Shown: piece after piece, positions 1-64,000 of the stretch | How positions within the stretch are numbered: the stretch's first letter is position 1 | Layout of the letters: every line of letters begins with the position of its first letter | Assembly (NCBI RefSeq): GCF_000403135.1 | Contig: NZ_AQPN01000079.1 | Span: 62,001-126,000 of the forward strand | From: Arcticibacter svalbardensis MN12-7 | Lineage (GTDB): Bacteria; Bacteroidota; Bacteroidia; Sphingobacteriales; Sphingobacteriaceae | Direction: 5' to 3' | Length of the DNA stretch: 64,000 nt | Translations under genes and position numbers: made by a program | Notes under the pieces: generated by a model | Database searches by the model: none | Told to the model about the DNA's origin: nothing | The model's input: the letters and a program-made list of their open reading frames with translations, nothing else

Positions 1-660
1 AATCGGTTTGTAGAACTTAGCCAAAGTGTAATCATGCCTTTGACCATATTCCTTAAAACCTGTTGTTCAGGCTCTTGTACGGGCATTTTTTTTGTGGACT
101 CCACACCAATAAGAGTTTGTCAGAACAAACGTAACAAGGCAAACAAGGTATTTAGGGATACTACCGAAGTTGGAAAATCCACAATGGGCTGGTTCTTTGG
201 CTTTAAGCTTCACCTGGTGATCAATGACAGAGGCGAAATTATCCATTTCCTGATTAGCCAGGGGATATAAATGATAGGATCCTTTGAAAAGAGAAGAGTT
301 CTTGAAAAAAATATTTGACAAGTTGTTTGGAGACAAAGTCTACATTTCTAAAGAGCTGTTTGAAATCCTTTTTACAGATGGCCTACATTTGGTCACTGGC
401 ATTCGTAATAATAAAAAACAGCCTTATAAGCATGAATGATAAGATTATGCTTATAAAAGGTCTGTTATATAAACTGTAAATGACGAACTCAAAAACATCT
501 GTCAGATTGAACATTCAAGACATCGCTCATTCATTAATTTAGTGGTTAATATTTTGGCAGGTTTGGCTGCATACAGTTCTTCCCCAAAAACCACCAATCA
601 AATATCATACTGTAAAAACTAATCAATTGTACGCATTTTTAATTATCGAACTCAGGTTAT
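1..660 (+). pseudogene. IS982-family transposase remnant (left end outside window)
   Basis: The reading frame is open from base 1 to a stop at 268-270 and shows the IS982 core: VDSTPIRVC, then GKSTMGWFFGFKLHLVIND. After that stop the homology continues in other frames (LFGD..YISKELFEIL, then FTDGLHLVTGIRNN, then [15 protein letters not shown] and [10 protein letters not shown]), ending near 660. At least three frame changes show that this is a decayed DDE transposase, not a working one. The start of the gene lies outside the window. It sits at the 3-prime edge of the carbohydrate locus and marks past IS activity there. Family assignment rests on remembered IS982 motifs. Confidence 0.8.
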
Positions 661-876
661 TAACAAGATGAGTATAAAATCGAGCAAAATATCTGCTAAT
701 TGCGTTCAAAATCCATTATTATTTCTAGTTTAACCTTGGTTTAAAATACTCTCTTTTAGAAATGGATTCAAAAAATATAAACATAAAGATATCCATTGAC
801 AAATAAGCCCTACCTCTTTAATTCCATTGATTGCAATTAGGAGGTAGGGGTATAGAATTTTACTTCTTTTTTAAGT
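661..876. other. intergenic stretch, no gene seen
   Basis: AT-rich spacer between the IS982 remnant and the stop of the first fucosidase. I see no coding frame. Its only structured part is the hairpin at 808-849. Confidence 0.5.
808..849 (-). terminator. probable terminator hairpin after the last PUL gene
   Basis: CCCTACCTC (808-816) pairs perfectly with GAGGTAGGG (841-849) around a 24-base AT-rich loop. It lies 28 bases beyond the stop of the minus-strand fucosidase at 877. The T-tract on the minus strand is weak, so it may be a processing or stabilising stem instead. Confidence 0.5.
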
Positions 877-2619
877 TTATTTCTTGGTCAGTTCTAATTT
901 CAAATCTTTTAAATTAACAGGATTCCAATTACCAGCAACTGGTTTAAGTATAACTTTATAAACTCCAGCTTTTGAGATTTTTATTGAACCGAATTCCTGG
1001 CCGATAAATTTATTGTAGTCACCACTTGGTGACATACTTAAAACTTGAGATTCTTCACCAATGCTGATACTAACTTTTGCATCTTTTAGAGAAGCCGTTT
1101 CTGCAGAGATTTTAAAGTTTCCTCCAGTATGAACTGTAACTGTCCAGTTTACTTCTGCAGATTCGCTTGTCCATTTTCCTATGGCTTTTTTATTCTCTTG
1201 ATATTCTGCGCCTTGTTCATTCAAATTCTGAAACTGTGCTCTTTCGGCAGGTAAAACCAAAATACCATCCGCATTTTGAATAAGTTGATCAGATTGTATG
1301 GCATTTGAGGATTCGTTAAGGTTTAGCACAATAACCGAAGCATACTCGTTAGGTGCTTTTCCGGTTAATTTTACCGTAATACCTTTATCATCACTTTTGG
1401 TTTCAAATATTCTTTTTGGATCTGTTAACAAATAGCACGACTTCACTCTGTTTTTTAATTGCACAAGAATTTCGGTATTGTTCTTCCAATCAAAAACATG
1501 CAAATAGGCAATAGATTTACCGTTTTCGGTTTTCAAAGTAATTCTGCCCCAATTAGGTTGTACCCTTGGCCCCGCTTGTGTGCCATAAATAGCTTCGTGG
1601 TTTACATCCATCCATTTCCCTACTTCTTTCAATCTGCTTATCGCTACTGGAGACAAAGTTCCATCGGCCCTTGGGCTAACATTCAATAGATAGTTTCCAC
1701 CCTTTCCGGCAATATCAACCAAGTTACGTATCAACGCTGATGGAGTTTGGAATACAGTATCAGATTTTTTAAACCCCCAACTGGCACTAATTGGCTGGCA
1801 AATTTCCCAATATTTATCATCAGGTTTAACCTTAGGAATACCACGCTCAAAAGTTTTATAATCTCCGGGGTAACCTTCTCCTAATCTATCGTTAGTAATG
1901 ATACCTGGTTGTAAAATAGAAGTGATACGATGTAAACTGTCGACAACTTCTTTGGTCATTTGACGAGGTGTATCCCACCAAAAAATAGATATAGGTCCGT
2001 ATTCTGTTAACAATTGATTAACTTCTGGTAAAGCTTTTTCTTTTACATACACATCATTACTTACGTGTTGCATTTTTTTATCCCAGTTGTTACCTAAGCC
2101 TCCTGGGTGACTCCAATCTTGTGCTTGCGAATAATAAAAGCCAAAACGAAGACCTTGTTTTTGGCATTCTTCGGAAAGTTCCTTTAAAACATCGCGTTTA
2201 AACGGAGTGGCATTTACAATATTAAAAGGATTACTTTTTGATTTGAACATAGAAAAACCATCATGATGTTTGGAGGTTATTACAATGTATTTCATCCCAG
2301 CTTCTTTAGCCAAAGCCACAAAACTTTTAGCATCAAAATTAGTAGGGTTAAATTCGTCGGAGAATTTTTCATACTCTCCTAGTGGAATCTGACCTTTATT
2401 CATGATCCACTCGGCACTATTTGAAATTTCTTTCCCTTTGTATTGACCAGCAGGCACAGAATAAATACCCCAGTGAACAAACATTCCGAAACGGGCATCT
2501 TGCCACCATTCCATTCTTTGTTCTTTAGGTATTTGTTTAGTGATGGGTTTGTTTTGAGCAAAGGTTATATTCAGCATCAAAACAAAGACTGTTATCATTG
2601 TAAATTGTGATCGTTTCAT
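877..2619 (-). CDS. GH29 alpha-L-fucosidase with C-terminal accessory domain
   Basis: Exported glycosidase expected to release alpha-L-fucose with retention. Residues 1-21 are a signal peptide ending FAQ. The GH29 barrel starts with WWQDARFGMFVHWGIYS (about 38-54), followed by KHHDGFSMF (117-125), FWWDT with the predicted nucleophile D216, and GGNYLLNVSPRADG. The barrel plus beta-sandwich ends near residue 440. About 140 further residues (440-580) look like a beta-rich carbohydrate-binding or DUF5077-like module, which the sister fucosidase at 5321-6637 lacks. It is the last gene of the minus-strand PUL and lies 19 bases after the beta-helix gene. The GH29 assignment is firm; exact linkage and sulfate tolerance cannot be read from sequence. 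Confidence 0.93.
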   Translation of the reverse strand: MKRSQFTMITVFVLMLNITFAQNKPITKQIPKEQRMEWWQDARFGMFVHWGIYSVPAGQYKGKEISNSAEWIMNKGQIPLGEYEKFSDEFNPTNFDAKSFVALAKEAGMKYIVITSKHHDGFSMFKSKSNPFNIVNATPFKRDVLKELSEECQKQGLRFGFYYSQAQDWSHPGGLGNNWDKKMQHVSNDVYVKEKALPEVNQLLTEYGPISIFWWDTPRQMTKEVVDSLHRITSILQPGIITNDRLGEGYPGDYKTFERGIPKVKPDDKYWEICQPISASWGFKKSDTVFQTPSALIRNLVDIAGKGGNYLLNVSPRADGTLSPVAISRLKEVGKWMDVNHEAIYGTQAGPRVQPNWGRITLKTENGKSIAYLHVFDWKNNTEILVQLKNRVKSCYLLTDPKRIFETKSDDKGITVKLTGKAPNEYASVIVLNLNESSNAIQSDQLIQNADGILVLPAERAQFQNLNEQGAEYQENKKAIGKWTSESAEVNWTVTVHTGGNFKISAETASLKDAKVSISIGEESQVLSMSPSGDYNKFIGQEFGSIKISKAGVYKVILKPVAGNWNPVNLKDLKLELTKK

Positions 2620-2638
2620 CGTGTTAATAATTTTTTAT

Positions 2639-3796
2639 TTACCATAAAAGTTTTACATCCGCTGGCCATTGCTTCACATCAGTATAATTCTCATTACCTT
2701 TTTTAAATGTGCTGTTTTCCATTTTAACATCGCATTTTAGCAAACCCATATCAATTTCTTTATTATTAAAAACACTATTGATAACGTAGCTATTATTCAC
2801 CGAACGCCACAAAGCTCCCCACCTGTTATTTATAATTTCACATCTATTTAAGATCACTTTTTGAGGTGCATATTTTGGATCTTCTGTATAATTATACTTA
2901 TCGTAATAATTTTCGCAAGGAAACCAAAGTGCTACTTGGCCGCAACCAGAAACATGGTATTTATGGAAAAAGATATAACCCGCTTCTTCATGATCGGATT
3001 GGATTCCGTTTTTGCTACAATCTTTAATGGTACAACGTTGGGCTAAAACAAATTCACAAGAAGTATATTTATTTCCTTTCCCTAAAACAGGATACGACAT
3101 ATCGCAATCTGATTGCAAAATGTATTTGTTATACAAAAAATAAACATTGTGATACAAGGAATTACCTGAACCATTTTTTTGGAAATTACAAGCATCCATC
3201 ACAATATTATCAGTACGTTTCATGTGTACGCCTGTGCCTGCCCAGTTTTTTACGTCAACATGCTGAAGCATGATGCGGTTATGCCTTTCTCCGTTTTTGC
3301 CTGCCATTAAAATACCATGAGCCTTGCTATTTCCTCCAATTCCTATAATGGAAAGATTAGAAATCACAACATCAGTAATTTGTGGCAAAGGATCGGCCTG
3401 AAAAGCTCCTCCATCTGTTAATCCAATATCTTGCTTAATGATGGTATGCTCTGTACCTTCGCCAATAATGGTTACTTTACTTTTTAATACAATAGGTTTA
3501 CTCACTAAATAAGTACCCTTTTTTAGTAAAACAACGCCACCATTTCTAGTAACTTTATCAATTGCTTTTTGAATAGATTCGCCAGGGTCTACCGCAATAA
3601 CAGCATTTAACCATTGGTGAGGATAGCTTACATGCACAAAATCATTATTCCATTTTGCTTTCATAGTAGTATAAACCTCTGGCTCAATCTCTACCCTTTT
3701 TAATTGATAATCAGGAATTGGCTTAAAAGCAAAAACTGCAGTTAAAAAAATCACAGCCAGCAAAGCAAATGGTCTATTTAAGCTTTTAAAATTCAT
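2639..3796 (-). CDS. exported right-handed beta-helix protein, candidate polysaccharide lyase
   Basis: 385 residues. An N-terminal hydrophobic segment (about 8-24) predicts export. From about residue 70 the sequence has the pectate-lyase-like entry ESIQKAIDKVTRNGGVVLLKKGTY, and then turns repeating at about 20-25 residues (VTIIGEGTEHTII, VVISNLSIIGIGG, IMLQHVDVKNW, IVMDACNFQ, VILNRCEIINN), typical of a parallel beta-helix. It sits five bases before the sulfatase on its 5-prime side and upstream of a fucosidase. I cannot assign a CAZy family and see no signature catalytic set. It may be a lyase, an epimerase or a glycoside hydrolase acting on the PUL substrate. Because GH88 in the same locus needs a lyase-made unsaturated uronoside, the lyase role is a reasonable inference. 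Confidence 0.75.
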   Translation of the reverse strand: MNFKSLNRPFALLAVIFLTAVFAFKPIPDYQLKRVEIEPEVYTTMKAKWNNDFVHVSYPHQWLNAVIAVDPGESIQKAIDKVTRNGGVVLLKKGTYLVSKPIVLKSKVTIIGEGTEHTIIKQDIGLTDGGAFQADPLPQITDVVISNLSIIGIGGNSKAHGILMAGKNGERHNRIMLQHVDVKNWAGTGVHMKRTDNIVMDACNFQKNGSGNSLYHNVYFLYNKYILQSDCDMSYPVLGKGNKYTSCEFVLAQRCTIKDCSKNGIQSDHEEAGYIFFHKYHVSGCGQVALWFPCENYYDKYNYTEDPKYAPQKVILNRCEIINNRWGALWRSVNNSYVINSVFNNKEIDMGLLKCDVKMENSTFKKGNENYTDVKQWPADVKLLW

Positions 3797-3801
3797 CAGG
3801 C

Positions 3802-5289
3802 TTAATTTTTAATTTTAGGCTGGTTCCATAAACGATATGGATCGTAATTAGCAATCATCTGTTGCAAAAGTAAACCTTCCATTTCAGCTAGTTTTTTAGC
3901 GTATTTAGGATTGTTTGCCAAATTGGTTTCCATAGCGCCACTTTTATGGTGTTCTGGTAAATATTCGTTAGGGTTTTCTGCTAAATTAAATAGCTGAGTT
4001 TGCCTAACCGCTCCGTTCATTGCATCGTATTTTATCAGTTTCCAATCTCCCTTTTTCACAGTGCGTATACCCGGTTTTGTACCGCCCGCATAAGCACCAT
4101 ACATAACATCTCTAATTGATGTTTTTTCTCCAAATAAAACAGACTTAAAACTTTTACCCTCTACTTTTTCAGGGATTTTTATACCTGCTAAATCGCATAA
4201 TGTCGGCAATACATCTAATAAATAAATATTTCCTTCTACCCTAGTGCCCGCTTTAATACCTGGTCCTTTTACAAAAAATGGAACTCTCCACGTATGCTCA
4301 TATAAGTTTTGTTTGCCCATTAAACCATGTCTACCAATAGCTATTCCATGATCTGCGGTATAAATTACATAGGTATTATCCAACTCACCCATATCTTTTA
4401 ATTTTTGGAGTACTTTTTTCAGCTGATTATCTATGTTTTCAACACATGCATACTCTCTACCTAGCTCATTTCTTACGGTTTGTAAATCGCGGTTTTTCCA
4501 AACACCACTTACCATTTCTTCATCTCTCAATTCTGGATGACCGATAAAAAAAGGATGTTTAGACAAATAATTAGCTTGTAAAGGCGGTTGCTTAGGATTT
4601 AGGGCAGGTAAAGTATTGGGATCTGTATGGTTGGTTGCGCCATATTTCGACAATAACTCTGGTGTACCATCTCTTACATCATGTGGATGAGAAAAGCCAA
4701 AATAAATCATAAAAGGAGCTTCTTCCTTTGTTGCTTCTCTCTCATCTAAATAGGTCAACACCTGTTTAGAATGCCAAGCACTGCCGCTTTCTTCTGTCCC
4801 ACCACGTTTTGTTGCCTCTTTATTTACGGTGAACAAAGCATTGGCTTTAGGGTATGAATTTCCTTTTTTACAAGTACGCATAGTTTTATAACCTGCTCTG
4901 TTAAAAATAGCGCCCATCGTATTATATGCCATCGTATCTGGATGGTTTTTGTTGATAAATTCTTTGCCTTGTGAGGGAATGTGCCAAAGTGTACGCCCGC
5001 TCATAATCATGTGGCGAGATGGCGCACAAACTGCACCTACCATAGATCCCATGTGTCTGGCGCTTTCAAAAACCATCCCTTCAGCAGCTAGCTGATTAAT
5101 GGTGGGGCTTTCTAAAATCGACTTTCCATCATAAACTTTTAAATCAAATGGAGATTCATCATCCACCAATACAAATAGAAAGTTTGGACGCTTTTTTTCT
5201 TTTTTGAAATTTTTGAAACCTGTGAAGCATGACACTATTAACAGTGCGAGTACCCCTTTTTTAAGTGCTTTATTCATAAATTTATTCAA
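3802..5289 (-). CDS. family S1 formylglycine sulfatase, probable lipoprotein
   Basis: 495 residues. The N-terminus has a lipobox (LIVSC, C21), so a lipid-anchored periplasmic or surface enzyme is predicted. FLFVLVDDESPFDL supplies the metal-binding aspartates. C88 in CAPSR is the cysteine that would be converted to formylglycine. TADHGIAIGRHGLMGKQNLYEH carries the late Asp-His and Lys-His metal/sulfate ligands. The C-terminus (RTVKKGDWKLIKYD..) is the usual small beta subdomain. It lies between a beta-helix gene and a GH29 gene, so it most likely removes sulfate esters from the fucose-containing substrate. No maturase (anSME or FGE) is encoded in this window. Sulfate position and S1 subfamily are not readable. 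Confidence 0.93.
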   Translation of the reverse strand: MNKFMNKALKKGVLALLIVSCFTGFKNFKKEKKRPNFLFVLVDDESPFDLKVYDGKSILESPTINQLAAEGMVFESARHMGSMVGAVCAPSRHMIMSGRTLWHIPSQGKEFINKNHPDTMAYNTMGAIFNRAGYKTMRTCKKGNSYPKANALFTVNKEATKRGGTEESGSAWHSKQVLTYLDEREATKEEAPFMIYFGFSHPHDVRDGTPELLSKYGATNHTDPNTLPALNPKQPPLQANYLSKHPFFIGHPELRDEEMVSGVWKNRDLQTVRNELGREYACVENIDNQLKKVLQKLKDMGELDNTYVIYTADHGIAIGRHGLMGKQNLYEHTWRVPFFVKGPGIKAGTRVEGNIYLLDVLPTLCDLAGIKIPEKVEGKSFKSVLFGEKTSIRDVMYGAYAGGTKPGIRTVKKGDWKLIKYDAMNGAVRQTQLFNLAENPNEYLPEHHKSGAMETNLANNPKYAKKLAEMEGLLLQQMIANYDPYRLWNQPKIKN

Positions 5290-5320
5290 CTAATTATCTT
5301 TATTCCCTTTTATATATAAT

Positions 5321-6637
5321 CTATTCTTGCTGTACTTTTATTACACTTACTAATTCATTTACTGGATTTTTAGGCAGGAAAATAGTGCTCCCATTTTGAT
5401 TAATTTCAATTGATATTTTTTCTGAACTACCCAAGAGTTTTGCATTTTGATTTTGCATTTGAGGAATAATTAATTTCCTGTCTTTAGGCCATTTGAAAAC
5501 AGACAAATAATAGATTGTTTTGCCATTTTCAACCTTTTTTGTGCAACGTCCCCAATCAAATTTACCAAAAGGACTTGCCGTAGTCCCATATATTGCTTCG
5601 CCATTCATTTTCATCCATTCACCTATTGCTTTTAAGCGATTTATAGATTGGTCTGGAAAAACACCCTCGCCTGTTGGCCCAACATTTAAAAGAAAATTCC
5701 CTCCTTTACTTGCAATATCCACTAAGTTTTGAACCAAAGATGCGGCACTTTTGTAGTTCGTATCTGCTTTGTTATAACCCCAATGGTTATTCATAGTATA
5801 ACAGGTTTCCCAAGGTTTAATATCGGCACTGTCTAATATTTTTTGCTCAGATACAGTATAATCACCCAAATCTGGTCCAACTCTATTATTTATGATACAG
5901 TTGGGTTGAATGCTATGAATTAAATCTACCAATTCTTGACCTTGCTCTTTGGTAATATGCTCGTAGGTATCAAACCACAATATCCCAATAGGCCCGTAAT
6001 TAGTTAGTAGTTCACGAATTTGGGGTTTTACCTTTCTTTCAATATATTTAGATAAATCTTTCCCTGCCTCGTTAGGAAAATCAATTAGATTACTTCTCCA
6101 ACCTATTTTATCTCCTTTACCTGTGGGTACATCTGGGTCTTGCCAATCTCTACCCAAAGAGTAATACACACAAAGCTTAATGTCTTCTTTGGCACAAGCA
6201 ACAGAAAGCTCTTTTAATGGGTCTCGTTTAAAAGCAGAACCTTGAACAATATTGTATGGATTGGATGGAGAATTGAACATGGCAAAACCATCATGGTGTT
6301 TAGCTGTGATAACCATGTATTTCATTCCGGCATCTTTGGCAATTCTCACCCATTCATCTGCATTAAACTTTACCGGATTAAATGTTTTTGCATATGCCGT
6401 ATATCCTGCCAAAGGTATTTTTGCAGTTAACTGTAACCATTCTGCATGGTTAATAGTTCCTTTCCACTCACCACCAGCTTTTGAATAAATACCCCAATGG
6501 ATAAACATCCCAAAACGAGCATCCTCCCACGACGCTAACTTACTTTTGGTACTTAAAGCTTTCGGTTGTGCAACACCCCAACTCAAAATTCCAAAACTTA
6601 ATAAATTCAGTATTAATATTTTTCTCACTATTTTCAT
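5321..6637 (-). CDS. GH29 alpha-L-fucosidase
   Basis: 438 residues with signal peptide 1-24 (ends GVAQ). Motifs match the GH29 neighbour: WEDARFGMFIHWGIYS (37-52), KHHDGFAMF (113-121), LWFDT with nucleophile D223, GGNFLLNVGPTGEG, and GEWMKMNGEAIYGT. It is the short form: barrel plus C-terminal beta-sandwich, ending in ISIEINQNGS..VIKVQQE, with no extra module. It lies 31 bases upstream of the sulfatase in the same direction, and so is probably co-transcribed. An IS5-type element lies just upstream and may cut it off from, or give it, a promoter. Confidence 0.93.
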   Translation of the reverse strand: MKIVRKILILNLLSFGILSWGVAQPKALSTKSKLASWEDARFGMFIHWGIYSKAGGEWKGTINHAEWLQLTAKIPLAGYTAYAKTFNPVKFNADEWVRIAKDAGMKYMVITAKHHDGFAMFNSPSNPYNIVQGSAFKRDPLKELSVACAKEDIKLCVYYSLGRDWQDPDVPTGKGDKIGWRSNLIDFPNEAGKDLSKYIERKVKPQIRELLTNYGPIGILWFDTYEHITKEQGQELVDLIHSIQPNCIINNRVGPDLGDYTVSEQKILDSADIKPWETCYTMNNHWGYNKADTNYKSAASLVQNLVDIASKGGNFLLNVGPTGEGVFPDQSINRLKAIGEWMKMNGEAIYGTTASPFGKFDWGRCTKKVENGKTIYYLSVFKWPKDRKLIIPQMQNQNAKLLGSSEKISIEINQNGSTIFLPKNPVNELVSVIKVQQE

Positions 6638-6730
6638 TTAAAATTTTTGTTGTCCGATAATGGGTAGGGGTTCTTTTTTCAATAAAGAGCAAAAACTGCA
6701 TGCAAACCTATTAAAAAAGACTCATTTTCA

Positions 6731-7961
6731 TTAAGGGAAGTTCTAATAACCCCTGTTTTTTTAATTATCTGTCATTTATTTCATAAATTATTTTTTAGGA
6801 TAAGTTATGAAATAAAAATTGGGGTAAATCATAATATTAAGGCATTTAGCACCTTGCTTTTGTGCCCTTTTTTATAGTATGGACACACTTCTCATACCGG
6901 ATTGAATAATGTGAATTGCACGGGTCATATTGTAGACCATATTCATCAATGTAATCTTTGCTGTTGCGCGGTCTATACCAATAGCCATCACCTTTAATTC
7001 ATGACCTTGTCTGTGCATCCAGGCAAATACATGTTCCACTCTGGCCCTTACTTTTGACTTCTCCCTATTCTGTAGCTTTTGCTCCTGGCTCAATGGTGTA
7101 TTGCGGTATGCTCGTTCATGGATCTCGCTTTTAATTCCCAGTTCCTTTAGAGCAGCTTCCTGTTTATCGCTCCGGTAAGCACTATCGGCATATAAAGGTT
7201 TGCCACAATCATCCTCATTTAGCAGATCCGGCAGTATTTCACTATCATGGACACTTACAGAACTGGTCTGGAATCCGGTGATCAGTTTAGATCCGATATC
7301 GACCTTTACATGGTTTTTATAGCCGAAATAGAGCTGATTGTTCTTTTTGGTCCAGTCCGCATCGGTATCCTTGTGGCGCATCTTGTTTAGGCTCCAGTCT
7401 TCAGGAAGATCACCTTCTTTCAACTGTTCGTTTTCTTCCCTGCTGTTACGTTGCCTGGGAGCAGTGACAAAAATAGCATCTACCATACTTCCTTTTTTGG
7501 TGTACATGCCCGCTTTTTCCAGCCTGCTGTTAAAGGCTGTAAACAGGGTATCAAGTAACCCGTTTACGATCAATGCTTCCCTAAAATTACGGATCGTGTT
7601 CTGATCAGGAATCTGGTCATTCATCCCTAAACCCAGGAAACGCATGAAAGTCAGGCGGTCTATGATCTGAAACTCAGTTTGGGCATCAATAAACCATATA
7701 GGCTCTGCAGCACCAGGATCTTAAATAGCATCACTTTATCATAAGGCGGGCGGCCGCCTTTACTATAATCTATTGTAGCAAAACCATTCTTGATTAATTC
7801 ACGGAATCCCTCCCAATCTATATGTTCATCATGTGTTTTTAAGGGGTCTTTATAATTGCCTAATTTATCTTGATGATCCATAAAATCAAAGAGTGTGCGT
7901 TCCCGTTTTTTCATACTTAAATTTAAACCTAAATTATGGAAGGTTCTTAGGAACCCCCTTA
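6731..7961 (-). mobile_element. IS5-family insertion sequence, about 1.23 kb
   Basis: Ends are imperfect inverted repeats (15 of 20 matching). The left end begins TTAAGGGAAG at 6731; the right end GGTTCTTAGGAACCCCCTTA is at 7942-7961. Both edges carry TTA, compatible with a 3-bp target duplication as in some IS5 subgroups. It encodes one split transposase. It sits cleanly between the GH29 gene (start 6637) and the GH30 gene (stop 8000), so it destroys no enzyme but separates the PUL transcription unit. Confidence 0.75.
6872..7914 (-). pseudogene. IS5-family transposase, broken by one-base loss
   Basis: The N-terminal part (7914 down to about 7680) has the IS5 start with KGGRPPYDKVMLFKILVLQS. 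The frame then breaks at LYGL. In the next frame DAQTEFQIIDRLTFMRFLGLG continues without loss, followed by the DDE regions SMVDAIFVTAPRQ, YFGYKNHVKVDIGSKLI, LYADSAYRS and RARVEHVFAWM. Adding one base near 7680 restores a normal-length enzyme of about 345 residues. Some IS5 subgroups use programmed frameshifting, but no clear slippery heptamer is seen here. A degraded relative lies at 20613-21048. Confidence 0.8.
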
Positions 7962-7999
7962 ATTTTAATTTTTATCAGACAGCAATGATTTAAAATTTA

Positions 8000-9409
8000 C
8001 TATTTACCAATAATGATGGCGATTAAGCTATTAGCTGGCACTGTTATTTTAGTTGATTGCGCACCATCTTTTATCTCATACCCTTTTTCTACTCCCTCAT
8101 CATTTTGAACAATGATTTTTATTGTCCCAGTTTTATCCTTTACAGAAATCATCCCACCCTTATGCATAGAAGCTATTCTTACATCGCCTGGTTTTATTAT
8201 TGCACTCATCAAATAAATGGCATTGTAATCTGGATTGTATTGAATAGATTTTGTTTTTCTATCTATATTGATTAATGAATTTTGTTTCCAACCCCACCCG
8301 CTTTCACCGGTTTCATTTAAAATCATATTCCAGTAAGTGTAGGCCGTACAGCCAGAATTGATATATGACGCTACCTCACCAAAGCGCTTTCTAGCTTCAG
8401 TAGAAGAATTTGCGCCACCGTTGCAATTGCCTTCGGTATGAAAAATTTTAACTTTAGGATATTTAATCTGAGTTTCTTGAATATATTGAGATGAAGAATA
8501 TTGCACACCAACACCTCCCAATTGATCAGCACCTTTAGTTGATAAAAAATCATACATATCTAATTGGGCTGCCGAGCGAAAAGTACCTCCAAATAGTTCG
8601 GTATTCAGGTTATCTTTTTTGAACTGAGGAATAAGGTATGCTGTAGCAAAATTTACCATTTCTGCTGGAGGCATTAAACAACTAGGATATTTAGTACTCA
8701 TATCCACTTCGTTTTGTATGGTTATTCTTTTGATATTTATGCCGTTCTCTTTATATGCCAAAACATATTTTGCCAGATATTTTGAATATGCATCATATAT
8801 TTTAGGGATCTTTTTAAGGGTATTTACCTTAGCTCCGGCTTCTGTTTCCACCATAGAATTATTTTGCTTCATCCATGCAGGGGGGCTCCAAGGTGATCCA
8901 AAAACAAATAAATTGGGATTAAATTTAAGTGCATTTTTGATATAAGGAATTACGTATTTCTTATCTCTATTGATTGAAAAATGCGACATACCAAAATCAT
9001 CGTTCTCATTTGAATAGCTATATGCATCCAAACCAAAGTCGCTTGCGCCAATGGCGGTACGACAAAAGCTAAAACCAGCATGTTGAGCGCTAAACAAGTT
9101 TTTAAATAGTCCGTTGATTTGCTCTGCGTTGAGGTAAGAAATGGCTTCCCCTCCATTTTCATTAAAAGCCCCACCTATTCCTTCTAAAGTTTGAAACTCA
9201 ATATTTGGGTAAATAATTAAGGGACTATTTTTTTTTATGGTTCCATCAAAATACTTCGTTTTTTGGGTTTTTATTGGGTTGGCTTCTCCTGAATCTAAAT
9301 TCACATATACAATTTTAATTTTACTCAAATCAAACTGGTCTGTTTGAGAATAAGCAAATTTCAAAAGACACACAAGAACAATCGTTGTGCTAATTTTCAA
9401 ATATTTCAT
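8000..9409 (-). CDS. GH30 exo- or endo-glycosidase
   Basis: 469 residues with a signal peptide (1-21, ends AYSQ). It shows the GH30 framework: FQTLEGIGGAFNENGGEAI, FGSPWSPPAWMK, TIQNEVD with acid/base E234, FHTEGNCNG with nucleophile E326, and the C-terminal beta-sandwich (IYLMSAIIKPGDVRIAS) that flanks the barrel in clan GH-A enzymes of this family. GH30 members act on beta-1,6-glucans, xylans, glucosylceramides or fucosides, so the substrate is open. In this locus it would cut a neutral beta-linkage after sulfate and fucose removal. It is bracketed by two insertion sequences (IS5-type on its 3-prime side, IS4 on its 5-prime side), so its promoter may be IS-derived. Confidence 0.9.
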   Translation of the reverse strand: MKYLKISTTIVLVCLLKFAYSQTDQFDLSKIKIVYVNLDSGEANPIKTQKTKYFDGTIKKNSPLIIYPNIEFQTLEGIGGAFNENGGEAISYLNAEQINGLFKNLFSAQHAGFSFCRTAIGASDFGLDAYSYSNENDDFGMSHFSINRDKKYVIPYIKNALKFNPNLFVFGSPWSPPAWMKQNNSMVETEAGAKVNTLKKIPKIYDAYSKYLAKYVLAYKENGINIKRITIQNEVDMSTKYPSCLMPPAEMVNFATAYLIPQFKKDNLNTELFGGTFRSAAQLDMYDFLSTKGADQLGGVGVQYSSSQYIQETQIKYPKVKIFHTEGNCNGGANSSTEARKRFGEVASYINSGCTAYTYWNMILNETGESGWGWKQNSLINIDRKTKSIQYNPDYNAIYLMSAIIKPGDVRIASMHKGGMISVKDKTGTIKIIVQNDEGVEKGYEIKDGAQSTKITVPANSLIAIIIGK

Positions 9410-9468
9410 TTAGATTTTTTTTTGCTTTTATTAAAATATTAAATCTTTTTAATTATTTTACTACTTGT

Positions 9469-11020
9469 CTAAAGCTTCGCAGGAAACTTTTATGGATATT
9501 TAGTGTATAAAAAACAGCAGTTTTTGAATAACACACTCAAAATGAGTATATTAAAGTCACAAAACAAAAAAACATGCTGCACTCCAAAGATACCAATAGA
9601 ATTTCTGAAATAAAAACCCAATTTGATTCTAAGGAAAATAAAACATTGCGTTTGCTAAACTGGTTATCGTTCTTTGAATTTAAATCTATATACAAATCAC
9701 TCGATCCGGTTAAGAAAAAAGGGTTTAAGATTACCGATTTACTGGGTATGCTTTTAATTGTACCCTTTACCGGAAAAACAAATATGCATTCTCTTTTACA
9801 AAGCAGCAGTACACCGCTCACCGCCCGTAAGGATAGCTTTTACCGGATGAAAAAGATGCATGAAATGGGAGAAGCTGCTGTTTGGATTCGCTGGTCGATT
9901 TGTAAAAATCTGTTAAGCCAAAGGAACGGCTACTGCTCCAGGACATCGGATGCTGTTATTGATGACAGCTTGTTGACCAAATCGGGTACCATAATGGAAA
10001 ACATCAGCCGTTTATGGGACCATGTATCCATGCGTTATGTGCTGGGGTACAGGATGCTGGTACTGGGTTATTTTGACGGCAAAAGCTTTCTTCCTGTAAG
10101 TTTCTCCCTTCACCGGGAGAAGGGTAAAAGAGAAGCAAGCCCCTATGGATTGAAAAGAATGGAATATCAGGGCCAGTATCATAAACAAAGGAATGCAGAC
10201 AGCCCTGCAGGCAAACGTACCGCAGAGATAGATAAGGATAAGATTACCACTGCCATCCGTATGATCAAACAGTCCTGTGGTAGCCTGGAAGTTGATTATC
10301 TGCTTATGGACAGCTGGTTTACCTGTGAGAAAATGCTGGCCTGTGCCCATCCAGTCAAGGTAAAACTCATCGGAATGATGAAAATGGGCAACGCCAGGTA
10401 CCTCTTCAGAGGGAAAGAATACATGGTCAAAGAGTTGATCGTGCTGTTAAAAAAAGAGCAGAAGAGGTGCAGGAAGCTGAGTGCTATGTATATCGAAGTA
10501 CCTTTATTTTATAAGGGAAATGCGGTAAAACCGCTCTTCTCTAAATTTGGAAGGAACGGTAACTGGCAGCTGCTTTGTCTACGGACCTGAACGCGGGCTA
10601 TCTGAAAACAGTGGAACGTTACCAGGTTCGATGGTCTATTGAGAATTTTAAAAAAAAAAGCAAACAGTATCTGAAAATCGGTAAAAGCCAGGCCGGAGAT
10701 ATTGGTGTTCAGTTTGCCAATATCTCCATCAGCATGATCTAGTATATCCTACTAACGCTAAGAAAACGGTTCGGTGAATATGAAACTAAAGGTGCCGTAT
10801 TCAGGGAAGCAGAAGAGAAAATAAAAGATTCGACTCTGGATCAGCGCTTATGGGGATTACTGTTGGAAATGGTCAAACTTATTGTTGAAATATTAGAACT
10901 TCCATTAGATGATTTGGATCAGTTTATGGCTAATTTAATTCAAGAAAATAAAGTTAAAAAACTCTTGAAACTTCATTTTTCAGTTTGAGATTATTCATGA
11001 AATCTTGTGCGAAGCTTTAG
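9469..11020 (+). mobile_element. IS4-family insertion sequence, 1552 bp
   Basis: A perfect 13-bp inverted repeat CTAAAGCTTCGCA marks both ends (9469-9481 and, inverted, 11008-11020). No flanking direct repeat is evident. The transposase runs left to right. The right end is fused to the neighbouring fucosidase gene: the stop codon of that gene (11017-11019 on the minus strand) lies inside the terminal repeat. Confidence 0.85.
9574..10988 (+). pseudogene. IS4-family DDE transposase, frameshifted and with a nonsense codon
   Basis: The first 338 codons are open and carry VIDDSLLTKSG, VLGYFDGKSFLPVSFSLHR and YLLMDSWF. After WQLL near 10565 one base is missing. The next frame then gives the IS4 signature Y-x2-R-x3-E-x6-K (YQVRWSIENFKKKSK), which assigns the family firmly. 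A TAG at 10741 then interrupts SISMI/YILLTLRKRF before the natural end at LKLHFSV. Two lesions imply an inactive copy, though its inverted repeats are still perfect at the tips. Confidence 0.85.
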
Positions 11021-12428
11021 TTCTTATTAATCAAATCGCCTTTTACCATAATTTTAACTACGGTTGCAATATCATTTAACTGATACGAAGCTGGCAAATC
11101 TATAATTAAACCCTCTTTTGTAATCATGACTTTAAGTTTTTTATCTCCATTTAAAAACCTGGCATTCAATACCCTATTATACAATTTCGGCACAAGTACT
11201 TTTCCAGTTTTAGGAAAATCAAAAACTGAAAAGTAAAGCGCCGTGTTACCATTTTCCAGCTTTGCAGTACATCTCCCCCAAGGCAACATCGCTACCGGAC
11301 TAGCTTTTGTGCCATAAATAGCTTCGCTATTAATTTTCATCCATTTACCAATCTCTTCTAATCTTTCTATACTTACTTCTGGGAACGTTCCATCTGGCTT
11401 TGGCCCTATATTTAATAGATAATTACCGCCTTTAGAGGCAATGTCAATTAAGTTTCTTAACAATATTTTTGTTGATTTCCAATTTGTATCGGCTTTGCTA
11501 TACCCCCAAGTGCCATTCATCGTCATACAGGTTTCCCAATTTTTGCCATCCATTTCATGTTGAGAAGGAATTTGTTGCTCTGGTGTTCTGGTGTCTCCGG
11601 GGAAATTTGGATGTTTCAACCTGTCGTTTGTGATAATATTTGGCAGGAGTTTTAATAATGCCTGTAATTTAAGTGCATTTTCATCCGTCATGTTTTCGGG
11701 GGTATCCCACCATAAAACGGCTATATCACCATAGTTACTCAAAATCTCTTTTACTTGTGGCACAGCAATTTTATTTATGTATTGGTCAAATGTTTGTGTA
11801 TCTTGAATAGGATCCCAATGTCCGTTATGGCTTTTGGTATATGCATCAATTTTTGTAGAATCTGGATTTCCCCACCCTTCTCTAGTTAATCTTCTGGCTA
11901 CGCTACCTCCTGGATGTGTCCAGTCTTGATCCTGAGAATAATAAAAACCTAATTTCATCCCATATTTTCTACATGCTTCTGCCAAAGGTTTCAATAAATC
12001 TTTGCCGTAAGGTGTTGCATCCATAATATCCCAATCTGTAACCTTACTATCAAACAAGGCAAAACCATCATGGTGTTTCGCTGTAATTACAATGTATTTC
12101 ATTCCAGCATCTTTGGCTAGTTTTACCCAATAATCCGGATCGTAATTAACAGGGTTAAACTCTTTAGCTTTCTCACGATACTCTGCTACGGGAATTTTAA
12201 ACCGATTTAAAATCCATTCTGCTCCGCCCTTTTTTTTATATGCCCTTGATATTCTCCTCCGTAAAGGGAATAAACACCCCAATGTATAAAAAGCCCAAAC
12301 CTTGCTTCTTGCCACCATTCCATCCGTTTTTCGGTAGATTTAGCAGGACTGGCTTCCTTTATTTGCGCATTTACGGTAACTGAAATTATACCTATCAATA
12401 TTGTGAGAACAAGAAATATCTTTTTCAT
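11017..12428 (-). pseudogene. GH29 alpha-L-fucosidase, frameshifted at an A8 tract
   Basis: The N-terminal frame (start 12428) gives a signal peptide ending VNAQ and the GH29 opening MEWWQEARFGLFIHWGVYS, then runs out at GHIKK. The remainder (11017 to about 12235) continues in the adjacent frame with GGAEWILNRF, ITAKHHDGFALF, LWWDTPENM (nucleophile Asp) and GGNYLLNIGPKPDG. The break is exactly at eight A residues (minus strand; T8 at 12230-12237). Nine would give an intact enzyme of about 470 residues. It may be a real mutation, a read error, or a site where RNA polymerase slippage restores the frame. The last codon and stop are supplied by the abutting IS4 end. Everything needed for catalysis is otherwise present. 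Confidence 0.85.
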
Positions 12429-12479
12429 TTAATAATGCCCTTTAAGAGTTTGGAAATCAATTGAATTTAAGCCTATCAT

Positions 12480-13252
12480 CTAATTAATAAGTACAGAATA
12501 CATCGTATCGGCAATAAATTTATTTCCAGTAGTATTCATGCGTACACGGTCTCTGGTTAAAATCCCTTTTTAAAAATCGTTTACATTATTCTTATCCTCA
12601 TAATCCACATCGCCTTACGTAAATCAATCAAGTCACATTTATATTTCGAAGTCAAATACCTAACAATCTGTGCGTATTTATTCAAATCTCCATCTTGTGG
12701 ATTAACAAAATTTTTCTTTTCGCCAATTACGGATGATGTGCATAAAATCACCTTCACTGCTTTGCTTTCTAAGGTTTCTATCATGGAAGAATAAAATTTG
12801 ATATATCGGTCTTCATCTGTACCAAATTAGGCTTTATGCCAAACATCATTTATCCCGATGTAAAACACTACTATATCAGGTTGTTTATCTAAAATATCTT
12901 TTTGAAAAAGTAAAAACAGATCGTAAATCTTATTACCCGGCACACCCGCTCCATAAAATTGAAATTCATCGGCTTTGCCATCTTGAAACTTCTTTAAAAT
13001 AAGTTCGCCAATTCCTTTTCCTTGAAAGTCGGGATGAACAATTAGGTGCGGATAATAAACAACCAAGTGTCCGTCAGAAATTGCATTTCCTAATTCAACA
13101 AGTTTATAATTGTGCCAAGCCCTAACAAAGGAATGTGAATTTAATAAAGTTTTGTAAAGCAGTTCGGGCTTTTCAGCAGAAGACCATTTGTTCGATTTAT
13201 AAATTTCAATTTTGTCGTCTGTGGTTTCTTTTATTATAAAGTTCATTCGCAA
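12480..13252 (-). pseudogene. chimeric GNAT / SGNH-hydrolase gene remnant
   Basis: Codons 1 to about 92 resemble a GNAT acetyltransferase (LVVYYPHLIVHPDFQGKGIGE is the acetyl-CoA loop). Without a stop the frame then becomes an SGNH/GDSL hydrolase from block II onward: FYGAGVPGNKI, then VVFYIGINDVWH (block III GxND). A stop near 12830 is followed in the other frames by VKVILCTSSVIGEK and KYKCDLIDLRKAM, and lastly VRMNTTGNKFIADTMYS (block V region) down to a stop at 12480-12482. Block I (GDS) is absent. This reads as a deletion that joined two genes, followed by decay. The SGNH part probably once encoded a PUL carbohydrate esterase. Confidence 0.65.
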
Positions 13253-13341
13253 TTAAATTTAGTTTAAGCTTACCGCTAACTTGCCTGCGGCAGTTAAGAA
13301 ACGCCCATATTTTATATCCAATTAAATTAGGTTTCACTAAT

Positions 13342-14532
13342 TTATTTAGATTTTTCTTCTAGTTTTTTAATTTTTAATAACGCTTCCAAATAATAATAAT
13401 CAGCATAAATAATAGGCACATCTATTTCTGTTCCTTTGGGTTTATGACCAGTAGAATGCAATAAAATGGCTAAATTTTTATCTTTGGCTAAGTATTCATC
13501 TGTTGATAATTTACGAATTAAGGCGATTGCCGCATTTTTATATTTTTCATTTAATGCTTCAGTTTTAACCAAATCAGAAAGCTCTAATAAACCACAGGCA
13601 GCAATTGCCGCTGCAGAAGCATCTTTTGGTGCATTTGGTATGGCTGGATCGTCAAAATCCCAATATGGAATTCCGTCTTTAGGTAATTTTTCAATAAAAC
13701 GATCGGAAATTTTAATCGCTGTGTTTAAAAATTCTTCTTTTCCAGTTTCCCGATAAGCAATAGAGAAACCATAAATTCCCCATGTTTGCCCCCGAGCCCA
13801 CATAGATTCATCTGCATATCCTTGATGCGTTATTGATTTGATATATGCACCGGTTTCAGGGTCGAATGATGCAACATGGTAAGTGCTTCCATCTGGCCTT
13901 ACCAAATGTTTCAAAGACTGTGTTGCATGAGAAACAGCTATATCATACAATTTTTGACTTCCACCATTCTTTGCTGCCCAAAATAATAATTCTAGATTCA
14001 TCATATTGTCCATAATGGTGCTATGCTTAAATTTAGAAACTTGAGATGGCCACGATAATATGGTCCCTACTTTAGGGTTATAAAGTGTTGCTAAAGTATC
14101 GGCTGCAGCTAAGAGTATCTTTTTATATTCCGGATAACTAGTTAGCCTTAAGCCATTTCCAAAGCTGCAATAAATTTGAAAACCGATATCATGGTCTTGC
14201 GCTTTTATTTTAGCTATGATAGCTATTGGAGCAGTAAATTTCTCTGCTTGTTGTTTATAAAAGCTATCTCCAGTATATTCGTAAGCGTACCACAACACAC
14301 CTGGCCAAAAACCACTTGTCCAATCTAATGGCCCAACTTTTTTCCACGTTTTTTGTCCATCAGGAATATTACGCGGAATACTATCGGCTTGGGTAAGGCT
14401 TTCTGCACTTCTTCTAACTTGGGCTACAGAATAATCTAAAGCTTCTTTATTATTTAGAGGTTGGCTAGTTTTGCAACTATTTAGAATAGTAGCTCCTAAT
14501 ATGCAAAATAATATGGTCTTAATTTTTATCAT
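13342..14532 (-). CDS. GH88 unsaturated glucuronyl hydrolase, probable lipoprotein
   Basis: 396 residues. The lipobox LNSC (C20) predicts a lipid anchor. The (alpha/alpha)6 barrel carries the GH88 pair: QDHDIGFQIYCSFGNG with D115, and STIMDNMMNLELLFWAAK with D175. WTSGFWPGVLWYAYE and GYADESMWARGQTWGIYG are also characteristic. The enzyme hydrates the 4,5-double bond of the unsaturated uronic acid left by a polysaccharide lyase. Its presence therefore implies a uronate-containing substrate and a lyase acting before it. It begins downstream of the terminator that closes the susCD unit, so it probably has its own promoter in 14533-14630. Confidence 0.92.
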   Translation of the reverse strand: MIKIKTILFCILGATILNSCKTSQPLNNKEALDYSVAQVRRSAESLTQADSIPRNIPDGQKTWKKVGPLDWTSGFWPGVLWYAYEYTGDSFYKQQAEKFTAPIAIIAKIKAQDHDIGFQIYCSFGNGLRLTSYPEYKKILLAAADTLATLYNPKVGTILSWPSQVSKFKHSTIMDNMMNLELLFWAAKNGGSQKLYDIAVSHATQSLKHLVRPDGSTYHVASFDPETGAYIKSITHQGYADESMWARGQTWGIYGFSIAYRETGKEEFLNTAIKISDRFIEKLPKDGIPYWDFDDPAIPNAPKDASAAAIAACGLLELSDLVKTEALNEKYKNAAIALIRKLSTDEYLAKDKNLAILLHSTGHKPKGTEIDVPIIYADYYYLEALLKIKKLEEKSK

Positions 14533-14625
14533 TGGTTTAATTGTAATACAACATTTGAGTTGGTTTAATATTTTTATCGATAGCGGATAGGCTTAAAGAT
14601 GACTAAAATGATTTAGTAAATCTTA

Positions 14626-14656
14626 TTAAAAACCACCAGTTTATTCATACTGGTGG
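14626..14656 (-). terminator. rho-independent terminator after susD
   Basis: On the minus strand CCACCAGT and ACTGGTGG form a perfect 8-bp stem around an 8-base loop and are followed by TTTTT (plus-strand A at 14628-14632). It lies about 90 bases after the SusD stop and ends the susCD transcript, separating it from the GH88 gene. Confidence 0.8.
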
Positions 14657-14744
14657 CCAAAATTAACATTACACAATTATAATGATGTGCAAAACATTTT
14701 ATGAAGAGGTAGTCATAATAGAGTTGATATGAATTTAAACTGAC

Positions 14745-16484
14745 TTAATTCCATCCAGGATTTTGCTTTAAATTAGGATTTAATAAACGTTGACCTGATG
14801 GTATTGGCCATAAATAATTTTTACGACTAAATTGTCGAGCACTTTTAGGATCAATAATCATTGCCTTTACAGGACCTTTTCCAGATGGGTAATCATTTTT
14901 AAATCCAAATTTTGCAAACGTTGTATTGAAAAGCGCAGGATTGGTTTCATATTCTGTGCCACCAATTACATATCCAATTAAGTCATCAGCAAGTTCTTTT
15001 TCTGCCGTTCCCCATCGTTTTAAGTCATTCCAGTGATTATTATTTTCCATGTACAATTCTACGGTGCGTTCTCTTCTAATTTCGTCTAACATGTTTAAGC
15101 CATTTGCCGTTACTAATGCATTTGTTAGTGGAGCTATACCAGCTCTAGCTCTCACAAGATTAACTGAAATATTTAAGTTTGCGTCAGAGATTGTATTATC
15201 CTTCTCATATAAAGCCTCTGCGAATGTTAGCAATACTTCTGCATATCTTAAGGTTGGGTAATTAAAACCTTCAGTTCCGGTAGCTCTGTAATTATTATAA
15301 GTTTTAAATTTTTGTGACGACAAATTAGTTAATGAAGCTCCTCCAAGTGCAGTTATTGGTTGAGAACCATTTGCAAGTACTTGTTCTCCAAAATCAGAGA
15401 CCATTCTATAATCTCTATTTTTAAATTGATCAGATTGTTTAACATACCCTTGAAATTGACTCGATTTATTTATTGGTAACCCGTCTAAAGTCGAAAACAT
15501 ATCTAATGCTTTTTGAGTAGGCGAATTTCTGCCAAATGTTATTTGCACAAAATTACCACCAGCTGGTTTCAGTGCAAAATCGAACACAGATTGAATAATA
15601 AATTCCTTGTTTGTAGCTTTGGTAAATCCTCCTGGGTTTGATTTAGCATCTTCCAAAACAAATAGCCAACGATAGCTTAAATTATTGAGTTGCGCATTTT
15701 TGTTCCAAATTTCATAACCCCCATTATCTATTACTAATTTAGCACTTGTAACAGCTTCAGCAATATAAGCTGCTGAATTATTTCCGGTTCCAGACCCCTC
15801 AAAATCCGTAGTAGTACCCACATATTTTTCCCAGGTACCTTCATATAATAATACTCGTGATTTAAAAGCTATTGCAGCATATTTGCTAATCTTACCCGTA
15901 TTGGCTCCAGTTGCGGTTGTAGGTAAACTGGCTATCGCTAAATCCAAATCTGTAAGAATTTGAGCTACAACTTCGTATCTACTATTTCTTTGGGCAAGAA
16001 GAATTTCTGAATCGACATATGTTGTTTCAGTTACAATAGGTACACCACCAAAACGTTGCAGTAATTTAAAATATTCATAAGCTCTAAAGAAATTGGCTGT
16101 AGCCACCGATTCCTTTATTCCAGCTGGATCACCAGGATATTCTTTTGCTTTGTCTAGTAAAAGATTAATTTTTCTAAGGTAATTATATCCATTTCTCCAA
16201 TAAATATCGGCATTAGAAATAGTATTGGTACCTTGCCCATAATCTTGTACATATGCACTTAACTCAGTTCCAAAATCTGAAATCATATCAAATCCTGAAC
16301 CGTCTACGGTTTGATGGGAATGCAGACCTCTGTAAAAATAGTTTGAAGCATCTATGAAATCTTGAGGTGTATCAAAATAGACAACTTCTGTTACACTATC
16401 CAAGTCATCTAAGTCTAAAAATGTTTTCTGACAGCTTACCAGTGAAAATAAAAATGTGCAAAATAAAATCACTAATTTTTTCAT
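14745..16484 (-). CDS. susD-like: SusD/RagB-family glycan-binding outer-membrane lipoprotein
   Basis: Surface lipoprotein that, in characterised Bacteroidota systems, forms the lid over the SusC channel and captures glycan. I place the start at 16484 because the next residues give a clean SPII signal MKKLVILFCTFLFSLVSC with lipobox LVSC (C18); an in-frame ATG 39 bases earlier would spoil it. Family features include RAYEYFKLLQRFGGVPIV in the TPR-like core, LRYAEVLLTFAEALYE, RRERTVELYMENNNHWNDLKRW near the C-terminus, and the terminal LNPNLKQNPGWN. About 579 residues, normal for the family. It follows the SusC frame by 44 bases. It is specific to this substrate, but binding residues cannot be predicted. 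Confidence 0.95.
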   Translation of the reverse strand: MKKLVILFCTFLFSLVSCQKTFLDLDDLDSVTEVVYFDTPQDFIDASNYFYRGLHSHQTVDGSGFDMISDFGTELSAYVQDYGQGTNTISNADIYWRNGYNYLRKINLLLDKAKEYPGDPAGIKESVATANFFRAYEYFKLLQRFGGVPIVTETTYVDSEILLAQRNSRYEVVAQILTDLDLAIASLPTTATGANTGKISKYAAIAFKSRVLLYEGTWEKYVGTTTDFEGSGTGNNSAAYIAEAVTSAKLVIDNGGYEIWNKNAQLNNLSYRWLFVLEDAKSNPGGFTKATNKEFIIQSVFDFALKPAGGNFVQITFGRNSPTQKALDMFSTLDGLPINKSSQFQGYVKQSDQFKNRDYRMVSDFGEQVLANGSQPITALGGASLTNLSSQKFKTYNNYRATGTEGFNYPTLRYAEVLLTFAEALYEKDNTISDANLNISVNLVRARAGIAPLTNALVTANGLNMLDEIRRERTVELYMENNNHWNDLKRWGTAEKELADDLIGYVIGGTEYETNPALFNTTFAKFGFKNDYPSGKGPVKAMIIDPKSARQFSRKNYLWPIPSGQRLLNPNLKQNPGWN

Positions 16485-16528
16485 GTGTTTATAGTTTTTA
16501 TTAACTATTAAATGCTTTTTCATAATAT

Positions 16529-19500
16529 TTAAAATGCTATATTCAATCCTAAGGCAATTGTTCTTTGAAATGGATAGATGGCTCTGCTAATATCCGCAGT
16601 TTCCGTTGGAGCACTTCCCGATTCAGGATCATATCCATCCTTAACACTACTAAATTCAAATAAGTCATTACCTGAAAAATAAACTCGAACTTTATTGATG
16701 TTTAGTTTATTTGTAAAAGAAGACGGCAATGTATATCCAACTACAATTGTTTTAAGACGGATATATCTATTGTTTTGCTGTATAATATCATTATTTCTCC
16801 AATTCCAAGCTGAGCGACCTGCATTAGAGGTTAATCTTGGATATATAGCTCCAGTGCTCTCTGCAGTCCAAGTTTGACCAATATAACTATTAGGTAAGTT
16901 CGAAAACCGCCTTGCAAAAGGATAATCTAAATAACCGCCTCTAAATACTACTTGTTGTAAAGCGCCTTGAAAAAAGGTAGTAAAATCAAAGCCTTTGTAT
17001 TGTACACCTAAATTAATACCAAATACATAATGCAATTGTGCATCTCCTACAAATTTAACATCACCACCAGCACTTGAAACATCATTAATTTGACCATTTC
17101 CATCGAAATCTAATTTTTTAACATCTCCTATACGTAAACCAGATGCACCATTCTGTGCAAGGAGGTCTCCTCCATTGTATTTTGCATAATAGGCATCAAC
17201 CTCTGCTTGAGTTTGGAATAAGCCATCCGTTTGCCATGCGAAATATGAGTTTAAAGGGTAACCCTCAGCGGTATTGATTAATCCTTCTTGAATAGAAGCT
17301 GGCCCTGCTAGTTTAACTAGTTTGTTAGTATTATCGCTCATGTTTAGACCAATGTTATAAGATAAATTGCCTATTTTATCTTTCCAACTAAGCATTGCTT
17401 CCCAACCTTGAGTTCTTAAGTCTCCACTATTGGTTTTTGGTGGAGTATCGCCTAACACTTCTGGATAGGTTATTGCTATAAGCATACCATTATTGTTTTT
17501 TATGTATTTTTCAAATGTTCCGGAAAGTCTGTTATTAAAAAAGGCAAAGTCAACCCCTATATTCTTCATTTCAACATTTTCCCAAGTTCGTGAAGTGGTT
17601 GTTATTCCATCTACATAAGATGTTGCATTTAATGCTGGTAAATCACCAAAAACGGTTGTTCCTTGAGTTATGGTAGACACGTAATCGTAATTGCCAATAC
17701 CCACCTGATTTCCGCTTGTTCCAATACTTGCTCTTAGTTTTAAATTGCTTAGGGCTTTAAAATTTTCAAGAAATCTTTCTTTATAAATATTCCATCCCGC
17801 TGATATGCTACCATAGTTTTTAAATTTAAATCCAGGAGCAAATCGAGAAGATCCATCCCTTCTCACTACCACTTCTAATAAATATTTTTCATTATAATCA
17901 TAATTGACCCTAGCTAAACCTGAATAAAGTCCATCATGATCTTGACCTCTTAAATGATTACTATTCACTCCACCATTAGTTTGAGTTCCAGTAGCAACAT
18001 TTATATCATACACTCCCTCATCTATTATATTAGTTCTTTTTGCATAAAGAGCTGCGAATTTATTCTTTTCAGCAGTTAAGCCTGCCATAAGCTGTATATT
18101 ATGCTTACTTAAGCTATATTTATAGTTTAAAAAGCACCATAAGTTTGATATGATTTGGTAATTGCTTCTGCTTCAATACTGGAAGTAGTATTTATACCTT
18201 GGCTTGCAGGTGTACCGTCCCAATCGTATACTTTAACATTTAAAAAAGTTAAATCTCTCCTGCTATTTATGGAATTATAGGTTGCATTGGCGTTTACGCT
18301 AAACCCATAGCCTAAATCATAATTAGCATTTAAAGTAATTTTAGTAATATTTTCGTCTTTATTATCTTTACCACCTGCAGTTGTTCCGGCAATTGAGTTG
18401 GTACCACCACCACCTGTACCAAAGTTAGCATACCATTGCCCAAGTGAATTTTTTGAGGGAAATATAGGAGGATCTTGTACTGCAAGGCTTCCTCCTAATT
18501 GTGATGAAGGACTAGAAGAAATATTTTTTTGTATGGAGATATTAGCTCCAATGGTAAACTTATCAGTAACATCAAAATCAGTATTTAATCGCGCTGTATA
18601 CTGCTTAATACCATCATAAGCCGTCTTTAGAGCTCCTTCCGATTCAGCCGTACCCATCGATAATCTATATCTTGCTGTGGCAGAACTTCCCGAGAAACTT
18701 AAACTGTGTTGGTTTCCCGTATTGGCTCCATACAACTCATCGTAACGATCTGCCGGACCTATATACAACAATCCATTTTTCCCCCATGAAGGAACAGCGG
18801 TTTGATAATATCCAGATTGACCATTAGCGATAGCCCTCATTGCGGTTTCACCCAGATTCCAATAATCACCATTACCATCCTCTTTAGCTGCATCTAACCA
18901 CATTTGTCCGTATTGCTCATAGGTAGTAATTGGGGGTTTAAGACCAAGTGAATTACGTCTAAAATTAGTATTATATTCAACTTTCAATTTTCCTTTTCCT
19001 TTTTTAGTTGAAACGAGAATTACCCCATTCGCTGCCCTAGATCCATAAATAGAAGCGGCACCATCTTTAAGCACACTGATAGATTCGATATCATCAGGGT
19101 TCATCTGATAAAACTCATTCGTATCAAATGCAGGAGCACCATCTATTACAATTAATGGGCTTCCTCCATTAACAGAAGTTGCGCCTCTAATTTGTAGTGC
19201 AATACCTTCATTACCTGGTCTTGCAGAGCTTCTGCTAACTACTAATCCGGGAGTTTGACCTTGTAATGCCAAAGCCACATTTGTAACAGCCCGATCTTCA
19301 AAAACATCAGACTTAATCTGCTCAATAGCTCCGGTTAAAGATTCTTTCTTTCTTTCACCATAACCCACCACAACTACTTCGCTTAAGTTTTGTGCATCTG
19401 CTGCTAGTTTTATAGTAAAAGGCTGTGGAGAGTTTGATGAGACCTCTTGTGTTACATACCCCAAATAACTCACTACAATAACCGAGTTATTTGGAGCATT

Positions 19501-19707
19501 CGGTATTGTAAAAACGCCATTAACGTTAGTAACAGCTCCTTGTTGTGTGTTTTTAATTTTTACAGATGCACCAATAATGGGCTCGTTTGTGGATGCATCC
19601 ACAACTTTGCCAGTTATATTTTTTTGAGCATAAACCGCTACAAAAAGATTCATTAGAAAGAAAAATAGGACATAACTACGACAATGAAAGATGAATTGTT
19701 TTTTCAT
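16529..19707 (-). pseudogene. susC-like: SusC/RagA TonB-dependent transporter, one-base frameshift
   Basis: The first 526 codons contain a signal peptide (ends VYAQ), a carboxypeptidase-like regulatory domain (ITGKVVDASTNEPIIGASV..), the TonB-box area VVVVGYGERKKESLTGAI, and the plug (GGSPLIVIDGAP, DDIESISVLKDGAASIYGSRAANGVILVSTKKG). The frame breaks after YQTYGAF. In the next frame LNYKYSLSKHNIQLMAGL continues into the 22-strand barrel and a normal end ALGLNIAF. One extra base at the A5 run (18129-18133, plus strand) would give an intact transporter of about 1060 residues. There is no N-terminal STN domain, so ECF-sigma/anti-sigma signalling through this receptor is unlikely. It would import oligosaccharides released by the surface enzymes. 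Confidence 0.93.
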
Positions 19708-19721
19708 AAAACTTTATTTAT

Positions 19722-19741
19722 AATTGGTTCAAATTGGTTCA
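19722..19741 (-). repeat. tandem 10-bp repeat in the susC leader
   Basis: AATTGGTTCA occurs twice in a row, 15 to 34 bases upstream of the SusC start codon. On the mRNA strand it reads TGAACCAATT twice. It overlaps the likely ribosome-binding zone and could be an operator or a translational control element. Confidence 0.55.
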
Positions 19742-20189
19742 AATGTTTTTAAACTAAATCGATTTGTCATCATAACAAAAAGCTTAATTAAAATATTATT
19801 ATTTGGTTAGTATTAATTAGCAAAATAAATTTATAGTAAATAAACCATTTTGGCAAATATTTTAAGCTATTTTATGACTCAAACTTAATTTTGGTTAAAC
19901 TACAAATTTTGTTTTCGACAATTTAATTAATAAGATCATAGAACTAATTAACCAAATCTTTAATTGATTCTTGTTCCACATATTATTTTATTAATAAAAA
20001 TGAACCAATATAGGGGTTCCAATAGTATTTAGACGAAATGTATCGCTAAGCATTTCTCCCCAATCCCTTTATTAGATGTAACTTAAACGGTCGTTAAAAT
20101 ATAACTATAACCAAGATCTCTGATTTCAAGTAAAACGCATCAGTAAGGCAAAATTTCATACAATCTGCATTTCCTATAAGTATAAAGCA
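19742..20189. other. upstream region of susCD, no gene
   Basis: About 450 bases of AT-rich DNA without a coding frame. The susCD promoter must be here on the minus strand, but I see no confident TAnnTTTG box. It contains several TTGGTTA/TAACCAA words (near 19804, 19891 and 19943). Confidence 0.4.
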
Positions 20190-20214
20190 TTAGTATATTT
20201 AATGAATATACTAA
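20190..20214. repeat. perfect 10-bp inverted repeat upstream of the recombinase remnant
   Basis: TTAGTATATT and AATATACTAA flank a 5-base centre (TAATG). It lies about 20 bases before the start of the serine-recombinase remnant, the position and symmetry expected of a recombinase binding or crossover site. A plain operator is the alternative. Confidence 0.5.
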
Positions 20215-20234
20215 TAAACCGTTTTATTAAACTT

Positions 20235-20612
20235 ATGATGATTGGTTATGCCCAAGTTTCAACCCATGACTAGAATCTAGACTTACAGCTCGATGCTCTT
20301 AAAAAAAGCGGGTTGCGAAAAGATTTATCAAGAACAATTAAGTGCTTCACTTGAGCCCCCCCCAAAAAATTATTAGAAATGATATCTAATCTACGAAAAG
20401 AGGACGCAGTTGTCGTATGGAAGCTTGACCGATTGGCCAGATCCCTGAAACATCCGCTTACGTTAGTATCGGATTTCAAAACATCAGGTATTGAATTTCT
20501 TAGCCTTCAGGATCAAATCAATACCACTACCACCCAGGGCCGTTTAATTTTTAATATGTTCACGTCGCTGTCTAAATTTGAAGAGAAATCAATAAACAGC
20601 GAACGCTTGCAT
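20235..20612 (+). pseudogene. serine recombinase (resolvase/invertase) N-terminal domain remnant
   Basis: The reading frame MMIGYAQVSTHD matches the resolvase N-terminus with the catalytic serine in VST. It is interrupted by a TAG (CAG to TAG would restore it) and by a frame change near 20310. It then continues as LEMISNLRKEDAVVVWKLDRLARS and FLSLQDQINTTTTQGRLIFNMFTSLSKFE, the conserved helices of the resolvase catalytic domain. The C-terminal helix-turn-helix is missing: after EEKSINSER the frame runs directly into IS5 transposase sequence. The gene is dead but shows that a site-specific recombinase once sat inside this locus. Confidence 0.8.
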
Positions 20613-21048
20613 AAGAACCATGTAAACGTCGATATTGGCTCTAAACTGATCACCGGATTTGAGACCAGTTCTGCAAGTATCTATGATAGTGAGGTACTGC
20701 AGAATCTGCTTACTGAAGAAGATCGGGGAAAACCTTTATATGCTGACTTGCCTACCGGAGCGATAAACATGAAGCCATTCAGAAGGAACTGGGAATTAAA
20801 AGCGAGATCCATGAACGAGCTTACCGCCATACGCCACTGAGCCAGGAGCAAAAGCTGCAGAAAAGAGAGAAGTCAAAAGTAAGGGCCAGTTGGAACATGT
20901 GTTTGCCTGGATGCACCGTCAGGGTCATGAATTAAAGGTGATGACCATTGGTATAGACCATGCCACTGCAAAAATCACATTGATAAATATGGTCTATAAT
21001 ATGACCCGGGCAATTCACATTATTCAATCCGGTAGGCGATAAGGAAAA
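20613..21048 (+). pseudogene. IS5-family transposase C-terminal fragment
   Basis: Starting with KNHVNVDIGSKLITGFETSS this is closely related to the transposase at 6872-7914 (KNHVKVDIGSKLITGFQTSS there). It continues through LYADLPTGAI, where frames change, then VEHVFAWMHRQGHELKV (the next block, partly out of frame) and NMVYNMTRAIHIIQSG to about 21048. The N-terminal half and both inverted repeats are absent. It is fused in frame to the resolvase remnant, so one 153-codon frame reads across both. Confidence 0.8.
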
Positions 21049-21136
21049 CATTGGACACCAAAAAACTAGGTTATATCTATGATAGAGCAGTAAGCATTTT
21101 TTACCAAATTTAATTAAAAAGCGGTAAATTAAGTAT

Positions 21137-21840
21137 CTATTTTTTTACTTTACCGCTGTCTCTGCTACCGCTACACTTAGCAAAACCTACATTTAAGTCT
21201 CCCATTTCTTCACGGGCCTTGTCTACCACCAACATTAGCTCTTTCACTTTATCAGGATAAGTATCAGACACATTATAACGTTCCCCAGGGTCACGTGACA
21301 TATCATATAACTGTGCTTTTTCTACAGCCATTGAAATTTTCTTTCCCATATCCCCATCGTTGCCAGGTTGAGTGTTATAGGATCCCCATTTATGGGGCAA
21401 AACCAATTTCCAATTTCCTTTACGCACCCCATTCAAATTGTTTACTCCGAAATAGTAAAGTATGGTTTCTCGAGGCTCTTTCTTAAAATCCCCCTTTCCA
21501 AAGATCAGTAATATCAACCCCATCAATCTTATTATCAGAAAGTTTCCCATTAATGATTTTTGCTACCGTAGGTAATATATCTATGGCACATGCCAGTTTA
21601 TCACAAACTGTCCCCTCCGGTGTTTGACCCGGCCATTGGATAATAAATGGCACCCTTTGTCCTCCTTCCCAACCAAATTTGGAGTTTTAAAACCTGTTGC
21701 TCCATAAGTACCTACATCGCCATAACCTTCATCATCAATCAATATCAGTACAATATTGGGTTTACCTATATTTTTTTTGGGCACAAGCATGATTAAAGCA
21801 AGCTAATATGAAAGCTGTTAAAACGCTAATTTTTTTCATA
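21137..21840 (-). pseudogene. S1 sulfatase with the catalytic core deleted
   Basis: The start at 21840 gives a signal peptide (MKKISVLTAFILACFNHACA). An A8 tract (T8 at 21771-21778) shifts the frame; after it GKPNIVLILIDDEGYGDVG and FKTPNL are the normal S1 N-terminus. The sequence then jumps to GWEGGQRVPFIIQWPG, a block that lies some 200 residues later in intact sulfatases. The CxPSR cysteine and the central metal ligands are therefore gone. The C-terminal part (DILPTVAKIIN, GVRKGNWKLVLPHKWG, LYDMSRDPGERYNV) continues to a stop at 21137 with one more frame change near 21550. This is a true loss-of-function deletion, not just a frame error. Confidence 0.8.
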
Positions 21841-21865
21841 CAATTTCATATACCTAAGCAGATTC

Positions 21866-22798
21866 CTATTTACTTAAATGCTTCAAAATAAAATCCGCGG
21901 CCTTTTGATTAATTTCTGACATTGATGGGGAGATTTGTTTTCCGCTAAAACTATGTCCAGCATCTTTAACTGTAAACAATTCTACATTTGCACCTTTTTC
22001 TTTGGCAACTGATAAAAAATATTCTGATTGCATAATCGGTAATGTTATATCCTTATCTCCATGTAGTAATAAAATTGGTGGAGATTTTTTTGTTACATAT
22101 TCTACAGGACTTAATAAATGAGCGTAATCTTTTTTCTCTTCCAAAGTCCCTCCTAGCATTCTTTCATAAAATTCAGGCTCTGTAAATTTGGACCCTTTCA
22201 ATAATTTTTCTGGTTCAAAAAATGTGGTTAAAGGATAATACGAAGCAATACATTGAAATTTCGGAACAACACTTTTCAAACTTTCATCACCTAAAAAATC
22301 TTCATTATTTGCCAAAGCGGTCAATAAGCTTAAATGTCCACCGGCAGAGCCGCCCCAAAGCCCCATTTTCTCAATGTCGAAACCATATTTGTCGGCATTC
22401 TTAACCAAAAATCTGGCCGCATCTTTGCAATCAATCACACAATCGGCAACCGATGAAACACCCGGTCGCAACATACGATACTCAACCGTCGCACAAGCAA
22501 TGCCTTTTTCGGTTAAAATTTTAAGCGTTTCTAAGAAATTAGATTTAAGTATCGCATACATATTTCCACCTGCCCAACCACCGCCATGGGTATAAAGCAT
22601 AATCGGTGTTTTCTTAAATTTCCTTTCCTTAGGAAAAAAGATGGTCAGTTTTAATTGCTTACCATTTACAGTTTTGTAAACAATGTTTTCCGTGTATTTA
22701 AATTGACTTAAAACCTCTTTATCATCATTTTTATTTTGAGAAAATGAAGTTTGAAACAAAAAAACAGTGAGCAGACTTAAAATAGATATAACTTTCAT
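21866..22798 (-). CDS. exported alpha/beta-hydrolase carbohydrate esterase (HSL/BD-FAE type)
   Basis: 310 residues with a signal peptide (1-20, ends SFS). The oxyanion motif HGGG is at 71-74, the nucleophile elbow GGSAGGH has S151, DKDITLPIMQSEYF supplies the acid region, and the late histidine lies in KDAGHSFSG. This arrangement is that of the hormone-sensitive-lipase/BD-FAE group. PUL members usually remove acetyl or other acyl groups from sugars, but the ester type cannot be predicted. The gene follows GH39 by 9 bases and is likely co-transcribed with it. Confidence 0.85.
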   Translation of the reverse strand: MKVISILSLLTVFLFQTSFSQNKNDDKEVLSQFKYTENIVYKTVNGKQLKLTIFFPKERKFKKTPIMLYTHGGGWAGGNMYAILKSNFLETLKILTEKGIACATVEYRMLRPGVSSVADCVIDCKDAARFLVKNADKYGFDIEKMGLWGGSAGGHLSLLTALANNEDFLGDESLKSVVPKFQCIASYYPLTTFFEPEKLLKGSKFTEPEFYERMLGGTLEEKKDYAHLLSPVEYVTKKSPPILLLHGDKDITLPIMQSEYFLSVAKEKGANVELFTVKDAGHSFSGKQISPSMSEINQKAADFILKHLSK

Positions 22799-22807
22799 TG
22801 TGTTGAT

Positions 22808-24439
22808 TTATAGCTCTCTAATTAAAACGCATTCCCAAGGTGTTAATGTCCTTTTAATATTCAACACTCCATCGGCATTTGCTCTAGCCGTTATTTTTAA
22901 CGTTTGATTGGCTTTGTCCTTTAAAAATTGTGTTTCTGCTCTGGTTGGCGAATGTGGAGAGCCCATCTCTTTATAGGCAGTCATTACATTTCCATCGTTA
23001 TTATCCAGTATCTCCAATTCAAAAAATGCATTGGGTTCTAGATTTTTTAAAGTAAAATTCAATTCTCTTGACGATGCTTTCATGTATAAGCCTGCATCAC
23101 TACTTTCAGGCACTTTACTTTCAAATTCCTTTGGATAATTATAAGCTAAGGCGGTAATCTTTTGTGTTTGGCTATTTCTGCTTACAAATAAATTATTAGT
23201 ATAGGATAATTTTTCATCACCTAATTGATGTAACATTCGGTAAGCGTGATAAGAAGGTTTTACAATGCCTTGAAAATTTATCATCCCAAAACCGCCATGA
23301 AAAATATTTTCTCCTCCACCTTTTTCTTCAAAAATATCAGTAAATGTCCAGTACATTAAAGAGTTGGCTAAACCAATGCAGTCTAAATTTGCTTTGATAA
23401 TAAAAGCAGCAGCAGGTAAAACATCATGAATATGATCGCGACTGCTAGGGCTAGTGCTCCATTCAGTTAAATGGATTTCTGCATTAGGATAATTGCTATT
23501 GGCAACCGTTTTCTTTAACCACTTCAAATCGTCGTTAGTAGAGTTTACATAACGGGCAGCTCCTTTGCCTCTCCCTGTTTCTACATCAAATGCGTAATCT
23601 GTTGGGTATGGGTGGGTAGAAACGAAATCGACAGGTAATTTCTCTTTTGTGCAATAAGCCAAAAATTCTTCCATCCATGGCGATTTCCACTCTTTGGTAT
23701 TGATGAGATCCTTGTTCCAAAAAATTGATTTTTTATTATCGTAACGCTCACCTTCATAGCGGTTATCAGCAATAAAGTTACTGGTAGCTGGCCCTCCAAT
23801 TTTATAGTTTTTATTAACCGATTTTACAGCCAAAGCTGATTCCTTGTATAATCTGAAATAAGCACTTTTGTCTCCATCAAAAAAACCAATACTTAAATTT
23901 GGTTCGTTCCAAACTTCAAAATACCATGTTAAAATTTCTTTTTCTCCATAACGCTCAGTAATGTGTTGTGTAAATGCTTTTACTAAATCGTGCCATTTAT
24001 TAAATTTACTGGTATCGGGAGAAATATTGGCTTTCCACCAAAACTGAGTTTTACTATCAGTTCTGGCAATTCCTGTTGGAAAGAAAGCCAACTCCACAAA
24101 AGGTTTTACACCCATATCCAGCATCCTATCAAAAAGCTCATCAATATATTGCCAATTATAAACAGCTTTACCATCATTTTTCTCAAAATATGGAAACATA
24201 TCATCGTGAAATAAGCCGTGAAAACGCACATACTCAAAACCACAATTGGTTTTTACCGTTTGTAGTTGGTCTAACCATCCAGCTCTCAAACCTTCGTTTG
24301 CCCTACCCGCCCCTACACCTTTGCTCCAAAGAGGCTCAAATTTTTCACCATTAGTTTTGGTATCTATGGTTTGAGAAAACAAGTTTGTACTTAAAAATAA
24401 AAAACAGATAGAAAAGAGTTTAAATAATTTGTTGCTCAT
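22808..24439 (-). CDS. GH39 glycosidase (beta-xylosidase / alpha-iduronidase type)
   Basis: 543 residues with a signal peptide ending LFSQ (about 1-23). The clan GH-A barrel carries YVRFHGLFHDDM, VWNEPNL with acid/base E179, and IHLTEWSTSP with nucleophile E326; GGFGMINFQGIVKPSYHAYRML is characteristic of GH39. A C-terminal beta-domain follows (SRELNFTLKNLEPNAFFELEI). The family includes beta-xylosidases, alpha-L-iduronidases and exopolysaccharide glycosidases, so the bond cut is uncertain. In this locus it would act on the debranched oligosaccharides. It is the first gene of a unit with the esterase; its promoter should lie in 24440-24735. Confidence 0.9.
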   Translation of the reverse strand: MSNKLFKLFSICFLFLSTNLFSQTIDTKTNGEKFEPLWSKGVGAGRANEGLRAGWLDQLQTVKTNCGFEYVRFHGLFHDDMFPYFEKNDGKAVYNWQYIDELFDRMLDMGVKPFVELAFFPTGIARTDSKTQFWWKANISPDTSKFNKWHDLVKAFTQHITERYGEKEILTWYFEVWNEPNLSIGFFDGDKSAYFRLYKESALAVKSVNKNYKIGGPATSNFIADNRYEGERYDNKKSIFWNKDLINTKEWKSPWMEEFLAYCTKEKLPVDFVSTHPYPTDYAFDVETGRGKGAARYVNSTNDDLKWLKKTVANSNYPNAEIHLTEWSTSPSSRDHIHDVLPAAAFIIKANLDCIGLANSLMYWTFTDIFEEKGGGENIFHGGFGMINFQGIVKPSYHAYRMLHQLGDEKLSYTNNLFVSRNSQTQKITALAYNYPKEFESKVPESSDAGLYMKASSRELNFTLKNLEPNAFFELEILDNNDGNVMTAYKEMGSPHSPTRAETQFLKDKANQTLKITARANADGVLNIKRTLTPWECVLIREL

Positions 24440-24735
24440 GATGTATTAATTATAACCAATTATATTTCATCATTGGTTATTGGTAATTATTTGGTTATTT
24501 TAAGTTGAAGGTAGAAAAAATAAATTGATTTAGCAAAATGAATAAGTTTGTTTTCTTTTTGTTGATGGAATGCATTTCTTTTATAGCAACAGTACAATTT
24601 ATATCACCTATAAAATTTAAAGGAATGTGGCAAATTTATATTTGCAGATCGGCCCTATTTCTTTCTGATTCATCTATAAAAACATCAGCATAATTAACTG
24701 GTCGCTCGCCAAAATCGTGTTATTTAACAAACTAT
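24440..24735. other. promoter-bearing spacer upstream of GH39
   Basis: No gene is seen. The stretch 24455-24500 is dense in TAACCAAT/ATTGGTTA words, including ATTGGTTATTGG and ATTTGGTTATTT, resembling words upstream of susC. I see no certain TAnnTTTG box on the minus strand. Confidence 0.4.
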
Positions 24736-26181
24736 TTATTTGATCTTTATAATTGTATTTCCAGCACTGTTCCCAATTATCGCTCCGTTTGTTTTAATGC
24801 TACTTGAATTTACCTTAGGTCTAATTTCTACCGGTAATCCTGTATAATTATTTAAAACAAGATGAGTTGACGCTCCACTTCCTATTGGTGAAAAAGGATT
24901 AGACCCAGATGATCTGGTAGCACCCAAAATAATTGGATAACTTTGCTTTTGTGGTTTGTTTTCCCAGTTTCTAATGGTTATTACATGATTATCGCCAGCA
25001 ATACAAGCAACTGCATGCAGTTTTGTAATGGCTACGTTGGGAATTAAATAAAGCTCTGCTTTAGATGTTGCGCCATCATTAATGTAAAGCAATGGCCCAT
25101 TAACTGCATCTCCCCTGCTATTCTCTACATTTACTCCAGTAATATTAAAGCCAGATTCGCATCCAGTTGCCTCAGAATCTTTAATTACCATTTCTTCTTC
25201 AACTTTTGTAAAAGCAAAGCCAATACGTGTATTCTTGGCCTTACAACTAATTGCACTTACTGCTCCAGTACTTCGTTTATTAACCCCACCTCCGCCATAG
25301 GTACGGAAACCACATTCGCTTAATGATTTTGTATAACCGGGTGTAATTGCATTTTTTCCTTCGTAGTTTTTATATACCGATTCAAAATTTAAGTCAAAAG
25401 CAGGACCCGATTTTTCGGCAAGCATTTCATCAGTAGTTCTTGTAAAGGCTTCGGCATAACAATCTTTAAAAAGCACATTTCTACCACCTTGTACAAAAAA
25501 TAAATGCCCAAAAGATTTAGATATTACCGTACACCTATCAATAAGAACATTAGTACCGCTAATTAACATTCCACTGTGTTTTTTTAAGCTACTTATGCTC
25601 CCTCCACCTTTTCCAAGTAAATCGCCATAACCATAAGGATAAGAACCTTTTACATTTAAGGTTACATTTTCTATTTTCACATCTGTACCTTCTACTGTAA
25701 AAGAATTTCCTCCTTTGGCAGGGAACTTATCTCCAATATCTGTAATAGTTAAACCATTTAGTGAATTTTTATTTCCTGTAACATAAAATTCGATCACATA
25801 TTTCCCGAAAACATTTAACAATTTTGTATTCACCTCTATGGTTACCCCTGTAAAATCATAAGTATTATTGTTTCCGCTGAAAGTAATCATAGCTGCTCTG
25901 TTTATCACATCGGCTGTTGTATTATTTATTACTTTTTGGGTTAAATAATCTTCCATTTTATAAACTCCAGGAAGCATTTTCACCTTCTGATTAGAATTAG
26001 CGGCAACACTAGCAAGTTCTTTAATGCTCGAAACGATAAGTGAATCTGAAATATTTTGAGATTTAAACCTTTTTACCTTACTACTGTTTAACCCACCAAC
26101 ATCTTCAGTAAACGGCTTTGCATTTACAATAAAAGCAACACCCGCTAAAAGGCTTAATGCCAACAAATATTTTTTTCCCAT
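24736..26181 (-). CDS. exported beta-helix protein, candidate lyase or epimerase
   Basis: 481 residues with a signal peptide (1-21, ends NAK). After a short N-terminal stretch (LIVSSIKELASVAANSNQKVKMLPGVYKM) it shows repeated short beta-turn units: NSLNGLTITDIG, VKIENVTLNV, VLIDRCTVISK, VLFKDCYAEAF, MVIKDSEATGCESG. These fit a right-handed parallel beta-helix. It is about 100 residues longer than the beta-helix protein at 2639-3796 and not closely similar to it. I recognise no catalytic triad of a described polysaccharide-lyase family. Together with GH88 in the locus, one of the two beta-helix proteins is the best candidate for the missing lyase. Confidence 0.75.
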   Translation of the reverse strand: MGKKYLLALSLLAGVAFIVNAKPFTEDVGGLNSSKVKRFKSQNISDSLIVSSIKELASVAANSNQKVKMLPGVYKMEDYLTQKVINNTTADVINRAAMITFSGNNNTYDFTGVTIEVNTKLLNVFGKYVIEFYVTGNKNSLNGLTITDIGDKFPAKGGNSFTVEGTDVKIENVTLNVKGSYPYGYGDLLGKGGGSISSLKKHSGMLISGTNVLIDRCTVISKSFGHLFFVQGGRNVLFKDCYAEAFTRTTDEMLAEKSGPAFDLNFESVYKNYEGKNAITPGYTKSLSECGFRTYGGGGVNKRSTGAVSAISCKAKNTRIGFAFTKVEEEMVIKDSEATGCESGFNITGVNVENSRGDAVNGPLLYINDGATSKAELYLIPNVAITKLHAVACIAGDNHVITIRNWENKPQKQSYPIILGATRSSGSNPFSPIGSGASTHLVLNNYTGLPVEIRPKVNSSSIKTNGAIIGNSAGNTIIKIK

Positions 26182-26242
26182 CTTGTTTATAATTAATGTC
26201 TCAATAAACCAATTCTATTATTTGAATAGTACACTGGTGATG

Positions 26243-28990
26243 TTAATCTTTTTTAACTAATATATGAGATTTACCGGATCCCAAATAGCCTTGCAAATCA
26301 TCCCCTTCAATGTGAATGGAATAATTACCCACATGGTCCGAAGTGAAAAAACTTAGCTTAGCTATTCCATCTTTATCAGTTATAAAATTAGGTTCCCAAA
26401 ATATTGTAGAACGCAAATCTGCTATACTTACTTTAGTGCTTAATTGATATTTAGGCGAATAGAATTGTTTTGGCAAAGAAAAAGCCATAGGTTTAAATAG
26501 ATAGGTACCAACAGCTTTCTTTAAAAAAGGCCCTACTCCACCTCGTGTAGTAACTTCCAAAAAAGCATGTTCAATTGGATAATCTAAGGGATTACGGTAC
26601 TCGATAACATATTTCACAACATAGCCTGGGCTTTTCATCAACTCAATTCCTTTTATATCTTCCGCGTCGTAGTAATTAAAATAATCATTAAAATAAGTGG
26701 ATAAATCAACCCCTTCAGGTTTAAAAAACTCAACATCAACTCCATCTATAATTAAATGTAATTTTTGAGAATTTATACTGTAAGAACCATGACCAGTTTT
26801 GTTATATCTAAGAGTAATTTCGGGTATTTTTTTTCTGATTAAATCCCCCAATGTAGCCTTTCCTTCCTTTTGAATAACTTTTTCGTCTAAAACTAAATCT
26901 GCTTCGCCGGGACCATTTAAGTTTTTAGAGTCTTTAACCATTTTTTTTGCGGTAACTGATACCTCTTTCAGCATATTACCCTTCAATAGAAGATTTCTGT
27001 TATTATTTAATGCTAACTGATCTTTACCATTTAAAAATTCATTCTTATTGATATATACATTCCACGGAATTTCTGCTGGAAATTCTTTTGTGAATACCGG
27101 TGGATTAAACTCCTCTACTTCTATGCCCACATTAAAGCTTTTATTATGTTTGTTTTTTGCCTGAATAAAAAATATAGCGGAATCTCTTGGGAAGATATTT
27201 TTGTAAACAAACCTGCCTAAAGAGTCGGAAGTGGTTTCTAAAATTTCAAATGGCTTTTTTGAGAGCAAAACAATATCTGAATTTGCTATAGGTTTATTAA
27301 AGGCATTACTGACTTTTCCTTTAATCTCAAATTCTTTTTCGGCTTCAAAATTTAGTTTTCTTTTGACTGCAAAAGTTTTGTCCATCGCATAATTTACCCA
27401 GCCTTGGCTAAGTAGCAAATTATCTAAATTTTGCCACTTTATCTTATTATTAGTCACATCAGAATAATAATTAATATTTTCAATCTCGCCCTTTAAATGC
27501 GAGGATAAATTCATATAAGTAGTAATTGCCTGGTAGTTTAGGCTGTCGTTTCCTGCAAAAAAATCATCGGTTACTGCTAAAGAGAAACTTCCAGACACAG
27601 GTTTCCCGTGCTTATCCGAAACTTTTATAGTTAAACCTACACTATCTCTTTGATAATAAATATTTTTATCATTTGATACTTCAATTTTCAAATTATCCTG
27701 ATGATCAATATATACCAATCTTTGGATTACGATTTGTTTTTGTTGGTTAACAAGCAATAATGCAGTAATGCCTGTTGGAAATAAGCTTTTGCTTATTTTA
27801 AAGTCCAACTGCTTGCCAGCTATACTAGGCATAGAGGCATAACAAATAATATCCCTTGCTTTTGCCAAAAAACAATAATCCGGTGAATTTTTACTTTTAC
27901 TAATTCTGACCAACAAGCTATCAGAATCTAAGGAATTGTCCACTTGTAAAACACATCCTTCGTCTTTAATTTCGGGCAAGGAAAATATCTCTTTGGATGG
28001 CGCACCGTTACTGGGTTTTAGTAAGACATAATATTTTTTACCGCTACTAGGTTGTAAATAAAAGTATCCTATGCCATTATGACTAGAGGAAAAATCTAAG
28101 ATTTTTTTAGAATTTCCTTCTTCGTATAATTCTCCTGCTACCGAGGTGCTCAGTCCTAAAGAATTGATTGCTTTAAACGCAATTTTAGATTTAATACCGT
28201 TTACCAATTCCCCACTTTCGGGCATAAATTGTAAATCGATATCCAAGTTGCTATTTAATAGCAAAGGAAAATTAGAAATTTTGTTCTCATCGCCTTTTTT
28301 AAGACTTTTAATACTTAGAACCAATTTCTGTTTGTTAACCTTATCAGGAATGTTAGCTGTAAAATTTACATTCCCAGTAACATCTGTTCTCAATTTATTC
28401 TTTTGCAATCTTCTCTTATCATCTCTTAGACTCAGTTCTAAATCATTTAAGATTATTCCATCGCTTCCAAATTTTTTGATATTTAAATCAACAGAATATT
28501 TATTACCAGTACTATCTTCTAACTTACTATTATAAGCGACAAGCCAGTCTTGGTTATTGATATTAAAAGTCTTTTGAAATAAAGTGGCTTCACCAAAATT
28601 CCTCATCCAATTGGTGTAAGCCCTAAGAATATATCTTCCTGTTGGATATTCATTCCCATCTAAAAAAAACTGCCCAAAACTAATCCCATTCGCTACTGGC
28701 AGCATCCATCTTTTCATTACAAAATTACTATCGTTAGCTATTTCTACGTATAATATCCCACTTTTTATACTAGGAGTTAAATAATTGGCATTCAATATAT
28801 ACGCCTTAAACCACAAGGTATCATTTAGATTGTAATCTGATTGGTTTGTATGTAGATAGATTTTTTCTGCAGGGTTTTCTTGAACAAACTGATTGGACGA
28901 ATACACCAAGTTTTTCAGATTACTCTTATCTTGACTAAAGGCAAATACAGAAGTAAACAAGAATATGATTAAAGAATATGAAATTTTCAT
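26243..28990 (-). CDS. outer-membrane-type MG2/TonB-plug-like protein
   Basis: Start placed at 28990 because MKISYSLIIFLFTSVFAFSQ gives a normal signal peptide; an ATG 12 bases earlier only adds MHFT. ENPAEKIYLHTNQSDYNLNDTLWFKAYI is an alpha-2-macroglobulin MG2 domain, repeated macroglobulin-like domains follow, and FEIKGKVSNAFNKPIANSDIVLLS (about 600) is a carboxypeptidase-regulatory-like domain. VSVTAKKMVKD..TLGDLIRKKIPEITLR..KLHLIIDGVDV resembles a TonB-receptor plug without a barrel. It ends with DGIAKLSFFTSDHVGNYSIHIEGDD. About 915 residues. Such proteins are common in Bacteroidota and their function is unsettled. Placement between GH3 and a beta-helix enzyme suggests a surface or periplasmic role in handling the substrate. 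Confidence 0.8.
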   Translation of the reverse strand: MKISYSLIIFLFTSVFAFSQDKSNLKNLVYSSNQFVQENPAEKIYLHTNQSDYNLNDTLWFKAYILNANYLTPSIKSGILYVEIANDSNFVMKRWMLPVANGISFGQFFLDGNEYPTGRYILRAYTNWMRNFGEATLFQKTFNINNQDWLVAYNSKLEDSTGNKYSVDLNIKKFGSDGIILNDLELSLRDDKRRLQKNKLRTDVTGNVNFTANIPDKVNKQKLVLSIKSLKKGDENKISNFPLLLNSNLDIDLQFMPESGELVNGIKSKIAFKAINSLGLSTSVAGELYEEGNSKKILDFSSSHNGIGYFYLQPSSGKKYYVLLKPSNGAPSKEIFSLPEIKDEGCVLQVDNSLDSDSLLVRISKSKNSPDYCFLAKARDIICYASMPSIAGKQLDFKISKSLFPTGITALLLVNQQKQIVIQRLVYIDHQDNLKIEVSNDKNIYYQRDSVGLTIKVSDKHGKPVSGSFSLAVTDDFFAGNDSLNYQAITTYMNLSSHLKGEIENINYYSDVTNNKIKWQNLDNLLLSQGWVNYAMDKTFAVKRKLNFEAEKEFEIKGKVSNAFNKPIANSDIVLLSKKPFEILETTSDSLGRFVYKNIFPRDSAIFFIQAKNKHNKSFNVGIEVEEFNPPVFTKEFPAEIPWNVYINKNEFLNGKDQLALNNNRNLLLKGNMLKEVSVTAKKMVKDSKNLNGPGEADLVLDEKVIQKEGKATLGDLIRKKIPEITLRYNKTGHGSYSINSQKLHLIIDGVDVEFFKPEGVDLSTYFNDYFNYYDAEDIKGIELMKSPGYVVKYVIEYRNPLDYPIEHAFLEVTTRGGVGPFLKKAVGTYLFKPMAFSLPKQFYSPKYQLSTKVSIADLRSTIFWEPNFITDKDGIAKLSFFTSDHVGNYSIHIEGDDLQGYLGSGKSHILVKKD

Positions 28991-29091
28991 CGTGAAATGC
29001 ATTCAATTTATCAATAATACCAACTAGATTTCCTGAGATTAGAACCAAATGTCAATCTAATAAAATGCTAAAAATATTAATTTTAGTATTT

Positions 29092-31509
29092 TCAATCTAC
29101 CCAAAAACTCTTTGACAATTTGATATCTTCAGAAGAAGTGCCAATTCTTAACTCAAATTCTCCTGGTTCTACTGTCCAATTCATATTTTTATCCAATAGC
29201 TCTAAATCTTCGGGCTTCAGGGTAAATGATACCGTTTTGCTTTCTCCAGGATTTAAGCCTACTCTTTCAAAACCTCTCAATTGGCTATCGTAAGTAATTA
29301 CACTGCTTACTTTATCTTTGATATAAAGTTGAACGATTTCATCTCCTTTGCGTTCGCCTGTATTTTTGATATCCAAAGTTATTTTTAATTCGCCTTGGGT
29401 TTTGATTTTATCGGCACTTAATTTCAAATTGCTGTAAGCAAATGTGCTATAGCTTAAGCCATAACCAAAAGGGTAAAGTGAGCCATTTACCCTAGTTTTA
29501 CCGAAACCATTTGAGCCAGTTTTAGGTTGATCTGCTTGTGAAGCAGGTTTGAATGGAAAATTAAGTTCAATTTGCCCAATCGATTTTGGGAAAGTGACGG
29601 GCAATTTACCTCCTGGATTATAATCGCCAAATAAAGTTTCGGCAATTGCTTGCCCTCCAAATGCGCCAGGAAACCAAGCTTCTAAAATAGCTGGGACATA
29701 TTTATTGGCCCAATTAATGGTTAATGGCTGCCCGTTAATCAACACTAATACAACAGGTTTACCGGTGGCATATAGTGCTTCCAATAATTGTTGTTGTCTG
29801 CCTGGCAAATCCAATCCCGATCTTGACTTACTTTCTCCTGTTCTTCCGTCATCTTCCCCTAAAACGGCAATAATCACATCGCTTTTTTCTGCTTGTTTTA
29901 CCGCTTCTGCAATATCCAATTTCTCCTTATCAGTTAAAGGATAGTTCATAATTTCACTATCAGGCCAATTCGCATCAATTACATCACAACCTTTTGCATA
30001 ACTCAAATTAACAGAATTTCCTAAATAGTTTTTAATCCCATCGTAAACGGTAATTAAATCTAAACTAGTGGGTCCGTACCTACTTACCATATAATCGTCT
30101 TCTTTGGCTAAAGGGCCAGTAATGAAAACATTTTTTAGCTTCGATTTATCAAGTGGCAATGTTTTATTATCGTTCTTCAACAATACCATCGATTGCTTTT
30201 GAATATCCAATACAAAATCTTTATGCTTATCGGCACCTACTATTTTATCGGCCGCTTTGGTATCTTTAACATAAGGTTCATCAAACAAGCCCAACTCAAA
30301 CTTTACCCGCAATACATCCGCAACCCGGCTATCTAAAGTCTTCATGGAAATACTGCCTTCGTTTACTAATTCCCTTAAAGGCAAAATAAAATCTGCCGCT
30401 GGAGTAAAATTGGTACGAACATTTAAACCCGCTTCAACTACCTGACGTACAGCTTCTTTATAAGTATCCGCAACATGATGTTTGGAATATACATATTCTA
30501 CAGCCTCACTATCAGATACTATATAACCTGTAAAACCAAATTGTTGGCGTAAAAGGCTAGTTAAAAAATAATAGCTTGATGTTACTGGTACACCGTCATA
30601 ATCGTTATAACTACTCATAACACCCATAGGATGTGTTTCTTGAATCACCTTTTTAAAGGGATATAAAAATAATTCATGCATTTCTCTGGGCGCAACATGT
30701 GGGTCGGTACGGGCGTTGCCATCTCTACCGCCTTTAGGGACGCTATATACTGCAAAATGTTTTAAGGTTGCTGCTACTCCTTGCCCTTGAATACCATTTA
30801 CCATCTGCTTACCCATTTCAGCAATTAAATAAGGATCTTCGCCGTAAGTTTCTAAAACTCGTCCCCAACGTGGATCTCTGCTTACATCTAAAATTGGTGC
30901 ATAAATATTGGTATAACCCAGAGCTTTAGCTTCTTTACCTACAATTTCACCGGCCTTTAAGACCAATTCTCTATTCCAAGTACTGCCAATCCCGATTGGA
31001 GCGGGCAGAGGAGTAGCTTTGGTATGGTTTAAGCCGTGTATGCCTTCGTTGGTAAAATCAACTGGGATTCCCATTCGGGTTTCTTCAATAAACCATTTTT
31101 GTGTTTTATTTATGGCATCGGCATGGTTACTAAAGGGATAAGTTAAATTATTTTGATAATAACTCCCTCCTCTTATTACTCCGTTATTTTGCTCGTCTAT
31201 ATTGGCAATACCATCTTTCCAGATTTCATTTTTCCAACTGGCTACAGGTAAAGAATCTTTTAAAACCCTGTGATAACCATAAAGTGTAGCCAATTGATTG
31301 GTTTTTTCATTCACATTCATCAGCGAAAGCAAATTATTTATCCGCTCGTTGATATTGGATTTAGGATTTTCAAAAATATCCATCACACCATTCTTGTTAA
31401 AATCTATCCAACCTTTATGGTAAATATTACTTTTGTTTTGTGCATTGGCTGATCCAAAAATTAGAAACAGAAATAAAGGAAGTATTTTCCCTTTTTTAAT
31501 AAGTGTCAT
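29092..31509 (-). CDS. GH3 beta-glycosidase with fibronectin-III-like C-terminus
   Basis: 805 residues with a signal peptide (1-24, ends ANAQ). Before the barrel is the typical YHKGWIDFNKNGVMDIFENP..INERINNLLSLM segment. The (beta/alpha)8 domain has NIYAPILDVSRDPRWGR, GEDPYLIAEMG, KHFAVYS and GYIVSDSEAVEYVY with nucleophile D333. The alpha/beta sandwich follows (SDVIIAVLGEDDGRTGESKSR, VLVLINGQPLTINW), then the FnIII-like domain (LKITLDIKNTGERKGDEIVQLYIKD). This arrangement fits exo-acting beta-glucosidases and beta-xylosidases. It is the first PUL gene, with a good promoter just upstream (31564-31594), and probably heads a unit with the MG2-like and beta-helix genes. Confidence 0.93.
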   Translation of the reverse strand: MTLIKKGKILPLFLFLIFGSANAQNKSNIYHKGWIDFNKNGVMDIFENPKSNINERINNLLSLMNVNEKTNQLATLYGYHRVLKDSLPVASWKNEIWKDGIANIDEQNNGVIRGGSYYQNNLTYPFSNHADAINKTQKWFIEETRMGIPVDFTNEGIHGLNHTKATPLPAPIGIGSTWNRELVLKAGEIVGKEAKALGYTNIYAPILDVSRDPRWGRVLETYGEDPYLIAEMGKQMVNGIQGQGVAATLKHFAVYSVPKGGRDGNARTDPHVAPREMHELFLYPFKKVIQETHPMGVMSSYNDYDGVPVTSSYYFLTSLLRQQFGFTGYIVSDSEAVEYVYSKHHVADTYKEAVRQVVEAGLNVRTNFTPAADFILPLRELVNEGSISMKTLDSRVADVLRVKFELGLFDEPYVKDTKAADKIVGADKHKDFVLDIQKQSMVLLKNDNKTLPLDKSKLKNVFITGPLAKEDDYMVSRYGPTSLDLITVYDGIKNYLGNSVNLSYAKGCDVIDANWPDSEIMNYPLTDKEKLDIAEAVKQAEKSDVIIAVLGEDDGRTGESKSRSGLDLPGRQQQLLEALYATGKPVVLVLINGQPLTINWANKYVPAILEAWFPGAFGGQAIAETLFGDYNPGGKLPVTFPKSIGQIELNFPFKPASQADQPKTGSNGFGKTRVNGSLYPFGYGLSYSTFAYSNLKLSADKIKTQGELKITLDIKNTGERKGDEIVQLYIKDKVSSVITYDSQLRGFERVGLNPGESKTVSFTLKPEDLELLDKNMNWTVEPGEFELRIGTSSEDIKLSKSFWVD

Positions 31510-31563
31510 AATTAATTTATATTTGGGTTAGCCTTCCCAGAAAAGACTTATTAATGTATTAAT

Positions 31564-31594
31564 CAAAATTAACAAGATAAAAGCTTTAAATCAA
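31564..31594 (-). promoter_or_regulatory. Bacteroidota-type promoter for the GH3 unit
   Basis: On the minus strand TAATTTTG (31564-31571) matches the TAnnTTTG -7 consensus, and a TTG (31592-31594) lies 20 bases upstream, the usual -33 spacing. Initiation near 31557 would leave a leader of about 50 bases before the GH3 start at 31509. Confidence 0.55.
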
Positions 31595-31740
31595 TAACCC
31601 TAACTGCTTGAAAATTTGATTTAGATAACTAAAATATCTCAATATTAATGATGTGATAAATATAGGTTAAATTGATTTAGTAACACTAAAATTCATACGA
31701 ATGTTTATATTTTATGCTGTTGCTTACGATAAAGATAAAA

Positions 31741-32085
31741 CTAAGGAGTATTTCCCTACTTTGGATTAGGTCTTTTCCCAAACTAAAATTCTAATTTTGC
31801 AGCATCCATTAATTCTTGATAAGTAATATAAGCTTTAGGATGAGGTTTTCCATTTACTTTTAAGGATTAAATGTATTTTCCTTTTTCCTATTACCATTCG
31901 TTTTAATTCCTACCTTTTTACCGTTTTTTAGGGTTATTACAGCATTTTTTAATAAGAGACTGCTGATCATGTATTCGTTAGACACAGGATTAACAGGATA
32001 GAAACCTAAGGACGCAAAAACATACCAAGTACTCATTTGCCCAGCATCATCATTTCCACTCAACCCACCGGAAGCCCTACATGAC
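31741..32085 (-). pseudogene. GH92 alpha-mannosidase C-terminal remnant
   Basis: GGLSGNDDAGQMSTWYVFASLGFYPVNPVSNEYMI is the well-conserved GH92 C-terminal block, including the NDD..GQMS catalytic stretch. After a stop at 31860 the family tail continues in another frame (YITYQELMDAAKLEF, then GKRPNPK, then a nonsense codon where Trp is expected). Only about the last 110 residues of an enzyme of over 700 residues remain. It lies between the PUL head and a tRNA-Asn gene. It is the end of a gene truncated by deletion or insertion near the tRNA. Confidence 0.8.
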
Positions 32086-32198
32086 TAGATTTTTCTGTAA
32101 CGATTTTTCGAGAAGTTTAACATTTTTTGATGTGAAACTTGACGGATAATAGCAATTGAGAAACTGTTCGAGTGGTTAGGAGAATTCCTAATAGCAAA
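32086..32198. other. short spacer, no feature recognised
   Basis: Junction zone between the GH92 remnant and the terminator hairpin. It contains no recognisable coding sequence. Confidence 0.3.
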
Positions 32199-32236
32199 CA
32201 AAAACCCCATTCTATTGCTAGAAATGGGGTTTTTTG
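32199..32236 (-). terminator. terminator hairpin downstream of tRNA-Asn
   Basis: AAAAACCCCATT and AATGGGGTTTTT (with small mismatches near the loop) form a stem with A/T tails on both sides, able to work in both directions. It lies 26 bases past the 3-prime end of the minus-strand tRNA. Confidence 0.75.
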
Positions 32237-32261
32237 CGATTCTCGGACTTGAAAATCTGAG

Positions 32262-32336
32262 CTCCCAAGACTGGGCTCGAACCAGTGACCCTCTGATTAA
32301 CAGTCAGATGCTCTAACCAGCTGAGCTACTTAGGAG
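32262..32336 (-). tRNA. tRNA-Asn (GTT)
   Basis: 75 nt on the minus strand. Acceptor CTCCTAA pairs with TTGGGAG (one G-T pair). The D-arm AGCTCAGCTGGTTAGAGC is standard. The anticodon stem-loop TCTGA-CTGTTAA-TCAGA gives anticodon GTT, and the T-arm ACTGG-TTCGAGC-CCAGT is intact. CCA is not encoded. It differs from the copy at 37595-37669 only in the T-arm and the base next to it. It marks the border between the PUL and the more core-like region. Confidence 0.93.
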
Positions 32337-32390
32337 TATTTCTGGTTATGTTTGGTTTGCTAATTTACATTGGCAACCCTCATTATTTGA

Positions 32391-32405
32391 GATTGCAATA
32401 TTCGG
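32391..32405 (-). promoter_or_regulatory. conserved 15-mer upstream of tRNA-Asn (copy 1)
   Basis: GATTGCAATATTCGG (reads CCGAATATTGCAATC toward the tRNA) lies 54 bases before the tRNA start. The same 15 bases occur 61 bases before the second tRNA-Asn, although the sequence between differs. It is probably a shared promoter or activator element. Confidence 0.5.
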
Positions 32406-32579
32406 CATAAATATCTAATATTGAAAGCCCTACGCGTTGATATTTACACAAAAAGCCGTTAAGTATTCATAACTAACCGATTAAAATTTAATAATGGCCT
32501 CATATGGCTTAAAAAGTCATAATTTCAGTCCTAACATCCTAATCTATTATCACAGGATAGTTCATTTATAACTCAATTA

Positions 32580-33437
32580 TTAAGTATCCACGTTTATCTG
32601 CAAAACCACATCATTGATTACCTGTGGAGATTTGAATATTTTATCATGACCAACGCCTTCATAACATACAGCTACAACCGCAGGATTTCGCGCAAGGAAT
32701 TCGGCAATATATGCATAAGGAGAAATGAGGTCTTGCGAATCATAAGCGATCCAATGTTTAACTTCAGCATTCATGTGATATAAATCAACTAAATTATAGG
32801 CAGATGCCTGACCTTTGAAGAGCTGTTCAAATTTTTCAAAAAAGTTATCCTGAGCTACTTTAGTTACACCCACGCTATCCATACTGAACTGAAAGTTTTC
32901 TTTTAGCCGGATAAGAGGTGTTAAACTGATTAAAAGAGATGGAAGAATTCCGGTTTCATGTATTGCCAGCGTATTTGCCATGGCACCTAAGGAATGCCCA
33001 ATTACGATTTTAGGTACAAAACCATTCCTTAATATTGCATTAACAGCTTGCACATATAGCCCTAAATTAGAAAGATCGCCTTCAGAACTTCCATTACCAG
33101 GCGCATCAAATGCGACAATCTCGATATCGGGCATTGTCCTAAATGTAGTAATCAGCTCGGCAAAATCAATTGCTTTTGATCCCCATCCATGGGTTAAAAG
33201 TACTTTATGTTTTCCAGATCCCCATTTAAATACATTAAAGCGAAGTTCTGTAGCACTAAATTCCGCGTCGTATACGCTTAAGCTAAACTTAGTCGCCTCA
33301 TCAAGCAGATTTTGCTGAAGCAGGCGAACTGGCATTTTAGGTGGATAACAAATCAACTGCCAAAGTAAATCAGACCTATCTGTTCCCTTTTCCTGTGCGT
33401 CTTTAATATCTTTAATGATCTGTTTTAACCTTTTCAT
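32580..33437 (-). CDS. alpha/beta-fold hydrolase
   Basis: 285 residues, no signal peptide, so cytosolic. KVLLTHGWGSKAIDFAEL holds the oxyanion loop, VAFDAPGNGSSEGD follows, the nucleophile elbow is VIGHSLGAM with S149, and GVGHDKIFKS near the C-terminus has the catalytic His. It resembles the hydrolase-4/serine aminopeptidase group. The substrate is unknown. The start at 33437 (MKRLKQIIKD) gives a helical N-terminal segment before the core. It lies 28 bases after the DUF72 gene on the same strand and may share its transcript. Confidence 0.8.
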   Translation of the reverse strand: MKRLKQIIKDIKDAQEKGTDRSDLLWQLICYPPKMPVRLLQQNLLDEATKFSLSVYDAEFSATELRFNVFKWGSGKHKVLLTHGWGSKAIDFAELITTFRTMPDIEIVAFDAPGNGSSEGDLSNLGLYVQAVNAILRNGFVPKIVIGHSLGAMANTLAIHETGILPSLLISLTPLIRLKENFQFSMDSVGVTKVAQDNFFEKFEQLFKGQASAYNLVDLYHMNAEVKHWIAYDSQDLISPYAYIAEFLARNPAVVAVCYEGVGHDKIFKSPQVINDVVLQINVDT

Positions 33438-33465
33438 AATTGAAATAAGCGCTATTTTAGGGTAA

Positions 33466-34251
33466 TCATTCTGAATAAAGAAAACTATTTAACGTCTTCA
33501 AGTTATCGACAGCATCACCCATGGTATTGTTAAAATAGACATAAACTACTTTTCCGGCATCTTTCCATTCCTGAATATATTGAGCATACTCATATAAAAA
33601 AGACTCGGCATAACTTTCTCTGTAATTACCATTTGGCCCATGGAATCGTACATATACAACGCTTCCAATTACATCAGTAAAGGGTGTTGCTGAACCTGTT
33701 TTATCGTGAATTACCATACCTGCATGGTATTGATTTAATAGATCAAAAGTACTCTCTTGGTACCAGGAATTATTCCGGAATTCCAATACCACCTTCCATG
33801 TATCATCAGGATCTGCATCCTGTATACACCTCAATAATTGGTCTACTTTTTCTAGGCTTAGTATCTTGATACCTGGTGGAAATTGCACCAGCAAACATCC
33901 CTTTTTATGTCCTACTTGCGAGATGGTCTTTATGAAACGATCAACATCTTCAGGGTTAAAATCAAGCCCTTTGATATGCGTTATTTCTTTCCACAGTTTA
34001 AATGTGAAACGAAAATCCTCTGGAACTTCAGATGCCCACTTAGCGACAGTAGAGGCCATAGGCACTTTATAAAACGAGCTGTTAATTTCAACACTATTAA
34101 ACAAAGTGCCATAATAGGTCAACCGACTTTTATCTTGAAATTCCAGAGGGTAAAATTGCTTACTTGGAAAGGGCAACACGATGCCACTGGTACCTGAAAA
34201 AAACAAAGTTTTATCCCTGCTTTGTATTTGATCCAGGCTCCTTTCTTCCAA
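33466..34251 (-). CDS. DUF72 (YecE-like) protein
   Basis: 261 residues with the DUF72 TIM-barrel-like pattern: GTSGIVLPFPSKQFYP, RLTYYGTLFNSVEINSSFYKVP near the N-terminus, KLWKEITH, LVQFPPGIK, VVLEFRNNSWY, and VYVRFHGPNGNYRESY with YVYFNNTMGDAV at the end. The family is widespread and its biochemical role has not been settled; related proteins are suspected of nucleic-acid-linked functions. It lies 11 bases from the alcohol dehydrogenase stop. Nothing in the sequence ties it to the PUL. Confidence 0.9.
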   Translation of the reverse strand: MEERSLDQIQSRDKTLFFSGTSGIVLPFPSKQFYPLEFQDKSRLTYYGTLFNSVEINSSFYKVPMASTVAKWASEVPEDFRFTFKLWKEITHIKGLDFNPEDVDRFIKTISQVGHKKGCLLVQFPPGIKILSLEKVDQLLRCIQDADPDDTWKVVLEFRNNSWYQESTFDLLNQYHAGMVIHDKTGSATPFTDVIGSVVYVRFHGPNGNYRESYAESFLYEYAQYIQEWKDAGKVVYVYFNNTMGDAVDNLKTLNSFLYSE

Positions 34252-34262
34252 AGTACGTTATA

Positions 34263-35306
34263 TTATAATGTAGCCAAGTCAATAACAAACCGATAGCGAA
34301 CATCACCTTTCACCATACGATCATACGCAGATTGAATATCTTTTATATCAATCATTTCTATGTCTGAAACGATATTATTCTCTGCACAGTAATCTAACAT
34401 TTCCTGAGTTTCAGCAATTCCACCGATGCCTGAACCAGCTATACTTTTTCGTCCGCCCAGTAAACTAAATGCAGAAAATTCGTTAGGCTTTAAAGTGACA
34501 CCTACACAAATCATGGTACCGTTCGTTTTCAACAAAGATAGATACATATTGAAATCATGGTCAGCTGATACCGTATCTAAGATAAAATCAAATGATCCCA
34601 GTGCAGCTTTTACTTGCGCTTCATCAGAAGTGACAACAAAATGATGTGCTCCTAATTTTTTGGCATCTTCTTCTTTTTTAGGAGAAGTACTCAAAACGGT
34701 TACTTCGGCACCAAAAGCAACACCAAATTTAACGGCCATGTGTCCTAATCCGCCTAACCCTAAAACAGCTAATTTATGACCCTTCCCTACTTTCCAATGT
34801 CTTAATGGAGAATAAGTAGTAATACCGGCACATAGTAAAGGGGCAACTGCAGCCAGGTCTAATTTGTCGGAAATGTGAAGAACAAATTCTTCTCTAACCA
34901 CAATTGTTTTGGAATAACCACCATAAGTAGGCGTTTTACCATCCCGCTCATAGCTATTATATGTTCCCGTATTACCTTCCAGGCAATATTGTTCAAGATC
35001 CTGTTTGCAGTTTTCGCAAACCTGACAGGAATCTACCATGCAACCTGTACCTGCTAAATCGCCTACTTTAAAATTTTTGACATGATCACCTACTTTTACT
35101 ACCCGACCAACAATCTCATGACCAGGAACCATTGGGAATATTCCAGGGAACCATTCGTTTTTAATCTGAGACAAATCAGAGTGGCAAACCCCACAAAATA
35201 AGATATCAAACTGCACGTCATGAGGACCAACTTCTCTTCTTTCAAAGGTCCATGGGGCTAAAGGAGTTGTAGGAGTTTGTGCTGCGTATGCTTTAGTTTC
35301 TGTCAT
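34263..35306 (-). CDS. zinc-dependent NAD(P)-alcohol dehydrogenase, cinnamyl/YahK type
   Basis: 347 residues. CGVCHSDLSQIKNEW and GHEIVGRV contain the catalytic zinc ligands. The structural-zinc cysteines lie in the CxxCxxC-type stretch of MVDSCQVCENCKQD. GLGGLGHMAVKFG is the Rossmann dinucleotide motif, and SGIGGIAETQEMLDYCAENNI is typical of the CAD/YahK subfamily, usually NADPH-dependent aldehyde reductases with broad substrates. It is complete and cytosolic. A role in clearing reactive aldehydes is plausible. Confidence 0.9.
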   Translation of the reverse strand: MTETKAYAAQTPTTPLAPWTFERREVGPHDVQFDILFCGVCHSDLSQIKNEWFPGIFPMVPGHEIVGRVVKVGDHVKNFKVGDLAGTGCMVDSCQVCENCKQDLEQYCLEGNTGTYNSYERDGKTPTYGGYSKTIVVREEFVLHISDKLDLAAVAPLLCAGITTYSPLRHWKVGKGHKLAVLGLGGLGHMAVKFGVAFGAEVTVLSTSPKKEEDAKKLGAHHFVVTSDEAQVKAALGSFDFILDTVSADHDFNMYLSLLKTNGTMICVGVTLKPNEFSAFSLLGGRKSIAGSGIGGIAETQEMLDYCAENNIVSDIEMIDIKDIQSAYDRMVKGDVRYRFVIDLATL

Positions 35307-35560
35307 TTTTATATTATATTTAATGATTTATAAATTAGTGAGCAATTGACGTCAATACATTTAGCTTCAAAGCTAATTATATCGCTCTCAAGTCTATGAA
35401 AAGAGTGAAACATGATATTTAAATTATTAATACTCTATTTTAATCTTTCGAATACTAAACGTATTATTCAACTTGAAGTTTTGTTTATAAAAGTAAAAGC
35501 GGCAATCAGTTATTTAAATCTTGTTTTTCTAAATTGCATTTTATATCAACGGTTTATTTT

Positions 35561-37054
35561 ATGAACAAAAAGCTATTCATCATACCTGCTTTAATCATTC
35601 CAATATTGCTTCTTAGCTGGAGTATGAGGAAAAAGTTTTCCCGTCCAGAGATAGAAACAACCACTATATGGCAAAACTATTCGCGTTATAAAGAACCTGC
35701 GCTAAAAAACAGGATGTTTAAACATAGCGATCTACTACCCCTTATTCAAAAACATGTCAATTCAAAACTTTTCACATCTGAGATCTTAGGCAACTCCTTT
35801 CAGGGAAGAAGTATCAATCACTTAAGCATCGGCAAGGGTAAAATTAAAGTGCTGTTATGGTCCCAAATGCATGGCGATGAATCTACAGCAACAATGGCCT
35901 TATTTGATATCTTCAATTTCCTGTCCGTCAGTGATGATAATGATGACTTCAGGAAATTTATCCTGAATAACCTGGAATTGCATTTCGTACCCATGGTTAA
36001 TCCTGATGGAGCAGAAAAATGGAAAAGAAGGAATGCGCTTGATATTGATCTTAATCGTGATGCTCGTGCGTTAACTACACCGGAAGCAAAGATCTTAGCG
36101 CAAATAGCTGATAAGATCAAACCGCAATTTGGCTTTAATCTGCATGATCAGAGTAGTCTTTATTCAGCTGGTAATACGAAACATCAGGCAACGATTTCTT
36201 TTCTTGCACCGGCATATAATTATTCGAGAGACTTGAATGATGTGCGAACAAATGCGACTAAGCTGATCGTAATGATGAATCGTACCTTACAGAAGTACGC
36301 ACCTGGTCAGGTAGCAAAGTATAGTGATGCGCATGAACCAAGAGGGTTTGGCGACACCTTTCAGGGTAAAGGTATTTCAACTGTACTGATTGAATCTGGC
36401 GGTTATCCAAATGATCCGGATAAACAGTATATCCGAAAACTGAATTTTTATATTATCCTAAGCGCATTACATTCTATTGCTCAAAAGTCCTACGAAGATG
36501 AAGATATCGAGGACTATGCGGCCATTCCTGAAAATACAAGGTTTGTGTTTGATCTTGTCGTTCGAAATGCAGAGATCACTAAGGGTGGCTATAAATACAG
36601 AGCCAGCCTGGGGATTAACCGTGCCATTATTGTAGACACTGATTACAGGAGTTTGAGCTATCGCGGTAGCTTAGAGGAATTGGGTGATATGGGAAATAAT
36701 TTTGGCTATGAAGAAGCTGACGCAAGTTTATTACTCTCTCTACCAGGCAAGATCAAAGTATTGAAGAAAGTAGAATGGGATAATATGTCCTTTGAAGAAG
36801 AAAAAGTGCTTATTCAACAAGGGTATCTATTTGTTAAGTTTTCGGACAAAAGATCCTCTTCAGGACCTATTAAAAACAGGTTGTTAAACCTAACAAATAG
36901 TTCAACTGCAAACCCTGAGGCTATTGGTTTAGGCCGATACCCTAACTTTATTTTAGCGGATCAGAATAAAAAACCTGTTTATGCGGTATCAAATGGTTTT
37001 TTAATTGATCTGACTAAGGAAATTAAGGCTTTACCTAATTCTTTTGGGTATTGA
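35561..37054 (+). CDS. M14-family zinc carboxypeptidase, exported
   Basis: I place the start at 35561 (MNKKLFIIPALIIPILLLSW), which gives a signal/anchor helix; an ATG at 35534 adds nine residues without purpose. About 497 residues. Zinc ligands are H104 and E107 in SQMHGDES and H195 in FNLHDQ. NPDGAEKWKRRNALDIDLNRDA is the substrate-binding arginine region, and VLIESGGYP carries the catalytic Glu. The peptidase domain ends near residue 320. The following 170 residues form an uncharacterised C-terminal domain with a beta-rich look. It is predicted periplasmic. It is divergently transcribed from the alcohol dehydrogenase across a 250-base spacer. Confidence 0.88.
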   Translation: MNKKLFIIPALIIPILLLSWSMRKKFSRPEIETTTIWQNYSRYKEPALKNRMFKHSDLLPLIQKHVNSKLFTSEILGNSFQGRSINHLSIGKGKIKVLLWSQMHGDESTATMALFDIFNFLSVSDDNDDFRKFILNNLELHFVPMVNPDGAEKWKRRNALDIDLNRDARALTTPEAKILAQIADKIKPQFGFNLHDQSSLYSAGNTKHQATISFLAPAYNYSRDLNDVRTNATKLIVMMNRTLQKYAPGQVAKYSDAHEPRGFGDTFQGKGISTVLIESGGYPNDPDKQYIRKLNFYIILSALHSIAQKSYEDEDIEDYAAIPENTRFVFDLVVRNAEITKGGYKYRASLGINRAIIVDTDYRSLSYRGSLEELGDMGNNFGYEEADASLLLSLPGKIKVLKKVEWDNMSFEEEKVLIQQGYLFVKFSDKRSSSGPIKNRLLNLTNSSTANPEAIGLGRYPNFILADQNKKPVYAVSNGFLIDLTKEIKALPNSFGY

Positions 37055-37191
37055 TTTACACTAAAAAGAAATGAATTAATACATTGTATCACGCGCATTG
37101 ATACGCTATAGCTCGAAATCTCTATTTGAAAATATACACAGATACCTGTTGTCAGGGCACCTCTACTTGAGACACCTTGTATCAATATTAT

Positions 37192-37443
37192 TTACTGTCT
37201 TAGAATTCTTTGCAGTACTTGTTTTTTACCATCTATTGACTCTTTATATTTTAGGCCTAAAATATTTGTTACCAGCGGATATACATTTACATTCTCAAAA
37301 GAAGGAATATGAATCCCTGCTTTAAAAACTGGTCCCCAGGCATAAAAAGCAGCATGCATATTTTTGACAACCTGAGGATCAAAACCATAATACCCAAAAC
37401 CGGGCTTACCTTTTGAAAAGACTTTTGGCCAATCTTGTATCAT
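37192..37443 (-). pseudogene. C-terminal remnant of an alkaline-phosphatase-superfamily (NPP-like) enzyme
   Basis: About 84 residues. FGYYGFDPQVVKNMHAAFYAWGPVFKAG followed by IPSFENVNVYPLVTNILGLK matches the end of ectonucleotide pyrophosphatase/phosphodiesterase-type proteins, in which MHAIF..GPAF and SFENV..YPL are conserved. The N-terminal 300 or so residues with the active site are absent. It lies directly beyond the 3-prime end of the second tRNA-Asn. A stand-alone small protein is very unlikely. Confidence 0.75.
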
Positions 37444-37552
37444 TAAAATATCACCAATATGGCATCAATAGTACCAGTAGCCAAATTTTGAATTTATAAT
37501 TCAATGTAGCTATGTTTAGATCTTAATTTTTAACAGCGTAATACACGGTAAT

Positions 37553-37588
37553 AAAAAAGGGCAAGCGACCGTTTTACCGTGCTTGCCC
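37553..37588 (-). terminator. terminator of the second tRNA-Asn
   Basis: On the minus strand GGGCAAGC pairs with GCTTGCCC, extended by ACGGT/ACCGT around a short loop, and six T follow. It begins 6 bases after the tRNA 3-prime end. Confidence 0.9.
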
Positions 37589-37594
37589 GTTTGG

Positions 37595-37669
37595 CTCCCA
37601 AGCCTGGACTCGAACCAGGGACCCTCTGATTAACAGTCAGATGCTCTAACCAGCTGAGCTACTTAGGAG
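37595..37669 (-). tRNA. tRNA-Asn (GTT), second copy
   Basis: 75 nt on the minus strand with the same acceptor, D-arm and GTT anticodon arm as the copy at 32262-32336. The T-stem reads CCTGG-TTCGAGT-CCAGG, a compensated variant, so both genes look functional. Confidence 0.93.
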
Positions 37670-37730
37670 TATTACCCTTTTTCAGCGTCTTTGCTACTCT
37701 TTTTAACAAGAACAGTATTGCTGTGTTTGG

Positions 37731-37745
37731 GATTGCAATATTCGG
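37731..37745 (-). promoter_or_regulatory. conserved 15-mer upstream of tRNA-Asn (copy 2)
   Basis: Exact second occurrence of GATTGCAATATTCGG, 61 bases before the tRNA start. It also lies 51 bases upstream of the PfkB start codon on the other strand and so could serve both directions. Confidence 0.5.
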
Positions 37746-37796
37746 GATTTTAATTTATTTATGCAATATTTGCTGAAAGTTTTTTTTAAATATTTT

Positions 37797-38717
37797 ATGA
37801 GCTTAGTTATTATAGGTACTGTGGCTTTCGATGCAATCGAAACTCCTTTTGGAAAAACAGACAAAATCGTCGGAGGAGCAGCAACTTACGCAAGTTTAGC
37901 TGCCTCCTATTTTTGTGATAATGTAAAAATCGTTGGTGTTGTTGGAGACGATTTTAACGAGGAAGATATTAAAGAATTCAAAAACCATGGCATAGATGTG
38001 GAAGGTTTACAAATAAAAGAAGGAGAAAAATCATTCTTTTGGGCAGGTAAATACCACAATGACATGAACAGTCGCGATACACTTGCCACTGAATTGAATG
38101 TCCTTGCTGATTTTGACCCTATTATTCCGGAGTCTTATCAGGATTGTGAATATCTTCTTTTGGGAAATTTAACTCCACAAATTCAACAGACTACCATCAA
38201 ACGCATGAAAAGCCGTCCCAAGTTAATTGTATTGGATACGATGAACTTTTGGATGGACGTTGCAATGGGCGACTTAAAAGAAACGCTAACCATGATTGAC
38301 GTGCTAACCATTAATGATGCTGAAGCCCGTCAATTGTCTGGTGAATACTCTTTAGTTAAAGCAGCTAAAAAAATCATTGCAATGGGACCAAAATACCTAA
38401 TCATTAAAAAAGGAGAACACGGTGCTCTTCTGTTTGATGAGGATCGCGTGTTTTCTGCCCCTGCGCTTCCTTTAGCTGAAGTATTTGACCCTACTGGTGC
38501 TGGTGATACCTTTGCAGGTGGATTTATCGGCTACATGGCTAAAGTTGGTTCAGTCAATTTCAATAATATGAAAAACGCAATCATCTTTGGATCTGCATTA
38601 GCATCCTTTTGTGTAGAAAAATTTGGCACGGAAAAAATTAAAAACCTGACTCAGGAAGAAATTAAAAGCCGCATTAAAGAATTCGTAACCCTAAGTAGCT
38701 TTGTATTGGAAGCATAG
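37797..38717 (+). CDS. PfkB-family sugar or nucleoside kinase
   Basis: Start placed at 37797 (MSLVIIGTVAFDAIET), because PfkB proteins begin right at this beta-strand; the in-frame ATG 36 bases earlier adds a non-family stretch. About 306 residues. GGAATYASLAASYF is the N-terminal signature, and DPTGAGDTFAGGFIGY is the C-terminal signature with anion hole and catalytic Asp. It lacks the length of ribokinase extensions. It could phosphorylate a sugar or a nucleoside such as adenosine; the substrate is not predictable. It is followed by a strong terminator, so it is monocistronic. Confidence 0.9.
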   Translation: MSLVIIGTVAFDAIETPFGKTDKIVGGAATYASLAASYFCDNVKIVGVVGDDFNEEDIKEFKNHGIDVEGLQIKEGEKSFFWAGKYHNDMNSRDTLATELNVLADFDPIIPESYQDCEYLLLGNLTPQIQQTTIKRMKSRPKLIVLDTMNFWMDVAMGDLKETLTMIDVLTINDAEARQLSGEYSLVKAAKKIIAMGPKYLIIKKGEHGALLFDEDRVFSAPALPLAEVFDPTGAGDTFAGGFIGYMAKVGSVNFNNMKNAIIFGSALASFCVEKFGTEKIKNLTQEEIKSRIKEFVTLSSFVLEA

Positions 38718-38745
38718 TTAACTAATAAAAGTTTTTTAAACATTT

Positions 38746-38810
38746 GAGGCTTTATCAATAGTAAAAACCATGTATTGATTTATTACTATTGATGAAGCCT
38801 CTCTTTTTTT
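38746..38810 (+). terminator. strong terminator after the PfkB gene
   Basis: GAGGCTTTATCAATAGTAA (38746-38764) pairs almost perfectly with TTACTATTGATGAAGCCTC (38783-38801) and is followed by a T-rich run. Confidence 0.88.
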
Positions 38811-38841
38811 AAGCATCTAAAACTTTTAATATTTTCTAACC

Positions 38842-39081
38842 CTACCTTATTTGACCAATCTTTTTAAACCTTAAAAAAACCAATTCTGTATGTGGAGCAT
38901 CAGCAAGCTCCTCTGTTAGATCTTGTCCGGCCCAATGTTCATAATGCGTACCATTTTTCCATAACCTGCTTTCTGTAACATCGTAAATCACGCCATTTAA
39001 AGCTACCCAAATCTGTGGTTTATCTTGTCCATTTCGCAATGCAAGCTGTGACCGGGTATAAAAAGGCAATTCCTCTTCCAT
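38842..39081 (-). CDS. cytochrome b5-like heme/steroid-binding small protein
   Basis: 79 residues. LPFYTRSQLALRNGQ..PQIWVALNGVIYDVTES is the cytochrome-b5 fold core. GTHYEHWAGQDLTEELADAPHTE carries histidines in the region of the heme ligands, as in the predicted heme/steroid-binding subgroup. No signal peptide. The start codon overlaps the lycopene-cyclase stop by one base, so it is translationally coupled and the last gene of the carotenoid operon. A role as electron carrier to a carotenoid-modifying oxygenase is an inference from that position. Confidence 0.75.
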   Translation of the reverse strand: MEEELPFYTRSQLALRNGQDKPQIWVALNGVIYDVTESRLWKNGTHYEHWAGQDLTEELADAPHTELVFLRFKKIGQIR

Positions 39082-39764
39082 TACAATACCTGAGCTCTTT
39101 TCTTAAAGTACTCAAAAAACAAGACGTTCATTAACAACATAGTTAATGAATAAAAGTGATCTTCAAAAGGAATAGTCCCTACTCGAAAACCTACATTTTG
39201 GGCATCATTATACAACACTACAGGAATAGAAGTCAATAAACCATTCACAATATAAAATGGCACTAATGAAATTAGATAGGCTAAATAAAAGCGACCAAGA
39301 AAAACCGGTTTCCGAATATATACGTATAAACCAATGAGGAGTAGCAATCCAAAAGTAATCAGTGTATACACCCGGTCATAATACATACTCAACAGTACCG
39401 CAGACATGACAACCAATACTAACGTAATCCATGAACTAAACCGACCCAACAGATCCTTTTTGAGATACTCATTTAAACATGCGTAAATAAATATACAGGA
39501 AAATGGAACAGTCACAAAGAACAGAATCTCTTCTAAAGGCAGGTTCAGAAAATATAACCCTATCACATACTGATCATTAAAAGACCAAACATGGTAAAGT
39601 GTAAAAATATAATCCCATAATAAAAACGAGAGTCCAGTCAACAAAAGCCCTGGAAATATATGCTTCCAGCTCTTATAAAAATGCACTCTTTTGTCAAAGG
39701 ATAAAAGCACCGGAAATAGTACGGTTAGAAAATTGATCAGCAGGTAGGTATAATGATCATTCAT
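39081..39764 (-). CDS. crtYcd: lycopene cyclase, fused CrtYc-CrtYd membrane type
   Basis: 227 residues with six or seven predicted membrane segments. Two halves each carry the cyclase signature: NLPLEEILFF (about 74-83) and IPFEDHFYSL (about 198-207). This fused form of the heterodimeric cyclase is common in Bacteroidota. It converts lycopene to cyclic beta-ionone carotenoids in the inner membrane. It overlaps the preceding exported-protein gene by 8 bases and the following cytochrome b5 gene by one base, a tightly coupled operon. Confidence 0.88.
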   Translation of the reverse strand: MNDHYTYLLINFLTVLFPVLLSFDKRVHFYKSWKHIFPGLLLTGLSFLLWDYIFTLYHVWSFNDQYVIGLYFLNLPLEEILFFVTVPFSCIFIYACLNEYLKKDLLGRFSSWITLVLVVMSAVLLSMYYDRVYTLITFGLLLLIGLYVYIRKPVFLGRFYLAYLISLVPFYIVNGLLTSIPVVLYNDAQNVGFRVGTIPFEDHFYSLTMLLMNVLFFEYFKKRAQVL

Positions 39765-40275
39765 GTTGAACTGCCCCTCTTAGTATGCCCAGTTCCTGAG
39801 GAGTAAACCTCTTGGAGTAACCAAAAAAGTCAACCATATCTTTCAAAAGCCGCTGATCGACAGACCCATACCCTTGTTTACCAATCAGCTCCACAATTTT
39901 AGCCTTGTCTTCTGGCAGATTTTTACTCATCCCCAAAAATGCAGGAATATAATGTTCTATGCTAAACCGTAGAAACCTGATCTCCAGATTGTCCGGACTC
40001 AAAGCTACTGCTCTACCCAAATCAATCATGCCACTTTTCAAATAGGCCAGTTTATGATATGGATTCCAGGCATGTTTAGCCATCAGTGTCTGTGCGGAAC
40101 CATAATAAGCCAGACAAACCGGACTTATTCCCTGATCCTTTTTCATCCGGGCATAGAAGTTCTCAGCGACGCCTTTATTGTCCACTGCTTCATAAAACTC
40201 CAATCTAATCTTTTTAATATCCAATGCCATTGTTGAAAAAGGCAACAATAAAAGTAGTAAACAAAACCTGATCAT
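39757..40275 (-). CDS. small exported protein of the carotenoid operon, function unknown
   Basis: I choose the start at 40275: the codons MIRFCLLLLLLPFSTMALD form a signal peptide and the ATG overlaps the crtB stop (ATGA). A longer frame to 40320 would lie inside crtB. About 172 residues. The mature part is helical with TPR-like character (YGSAQTLMAKHAWNPYHKLAYLKSGMIDLGRAVALSPDNLEIRFLRFSIEHYIP). I know no function for it. Its fixed place between phytoene synthase and lycopene cyclase suggests a periplasmic role linked to carotenoid placement or the enzyme complex. Confidence 0.75.
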   Translation of the reverse strand: MIRFCLLLLLLPFSTMALDIKKIRLEFYEAVDNKGVAENFYARMKKDQGISPVCLAYYGSAQTLMAKHAWNPYHKLAYLKSGMIDLGRAVALSPDNLEIRFLRFSIEHYIPAFLGMSKNLPEDKAKIVELIGKQGYGSVDQRLLKDMVDFFGYSKRFTPQELGILRGAVQHE

Positions 40276-41108
40276 ATTCCGATAACCCTCTCTGTAAACA
40301 ATGCCCTGGCCATTAACCATAATTTTCTTTTATCTGATACACGTATTCTTTTACTGGATAATGTCTTGGCCGGATTATCCTTAATCTTATAAAAAAGATC
40401 AAGATAATATATATAAGCAACATAAACACCTGCCCTTGACTTACGTGGAAGTCCCCTTATCCCGATCAAAGCAGCATCAAAATCACTTTTAATATCCGCT
40501 TCTATATCCTTTTTATCCTCTTCGGTAAAACAAAGAAAATCTATCCCCGGGAAATAAACCCTTCCCTTATCTTCAAAATCAGATCGAATGTCCCGCAAGA
40601 AATTGATCTTCTGAAATGCTGCTCCTAGCTTTTGCGCATTAGGCAATAACGAATTATACAAATCCGTCTGTCCATTACAAAACACCTTCAAGCACATCAA
40701 TCCTACCACTTCTGCCGAACCATATATATATTCATTAAATAAACGTGGTGTATAGGTAACCTTCTCCAGATCCATTTCCATTGATTTAAGAAAAGCCTCT
40801 ATCAGATTCCGGTCAATATGATATTGGTTTACCACTTGCTGAAATGCATGTAGTACCGGATTTATACTCACTTTCCTTTCAATGGCCTCAAACGTATCTA
40901 AACCAAATTGCCGGATCATTTGTACTTTATCAAAGTCATGAAAGGTATCAACGATTTCATCAGCATATCTTACAAAACCATAGATAGCATAAATAGGGTT
41001 ATGAAGTTCCTTATGAAACGCCCTGATTCCCAAGCTAAAAGAGGTACTGTACGTTTTGGTAATAATCTTACTACACTCAAAGCAAGTGTAATTATATAAT
41101 TCCATCAT
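40272..41108 (-). CDS. crtB: phytoene synthase
   Basis: 278 residues. The two Asp-rich Mg-diphosphate motifs are DEIVD (50-54) in YADEIVDTFHDF and DIRSD (173-177) in FLRDIRSDFEDKGRVYFP, as in trans-isoprenyl-diphosphate head-to-head synthases. YIYGSAEVVGLMCLKVF is the other conserved block. It joins two GGPP into phytoene. It is first in a four-gene minus-strand operon and divergent from crtI across 72 bases, a shared control region. GGPP synthase (crtE) is not in the window. Confidence 0.93.
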   Translation of the reverse strand: MMELYNYTCFECSKIITKTYSTSFSLGIRAFHKELHNPIYAIYGFVRYADEIVDTFHDFDKVQMIRQFGLDTFEAIERKVSINPVLHAFQQVVNQYHIDRNLIEAFLKSMEMDLEKVTYTPRLFNEYIYGSAEVVGLMCLKVFCNGQTDLYNSLLPNAQKLGAAFQKINFLRDIRSDFEDKGRVYFPGIDFLCFTEEDKKDIEADIKSDFDAALIGIRGLPRKSRAGVYVAYIYYLDLFYKIKDNPAKTLSSKRIRVSDKRKLWLMARALFTERVIGI

Positions 41109-41180
41109 AAATTAGGCGCATCATTTACCAATTATACGGAATTTTGCTTTAATTGTTTTTACGAGTACATTTACCTTCAT

Positions 41181-42664
41181 ATGGGCACCTCTACAATAGC
41201 CATTATCGGCTCTGGTTTTTCAGGACTTTCAGCTGCGTCTATTCTTGCAAAAGAAGGACACACCGTAACTATTTATGAAAAGAATGACCAGGCTGGCGGT
41301 AGAGCACGCACATGGTCCAAAGATGGCTTTCACTTTGATATGGGACCAAGCTGGTATTGGATGCCCGATGTCTTTGAAAACTTCTATGCTTTATTTGGAA
41401 AGACTGCTGCAGACTTTTATACTCTTAAAAGACTAGATCCCTCCTACCGTGTTTATTGGGCCAATAAGGAATTAACTGATGTTCCTGCAGGCATGCCTCA
41501 GTTGAAAGCACTTTTTGAAACCTTAGAACCGGGTGCCTCTGCAAACCTTGATACCTTTTTGCATCAGGCAGAATATAAATACACCACAGGAATGGGCGAC
41601 TTTGTATTTCGTCCCTCTCATTCCATCCTCGAATATGTTGACCTGAAACTCATTAGTGCCAGCTTTCGTTTACAACTCTATACCAGTTTACGCAAACATG
41701 TAGGTTCTTTTTTCAAACATCCTAAAATAGTCAAGATCCTTGAGTTCCCGGTTCTCTTTTTAGGAGGAACAGCTAAAACCACGCCCGCTTTATATAGCCT
41801 GATGAACTATGCGGACCTCGCCCTCGGAACCTGGTATCCCATGGGTGGCATGAATGAGATCGTTAAAGCCATGGTTTCCATTGCAGAAAGTAACGGCGTT
41901 AAGATTGTGTTGAATGCAGAGGTAAGGCACATTAGGGTTAAAGATGGAATAGCACAGGGTCTTGAAACAGATAAAGGTTTCCAGCAAGCCGATGTCATCA
42001 TTTCCAGTGCCGATTATCAGTTTACCGACCAGCATTTACTGGATAAACCCTATCAAAGTTATACTTCCGAATACTGGAATTCACGTGTCCTTTCGCCCTC
42101 CTCCCTGCTGTTTTATATTGGCGTAAACAAAAGGTAACCAATATCCAACACCACAATCTTTTCTTTGATGAGGACTTTGGCAAACATTCCGATGAAATAT
42201 ATAAAACACCACAATGGCCTGAAAAACCATTATTTTATGTGTGCTGTGCCTCTAAAACAGACGATACCATCATTCCCGAAAATGGTGAAAACCTTTTCTT
42301 CCTCATTCCTGTGGCACCAGGATTAACCGATACAGAAGCAATCAGGGAACAATACTTCGACCTGATCATGGATAGGTTTGAGGAAATCACAGGGCAATCT
42401 ATCCGCGATTCCATCGTTGTTAAAAGAAGTTATGCCATCAGCGATTTTGAGAAAGACTATCATTCGTTTAAAGGTAACGCGTACGGACTGGCTAATACGT
42501 TAGCACAAACAGCCTTTCTTAAGCCAAAGCTTAAATCGAAGAAAGTTAAAAATCTCTTTTATACCGGTCAGCTTACTGTTCCCGGCCCAGGTGTTCCTCC
42601 TGCTATTATATCAGGACAAGTCGTTGCTAAAGAAGCAATACTGCTTTTAAAATCACAACTTTAA
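41181..42664 (+). pseudogene. crtI: phytoene desaturase, frame broken by one base
   Basis: The N-terminal frame has the FAD-binding motif IIGSGFSGLSAASILAKEG and GGRARTWSKDGFHFDMGPSWYWMPDVFE. It stops after FYIGVNKR. One additional A in the A4 run at 42129-42132 would read VNKKVTNIQHHNLFFDEDFG and join the second frame (YVCCASKTDDTI..) to the normal CrtI end VPGPGVPPAIISGQVVAKEAI. The restored enzyme has about 494 residues, standard for CrtI. All other parts look under selection, so this may be a read error rather than a dead gene. The enzyme desaturates phytoene to lycopene. Confidence 0.88.
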
Positions 42665-42673
42665 TACTACTGC

Positions 42674-43764
42674 ATGGAAAATTGGACTTCCTTTTTTAAA
42701 AACACACCCGACTTTATCTGGAACATTGTACTTGTTCTCATAGCGATTTTTATAGGCCTTTTAATCCGGTTCATCCTTACAAAAAGCATCCGCCTGTACT
42801 ATCGGCGTACAAAAGTTCATACATTCCCTGAAATCATAAAAAGGCTTTACCGCCCTGCCGGATTCTTTTTCCCATTGATCATCATCAATGCGGCAATTCC
42901 ATTTATGAAAATGGATAAAATCCCCTTGGCAAACACAGATCGAATTATCGAAGTTTCCCTAATGGTCGCTTTTGCAGCTATGCTCATCAGCACCATAAAA
43001 GTTTTCGAATCTGTCATCTACCATATATACGACATTTCCCAGGAAAACAACCTAAAAGCCAGAAGAATAAGGACTCAAATGCAGTTCGTCAGACAGCTTT
43101 TAGTGGCCATTATAGTTGTGCTTACCATTGCGGCCATACTTTTAAGCTTTGAAAATATGCGCAAACTAGGAACAGGACTTTTAGGTGGTGTCGCTATTGG
43201 TGCAACCATTTTGGGTTTTGCTGCGCAACAGTCCCTGGGGAATCTCCTGGCAGGGTTCCAGATTGCTTTTACACAGCCTATCCGTATTGACGATGTGCTG
43301 GTAGTTGAAGGCGAATGGGGACGTGTGGAAGAAATCACCCTAACCTACGTAGTACTTCATATCTGGGACCAGCGGAGATTAATTCTTCCCATCAGTTATT
43401 TCATACAAAACCCTTTCAAAATTGGACCAGAAGCTCTTCAGACATTTTAGGTACGGCCTTCTTTTATATGGATTATTCTGTTCCTGTCGAAAAAGTACGG
43501 GAAGAACTTTCACGTTTACTTCTTTTATCTCCATTATGGGACAAAAAAGTAGATGTACTACAAGTTACTGATACCAAAGAAACGACCATAGAGATCCGCG
43601 CATTAATGAGTTCCCGCAATTCTGGCGATGCATTTGATCTGCGTTGCTACGTACGGGAGAACCTTATTGCATTTATAGAAAAGAATTACCCGAACAGTTT
43701 ACCACGAACCCGTGCAGAAATCAAAGGCATGGACTGTAACAATTCGTTGCCTGCCGCACTCTAA
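42674..43764 (+). pseudogene. MscS-type mechanosensitive channel, frame broken by one base
   Basis: The first part has three or four membrane helices (FIWNIVLVLIAIFIGLLIRF; FFFPLIIINAAIPF; VSLMVAFAAMLI; LLVAIIVVLTIAAILL) and the pore-lining TM3 with LGTGLLGGVAIGATILGFAAQQSLGN (shown as family motif), then the beta domain LVVEGEWGRVEEIT. The frame breaks at NPF near 43414. One more base gives FQNWTRSSSDILGTAFFYMDYSVP, the normal family continuation, to the end near 43764. It is about 362 residues when repaired. It starts 9 bases after crtI. Confidence 0.87.
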
Positions 43765-43787
43765 TAATTCGTTAACCATTGCGCAGC

Positions 43788-45032
43788 ATGCCGGTAAATA
43801 AAAACTATAAAGAAAATGTAAGAGTTGCATTACAATCTGTAAAAGGCAATAAATTACGTACCCTATTAACCGCTGCAATTATTGCGATCGGGTTAATGGC
43901 CCTTGTGGGAATTTTAACATCAATAGATGCCATCAAGAGTTCATTAAATAGCACCTTCTCCAGAATGGGAGCCAACTCATTCACTATCCGAAACAGGGGT
44001 GGTGGTATCCGTTTTGGTGGTCCTGGTGAACAGCCCAAAAATCACCCTAGTATTACTTATCGGGAAGCTATCGCATTTAAACAACGGTTTGATTATCCGG
44101 CCGCTGTTTCCGTCAACACCTTTGCATCACAAGGAGCAACAGCCAAATACGGCAGTGAAAAGACAAATCCAAATATCAATATCATTGGTGGCGACAGAGA
44201 ATACATTACCACGGGTGGGTATTCACTTTCTGCAGGACGTAATTTCTCTAAAGCAGAGATCGATTATGGCACCAATGTGGTTATTATTGGTGAAGAACTG
44301 AACATACGTCTCTTCCCAAATCTGAACCCTGTTGATAAATTCATCCTACTAGGGAACAATAAGTATAAGATCATCGGGGTGTTTGCAAAGAAAGGATCAG
44401 GCGCAGGTTTCGGTGGCGATAAGATCTGCGTAGTGCCTTTAGCCAAAGCTCGTCAGATCTCTACTATGAGCAAGCCTAGCTTTACCATTGTGGTGATGAG
44501 TAACGACTCCAGAAGCAGCGAAACTACCATTGGTGAGGCTACCTCACTATTTAGAACGATCAGAGGACTGAAAGCCGGAAAAGAAGACAATTTCGAGATC
44601 ACAAAAAGTGATGCTATTGTTCAAACCTTGCTTCAAAACATTAAATGGGTTACTATGGCAGCTATTGTAATCGCTTTCGTCACACTTGCAGGTGCATCTA
44701 TTGGATTAATGAACATCATGCTCGTATCCGTTACTGAGCGTACCCGTGAAATAGGTATCCGTAAAGCTATAGGTGCGAACCCTACCCTGATTCGTCAGCA
44801 ATTTTTATATGAAGCTATTGTTATCTGTCTGATTGGTGGTATCGCAGGAATTATCCTTGGCATCCTAATCGGCAATGTAGTTGCTCTTGCACTTGGTGCA
44901 AGTTTTATTATCCCTTGGTTATGGATGATTACTGGTGTAGCCATCTGTATTTTTGTAGGAATTATATCGGGTATTTACCCGGCATCTAAAGCATCAAGAC
45001 TCGACCCCGTTGAGGCATTAAGATATGAATAA
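43788..45032 (+). CDS. MacB/FtsX-type ABC transporter permease
   Basis: Start taken at 43788 ([20 protein letters not shown]), the normal N-terminal cytoplasmic helix; an ATG 9 bases earlier is possible. About 414 residues. TM1 is [19 protein letters not shown] periplasmic MacB-PCD-like domain follows (about 45-270). Three C-terminal helices come next, with [27 protein letters not shown] between TM2 and TM3 as in the family, ending [18 protein letters not shown]. No ATP-binding subunit adjoins it, so the partner is encoded elsewhere. Export substrate unknown. Confidence 0.88.
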
Positions 45033-45034
45033 AT

Positions 45035-45066
45035 AAAAAGCCCGGTTCATTAGAACCAGGCTTTTA
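45035..45066. terminator. bidirectional terminator
   Basis: AAAAGCCCGGTTC and GAACCAGGCTTTT form a near-perfect stem around ATTA, serving the ABC permease (plus strand) and galE (minus strand). Confidence 0.88.
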
Positions 45067-45108
45067 TTAATATATAATGCTTATTCAGCTAATAAGTACT
45101 TCTAATCC

Positions 45109-46137
45109 TTATTTAATTGGATTCTCTTTGATATAATTTTCCCAAGCCCAAGCAGATCGCATCATCTCATCCAAATCAAGCTCCGCTTTCCAGTTAAGCT
45201 CCGAATTTACCTTCGTAACATCACCCCACACTTGCTCAATATCTCCACCTCTGCGTGCACCAATTTTATAATCAAGCTTTACACCTGTACTCTTTTCAAA
45301 AGCAGCTATAACCTGTAATACGGAGCTACCAGTACCGGTGCCTACATTGAAAACCTCGTAGTCACTTGCCATCTTCCCATCTTCCTGATATTTCAAAGCA
45401 GCTAGATGAGCTTTAGCTAAATCAACTACATGGATATAATCGCGTACACAACTACCATCCGCTGTGTTATAATCATCACCATAAACCGTAATAGCACCAC
45501 GTTTTCCAATTGCACTCTGTGTGATAAAAGGAACCAGGTTCTGAGGCACTCCTATAGGAAGTTCCCCAATTAACGCAGATGCATGAGCACCAACCGGATT
45601 AAAATAACGTAGTGATATGATATGATAGTTCTTATTTACTTTCGCTATATCCGTCAGAATCTCTTCAGCAATTTGCTTTGTATTACCATAAGGCGACTCT
45701 GCCTTTTTTATTGGCGCATCTTCAGTTACCGGCAACACATCTGGCTGACCGTAAACCGTACAAGAAGATGAAAATACAAAATTGATATCCCTACCTGCAA
45801 ATGCGGTTAACAGATTTAAAAGCGAAAAGAAGTTGTTCCTGTAATATTTCAGGGGTAAGCTTACCGATTCGCCAACGGCTTTATGTGCCGCAAAATGAAT
45901 CACTCCGGTAATTTCAGGATGCGCAGCGATAAAATCTTTTACCAATTGCTCTTCACCCAGATCAAGCTCATGAAATTCAGGTTTGATACCCGAAACGCTT
46001 GTTATCTGATCTAATATTCCAATACTTGAATTATCCAGATTATCTACAATAATCACTTCATAACCAGCCTGCTGAAGTGCAACAACCGTATGCGAACCAA
46101 TATAGCCAGTCCCACCGGTTACTAATATCTTACTCAT
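45109..46137 (-). CDS. galE: UDP-glucose 4-epimerase
   Basis: 342 residues. Extended SDR: GGTGYIGSHT binds NAD, FSSSCTVYG gives the catalytic Ser region, and YGNTKQ is the YxxxK. RDYIHVVDLAKAHL and FNVGTGTGSSVLQV are GalE signatures. It interconverts UDP-glucose and UDP-galactose for cell-surface polysaccharide synthesis. Two bases separate it from the UDP-glucuronate decarboxylase stop... the pair is an operon for nucleotide-sugar supply. Confidence 0.93.
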   Translation of the reverse strand: MSKILVTGGTGYIGSHTVVALQQAGYEVIIVDNLDNSSIGILDQITSVSGIKPEFHELDLGEEQLVKDFIAAHPEITGVIHFAAHKAVGESVSLPLKYYRNNFFSLLNLLTAFAGRDINFVFSSSCTVYGQPDVLPVTEDAPIKKAESPYGNTKQIAEEILTDIAKVNKNYHIISLRYFNPVGAHASALIGELPIGVPQNLVPFITQSAIGKRGAITVYGDDYNTADGSCVRDYIHVVDLAKAHLAALKYQEDGKMASDYEVFNVGTGTGSSVLQVIAAFEKSTGVKLDYKIGARRGGDIEQVWGDVTKVNSELNWKAELDLDEMMRSAWAWENYIKENPIK

Positions 46138-46139
46138 GT

Positions 46140-47129
46140 TTATTTATTATACGTCGTGAAATCTTTATGTTCTATTTTCTCAATGACATCCGTTGGCAAG
46201 GATTTAAAATATTCGTAGGTAATTTTCAAACCTTCAGCACGAGATACCTTAGGCTCCCAGTTTAACAATTTCCTTGCTTTGGTAATATCCGGGCGACGTT
46301 GTCTAGGATCATCTGTTGGTAATGGTCTCAAAACCAACTTTTGGGTAGTACCAGTCAGCTTAATAATTTCCTCACCAAATTCAAGAATTGTAATTTCATC
46401 CGGATTACCAATATTTACCGGGTAAGAGTAATCGGAAAACAACAAGCGAAAAATCCCTTCAATCAGATCATCTACATAACAGAATGAACGGGTTTGTGAT
46501 CCGTCACCAAATACAGTAAGATCTTCTCCACGGATAGCCTGTCCGATGAAAGCAGGTAATACCCGACCATCATTCAGACGCATACGAGGGCCATATGTAT
46601 TGAAAATTCGTACGATACGGGTTTCAACACCATGGAAGGTATGGTAAGCCATTGTTATAGCCTCTTGAAAGCGTTTTGCTTCATCATAAACCCCACGTGG
46701 ACCAACTGGATTCACATTTCCCCAGTACTCTTCAGGCTGTGGATTACAATTCGGGTCACCATATACTTCCGATGTAGAAGCAATCAGCATCCTCGCATTT
46801 TTTGCTTTAGCCAATCCAAGCAAGTTATGTGTTCCTAAAGATCCAACTTTGAGGGTTTGAATAGGAATTTTCAAATAGTCTATCGGGCTTGCCGGTGATG
46901 CAAAATGGAGGATATAATCCAGCTGTCCCGGTATATGCACATAATTGGATACATCATGATGATAGAACTCAAAGTTCTCCAGCTTAAACAAATGTTCAAT
47001 ATTTCGCAGGTCACCGGTAATCAGGTTATCCATTGCAATCACGTGAAAATCTTCCTGAACAAATCTGTCACATAAATGCGAACCTAAAAATCCAGCCGCT
47101 CCGGTTATTAAAATACGTTTTCTTGCCAT
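46140..47129 (-). CDS. UDP-glucuronate decarboxylase (UDP-xylose synthase)
   Basis: 329 residues. Extended [27 protein letters not shown] and the YDEAKR YxxxK. The blocks [36 protein letters not shown] and [16 protein letters not shown] match UXS enzymes, which convert UDP-glucuronate to UDP-xylose with bound NAD. A GDP/dTDP-sugar dehydratase is less likely given the ASPIDY and RRPDI blocks. It is upstream of galE in one operon and divergent from waaA. Confidence 0.9.
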
Positions 47130-47263
47130 TCTTCTTTTAATGCTTATTTTTTTAACTATTGATTCTACTAAATACTTCGATCTTGGATATCAATTCGAGC
47201 GTTTTACTGATATGCTTTAATAAAAACAGTATTTTCGCAGCAAATTAACACTCAGAACATCAC

Positions 47264-48541
47264 ATGTTATTCCTGTACAATATTGGCATTCAACTTTTCA
47301 AATTCCTACTAGGTGTAGTACAAGCTTTCAACCCCACTGCCAAACTTTGGCTTAAAGGTAGAAAAAACTTGTTTCAAAAGATGAAAGAAGAAGTCAAAAC
47401 TGGAAAACAACATATTTGGTTTCATTTTGCCTCTCTCGGCGAGTTCGAACAAGGGAGACCAGTGCTTGAAAAAACGAAAATAGATTTTCCTGAATATCCC
47501 ATAGTAGTGACCTTCTTTTCTCCTTCCGGATATGAATTGCGGAAGAATTACGCATTAGCGGACCATGTATACTACCTTCCTCTGGATACCAAAAGGAACG
47601 CACAGCGCTTCATAGAAATTTTCAATCCTAAACTGGCTGTATTTACCAAGTATGAATATTGGTATCACTTTTATAATGAACTGTTTAAGGCAGAAATACC
47701 CATTCTCGTTATTTCCGCCTTATTCCGAAAAGAACTGGTCTTTTATAAATGGTATGGAGGTCTGCACCGCTCTATTTTACATCGTGTAACCCAGTTTTTC
47801 GTACAAGATCAAGCAAGCGTAACGATCTTGAAAACGATTGGCATTACGCAGGTTACTATTGGTGGCGACACCCGCTTTGACCGTGTAGCAGAAAATGCAA
47901 CCAATCCTGCACAATTTCAGCTAGTAAAAGATTTCTGTGCCGGAAATCCTGTTTTTGTTGCAGGAAGCACCTGGTCTCCTGATGAAAACCTGCTTGCAGT
48001 GGTCATTAAAAAGTACCCGAACTGGAAATTTATTATTGCTCCTCATGAAATTAAGCCAGAGAAAATTAAGGCATTGGAAAGCCTTCTTCCCGCAGAGAGT
48101 TTTATGAGATACTCCACTTTAAAAAACAACCCTCAATCTCCTGTTTTTACTAAAAAAGATCAGGTATTGATCATCGACAATATAGGCATGTTGTCCTCCC
48201 TTTACCAGTACGGTCAGATCGCCTACATTGGTGGAGGATTTGGTGTGGGCATCCACAATACACTTGAGGCTGCTGCTTTCGGCATCCCTGTACTATTCGG
48301 TCCCAACTATCAGAAGTTCCTTGAAGCCCGAACGCTGATTGAAAAGAAGGCAGGTTTTAGCATCAGCACAGAAAATGAACTTCTTGCGGTCATGGACGAT
48401 CTTCAGGATAACAGTTACCGTGCACAGAGCGGAATCATTGCAAAAAACTATGTCATGCAAGGAAAAGGCGCAACTGCCGCCATTCTATCCTATATGCATG
48501 AACACGTGTTTACTGTTTTACCAACTTCTCCAGAACGTTAA
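47264..48541 (+). CDS. waaA: 3-deoxy-D-manno-octulosonic acid (Kdo) transferase
   Basis: 425 residues. GT30: an N-terminal membrane-association helix, then FHFASLGEFEQGRP with the catalytic Glu near residue 60, FFSPSGYE, YYLPLDTKRNAQRFI, FTKYEYWYHF and the C-terminal GT-B donor site YIGGGFGVGIHNTLEAAAFGIPVLFGP. It transfers Kdo to lipid A precursor on the cytoplasmic face. Its 3-prime end overlaps the end of the convergent hemH gene by 32 bases. Confidence 0.95.
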   Translation: MLFLYNIGIQLFKFLLGVVQAFNPTAKLWLKGRKNLFQKMKEEVKTGKQHIWFHFASLGEFEQGRPVLEKTKIDFPEYPIVVTFFSPSGYELRKNYALADHVYYLPLDTKRNAQRFIEIFNPKLAVFTKYEYWYHFYNELFKAEIPILVISALFRKELVFYKWYGGLHRSILHRVTQFFVQDQASVTILKTIGITQVTIGGDTRFDRVAENATNPAQFQLVKDFCAGNPVFVAGSTWSPDENLLAVVIKKYPNWKFIIAPHEIKPEKIKALESLLPAESFMRYSTLKNNPQSPVFTKKDQVLIIDNIGMLSSLYQYGQIAYIGGGFGVGIHNTLEAAAFGIPVLFGPNYQKFLEARTLIEKKAGFSISTENELLAVMDDLQDNSYRAQSGIIAKNYVMQGKGATAAILSYMHEHVFTVLPTSPER

Positions 48542-49523
48542 TCCATGCCGGATTGTCGTTTAAACTTTCCACTAACTGTAATCGTTCCCCTCCAAGAGCC
48601 TTAAATTCAAGTCCGTACTCTTCTGTAATTTCATAAAGCGTTTCTAAACAATCCGCTACAAAAGCAGGACTAAAAACCAACAAACTTTTCGTTCCAGCTT
48701 TTCCCAACTCATCAATAACCTCTGTAGTGTACGGTTTCACCCAAGGATTTTTCCCCAATCTGGACTGGAAAGAAATCGTATATTTTTCTTTTGGAATATT
48801 CAGCTTAGCCGCTAGAAGGCGTGCTGTATGATGGCATTGCGCTGAATAACAAAACTTATTGACATCGGTTAGAGCGGAACAACAATCTGCAGATTGCAGA
48901 CAATGGCTTTTTGAATTATCCGTTTTAATCAGCTGGCGTTGCGGTAAACCATGAAAGCTAAACAGGATATGGTCAAAAGTTTCAGGTTTATACTTTAAAG
49001 CGTTGGCTGCAAAAACATCAATCATTCCCGGTTCATCATGAAAAGAATTCAGGAATGAAATATCAGGAATTGCCTGCCATTTACTCACAATCTCCATCAC
49101 TTTTTGATGAACAGATCCGGTAGAGGCCGAAGCATATTGCGGAAACAAAGGAATCACCCGAATGCTCTTTACATCGGCAGCTTTTAACTTATCAAGCGCC
49201 GATTGGATAGATGGATTTTGATACCGCATCCCCATTTCTACCTGGTACTCCTCACCCAATTGGGCCTGTAAAAGGTCGGTCATGAGCTTCGTGTAATACA
49301 GCAAAGGGGAACCTTTTTCGCTCCAAACCTTCTTGTAAATTTTTGCCGATTTAGGTCCCCTGAAAGGAACGATAATTCCCTTTACCAGTAATGTTCGATT
49401 TAATTGGGGAATGTCGATCACCCGCTCATCCATTAAAAACTCATCCAGATACCGCCGTACATCTTTTACCGAAGGGCTATCCGGAGTACCCAGATTGACC
49501 AATAAAACACCTTGTTTACTCAT
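48510..49523 (-). CDS. hemH: ferrochelatase
   Basis: Start placed at 49523 (MSKQGVLLVNLGTPDSP), the standard ferrochelatase N-terminus; the longer frame up to 49604 runs into crtW. 337 residues. FSFHGLPQRQL has the catalytic His, and SPAFVADCLETLYEI has the active-site Glu. Several cysteines (HCLQSADCCSALTD, CYSAQCHHTA) lie in a mid-protein insert typical of many bacterial forms. It inserts Fe(II) into protoporphyrin IX or acts as coproporphyrin ferrochelatase. It is third in an ispH-crtW-hemH arrangement. Confidence 0.95.
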   Translation of the reverse strand: MSKQGVLLVNLGTPDSPSVKDVRRYLDEFLMDERVIDIPQLNRTLLVKGIIVPFRGPKSAKIYKKVWSEKGSPLLYYTKLMTDLLQAQLGEEYQVEMGMRYQNPSIQSALDKLKAADVKSIRVIPLFPQYASASTGSVHQKVMEIVSKWQAIPDISFLNSFHDEPGMIDVFAANALKYKPETFDHILFSFHGLPQRQLIKTDNSKSHCLQSADCCSALTDVNKFCYSAQCHHTARLLAAKLNIPKEKYTISFQSRLGKNPWVKPYTTEVIDELGKAGTKSLLVFSPAFVADCLETLYEITEEYGLEFKALGGERLQLVESLNDNPAWINVLEKLVKQ

Positions 49524-49561
49524 AGAATTTTGTAAAGCAAATATAGCGATTCTCCTGATTT

Positions 49562-50230
49562 TTATTTCATCTGCCAGAGCTTCCACCACGGTATTGCAGG
49601 CCATTCATGATGTTCATAATGGTATCCAAAAAAGTAACAGGAGAAAAAACCAACTAAGTGATTCTTTTTTAAAGAGCAGGAATGGTGTACATTGTCATGA
49701 TCACCATGATGAGGGATCCAGGTGCCGAAAGTAAAGAGTTGCAGGGTGCTCAACAATGCTGGTGCTACCCAAAATAATAATAAATTAGATTCTGGTATCC
49801 AGATATTTAGCACATTAAAAGCAATGGCCATAAATACAATTTGCATAACAGACATATACTCTTTCATAAAGCTAAAATACCAGCTCAGGTATGTGCCGTC
49901 ATGATAATCAGGGTCCTGATCGGAATGCACATAACGATGATGCTCATGATGTTTTTTGAGCAATTTGTTAAATGAAAAAGCAGCGTAAAGAGCGGTGCAA
50001 ATCTGACCAATGATGCTATTAAATTTACCTGAGGAAGACACAGTTCCATGCATCGCATCGTGGGCAGTAATAAAGAGGCCGGTATACAAATGCATTTGTA
50101 CCAGTACCATCAGGTACACCAAAGGATTACTCCATGAAAAATCCCATCGCAATAAAAACACTAATGAAACGCACCAGGAAGCGATCACTATGAATGCCAC
50201 CAGTATGCCATAATTAGATGCCTGTTTCAT
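49562..50230 (-). CDS. crtW-like: beta-carotene ketolase-like membrane di-iron oxygenase
   Basis: 222 residues with four predicted membrane helices. Three His clusters fit the membrane fatty-acid-desaturase/ketolase fold: HDAMHG (57-62), HHEHHRYVHSDQDPDYH (94-110) and YHYEHHEWP near the C-terminus, plus PHHGDHDNVHH. The DPDYH block and short length resemble CrtW more than lipid desaturases, though CrtZ-like or desaturase function is possible. It would add keto groups to beta-ionone rings. It lies 13 bases after ispH and just before hemH, so it is co-transcribed with isoprenoid and heme genes. Confidence 0.75.
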   Translation of the reverse strand: MKQASNYGILVAFIVIASWCVSLVFLLRWDFSWSNPLVYLMVLVQMHLYTGLFITAHDAMHGTVSSSGKFNSIIGQICTALYAAFSFNKLLKKHHEHHRYVHSDQDPDYHDGTYLSWYFSFMKEYMSVMQIVFMAIAFNVLNIWIPESNLLLFWVAPALLSTLQLFTFGTWIPHHGDHDNVHHSCSLKKNHLVGFFSCYFFGYHYEHHEWPAIPWWKLWQMK

Positions 50231-50243
50231 AACCTGATCCTGA

Positions 50244-51095
50244 TTAGAAACTTTCCAATGTACTTTTAACCTTTTCCATCAGCCACATCGGTGTGGAGGT
50301 TGCACCACAGATGCCAATTTTATCACCCGGACTAAACGTATTAATATCCAGATCCTCTGCCTGTGATATAAAATAAGTGTTCGGATTATATTTCAAACAC
50401 ACTTCATACAACACCTTCCCATTCGATGATTTTTTCCCTGATACAAAAATGATCTTATCAAAGTTGGTTACAAAACTTTCCAAATCCTCATTTCTGTTTG
50501 ATACCTGCCTGCAAATCGTATCATTTGCTTTCACATCGTATCCGCGGTTTATAAGTTCCTCTTTTATCTGATAAAATTTCTCAGTGCTCTTTGTAGTCTG
50601 GCTGTATAACGTAAATTTTGCAGGAAGATCAACATGATCCAGTTCAGAGATATCCTGAAATACCAGTGCTTCATTATTAGTTTGTCCCTGAAGACCAATC
50701 ACTTCAGCATGCCCATGTTTGCCAAAAATTAATATAGGTTCCTTTTCTTCATGAGTAGTCTTAATCCGGTTTTGAAGTTTTAAAACAACCGGACAAGAAG
50801 CATCAATTAAGGTAATATTATTTTTAAGTGCAGTACGATAAGTATCTGGAGCCTCACCATGAGCACGGATCAGCACCTTTTCGCCTTGCAGATTTTCCAG
50901 ATCTTCATGCGCAATAATCTTAAGCCCTTTGGCTTTTAACCTTTCCACTTCTTCATCATTATGCACAATATCACCCAGGCAATATAAGTAGCCGTCTTCG
51001 GCCAAAATTTCTTCTGCCATGTCTATAGCGTATACTACGCCAAAGCAAAATCCCGAATTTCCGTCTATTGTTACCTGAAGATTGTAGCTCATCAT
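50244..51095 (-). CDS. ispH: 4-hydroxy-3-methylbut-2-enyl diphosphate reductase
   Basis: 283 residues. The 4Fe-4S cysteines are in GFCFGVVYA (C17), DASCPVV and ICGATSTPMWLME. RAHGEAP, GKHGHAEVIGL and the SNRN stretch bind the diphosphate. It performs the last step of the MEP pathway giving IPP and DMAPP, the precursors of the carotenoids made by neighbouring genes. The second ATG (three bases in) may be the true start. It heads the ispH-crtW-hemH unit. Confidence 0.95.
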   Translation of the reverse strand: MMSYNLQVTIDGNSGFCFGVVYAIDMAEEILAEDGYLYCLGDIVHNDEEVERLKAKGLKIIAHEDLENLQGEKVLIRAHGEAPDTYRTALKNNITLIDASCPVVLKLQNRIKTTHEEKEPILIFGKHGHAEVIGLQGQTNNEALVFQDISELDHVDLPAKFTLYSQTTKSTEKFYQIKEELINRGYDVKANDTICRQVSNRNEDLESFVTNFDKIIFVSGKKSSNGKVLYEVCLKYNPNTYFISQAEDLDINTFSPGDKIGICGATSTPMWLMEKVKSTLESF

Positions 51096-51224
51096 ATGTT
51101 AAACACAAAAATAAGAAATTGTTTCTATTTGGCAGCTAGCTTGTTGATGGTAAATTGTTGGAAGATTTAATAATTAAATCGTAAAAGGTATTTATTCGTT
51201 TGACTTGCTAAAATCTACCGCTTC

Positions 51225-51575
51225 ATGGGCAAAGAAGAGGTAAATTACAAAACCGTACTTGGTTCTTCCGATGAGGCTTCTTTTACTGTAAAGTACACGG
51301 AGACGCTTCCCCAAGGAGACTGGATGGCTAGCAGCTATACTGCCGGAGACTGGAAATCATGTTCAGCTCCTATAGGCGACGATGCCAAACAAGTGAAGTC
51401 ACTTTGAAAATCTAAAGACATCTGGGTAAGAAGGACTTTTAATGTTGCCAGTCCGGCTATTATCAATGAACTATTGTTAAAGATAACCATGATGACAATA
51501 TCGAAGTGTATCTAAACGGGAAAAAGGTGTATAGCAAAATCGTATTGAAGACTGCTTTATAAATATCACCCCGAG
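51225..51575 (+). pseudogene. remnant of a glycosidase/glutaminase-type protein domain
   Basis: A 60-codon frame from 51225 gives LGSSDEASFTVKYTETLPQGDWMASSYTAGDWKSCSAPIGDDA. After a stop other frames continue KDIWVRRTFNVASPAIIN, then HDDN-like residues and EVYLNGKKVY. The KDIWVRR..NVEVYLNG pattern occurs in galactose-binding-like jelly-roll domains of large exported enzymes (GH2-like and DUF4964/4965 glutaminase proteins). Only about 110 residues remain and several frame changes exist. It is clearly degraded; the parent family is uncertain. Confidence 0.5.
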
Positions 51576-51712
51576 ATTTTCACCTGATTTACCATGAGAA
51601 CTCTTTCTGACAAGCATATATTAATTACCATTTGCTTGCTTGACCTCATTACTCATTTGATCGTTCAGCACTTCGGATGTAAATAACAATAAATTATTTC
51701 ATTTGCATACAG

Positions 51713-52285
51713 ATGGTTATATTCGTTATGATCAGTGGTAATGTAATAAAACTTCAAATGATGTCAATTAAAAAAATTGTTATATTCCCAACCAATACTA
51801 AGGCTATTGCTTTCTTTAATGAAATGGCGGATAAAAAAACGGAAATTTTTAAAAAAATTGATAATATCACTTTAGTCCGTCAAATCACTCAAAAAAAGGA
51901 AAAATAGTTTGAATGATACTGGTTATTACTCATTCCTTAAAATTGAGGATGAGACCGACACATTTTATCAATTCATCACCGCGAATAATGTTGTTTACAC
52001 TGTCTATTTTAAAATAGATGAGTATTCCGATTATGTTGATCACTATCCTTTATTATTACAATAAGGTTATGCATTCGGCTTCCGACAACAGAAATATGAA
52101 GATGATGTAAGAAACGGAAGTGATAAAATCGTCTTTTCTACGATCTATAAAATCATCTCAGATTTTTTTGCTGACAAAGGCAAAGAGACCATCCTATTGT
52201 ATCATAGCGACACTAGTGATGGTAGACACCACAGCAGAAACAGACTTTTTAATTCTTGGACAAAAAATTTAATAGGCCTGAATTA
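51713..52285 (+). pseudogene. broken DUF6169-like gene
   Basis: From 51889 one frame reads NSLNDTGYYSFLKIEDETDTFYQ, then FITANNVVYTVYFKIDEYSDYVDHYPLLLQ, a TAA, then GYAFGFRQQKYEDDVRNGSDKI and LLYHSDTSDGRHHSRNRLFNSW to a stop near 52285. The SDGR..RNRLFNSW ending resembles DUF6169 proteins, small Bacteroidota proteins of unknown function. The upstream 64-codon frame from 51713 (EIFKKIDNITLVRQ) may be the N-terminal part in another frame. At least one nonsense codon and one shift make it non-functional as read. Confidence 0.5.
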
Positions 52286-52625
52286 ATATATCTGTTGGTA
52301 TATTTAAGCTTACATTAAGTTTTCTAATCATCTCAATAGTAAGCTTTCTTTTTCTATTTAAGATCTCACTTACCCTGCTCTGAAGACCAATTACTTTAGC
52401 CAAATCATTTTGAGTATAGCCTAGTTGCTCCATCCTATATTTTATTGCCTCAATCGGATCAGGATAACCGATTTTAATGTGCTGATTTTCATAAGCCTCT
52501 ATTAAAACACCTAAAATTTCCAATTCATCACCTTCCGGAATTCCATGGATAGAGTCAAAAATTATTTCAAGACGAGCTATTGCGTTGCTATAATCCTTTT
52601 CTGTTTTTATTGGTTTAATATTCAT
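52269..52625 (-). CDS. higA: HigA-type antitoxin / XRE regulator
   Basis: 118 residues. The N-terminal 60 residues (IKTEKDYSNAIARLEIIFD..DELEILGVLIEAYENQH) match the HigA-like extension. The Xre helix-turn-helix is YTQNDLAKVIGLQSRVSEILNRKRKLT (about 70-96). It normally binds HigB and represses its own operon. Here the toxin gene immediately upstream is reduced to its last 36 codons, so HigA is orphaned. The 3-prime end slightly overlaps the opposing DUF6169-like remnant. Confidence 0.88.
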   Translation of the reverse strand: MNIKPIKTEKDYSNAIARLEIIFDSIHGIPEGDELEILGVLIEAYENQHIKIGYPDPIEAIKYRMEQLGYTQNDLAKVIGLQSRVSEILNRKRKLTIEMIRKLNVSLNIPTDILIQAY

Positions 52626-52628
52626 AGC

Positions 52629-52736
52629 TTAAATTCTAGTTGCATCAATTTTATCGTATTCAGCATGTGTTCCTACAAACCTAACCCATACCATTTGGTA
52701 TGCATAATTTATTTTAACAATGAGCCTGTAGTGATT
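52629..52736 (-). pseudogene. higB: HigB toxin C-terminal remnant
   Basis: Thirty-six codons [20 protein letters not shown] and then [15 protein letters not shown] before a TAA, three bases ahead of the higA start. This is the standard HigB ending ([21 protein letters not shown]). A TGA lies directly in front of it and no start codon or N-terminal half follows upstream, so the toxin is lost. Confidence 0.8.
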
Positions 52737-52739
52737 TCA

Positions 52740-53069
52740 TATATCCCAGAATGGGAAATAAAAAACACGAAAAATGGATATACAATACGAGTGGATACTT
52801 GGAAAGGCATCCTCAATATAAAATTAATATTATGATCTGCATCCCGCGTAGAAGTCAGCTCTATAGCTCAACCGCTACTCCCTCCTTCTTACTTCGCTGC
52901 TCGTTCGACAAAAACGCTGTTTTATCGAAGCACCAAGCCAGCACGAGCGAACAACCAACGAACAAGCAACCCATATTTCCCCAAGCGGTTTCCTACCTGG
53001 TACAAAGGGAATAATACTCCAATTAATAGAAAACTGGAGATCTAAACTAACCCATCCCGTTCATTTTCC
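52740..53069. other. spacer without a recognised gene
   Basis: Between the higB remnant and the carotenoid-tailoring operon. Its base composition at 52860-52990 is visibly less AT-rich than the surroundings. Frames exist but match nothing I know. The terminator of the operon may lie here, but I see no clear hairpin. Confidence 0.35.
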
Positions 53070-53702
53070 TCAGCCCCAAACACGTAACACAAAGAAGAAA
53101 ACAAACTGCACAACGAAATACGTAACAGCAGCCGAATTCTGCTTTTTAAAGTCCATTTTATAAAACAAAGCCAATAACAAAGCAGAGAAAATAAACCAGA
53201 CTACATAGTTTTGCAAAGGAATCACAGCAGGATCCCAGCTCCAATAATCAAATTGAATAGCAACAGGCTCAATCAGATAATCGAGCAAGGTTACCATTGA
53301 AGCTCCAAGTACTAAAAAAACATAAATATTCCGAATACGAAGCGAAGACAGCAACATGCCAGCAGAGTAGATGACCAAAATCCAGTTTACACCTATCATG
53401 AGCGGTGTACCAGCAACTTTGATCCCCAATGTGGCACCATAAAAGTAGCTTCCAAAAACCAGTCCGGTTTGTGTTCCAACTAATTCAATCAAAAAACCGG
53501 CAACATAGATCTGCAGAAAAAATAGCCAAAAGAATCTGTTTTTTGCAGGCTGACTGATCATCATCAGCAACAGCATGAGCAGCAAATGATAAGGCACCAG
53601 AGCTTTAAATAAATTAATATATGGCGGATAAAGAAAGCCGCCAAGGCCTACTGTAAAAAACAGTACAACCAACCAGGCACAAATCCTTTGTGTTGCTTTC
53701 AT
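53070..53702 (-). CDS. cruF-like: CruF-like carotenoid biosynthesis membrane protein (DUF422)
   Basis: Start placed at 53702: its ATG overlaps the glycosyltransferase stop (ATGA), and the long frame upstream merely runs antisense-like through that gene. About 210 residues with six or seven membrane helices. FLIELVGTQTGLVFGSYFYG, TPLMIGVNWILVIYSAGMLL and DYLIEPVAIQFDYWSWD are the conserved blocks of the DUF422/CruF family, carotenoid 1-prime,2-prime-hydratases that add the hydroxyl later glycosylated. Coupled directly to a glycosyltransferase and an acyltransferase. Confidence 0.82.
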   Translation of the reverse strand: MKATQRICAWLVVLFFTVGLGGFLYPPYINLFKALVPYHLLLMLLLMMISQPAKNRFFWLFFLQIYVAGFLIELVGTQTGLVFGSYFYGATLGIKVAGTPLMIGVNWILVIYSAGMLLSSLRIRNIYVFLVLGASMVTLLDYLIEPVAIQFDYWSWDPAVIPLQNYVVWFIFSALLLALFYKMDFKKQNSAAVTYFVVQFVFFFVLRVWG

Positions 53703-54790
53703 TGTTTGATAGTCCTCCCCTTCCAGGTTATTGTTTTGCTCAAGTATTTCTGCACAGAGAGGATGGCGATGAAAAGCAGTGTAGCCATTTGAAAGGGATG
53801 GAGCAACACATTCCATAACGCATGTTGCCCGCTTAACAGAGAAATCATCACACGACTTAAGATGATTAGCGTCAAGGCAAACATAAATAGGTGAAAAGGA
53901 AGGTAGGAGGCAATAAACAGTGGTCCGATCATCACCAGCATCAGATAACAAATTAACGCACCAATATTTTTATTAAAGCCGGCCAACAGATTTTTACTAA
54001 ATCCGTTTATCCCTTCTTCATAACTTTTATACATGCGGCATGAAATATAGCCATTTGCCAGTAAGGCCTCGGCATTGTACCGGTAAGTTTTAATCAGTTT
54101 AATCAGTTCGATATCTTCCAGGACTTTGTCCTTTACCTGGGCATGCCAGGAATGATGATGGTATAAGGCACTTTCAAACAACATAAACTGGCCGCTTGCA
54201 GCTGCAAAAGCAGAATTTTTAGAAATCCGCACCAGCCGTAACGGAAGCAGATTGAGCAAAATGAAGTGCATTAAAGGAACAACCATCCTTTCGCCGATAC
54301 TTCCCATAATTTGGTTGGTAAACAGACTTAAAAGGGCAAGCTTTCCTAGCTTCATCCGGTGTAATACACTATTTATCAATCCCTCTTTGATTTGCGTATC
54401 GGCATCAATAAAGAGCAAATATTTCCCTTTGGCTAATTTACTGAGCTGGTGACAGGCATAGTTTTTCCCCAACCATCCATCCGGCAATTTATTTCCTTTG
54501 AATACTTTGAAACGGTCGTCAAGTAGGGCATATTCCGTACAGAGATTGAAAGTGGCATCGGTAGACTGATCATCCAGTATTAAAATTTCGAGATTTTGAT
54601 AGGACTGATTGCTGATCGATTGAAGTAATGCTTCAATACGCCCTTCCTCATTGCGCGCAGGTATTAATATGGAAACCAAATCGTTGTATTTCCTTGATGA
54701 TGACGGCAGTTTAGGGTTAGAAATAAAATTAAACAGGGTAACTGCGAATCGTATAATTAAGAAGAAGAAAATAATATAAAAAACAAGCAT
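53699..54790 (-). CDS. family 2 glycosyltransferase, probable carotenoid glycosyltransferase
   Basis: 363 residues. An N-terminal membrane helix, then the GT2 domain: LVSILIPARNEEGRIEALL, LEILILDDQSTDAT, the DxD motif LLFIDADTQ, and KVLEDIELIKLIKTYRYN as the base region. Three or four C-terminal membrane helices follow (ALICYLMLVMIGPLFIASYLPF..). This layout matches CruC/CrtQ-type carotenoid glycosyltransferases and also hopanoid or lipid GTs. Overlap with the CruF-like gene supports a carotenoid acceptor. Confidence 0.78.
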   Translation of the reverse strand: MLVFYIIFFFLIIRFAVTLFNFISNPKLPSSSRKYNDLVSILIPARNEEGRIEALLQSISNQSYQNLEILILDDQSTDATFNLCTEYALLDDRFKVFKGNKLPDGWLGKNYACHQLSKLAKGKYLLFIDADTQIKEGLINSVLHRMKLGKLALLSLFTNQIMGSIGERMVVPLMHFILLNLLPLRLVRISKNSAFAAASGQFMLFESALYHHHSWHAQVKDKVLEDIELIKLIKTYRYNAEALLANGYISCRMYKSYEEGINGFSKNLLAGFNKNIGALICYLMLVMIGPLFIASYLPFHLFMFALTLIILSRVMISLLSGQHALWNVLLHPFQMATLLFIAILSVQKYLSKTITWKGRTIKQ

Positions 54791-54793
54791 TGA

Positions 54794-55486
54794 TTAGACG
54801 ATAATACGGCTTTGCACTTGCCGCGAGTGTTCATAATGTTTATTATAGGCACTTTTAATTAATTGCAGACTTGTAAACTCTGCTCCTTCCCAATTTTGCA
54901 GATAACTAGTTATAGTTGGTTTACGATTCTCAAAGTAATCAACGAAGGAAGCTGAAAAAACGTATTGAAAAGTTTTATTGGATGAATTTATAAGGTTCAT
55001 CAGCCCTTTTTCAAAGATCACTTCCTTGGCAGTACCTGAATGTAATTTGCCTTGTGGAAAGATAAGAACCAGGTTATTGGGATCATTAAGCAGCTGCCCG
55101 GCATACTCCAATGAACGGACCATACTGCGGGAATGTTTTTTCACCGGAAATGCTCCCAGATACTTCAGGAACCATACCTTTTTGTAGTTCTCCTCGGTAA
55201 CCATGACATAAAAAGTTTTCCGGTAATGGATCCGGTTAACCTGATACATCATAAATCCATCCCACCAGGAAAAATGATTAGCCAACAGCAAAATAGAACG
55301 ATCTTTTTGAAAGGGTTCCCGATTAAAGGAAAACTTTAAAAAATCTTTTTTTATTATCGAGCTGATATACCAGGTAAAGAATGATTTAACCAGTGACTTG
55401 TACATAGAATCAGGTTCAAGCCGGTAATATAGCTGTTTTTGAAGTTTATTCCTAAAGTTTAAATAAGGTGTTCGAATTTTTCCCAA
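54794..55486 (-). CDS. PlsC-family acyltransferase, possible carotenoid-glycoside acyltransferase
   Basis: 230 residues. The catalytic HX4D is NHFSWWDG (H71 to D76), and IFPQGKLHSG is the glycerol-phosphate-binding-like motif, with GAFPVKKHSRS between them. No clear N-terminal membrane helix. It could be a lysophosphatidate acyltransferase, but it sits three bases before the glycosyltransferase and one gene from the CruF-like gene. That parallels the CruC/CruD pairing, where CruD acylates the sugar. The start at 55486 overlaps rluA by 28 bases; an internal ATG at 55405 is an alternative. Confidence 0.75.
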   Translation of the reverse strand: MGKIRTPYLNFRNKLQKQLYYRLEPDSMYKSLVKSFFTWYISSIIKKDFLKFSFNREPFQKDRSILLLANHFSWWDGFMMYQVNRIHYRKTFYVMVTEENYKKVWFLKYLGAFPVKKHSRSMVRSLEYAGQLLNDPNNLVLIFPQGKLHSGTAKEVIFEKGLMNLINSSNKTFQYVFSASFVDYFENRKPTITSYLQNWEGAEFTSLQLIKSAYNKHYEHSRQVQSRIIV

Positions 55487-56178
55487 AAACCATCGTGTGG
55501 TAAGGGGGCAATAATGTCTACAGGCTCATTTTTTACCGGGTGAATAAACTGAAGTCTACGGGCATGCAGGGCAATTGTCTTCCTTAAACTTCCTCTGGGA
55601 TAGCCGTATTTATTGTCGCCAACAATAGGGCAGTCCAGGGTAGATAGTTGTACTCTGATTTGGTGCGGGCGACCTGTTAAAGGGTCTACTTCAATTAAAT
55701 AGTAGCCTCCCATTTCGCCAATGAGTTTATAGTTGAGTTCAGATCGCAAGCTTCCCGGAACTTCTTCGTTATAAGCTTTGGTAACGTTCTTCTGTGGGTT
55801 TTTAATGAGCCAGTGTACCAGGTTTCCTGATTCGGGAACGGGTCTGTTGCGTACAACGGCAAGGTAGGTTTTGTTCATGAGGCGCGACTTGAACAAGGCA
55901 TTTACCCGCTCGAGCGCTTTACTGGTGCGGGCAAACAGAATCACTCCGCTTACAGGTCTGTCCAGCCGGTGCACTACCCCTAAAAAGGCCTTATTGGGCT
56001 TATGATATTTGAGGGCAATGTATTTTGCAACCTTTTCATCCAGAGATTCGTCTCCGGTATCATCTACCTGAACAATATCTCCTGCCCTTTTATTCACCGC
56101 AACGAGATGGTTATCTTCGAATAAGACATCCTTTTCTGTTACATCATGATTGATATATAAATTATCAGCTTTACCCAT
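55459..56178 (-). CDS. RluA-family pseudouridine synthase
   Basis: 239 residues. VVHRLDRPVSGVILFART has the catalytic D73 in the HRLD motif; GRPHQIRVQLSTLDCPIVGDNKYGYP and LHARRLQFIHP are the other family blocks. There is no N-terminal S4 domain. It isomerises uridine in rRNA or tRNA; the target site is not predictable. It is 8 bases after panB and overlaps the acyltransferase frame, so it belongs to the same operon. Confidence 0.92.
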   Translation of the reverse strand: MGKADNLYINHDVTEKDVLFEDNHLVAVNKRAGDIVQVDDTGDESLDEKVAKYIALKYHKPNKAFLGVVHRLDRPVSGVILFARTSKALERVNALFKSRLMNKTYLAVVRNRPVPESGNLVHWLIKNPQKNVTKAYNEEVPGSLRSELNYKLIGEMGGYYLIEVDPLTGRPHQIRVQLSTLDCPIVGDNKYGYPRGSLRKTIALHARRLQFIHPVKNEPVDIIAPLPHDGFWEKFEHLI

Positions 56179-56186
56179 TTATCACC

Positions 56187-57002
56187 TTAATATTGTTCTT
56201 TCTCGTTGGGAAAGTCACTCGATTTTACATCACTAATATACGCCTTTACAGCACCACTCATTACCTCATAGAGATTAGCATATTGACGAAGAAAACGAGG
56301 TTTAAATCCCTTGTTCAGTCCTAACATATCATGAATAACGAGTACCTGTCCATCGCATGCATTTCCGGCGCCGATACCAATAGTAGGAATTTTAAGACTT
56401 GCAGTAGCTTGAGCAGCCAGCGAAGCTGGTATTTTTTCAAGTACTACACCAAAACAACCAGCTTCCTGTAAGACTAAAACGTCCTGCAACAGTTTATAAG
56501 CTTCAGCTTCTTCCTTTGCCCTTACGGTGTAGGTGCCGAATTTATGAATAGATTGAGGAGTTAAACCGAGATGACCCATAACAGGGATACCTGCAGTAAT
56601 GATGCGTTCGATAGATTCTCTTATTTCTTCGCCACCTTCGAGTTTTACAGCATGTGCACCCGATTCCTTCATGATCCGAATGGCTGAATTCAGAGCCTCT
56701 TTGGAGTTACCCTGGTAGGTTCCAAAAGGAAGGTCGACTACCACGAGGCAACGTGTAGCTGCCCGTACGACAGATGCCGCATGATAAATCATCTGATCAA
56801 GAGTGATTGGCAATGTAGTTTCATGTCCGGCCATTACATTAGAAGCGGAGTCTCCTACAAGGATCACGTCTATGCCTGCTTCGTCCACAACTTTGGCCAT
56901 AGAATAATCATAAGCAGTAAGCATGGAGATCCTTTCGCCCCTTGATTTCATCTCATGCAGGGTATTGGTGGTAATACGTTTTATCTGTGTATGCACTGAC
57001 AT
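56187..57002 (-). CDS. panB: 3-methyl-2-oxobutanoate hydroxymethyltransferase
   Basis: 271 residues. [29 protein letters not shown] (start of the barrel), [31 protein letters not shown] and [24 protein letters not shown] and [21 protein letters not shown] are PanB signatures, with Mg-binding Asp residues in the first two. It makes ketopantoate for pantothenate/CoA. It heads the operon leading to rluA and the carotenoid-tailoring genes. Confidence 0.95.
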
Positions 57003-57069
57003 CGTTTTGTCTGAATTGATAATATGCGCAAATGTAGAAAGTATAGTGGATTAATTGGCAATTAATTTA

Positions 57070-57077
57070 TACCTTTG
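57070..57077 (+). promoter_or_regulatory. -7 box TACCTTTG
   Basis: Perfect fit to TAnnTTTG. Transcription would begin around 57084, which coincides with the GTG I take as the start of the next small gene, so that mRNA could be leaderless, or the true start is further in. A convincing -33 TTG at normal spacing is not obvious. Confidence 0.4.
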
Positions 57078-57083
57078 ACCCCT

Positions 57084-57305
57084 GTGAAAATTGAAGTGAC
57101 CTACTTCAGTATGTTGTACTCTGAATCCGGAAAATCTTTCGGGAGTTTTAAGCTTTTTCATTTTTTTACCGATTTACTAAATCAAGGTTATGCAGAGAAA
57201 GATTTCATTCTGGCATATGGCCCCGGTGCAGAGAATCTCTACTACGAATGGACGAATGCGCTATTAAACGAAAAGCAACAAATAAATTTATACGATATTA
57301 ATTGA
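57084..57305 (+). CDS. small conserved-looking protein upstream of carA, function unknown
   Basis: Start taken as GTG 57084 (VKIEVTYFSMLYSESGKSFG); a TTG at 57075 overlaps the putative promoter box. About 73 residues, soluble, ending LLNEKQQINLYDIN. It sits one base before the carA start, so it is translationally linked to it. The acidic-aromatic composition and tight linkage support a real gene. I do not recognise a family. Confidence 0.65.
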   Translation: MKIEVTYFSMLYSESGKSFGSFKLFHFFTDLLNQGYAEKDFILAYGPGAENLYYEWTNALLNEKQQINLYDIN

Positions 57306-57306
57306 C

Positions 57307-58419
57307 ATGATCAACTACATCAAACTACCTGCTGTGCTCCTTTTAGAGGATGGAACGGTATACCACGGCAAGGCAGCCGGAAAGATTGGCACAACCACCG
57401 GGGAGATTTGTTTTAATACAGGTATGACTGGTTATCAGGAAATCTTTACGGATCCTTCCTATTTTGGCCAGATTATGGTTACGACCAATGCCCACATAGG
57501 AAACTATGGCGTGAATTCGGAAGAAATTGAATCGGGTGATATTAAGATCGCTGGATTGGTTTGTAAGAATTTCAATATCGCTTACAGCCGGAAACAATCG
57601 GACAAGTCTATTCAGGATTATTTTCAGGAAGAGAATGTTGTAGGGATTTCCGATGTGGATACCCGTTCTCTGGTTCGTCACATTCGTGATAAGGGAGCAA
57701 TGAATGCAATCATATCATCAGAAGTGTTGGACATTGAGGAATTAAAAAAAACGCTTGCTGCGATTCCATCTATGGATGGTTTGGAGCTTGCTTCGCTGGT
57801 AAGTACCAAAGAACCGTATTACTATGGAAATGAAGGTGCTAAACATCGGGTGGCTGTTTTGGATCTGGGTGTTAAGAAAAATATTCTGCGCAACTTTGAC
57901 CACCGTGATGTTTATGCTAAAATATTTCCGGCAAAGACTTCTTTTGAAGAAATGGAGAAATGGGCACCGGACGGATATTTCATATCGAATGGCCCCGGCG
58001 ATCCCTCTTCTATGCCTTATGCCATTGAAACGGTAAAAAATGTACTATCGGCTGATAAACCTTTATTTGGTATTTGTCTGGGACATCAGTTACTGGCACT
58101 TGCTAATGACATCCGGACGATGAAAATGTTTAATGGTCACCGTGGTTTAAATCATCCGGTTAAAAATATTATTATCGATCATTGCGAAGTGACATCACAG
58201 AATCATGGATTCGGTGTAATTCAGGAAGATGTTCGTAATTCGGATCTGGTAGAGATTACCCATCTGAATCTGAACGATAATTCAATTGAAGGAATAAGGG
58301 TAAAAGGTAAAAAGGCCTTTTCGGTACAGTATCACCCTGAATCGTCTCCCGGTCCGCATGATTCACGCTATCTGTTTGATCAGTTTATAGATTCAATGAT
58401 TCCGGAAACGGCTATCTAA
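57307..58419 (+). CDS. carA: carbamoyl-phosphate synthase small (glutamine amidotransferase) subunit
   Basis: 370 residues. The N-terminal CPSase domain has TGMTGYQEIFTDPSYFGQI and SYRKQSD-type blocks. The class-I glutaminase domain has SNGPGDPSSMPYA, the nucleophile Cys in FGICLGHQLLALA, GHRGLNHPVKN, and the His-Glu pair in QYHPESSPGPHDS. It supplies ammonia to CarB for arginine and pyrimidine synthesis. carB is not adjacent here. A terminator follows at 58424. Confidence 0.95.
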   Translation: MINYIKLPAVLLLEDGTVYHGKAAGKIGTTTGEICFNTGMTGYQEIFTDPSYFGQIMVTTNAHIGNYGVNSEEIESGDIKIAGLVCKNFNIAYSRKQSDKSIQDYFQEENVVGISDVDTRSLVRHIRDKGAMNAIISSEVLDIEELKKTLAAIPSMDGLELASLVSTKEPYYYGNEGAKHRVAVLDLGVKKNILRNFDHRDVYAKIFPAKTSFEEMEKWAPDGYFISNGPGDPSSMPYAIETVKNVLSADKPLFGICLGHQLLALANDIRTMKMFNGHRGLNHPVKNIIIDHCEVTSQNHGFGVIQEDVRNSDLVEITHLNLNDNSIEGIRVKGKKAFSVQYHPESSPGPHDSRYLFDQFIDSMIPETAI

Positions 58420-58423
58420 TAAC

Positions 58424-58457
58424 AAAACCCGTTGATGTAAGATCGGCGGGTTTTTTT
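58424..58457 (+). terminator. terminator after carA
   Basis: AAACCCG and CGGGTTT form the stem across a 15-base interior, followed by seven T (58451-58457). Confidence 0.8.
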
Positions 58458-58512
58458 GTTTAAAATCACTATTTTTTGTAACATATGTTATTATCGGTGT
58501 TTTAAAAAACAT

Positions 58513-58520
58513 TACTTTTG
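58513..58520 (+). promoter_or_regulatory. -7 box TACTTTTG for eno
   Basis: Matches TAnnTTTG 82 bases before the enolase ATG. The leader would be about 75 bases, AT-rich, with no obvious riboswitch. Confidence 0.5.
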
Positions 58521-58566
58521 CGATTAATCCTGCTTAATGTAATAAGCTACGCAGAACACGATATAA

Positions 58567-59898
<1,332 letters not shown>

Positions 59899-59933
59899 AA
59901 TACTGATTTTTTAAATTATTATTTTTAATTGAG

Positions 59934-59963
59934 CATCCCGTATGATAATCATACGGGATGTTT
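59934..59963 (+). terminator. terminator after eno
   Basis: CATCCCGTATGA and TCATACGGGATG form a perfect 12-bp stem with loop TAA, followed by TTTCT. Confidence 0.88.
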
Positions 59964-59978
59964 CTATATTTGTACTAG

Positions 59979-60281
59979 ATGAAGCAAATATTACATCTGT
60001 TCAGCAATAAATATTTTCTTTCTGCAATGGTATTTGCAGGATGGATGCTATTTTTTGATCGGAACGATCTGATATCGCAATATGACTACAGAACAGAGCT
60101 AACCAAACTTCAGGAAGAAAAGGATTTTTATACGTTTGAAATTGAACGTGTAAAAAAGACGTTGGATGAGTTGACTACAAATCAGGCTATGCTTGAGAAA
60201 TTCGCACGTGAAAAATACCTCATGAAAAAAGAGAATGAGGATGTTTATGTGATCATTCCGGAAAGTCCGAAAGAGAAATAG
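59979..60281 (+). CDS. FtsB/DivIC-like septum-formation protein
   Basis: 100 residues. A single membrane helix (YFLSAMVFAGWMLFF, about 10-24), then a coiled coil (LTKLQEEKDFYTFEIERVKKTLDELTT..). The conserved ending LEKFAREKYLMKKENEDVYVI is typical of septum formation initiators. It would join the FtsL/FtsQ division complex with its periplasmic coiled coil. It is followed 25 bases later by a small exported-protein gene. Confidence 0.88.
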   Translation: MKQILHLFSNKYFLSAMVFAGWMLFFDRNDLISQYDYRTELTKLQEEKDFYTFEIERVKKTLDELTTNQAMLEKFAREKYLMKKENEDVYVIIPESPKEK

Positions 60282-60306
60282 GTATATCTATTAAACCTTA
60301 TTTACA

Positions 60307-60789
60307 TTGAATCCGTTATTTAAGATCTGTTTTACGCTTACAATAGCTTTATTGCTGTGCGGAAAACAATTGGCAATAGCGCAAAATGTTGCTGATTCGC
60401 AAAACGATGTCATTGTTCTGAATGATAATACGCCCATAAAAAGAAATACTTCGCTGAATTACATTGGAGAGATAAAAGGTCGCTCTTATATTAAAGTTGT
60501 ATTGAATCCTTCTCTAACGGATGGGTTAGAGTCTAATTCAGCAAGTAGGATTATTTTGGTTAAAGGAACGTGTTATGAGGCTGCGTCGGGTAACACCTTT
60601 TTTATGAGCGGAGACTTCAATTCGCAGACAAGAATATGGCACCTGAAGTGTGTGAATAGTAAAAAGCAGACGATCTATACTTTTCAGGGAAGGGAGAATT
60701 ATGAGGGGACTATTGAGGGTTCTTTTAAAGCGAAAGGAGGAAGTCTGGCTTTCTATCTCTTTAAAAAGGATGATTATAATTCGTTGTAA
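60307..60789 (+). CDS. small exported protein of unknown function, TTG start
   Basis: The only reasonable start is TTG at 60307: it leads straight into a good signal peptide (NPLFKICFTLTIALLLCG.., ends AIAQ) and no ATG occurs before the mature domain. 160 residues. The mature part is beta-rich (SYIKVVLNPSLTDGLES, IILVKGTCYEAASGNTFFMSGDF, GTIEGSFKAKGGSLAFYLF). I recognise no family. It is likely co-transcribed with the FtsB/DivIC-like gene. Confidence 0.7.
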   Translation: MNPLFKICFTLTIALLLCGKQLAIAQNVADSQNDVIVLNDNTPIKRNTSLNYIGEIKGRSYIKVVLNPSLTDGLESNSASRIILVKGTCYEAASGNTFFMSGDFNSQTRIWHLKCVNSKKQTIYTFQGRENYEGTIEGSFKAKGGSLAFYLFKKDDYNSL

Positions 60790-60851
60790 TTTCTTTGAGT
60801 TTGTTTATAGTTTCATTGGTTTTATTAACGCGATGCAGGTTGTACTATATG

Positions 60852-61040
60852 TTATAAATCGCCACTTCGCTTAGTTGAAGCGAGATATTTGCAGGACTAG
60901 CTTTCCTATTTATTATCTCCTTAATGGTTGATTTTCATATTATAAATTTCTGCTCTTTTCTTAGAAATCACTCGGCGGAAAGGAATGCAAGGGTTGGCTA
61001 TCCGGATTTTTTATTATAAATCGCCACTTCGCTTTCTTAG
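60852..61040. repeat. degenerate extra copies of the vWA gene 3-prime end
   Basis: TTATAAATCGCCACTTCGCT, the reverse of the last codons and stop of the vWA gene at 61014, recurs exactly at 60852. At 60940-60990 another copy has TTATAAA, then CTTAGAAATCACTCGGCGGA and AAGGAATGCAA, matching the gene's own CTTAGAAACCATTCGATGGA and AAGGAATGCGA (61038-61066). Spacing is 88 and 74 bases. The copies lie just past the stop and do not continue the reading frame. Confidence 0.75.
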
Positions 61041-63097
61041 AAACCATTCGATGGAAAGGAATGCGATAATAAGGAAGAATAATGCTTTTTTATTAATGAG
61101 TTCGACATAGCTTGAATCAGCGTAAGATATTGTTTTAACCATCTCGCTTTTGTTGATAGCGTTAAATAGTTGATTCAATTGATCGGGAGAAAACATTTCT
61201 GCTCCACTCTCTTTTGAGAGCTGACTTAAGAGATGATGATTGGCTTTGGTTTCTTGAAGCTCCAGTTGATTTTCTGTGATCAGAATTCGACCTTCTGCGG
61301 TATAGGATTGACTTCCTATGTTTGTTGTTGCCTGATATACATATTCGCCGACTGGTAAAAAACCTGCATCTAAGGTATAAGACTTATTTATTCTGGAAAA
61401 TAGAAATGAAAATACCTGCTTTTTATTGTTACTGATTGTAAGGGGTACATCCGGACTGTTTATAAGCTCGTAGGCGTCATTATAAAGTTCGGCATTCAAT
61501 ATGACCCGCTCATTTTCGTTAAAGGTTTTCTGAGCGGTATATACCCTAAATTTTCGTTTATCTACATCGGCTAACAGGTACTGTACCGACTTACTGAGTA
61601 ACTGATCGATGCTAGCCGTGTTTCCATAGGTGTTAAAGGACTGTAACCGCCATTTCCAGATTCCTTCTCCGGCAAGCACAGCGGTCTTTGGTTTGGCATC
61701 GACAGAAAAACTTAAAAGTGGATTTGTGACCGGGTTGCCCGTTTGCTGGAACAGCAGGTCAACATGATTCCCTTTAAACTGAACATTGGAAAAAGGAATT
61801 AAAAGCGGACCATATTGCTTGAGCTGATCTTTTAGACTGTCGGCCATTACAAAAGAGGAAAAGGAAGGATTTAAAACGGCTGTAACTTCTCTTAATTGGC
61901 CGTTTGAATTGACCTTCAGCAAATTTTGATGATTGGAAAACTGATTTAGATTGCTCTGGGCACCTAGAATGAAGAATATTGGTTTATCCTTAATCTGGTT
62001 CATCAAAGTACTTACAGGCTGAGTAAGAGAAGGAAGCTGATGTAAAATAACCAGATCAGCTTTTTCCAATACGCTACTATTGATAGCTTGAGCATATTCA
62101 ACCTGTACTTCAAAGCTTTTAATTGTTTCAAGTGCTTGTTTAATAGCACTAATATCAGGATGCGGCGAGTTGGCTACCAGGAGTATATTTTTTTTGTTTC
62201 CTCTATCCTGATGTAAAAATCCTGCTGATTATTATTTTTAGACAGTTCATTGTTTACCGGATCGATCGCTACGGTATACTTTTTAATTCCTGGTTTATCG
62301 GAAGGAAGGATTACAGGAATATTAACTTGATAATCATTGGAATTGATGTCGAGATCTTTTTTAGATAATGTAGTGTTATTGCTTCGAACAGTTATTCTGC
62401 TTTTCAGTCCTTTACTTTGATAGGCTGCCGCCTGAACTTCTATTTGGAAATCATTTCCGGATTGAACGGTCTCGTTATAATTTACGTTTGCAATCAAAAG
62501 ATCTTTCTTAGGAATAGTATCTCCAAGGGCAATACTATAAATTGGTGCTTTAATTGAGAGTGCTGCCTCTTGGGGGTCTCCTCCCCGATTATATAGACCA
62601 TCACTTGCAAGAATTATAGCTCCAATGTTTCTGCCCGCATATTGATTCCTGATGAAGCTGAAAAGGGATGATATATCAGTGCTTTTATCGTTGAAATTAA
62701 GGGAATAACCAGGTCGTGTAGTACTGCCTAGCAATAGCGTGTCTATTTGATATTTTTGAGACAGGCGCTTATAAAATTCATCCATTTGCTTTTGATATTT
62801 TGCAAACTGGAATCCGGCTGGTGCTGAGGTTTTGAGAGAGGTAGAATTATCCTGCACGAGAATTAAGACAGGTTTTTCAAGTTTGAAACTATTAAGCTTA
62901 AGGAGAGGGGCAAAAAGAAGGAAGGTAATGAGTGCGACACTGACCGTCCGGAGTGAGAAATAGAGATATTGAGGGACGGTTGAGGTTATCCGCTTTTTAC
63001 CATACAATAAGTACGCATATCCTAACCCTAAAAGGATACTGGCTAATAACCCTAAAAAATGAGATGTATTAAATTCCAAAGGCAAATGAAATAGCAT
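61014..63097 (-). pseudogene. vWA-like membrane protein, frame broken at an A8 tract
   Basis: The N-terminal frame has two membrane helices (FLGLLASILLGLGYAYLLYG; LRTVSVALITFLLFAPLL), then a vWA-like domain with the MIDAS start LVQDNSTS and GAIILASDGLYNRGG, then a beta domain to RIEETKKIYSW. An A8 run (T8 at 62188-62195) causes the break: with nine A it reads KKNILLVANSPHPDISA and joins the second frame, which continues to a last membrane helix (ALFFLIIAFLSIEWFLRKR). The whole is about 694 residues and resembles Bacteroidota BatA/vWA-type proteins of unknown role. It may be intact in reality. Confidence 0.8.
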
Positions 63098-63137
63098 ATT
63101 TACTACTATGTAAATATGCTATTTTTAATTCAAATTA

Positions 63138-63500
63138 TGACATGCCTTCGTTAACTGAAAGGGGCTGGTCTTTATAAGAATTAATTGTTTTAATTTCTTA
63201 TTAAGACTTGCCTCAGTCAATTCAAATGACTTGACATTAATTTTAAAATATTATTTTCAATTATTACTAAGACATGCCTCAGTCAACTGAAAGAACCTGG
63301 TCTTAATATTAATTTATTGTTTTTATTTATTATTAAGACATGCCTCGGTCAATTCAAATGACTTGACATTAATTTTAAAATATTATTTTCAATTATTACT
63401 AAGACATGCCTCAGTCAACTGAAAGAACCTGGTCTTAATATTAATTTATTGTTTTTACTTATTATTAAGACATACCTCCGTCAACTGAAAGAACCTGACC
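63138..63500. repeat. 66-bp tandem array built from the fabG 3-prime end
   Basis: Six copies of a segment such as AGACATGCCTCAGTCAACTG start at 63138, 63204, 63270, 63336, 63402 and 63468, exactly 66 bases apart. The last copy is the true 3-prime end of fabG (codons for LSVDGGMS and stop at 63465). Between them are about 33 bases of AT-rich spacer. Copies 2 and 4 share the variant ending AATTCAAATGACTTGAC and copies 3 and 5 share AACTGAAAGAACCTGGTC, so the array also has a 132-bp higher-order period. Confidence 0.92.
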
Positions 63501-64000
63501 GGTAAGGTAAGCACTTAAATCAGATGCCAGAAATAGGCAGGCATTAGCCACATCTTCGGTATCACCAGCACGTTTTAATGGAATATTCTGCTCCCAGGCT
63601 GCAACAACCTTGGGATCAAGAACCTCAGTCATCTCTGTTTTGATGAAACCCGGAGCAACCACATTTGTCCGAATATTTCTCGAACCAAGCTCTTTAGCCA
63701 TAGATTTAGAAAATCCAATAATGCCAGCTTTAGATGCGGAATAATTCCCTTGCCCGGCATTACCCTGAATCCCGACAACTGAACTCATATTGATGAATAC
63801 ACCTTTGCGATTCTTCATCATGATCTTCGAAGCGGCTTTGGTAATGTTGAACACAGATTTCAAGTTCACTTCAAGCACATCATCCCATTGCTGTTCAGTC
63901 ATGCGCATCAATAAACCATCTTTAGTGATTCCTGCATTATTCACCACTATATCGATAGTGCCAAAATCGGCAACTACATCATTTATAAGCTGTTCAGCCT
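63465..64000 (-). CDS. fabG: 3-oxoacyl-[acyl-carrier-protein] reductase (partial, start outside window)
   Basis: The frame is open to the window end, so the N-terminal Rossmann glycine motif is not seen. Visible are NNAGITKDGLLMRM, the catalytic Ser in INMSSVVG, YSASKAG (YxxxK), and RTNVVAPGFIKTEMTEVL, ending YLTGQVLSVDGGMS, all classic FabG. It reduces beta-ketoacyl-ACP with NADPH in fatty-acid synthesis. Its extreme 3-prime end is duplicated downstream in a tandem array. Confidence 0.95.
   Translation of the reverse strand, partial: AEQLINDVVADFGTIDIVVNNAGITKDGLLMRMTEQQWDDVLEVNLKSVFNITKAASKIMMKNRKGVFINMSSVVGIQGNAGQGNYSASKAGIIGFSKSMAKELGSRNIRTNVVAPGFIKTEMTEVLDPKVVAAWEQNIPLKRAGDTEDVANACLFLASDLSAYLTGQVLSVDGGMS

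Follow-up and report, generated by a model that had tools for sequence, protein, structure and literature searches.

A minisatellite made of the 3′ end of fabG lies directly behind this fatty-acid gene in the cold-soil bacterium Arcticibacter svalbardensis MN12-7. In the analysed window, a stretch of 64,000 nucleotides, five decayed copies of the last 36 bases of fabG with 30-base spacers follow the gene at an exact 66-base period and a 132-base superperiod. The minisatellite is real and lineage-specific, its origin by duplication is well supported, and its mechanism is ordinary. It probably arose in an ancestor shared by two Arcticibacter species and then, by slippage or unequal crossover, gained units at its gene-side end, probably without having a function. 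It has the look of an ordinary local repeat array that grows and decays, notable mainly because it overlaps the end of a presumably essential gene. On a small scale, it shows clearly how a minisatellite can start from the 3′ end of a gene of core metabolism, apparently with growth from the gene side, and the two sister species were caught at different stages of the array.

Anatomy of the array

The 3′ part of fabG, encoding 3-oxoacyl-ACP reductase, occupies positions 63465–64000 on the minus strand, with the stop codon at 63465–63467, and the gene runs past the end of the window. The whole gene (positions 3466–4209 of locus L009) encodes 247 amino acids. The open reading frame (ORF) matched TIGR01830 with 332.9 bits against a cut-off of 297.75, and the A. 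svalbardensis genome (4,687,695 bases, 149 contigs) contains no second match of this kind at E ≤ 1e-80. fabG is generally regarded as essential.

The unit phase was chosen as a 36-base tail (11 codons and the stop codon) followed by a 30-base spacer. In the unit alignment, the source of the repeated tail is the gene tail at 63465–63500, and the spacer directly after fabG (63435–63464, type S1) differs from the spacer after unit u2 at 1 of 30 bases. All units lie on the minus strand. Unit u1 (63369–63434) is composed of a type A tail (63399–63434) and a type S2 spacer, and unit u2 (63303–63368) of a type B tail (63333–63368) and a type S1 spacer. Unit u3 (63237–63302) is of type A and the same as u1 at all 66 bases, u4 (63171–63236) is of type B, and u5 (63135–63170) is the outermost tail copy, beyond which no repeat was found. 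Read from the gene, the order is gene-S1-A-S2-B-S1-A-S2-B-S1′-u5-terminator region, and the unit length is constant across the whole array. Compared with the gene, the tails of u1 to u5 had 5, 8, 5, 9, and 9 mismatches in 36 bases, respectively, while u2 and u4 differed from each other at 2 of 36 tail bases and 6 of 30 spacer bases. A terminator-like hairpin of 15 pairs, which is also present in A. eurypsychrophilus, stands outside the array at 63089–63124 on the same strand.

The sequence-only reading had described a 66-bp tandem array of the fabG tail with alternating A and B variants and a 132-bp superperiod, and this was confirmed by Tandem Repeats Finder (TRF), by self-matching, and by the unit alignment. 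TRF reported a period of 66 with 5.5 copies at 63134–63497 (74% match) and a period of 132 with 2.6 copies (92% match), both with 0% indels. When positions 63137–63470 were matched against themselves, the identity was 92% at a shift of 132 and 72% at a shift of 66. Moreover, an 18-base core allowing up to 3 mismatches was matched five times (the gene and 4 of the 5 copies), compared with 0.05 matches expected from shuffling. No second array-level match was present in the A. svalbardensis genome, where the next match covered 28 bases (E 2e-4). This match was considered as a further copy and rejected; it is AT-rich, ends a 377-codon open frame in both species, and was treated as chance. A coding array was likewise rejected, as each tail copy closes with a stop in the fabG frame and, besides fabG, the sole ORF of at least 30 amino acids entering the array is one of 31 amino acids at 63125–63220.

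The array in the sister species and its distribution among relatives

Among six Arcticibacter genomes, a second array was found only in A. eurypsychrophilus MJ9-5 (E 6e-31, 74% over 219 bases). It has three copies, c1 to c3, at a 66-base period and is homologous to that of A. svalbardensis. The average nucleotide identity (ANI) of the two species is 89.11%, according to the available part of the species report (PMC5435697). The tail array is absent from the other four genomes of the genus (G001, G003, G004, and G005), so that the copy number is five in A. svalbardensis, three in A. eurypsychrophilus, and zero in these four.

In relatives, the 700 bases after fabG were searched for a copy of its last 33 bases, and the best of 100 shuffles served as the threshold. 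In the first 55 loci, a FabG ORF carrying the motifs looked for was present, and a further 11 were family loci passed over by the motif filter; at least two further genomes occur twice among these 66 loci (L019/L044 and L020/L045, judged by identical results), and 30 of the 60 family FabG matches listed lie outside the screen. Three of the 66 loci were positive, and these belong to A. svalbardensis and A. eurypsychrophilus from two collections, i.e., to two genomes. No tail copy above the threshold was detected in the other 63 loci (52 of 55 and 11 of 11). The search for the array in related genomes, which had been put forward as a check, was therefore answered in two ways: the array recurs in A. 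eurypsychrophilus, but it is absent from 63 of the 66 screened loci. Other genes were also inspected for a tail copy of at least 25/33 within 250 bases. None was found behind any other of the 1,033 ORFs of A. svalbardensis (at least 100 amino acids, 1.19 Mb) or behind 859 ORFs of other genera, and one weak further case (25/33) occurred among 449 ORFs of A. eurypsychrophilus.

Origin and growth of the array

In the common ancestor of the two species, a block of approximately 66 bases, namely the last 36 bases of fabG and about 30 bases downstream, would have been duplicated in tandem. The outermost copies, u5 and c3, are orthologous: their tails differ at 7 of 36 bases, and the following bases at only 1 of 30, with 29 in common between the species. 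New units would then have arisen on the gene side, separately in each lineage, by replication slippage or unequal crossover, presumably in a 132-base (two-unit) step in A. svalbardensis and in a 66-base step in A. eurypsychrophilus. The recent units of A. svalbardensis are u1 and u3, identical over 66 bases within a 132-base duplication; in the 66-base duplication of A. eurypsychrophilus, the c1 unit departs from that of the gene at 3 of 66 bases (1 of 36 in the tail and 2 of 30 in the spacer). The two species thus made their gene-side copies independently of each other. The original proposal, that slippage or unequal crossover duplicated the tail, is supported by the comparison with A. eurypsychrophilus and the screened relatives.

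Selection at the protein level would keep the tail of fabG itself readable, and the older copies would drift. Moreover, nearby copies may from time to time exchange sequence with the gene tail, which would keep some copy tails gene-like while their spacers diverge. In the case of c2, the tail is gene-like (4 of 36 bases different) and carries a base of the gene that is specific to the sister species, yet its spacer is old and related to that of u4 (7 of 30 different), as tail exchange would give. We infer that unequal crossover or conversion may have exchanged sequence inside this tail.

The earlier claim that the tail is kept better than the spacer held in part. Most comparisons within an array agreed with it, e.g., that of the gene and c2 in A. 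eurypsychrophilus, where 4 of 36 tail bases and 13 of 30 spacer bases differ, but the comparison of fabG with u2 in A. svalbardensis shows the reversed pattern (8 of 36 and 1 of 30). The matching copies of the two species also did not agree with it, neither u5 and c3 nor u4 and c2, the latter differing at 12 of 36 tail bases and 7 of 30 spacer bases. The tails of u5 and c3 differ by 19%, whereas the gene tails differ at 3 of 36 bases; since this difference exceeds both that of the gene tails and the average implied by the ANI, the old copy is without extra conservation. These alignments do not clearly point to selection acting on the copies, in a test that is weak, as the hairpin extends into the bases after u5 and c3, and the tail of c2 may be a recent gene copy.

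Two observations count against drift. The constant 66-base units of both species seem a little tidy for drifting DNA; the gene-adjacent spacers of the two species differ at 12 of 30 bases, and the unit length is nonetheless unchanged in both. In addition, the array of A. svalbardensis has a strong RNA fold, and drift needs no such fold. Regarding the source of the spacers, they may derive from the DNA next to the terminator, namely its arm, but the support is weak: an ungapped comparison gave a faint signal (p 0.006 to 0.06, with eight non-independent spacers), and a gapped test of seven spacers was negative (p 0.23 to 1.0).

RNA structure and the role of hairpins

The alternative that survives best refines the preferred explanation more than it opposes it. 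The duplication may be driven by spacers prone to form hairpins, which template switching at imperfect inverted repeats may sharpen; the structure would then be a cause or a by-product of the repeat process and would not itself be selected. This is rather unlikely. The spacer ends of A. svalbardensis form GTCTTAATA / TATTAAGAC arms, which by eye are missing at the homologous site of A. eurypsychrophilus, and hairpin-driven slippage has been proposed for Wolbachia variable-number tandem repeats (VNTRs) in the accessible portion of their description (PMC3287509). Two further arrays bear on the matter. The rlmH–msrB array of A. eurypsychrophilus (65 × 4.0, superperiod 131, 33-base substructure; L146 8846–9146, C24) lies approximately 0.75 kb upstream of fabG and is hairpin-forming, with 0 to 2 of 150 controls folding as well as its units. 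However, the folB–thioesterase array of A. svalbardensis (67 × 5.4, 80% match, no indels; L143 18835–19213, C106), with units of about 67 bases, showed no fold excess (136 and 113 of 150 controls as good), and neither did the fabG unit of A. eurypsychrophilus (45 and 96 of 150).

According to the next alternative, which we regard as improbable, the array would be a functional element of the fabG 3′ untranslated region, with unit hairpins that help termination or make the mRNA end more stable. For the fold of the transcribed strand, repeat-preserving controls were prepared in which every unit received the same permutation of its tail columns and of its spacer columns. The A. svalbardensis array with the gene tail folded at −98.2 kcal/mol, far better than the controls (−64.8 kcal/mol, sd 8.5; 0 of 200 as good, z −3.9). 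Against plain dinucleotide shuffles, the array regions of both species were better (z −9.7 in A. svalbardensis and −3.8 in A. eurypsychrophilus, 0 of 100 as good in each), in a comparison that includes the terminator hairpin and breaks the repeats. Hairpins at the unit junctions also occur in both species: at junctions 0, 2, and 4 of A. svalbardensis, 8, 4, and 0 of 200 shuffles were as good, and at junctions 0 and 1 of A. eurypsychrophilus, 1 and 13 (borderline). Single units fold well, with 2 of 200 as good for each of u1 and u3 and 0 of 200 for c1, and the array sits between the fabG stop codon and the terminator-like hairpin.

In contrast, the A. eurypsychrophilus array was unremarkable under the repeat-preserving controls (−52.3 versus −51.2 kcal/mol; 82 of 200 as good). 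When the gene tail was removed, 0 of 200 controls were as good in A. svalbardensis and 76 of 200 in A. eurypsychrophilus. Junctions 1 and 3 of A. svalbardensis (152 and 142 of 200 shuffles as good) and junction 2 of A. eurypsychrophilus (191 of 200) had no fold excess. The helices of the two species stand, by eye, in different registers, and a joint alignment of the eight junctions (seven distinct) yielded no consensus pair. A search of 62900–63700 against Rfam found no family at the gathering score, the two sub-threshold matches reaching 23.4 against 49 and 23.1 against 100 bits. Furthermore, the 63 other screened loci manage without the array. We take the RNA structure of the array to be lineage-specific.

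The roles in termination, in mRNA 3′ stability, and in protein binding that the sequence-only reading had considered gained no support. In the case of termination, which was rejected, the terminator-like hairpin is a separate element beyond the array, and no array unit qualifies as an intrinsic terminator, i.e., a GC-containing stem followed by a T run. This hairpin, at 63089–63124, is the only terminator-like site in 62900–63700 (one found versus 0.5 expected in shuffles) and folded better than 200 of 200 shuffles; a similar hairpin-like sequence was seen by eye within approximately 150 bases after fabG in several relatives that have no array. In the case of mRNA stability, the strong fold is missing in A. 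eurypsychrophilus under the same control, and no consensus structure was found.

Other arrays and the 65–67 base step

A wider and quite improbable proposal is that the intergenic DNA of Arcticibacter undergoes local tandem duplication in which steps of about 66 bases are preferred, possibly as multiples of an 11-base quantum, and that the fabG array may exchange with the coding end. To survey this DNA, 1.59 Mb of A. svalbardensis (the window included), 0.94 Mb of A. eurypsychrophilus, and, for comparison, 0.80 Mb of other genera (79 loci) were sampled. TRF was applied with periods of at least 30 and at least 2.4 copies to the first 1.19 Mb of A. svalbardensis and 0.54 Mb of A. eurypsychrophilus, and a lower-threshold run was made on the full samples, with one row kept per place.

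The intergenic arrays with at least four copies and a period of at least 30 that TRF reported in the two Arcticibacter samples were those at fabG and folB in A. svalbardensis and at rlmH in A. eurypsychrophilus, and all have periods of 65–67. The four-copy cut was set after seeing the data, and it narrowly excludes a 33/66-base repeat of A. svalbardensis (L132) with 3.8 units. The clustering at 65–67 bases, noticed afterwards in a small sample, is suggestive. As the folB array is missing, by eye, from the same place in A. eurypsychrophilus, and the rlmH array is absent from A. svalbardensis, where the intergenic stretch has 143 bases, these two arrays are also lineage-specific. In a BLAST comparison of 20 repeat regions, only the two fabG arrays matched each other; the fabG, folB, and rlmH arrays are unrelated.

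Shorter repeats with the same step were also present. A 33/66-base repeat starts from the stop codon of a yceI gene (Pfam YceI) in A. svalbardensis (L132 592–718, C43), with about two copies at a shift of 66 (L132 592–715), and a 66-base duplication lies over the start of a yqgF-like gene, named by eye, in A. eurypsychrophilus (L209 10343–10445, C19; ORF start 10354). The other intergenic shifts were 54, 45, and 166 in A. svalbardensis; 77, 25, 115, 73, 44, 44, 44, 63, and 165 in A. eurypsychrophilus; and 42, 73, 25, 41, 28, 28, and 64 in other genera, where one half-coding array (73 × 4.0, L060) was also found. Shifts of 125 and 126 look coding by eye and were left out of the intergenic set. 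An 81-base in-frame coding repeat occurs in both species (L128 3529–3723 and L146 64–251).

With the strong arrays masked, the intergenic self-match peaks were 11, 138, 54, 9, and 33 in A. svalbardensis; 22, 11, 44, 78, and 66 in A. eurypsychrophilus; and 21, 105, 7, 14, and 42 in other genera. The 11-base quantum was rejected. The period-11 excess comes partly from a dispersed repeat of the GCGGAGAAGGT type, and for periods of at least 15, R at 11 was 0.36 (p 0.017 versus jitter), while R at 9 was higher (0.41), with ten uncorrected moduli. This dispersed repeat, an 11-base tandem type with the variants GCGGAGAAGGT / CGCACCTTCTC, forms short arrays of 2–4 copies in both species, at loci L126, L132, L156, L159, L163, L177, and L230 of A. 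svalbardensis and L148, L203, L245, L246, L253, and L255 of A. eurypsychrophilus. The exact two-variant pattern was counted seven times in A. svalbardensis, seven times in A. eurypsychrophilus, and once in the 0.80 Mb of other genera, and it did not occur in the window.

Exchange between the array and the coding end of fabG was considered because only the array-bearing species, among the 66 screened loci, have a FabG ending in Ser; in both, the protein ends in LTGQVLSVDGGMS. The change at the FabG end was also compared with that of the body. The first count gave a tail/body ratio of 2.4, versus 1.1 to 1.7 for four other references; it took 19 of 30 relatives, and the 11 left out ended in -CGGM-. 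With all 30 relatives, the per-site ratio was 2.33 for A. svalbardensis and 2.35 for A. eurypsychrophilus, versus 1.49 to 2.11 for eight other references. The larger first contrast resulted from leaving out the 11 relatives, and a faster change of the FabG end was rejected: there is no clear excess in the array-bearing species.

If complete genomes were to confirm the 65–67 base step shared by unrelated arrays, short tandem duplications in bacteria would seem to follow a rule of mechanical or enzymatic origin. If the array does feed changes into fabG, repeats outside a gene would shape the end of a core protein.

Reliability of the assembly

The MN12-7 assembly comprises 4.69 Mb in 151 contigs and was obtained from 454 reads (PMC3709154). 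Division of the figures in that report gives an average read of about 348 bases, slightly shorter than the 364-base array. The exact copy number, especially that of the 132-base step, is provisional because of this read length. That the array as such is an assembly artefact is nonetheless very hard to believe. The read length speaks for it, as does the construction of the A. eurypsychrophilus genome from short reads, as given in the available part of its report (PMC5435697). However, the units differ in sequence, and a homologous array is carried by the second species in an assembly from another sequencing technology, which also leaves the single-copy artefact named beforehand as a possible refutation unsupported.

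A separate observation concerns the gene beyond the array, at 61014–63097 of the window. It is one ORF of 694 amino acids in A. eurypsychrophilus and two ORFs (307 and 351 amino acids) here. The break adjoins a run of eight T at 62188–62195, which is the pattern expected of a homopolymer error in 454 reads. Neither of the two pieces matched a Pfam family.

Comparison with known repeat systems

Integrating elements are known to rebuild the tails of genes when they insert at 3′ ends, which would favour repeated integration of small elements at the fabG 3′ end with duplicated attachment sites left behind, but the exact 66-base spacing, the similarity of the spacers, and the lack of a recognisable integrase among the neighbouring ORFs (by eye, five of them through Pfam) make this the least credible of the alternatives.

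A layout of 36 + 30 bases is a common CRISPR period, and the fabG array resembles a CRISPR array in this layout. Unlike those of CRISPR, its spacers (S1 and S2) recur and are AT-rich, and its repeats are decayed fabG codons, the tail copies being 5–9 of 36 bases off the gene and not near-identical; the class was therefore rejected. None of the five ORFs of the fabG region searched against Pfam (FabG, SelR/MsrB, RlmH, and two without a match) is a cas gene, and the other neighbours were inspected by eye only. Similar to the extragenic palindromes REP and BIME, as far as the available part of their description goes, the array is extragenic with a palindromic tendency (PMC2817692). Dispersed repeats of this class require many genome copies, but the fabG array has one array-level match and no second copy, for which this class was rejected as well, and its sequence comes from the neighbouring gene.

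Among the papers retrieved in a literature search, mostly as titles and the beginnings of abstracts, none was recognised as a report of a bacterial array built from the tail of its own gene. The closest comparison is with VNTRs and minisatellites: the fabG array consists of head-to-tail units (66 × 5.5, 0% indels), and its copy number differs between related genomes. In Wolbachia, according to the accessible sections of the report (PMC3287509), VNTR-105 and VNTR-141 are intergenic, with head-to-tail units of 105 and 141 bases and periods that are 98–99% identical, and the authors proposed slippage together with concerted evolution. Compared with this part of the Wolbachia description, the array of fabG likewise has head-to-tail units, here of 66 bases, is hairpin-prone, and varies in copy number between relatives. 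Unlike those VNTRs as described there, most of its units are more diverged, and its unit takes in a translated gene tail with the stop codon.
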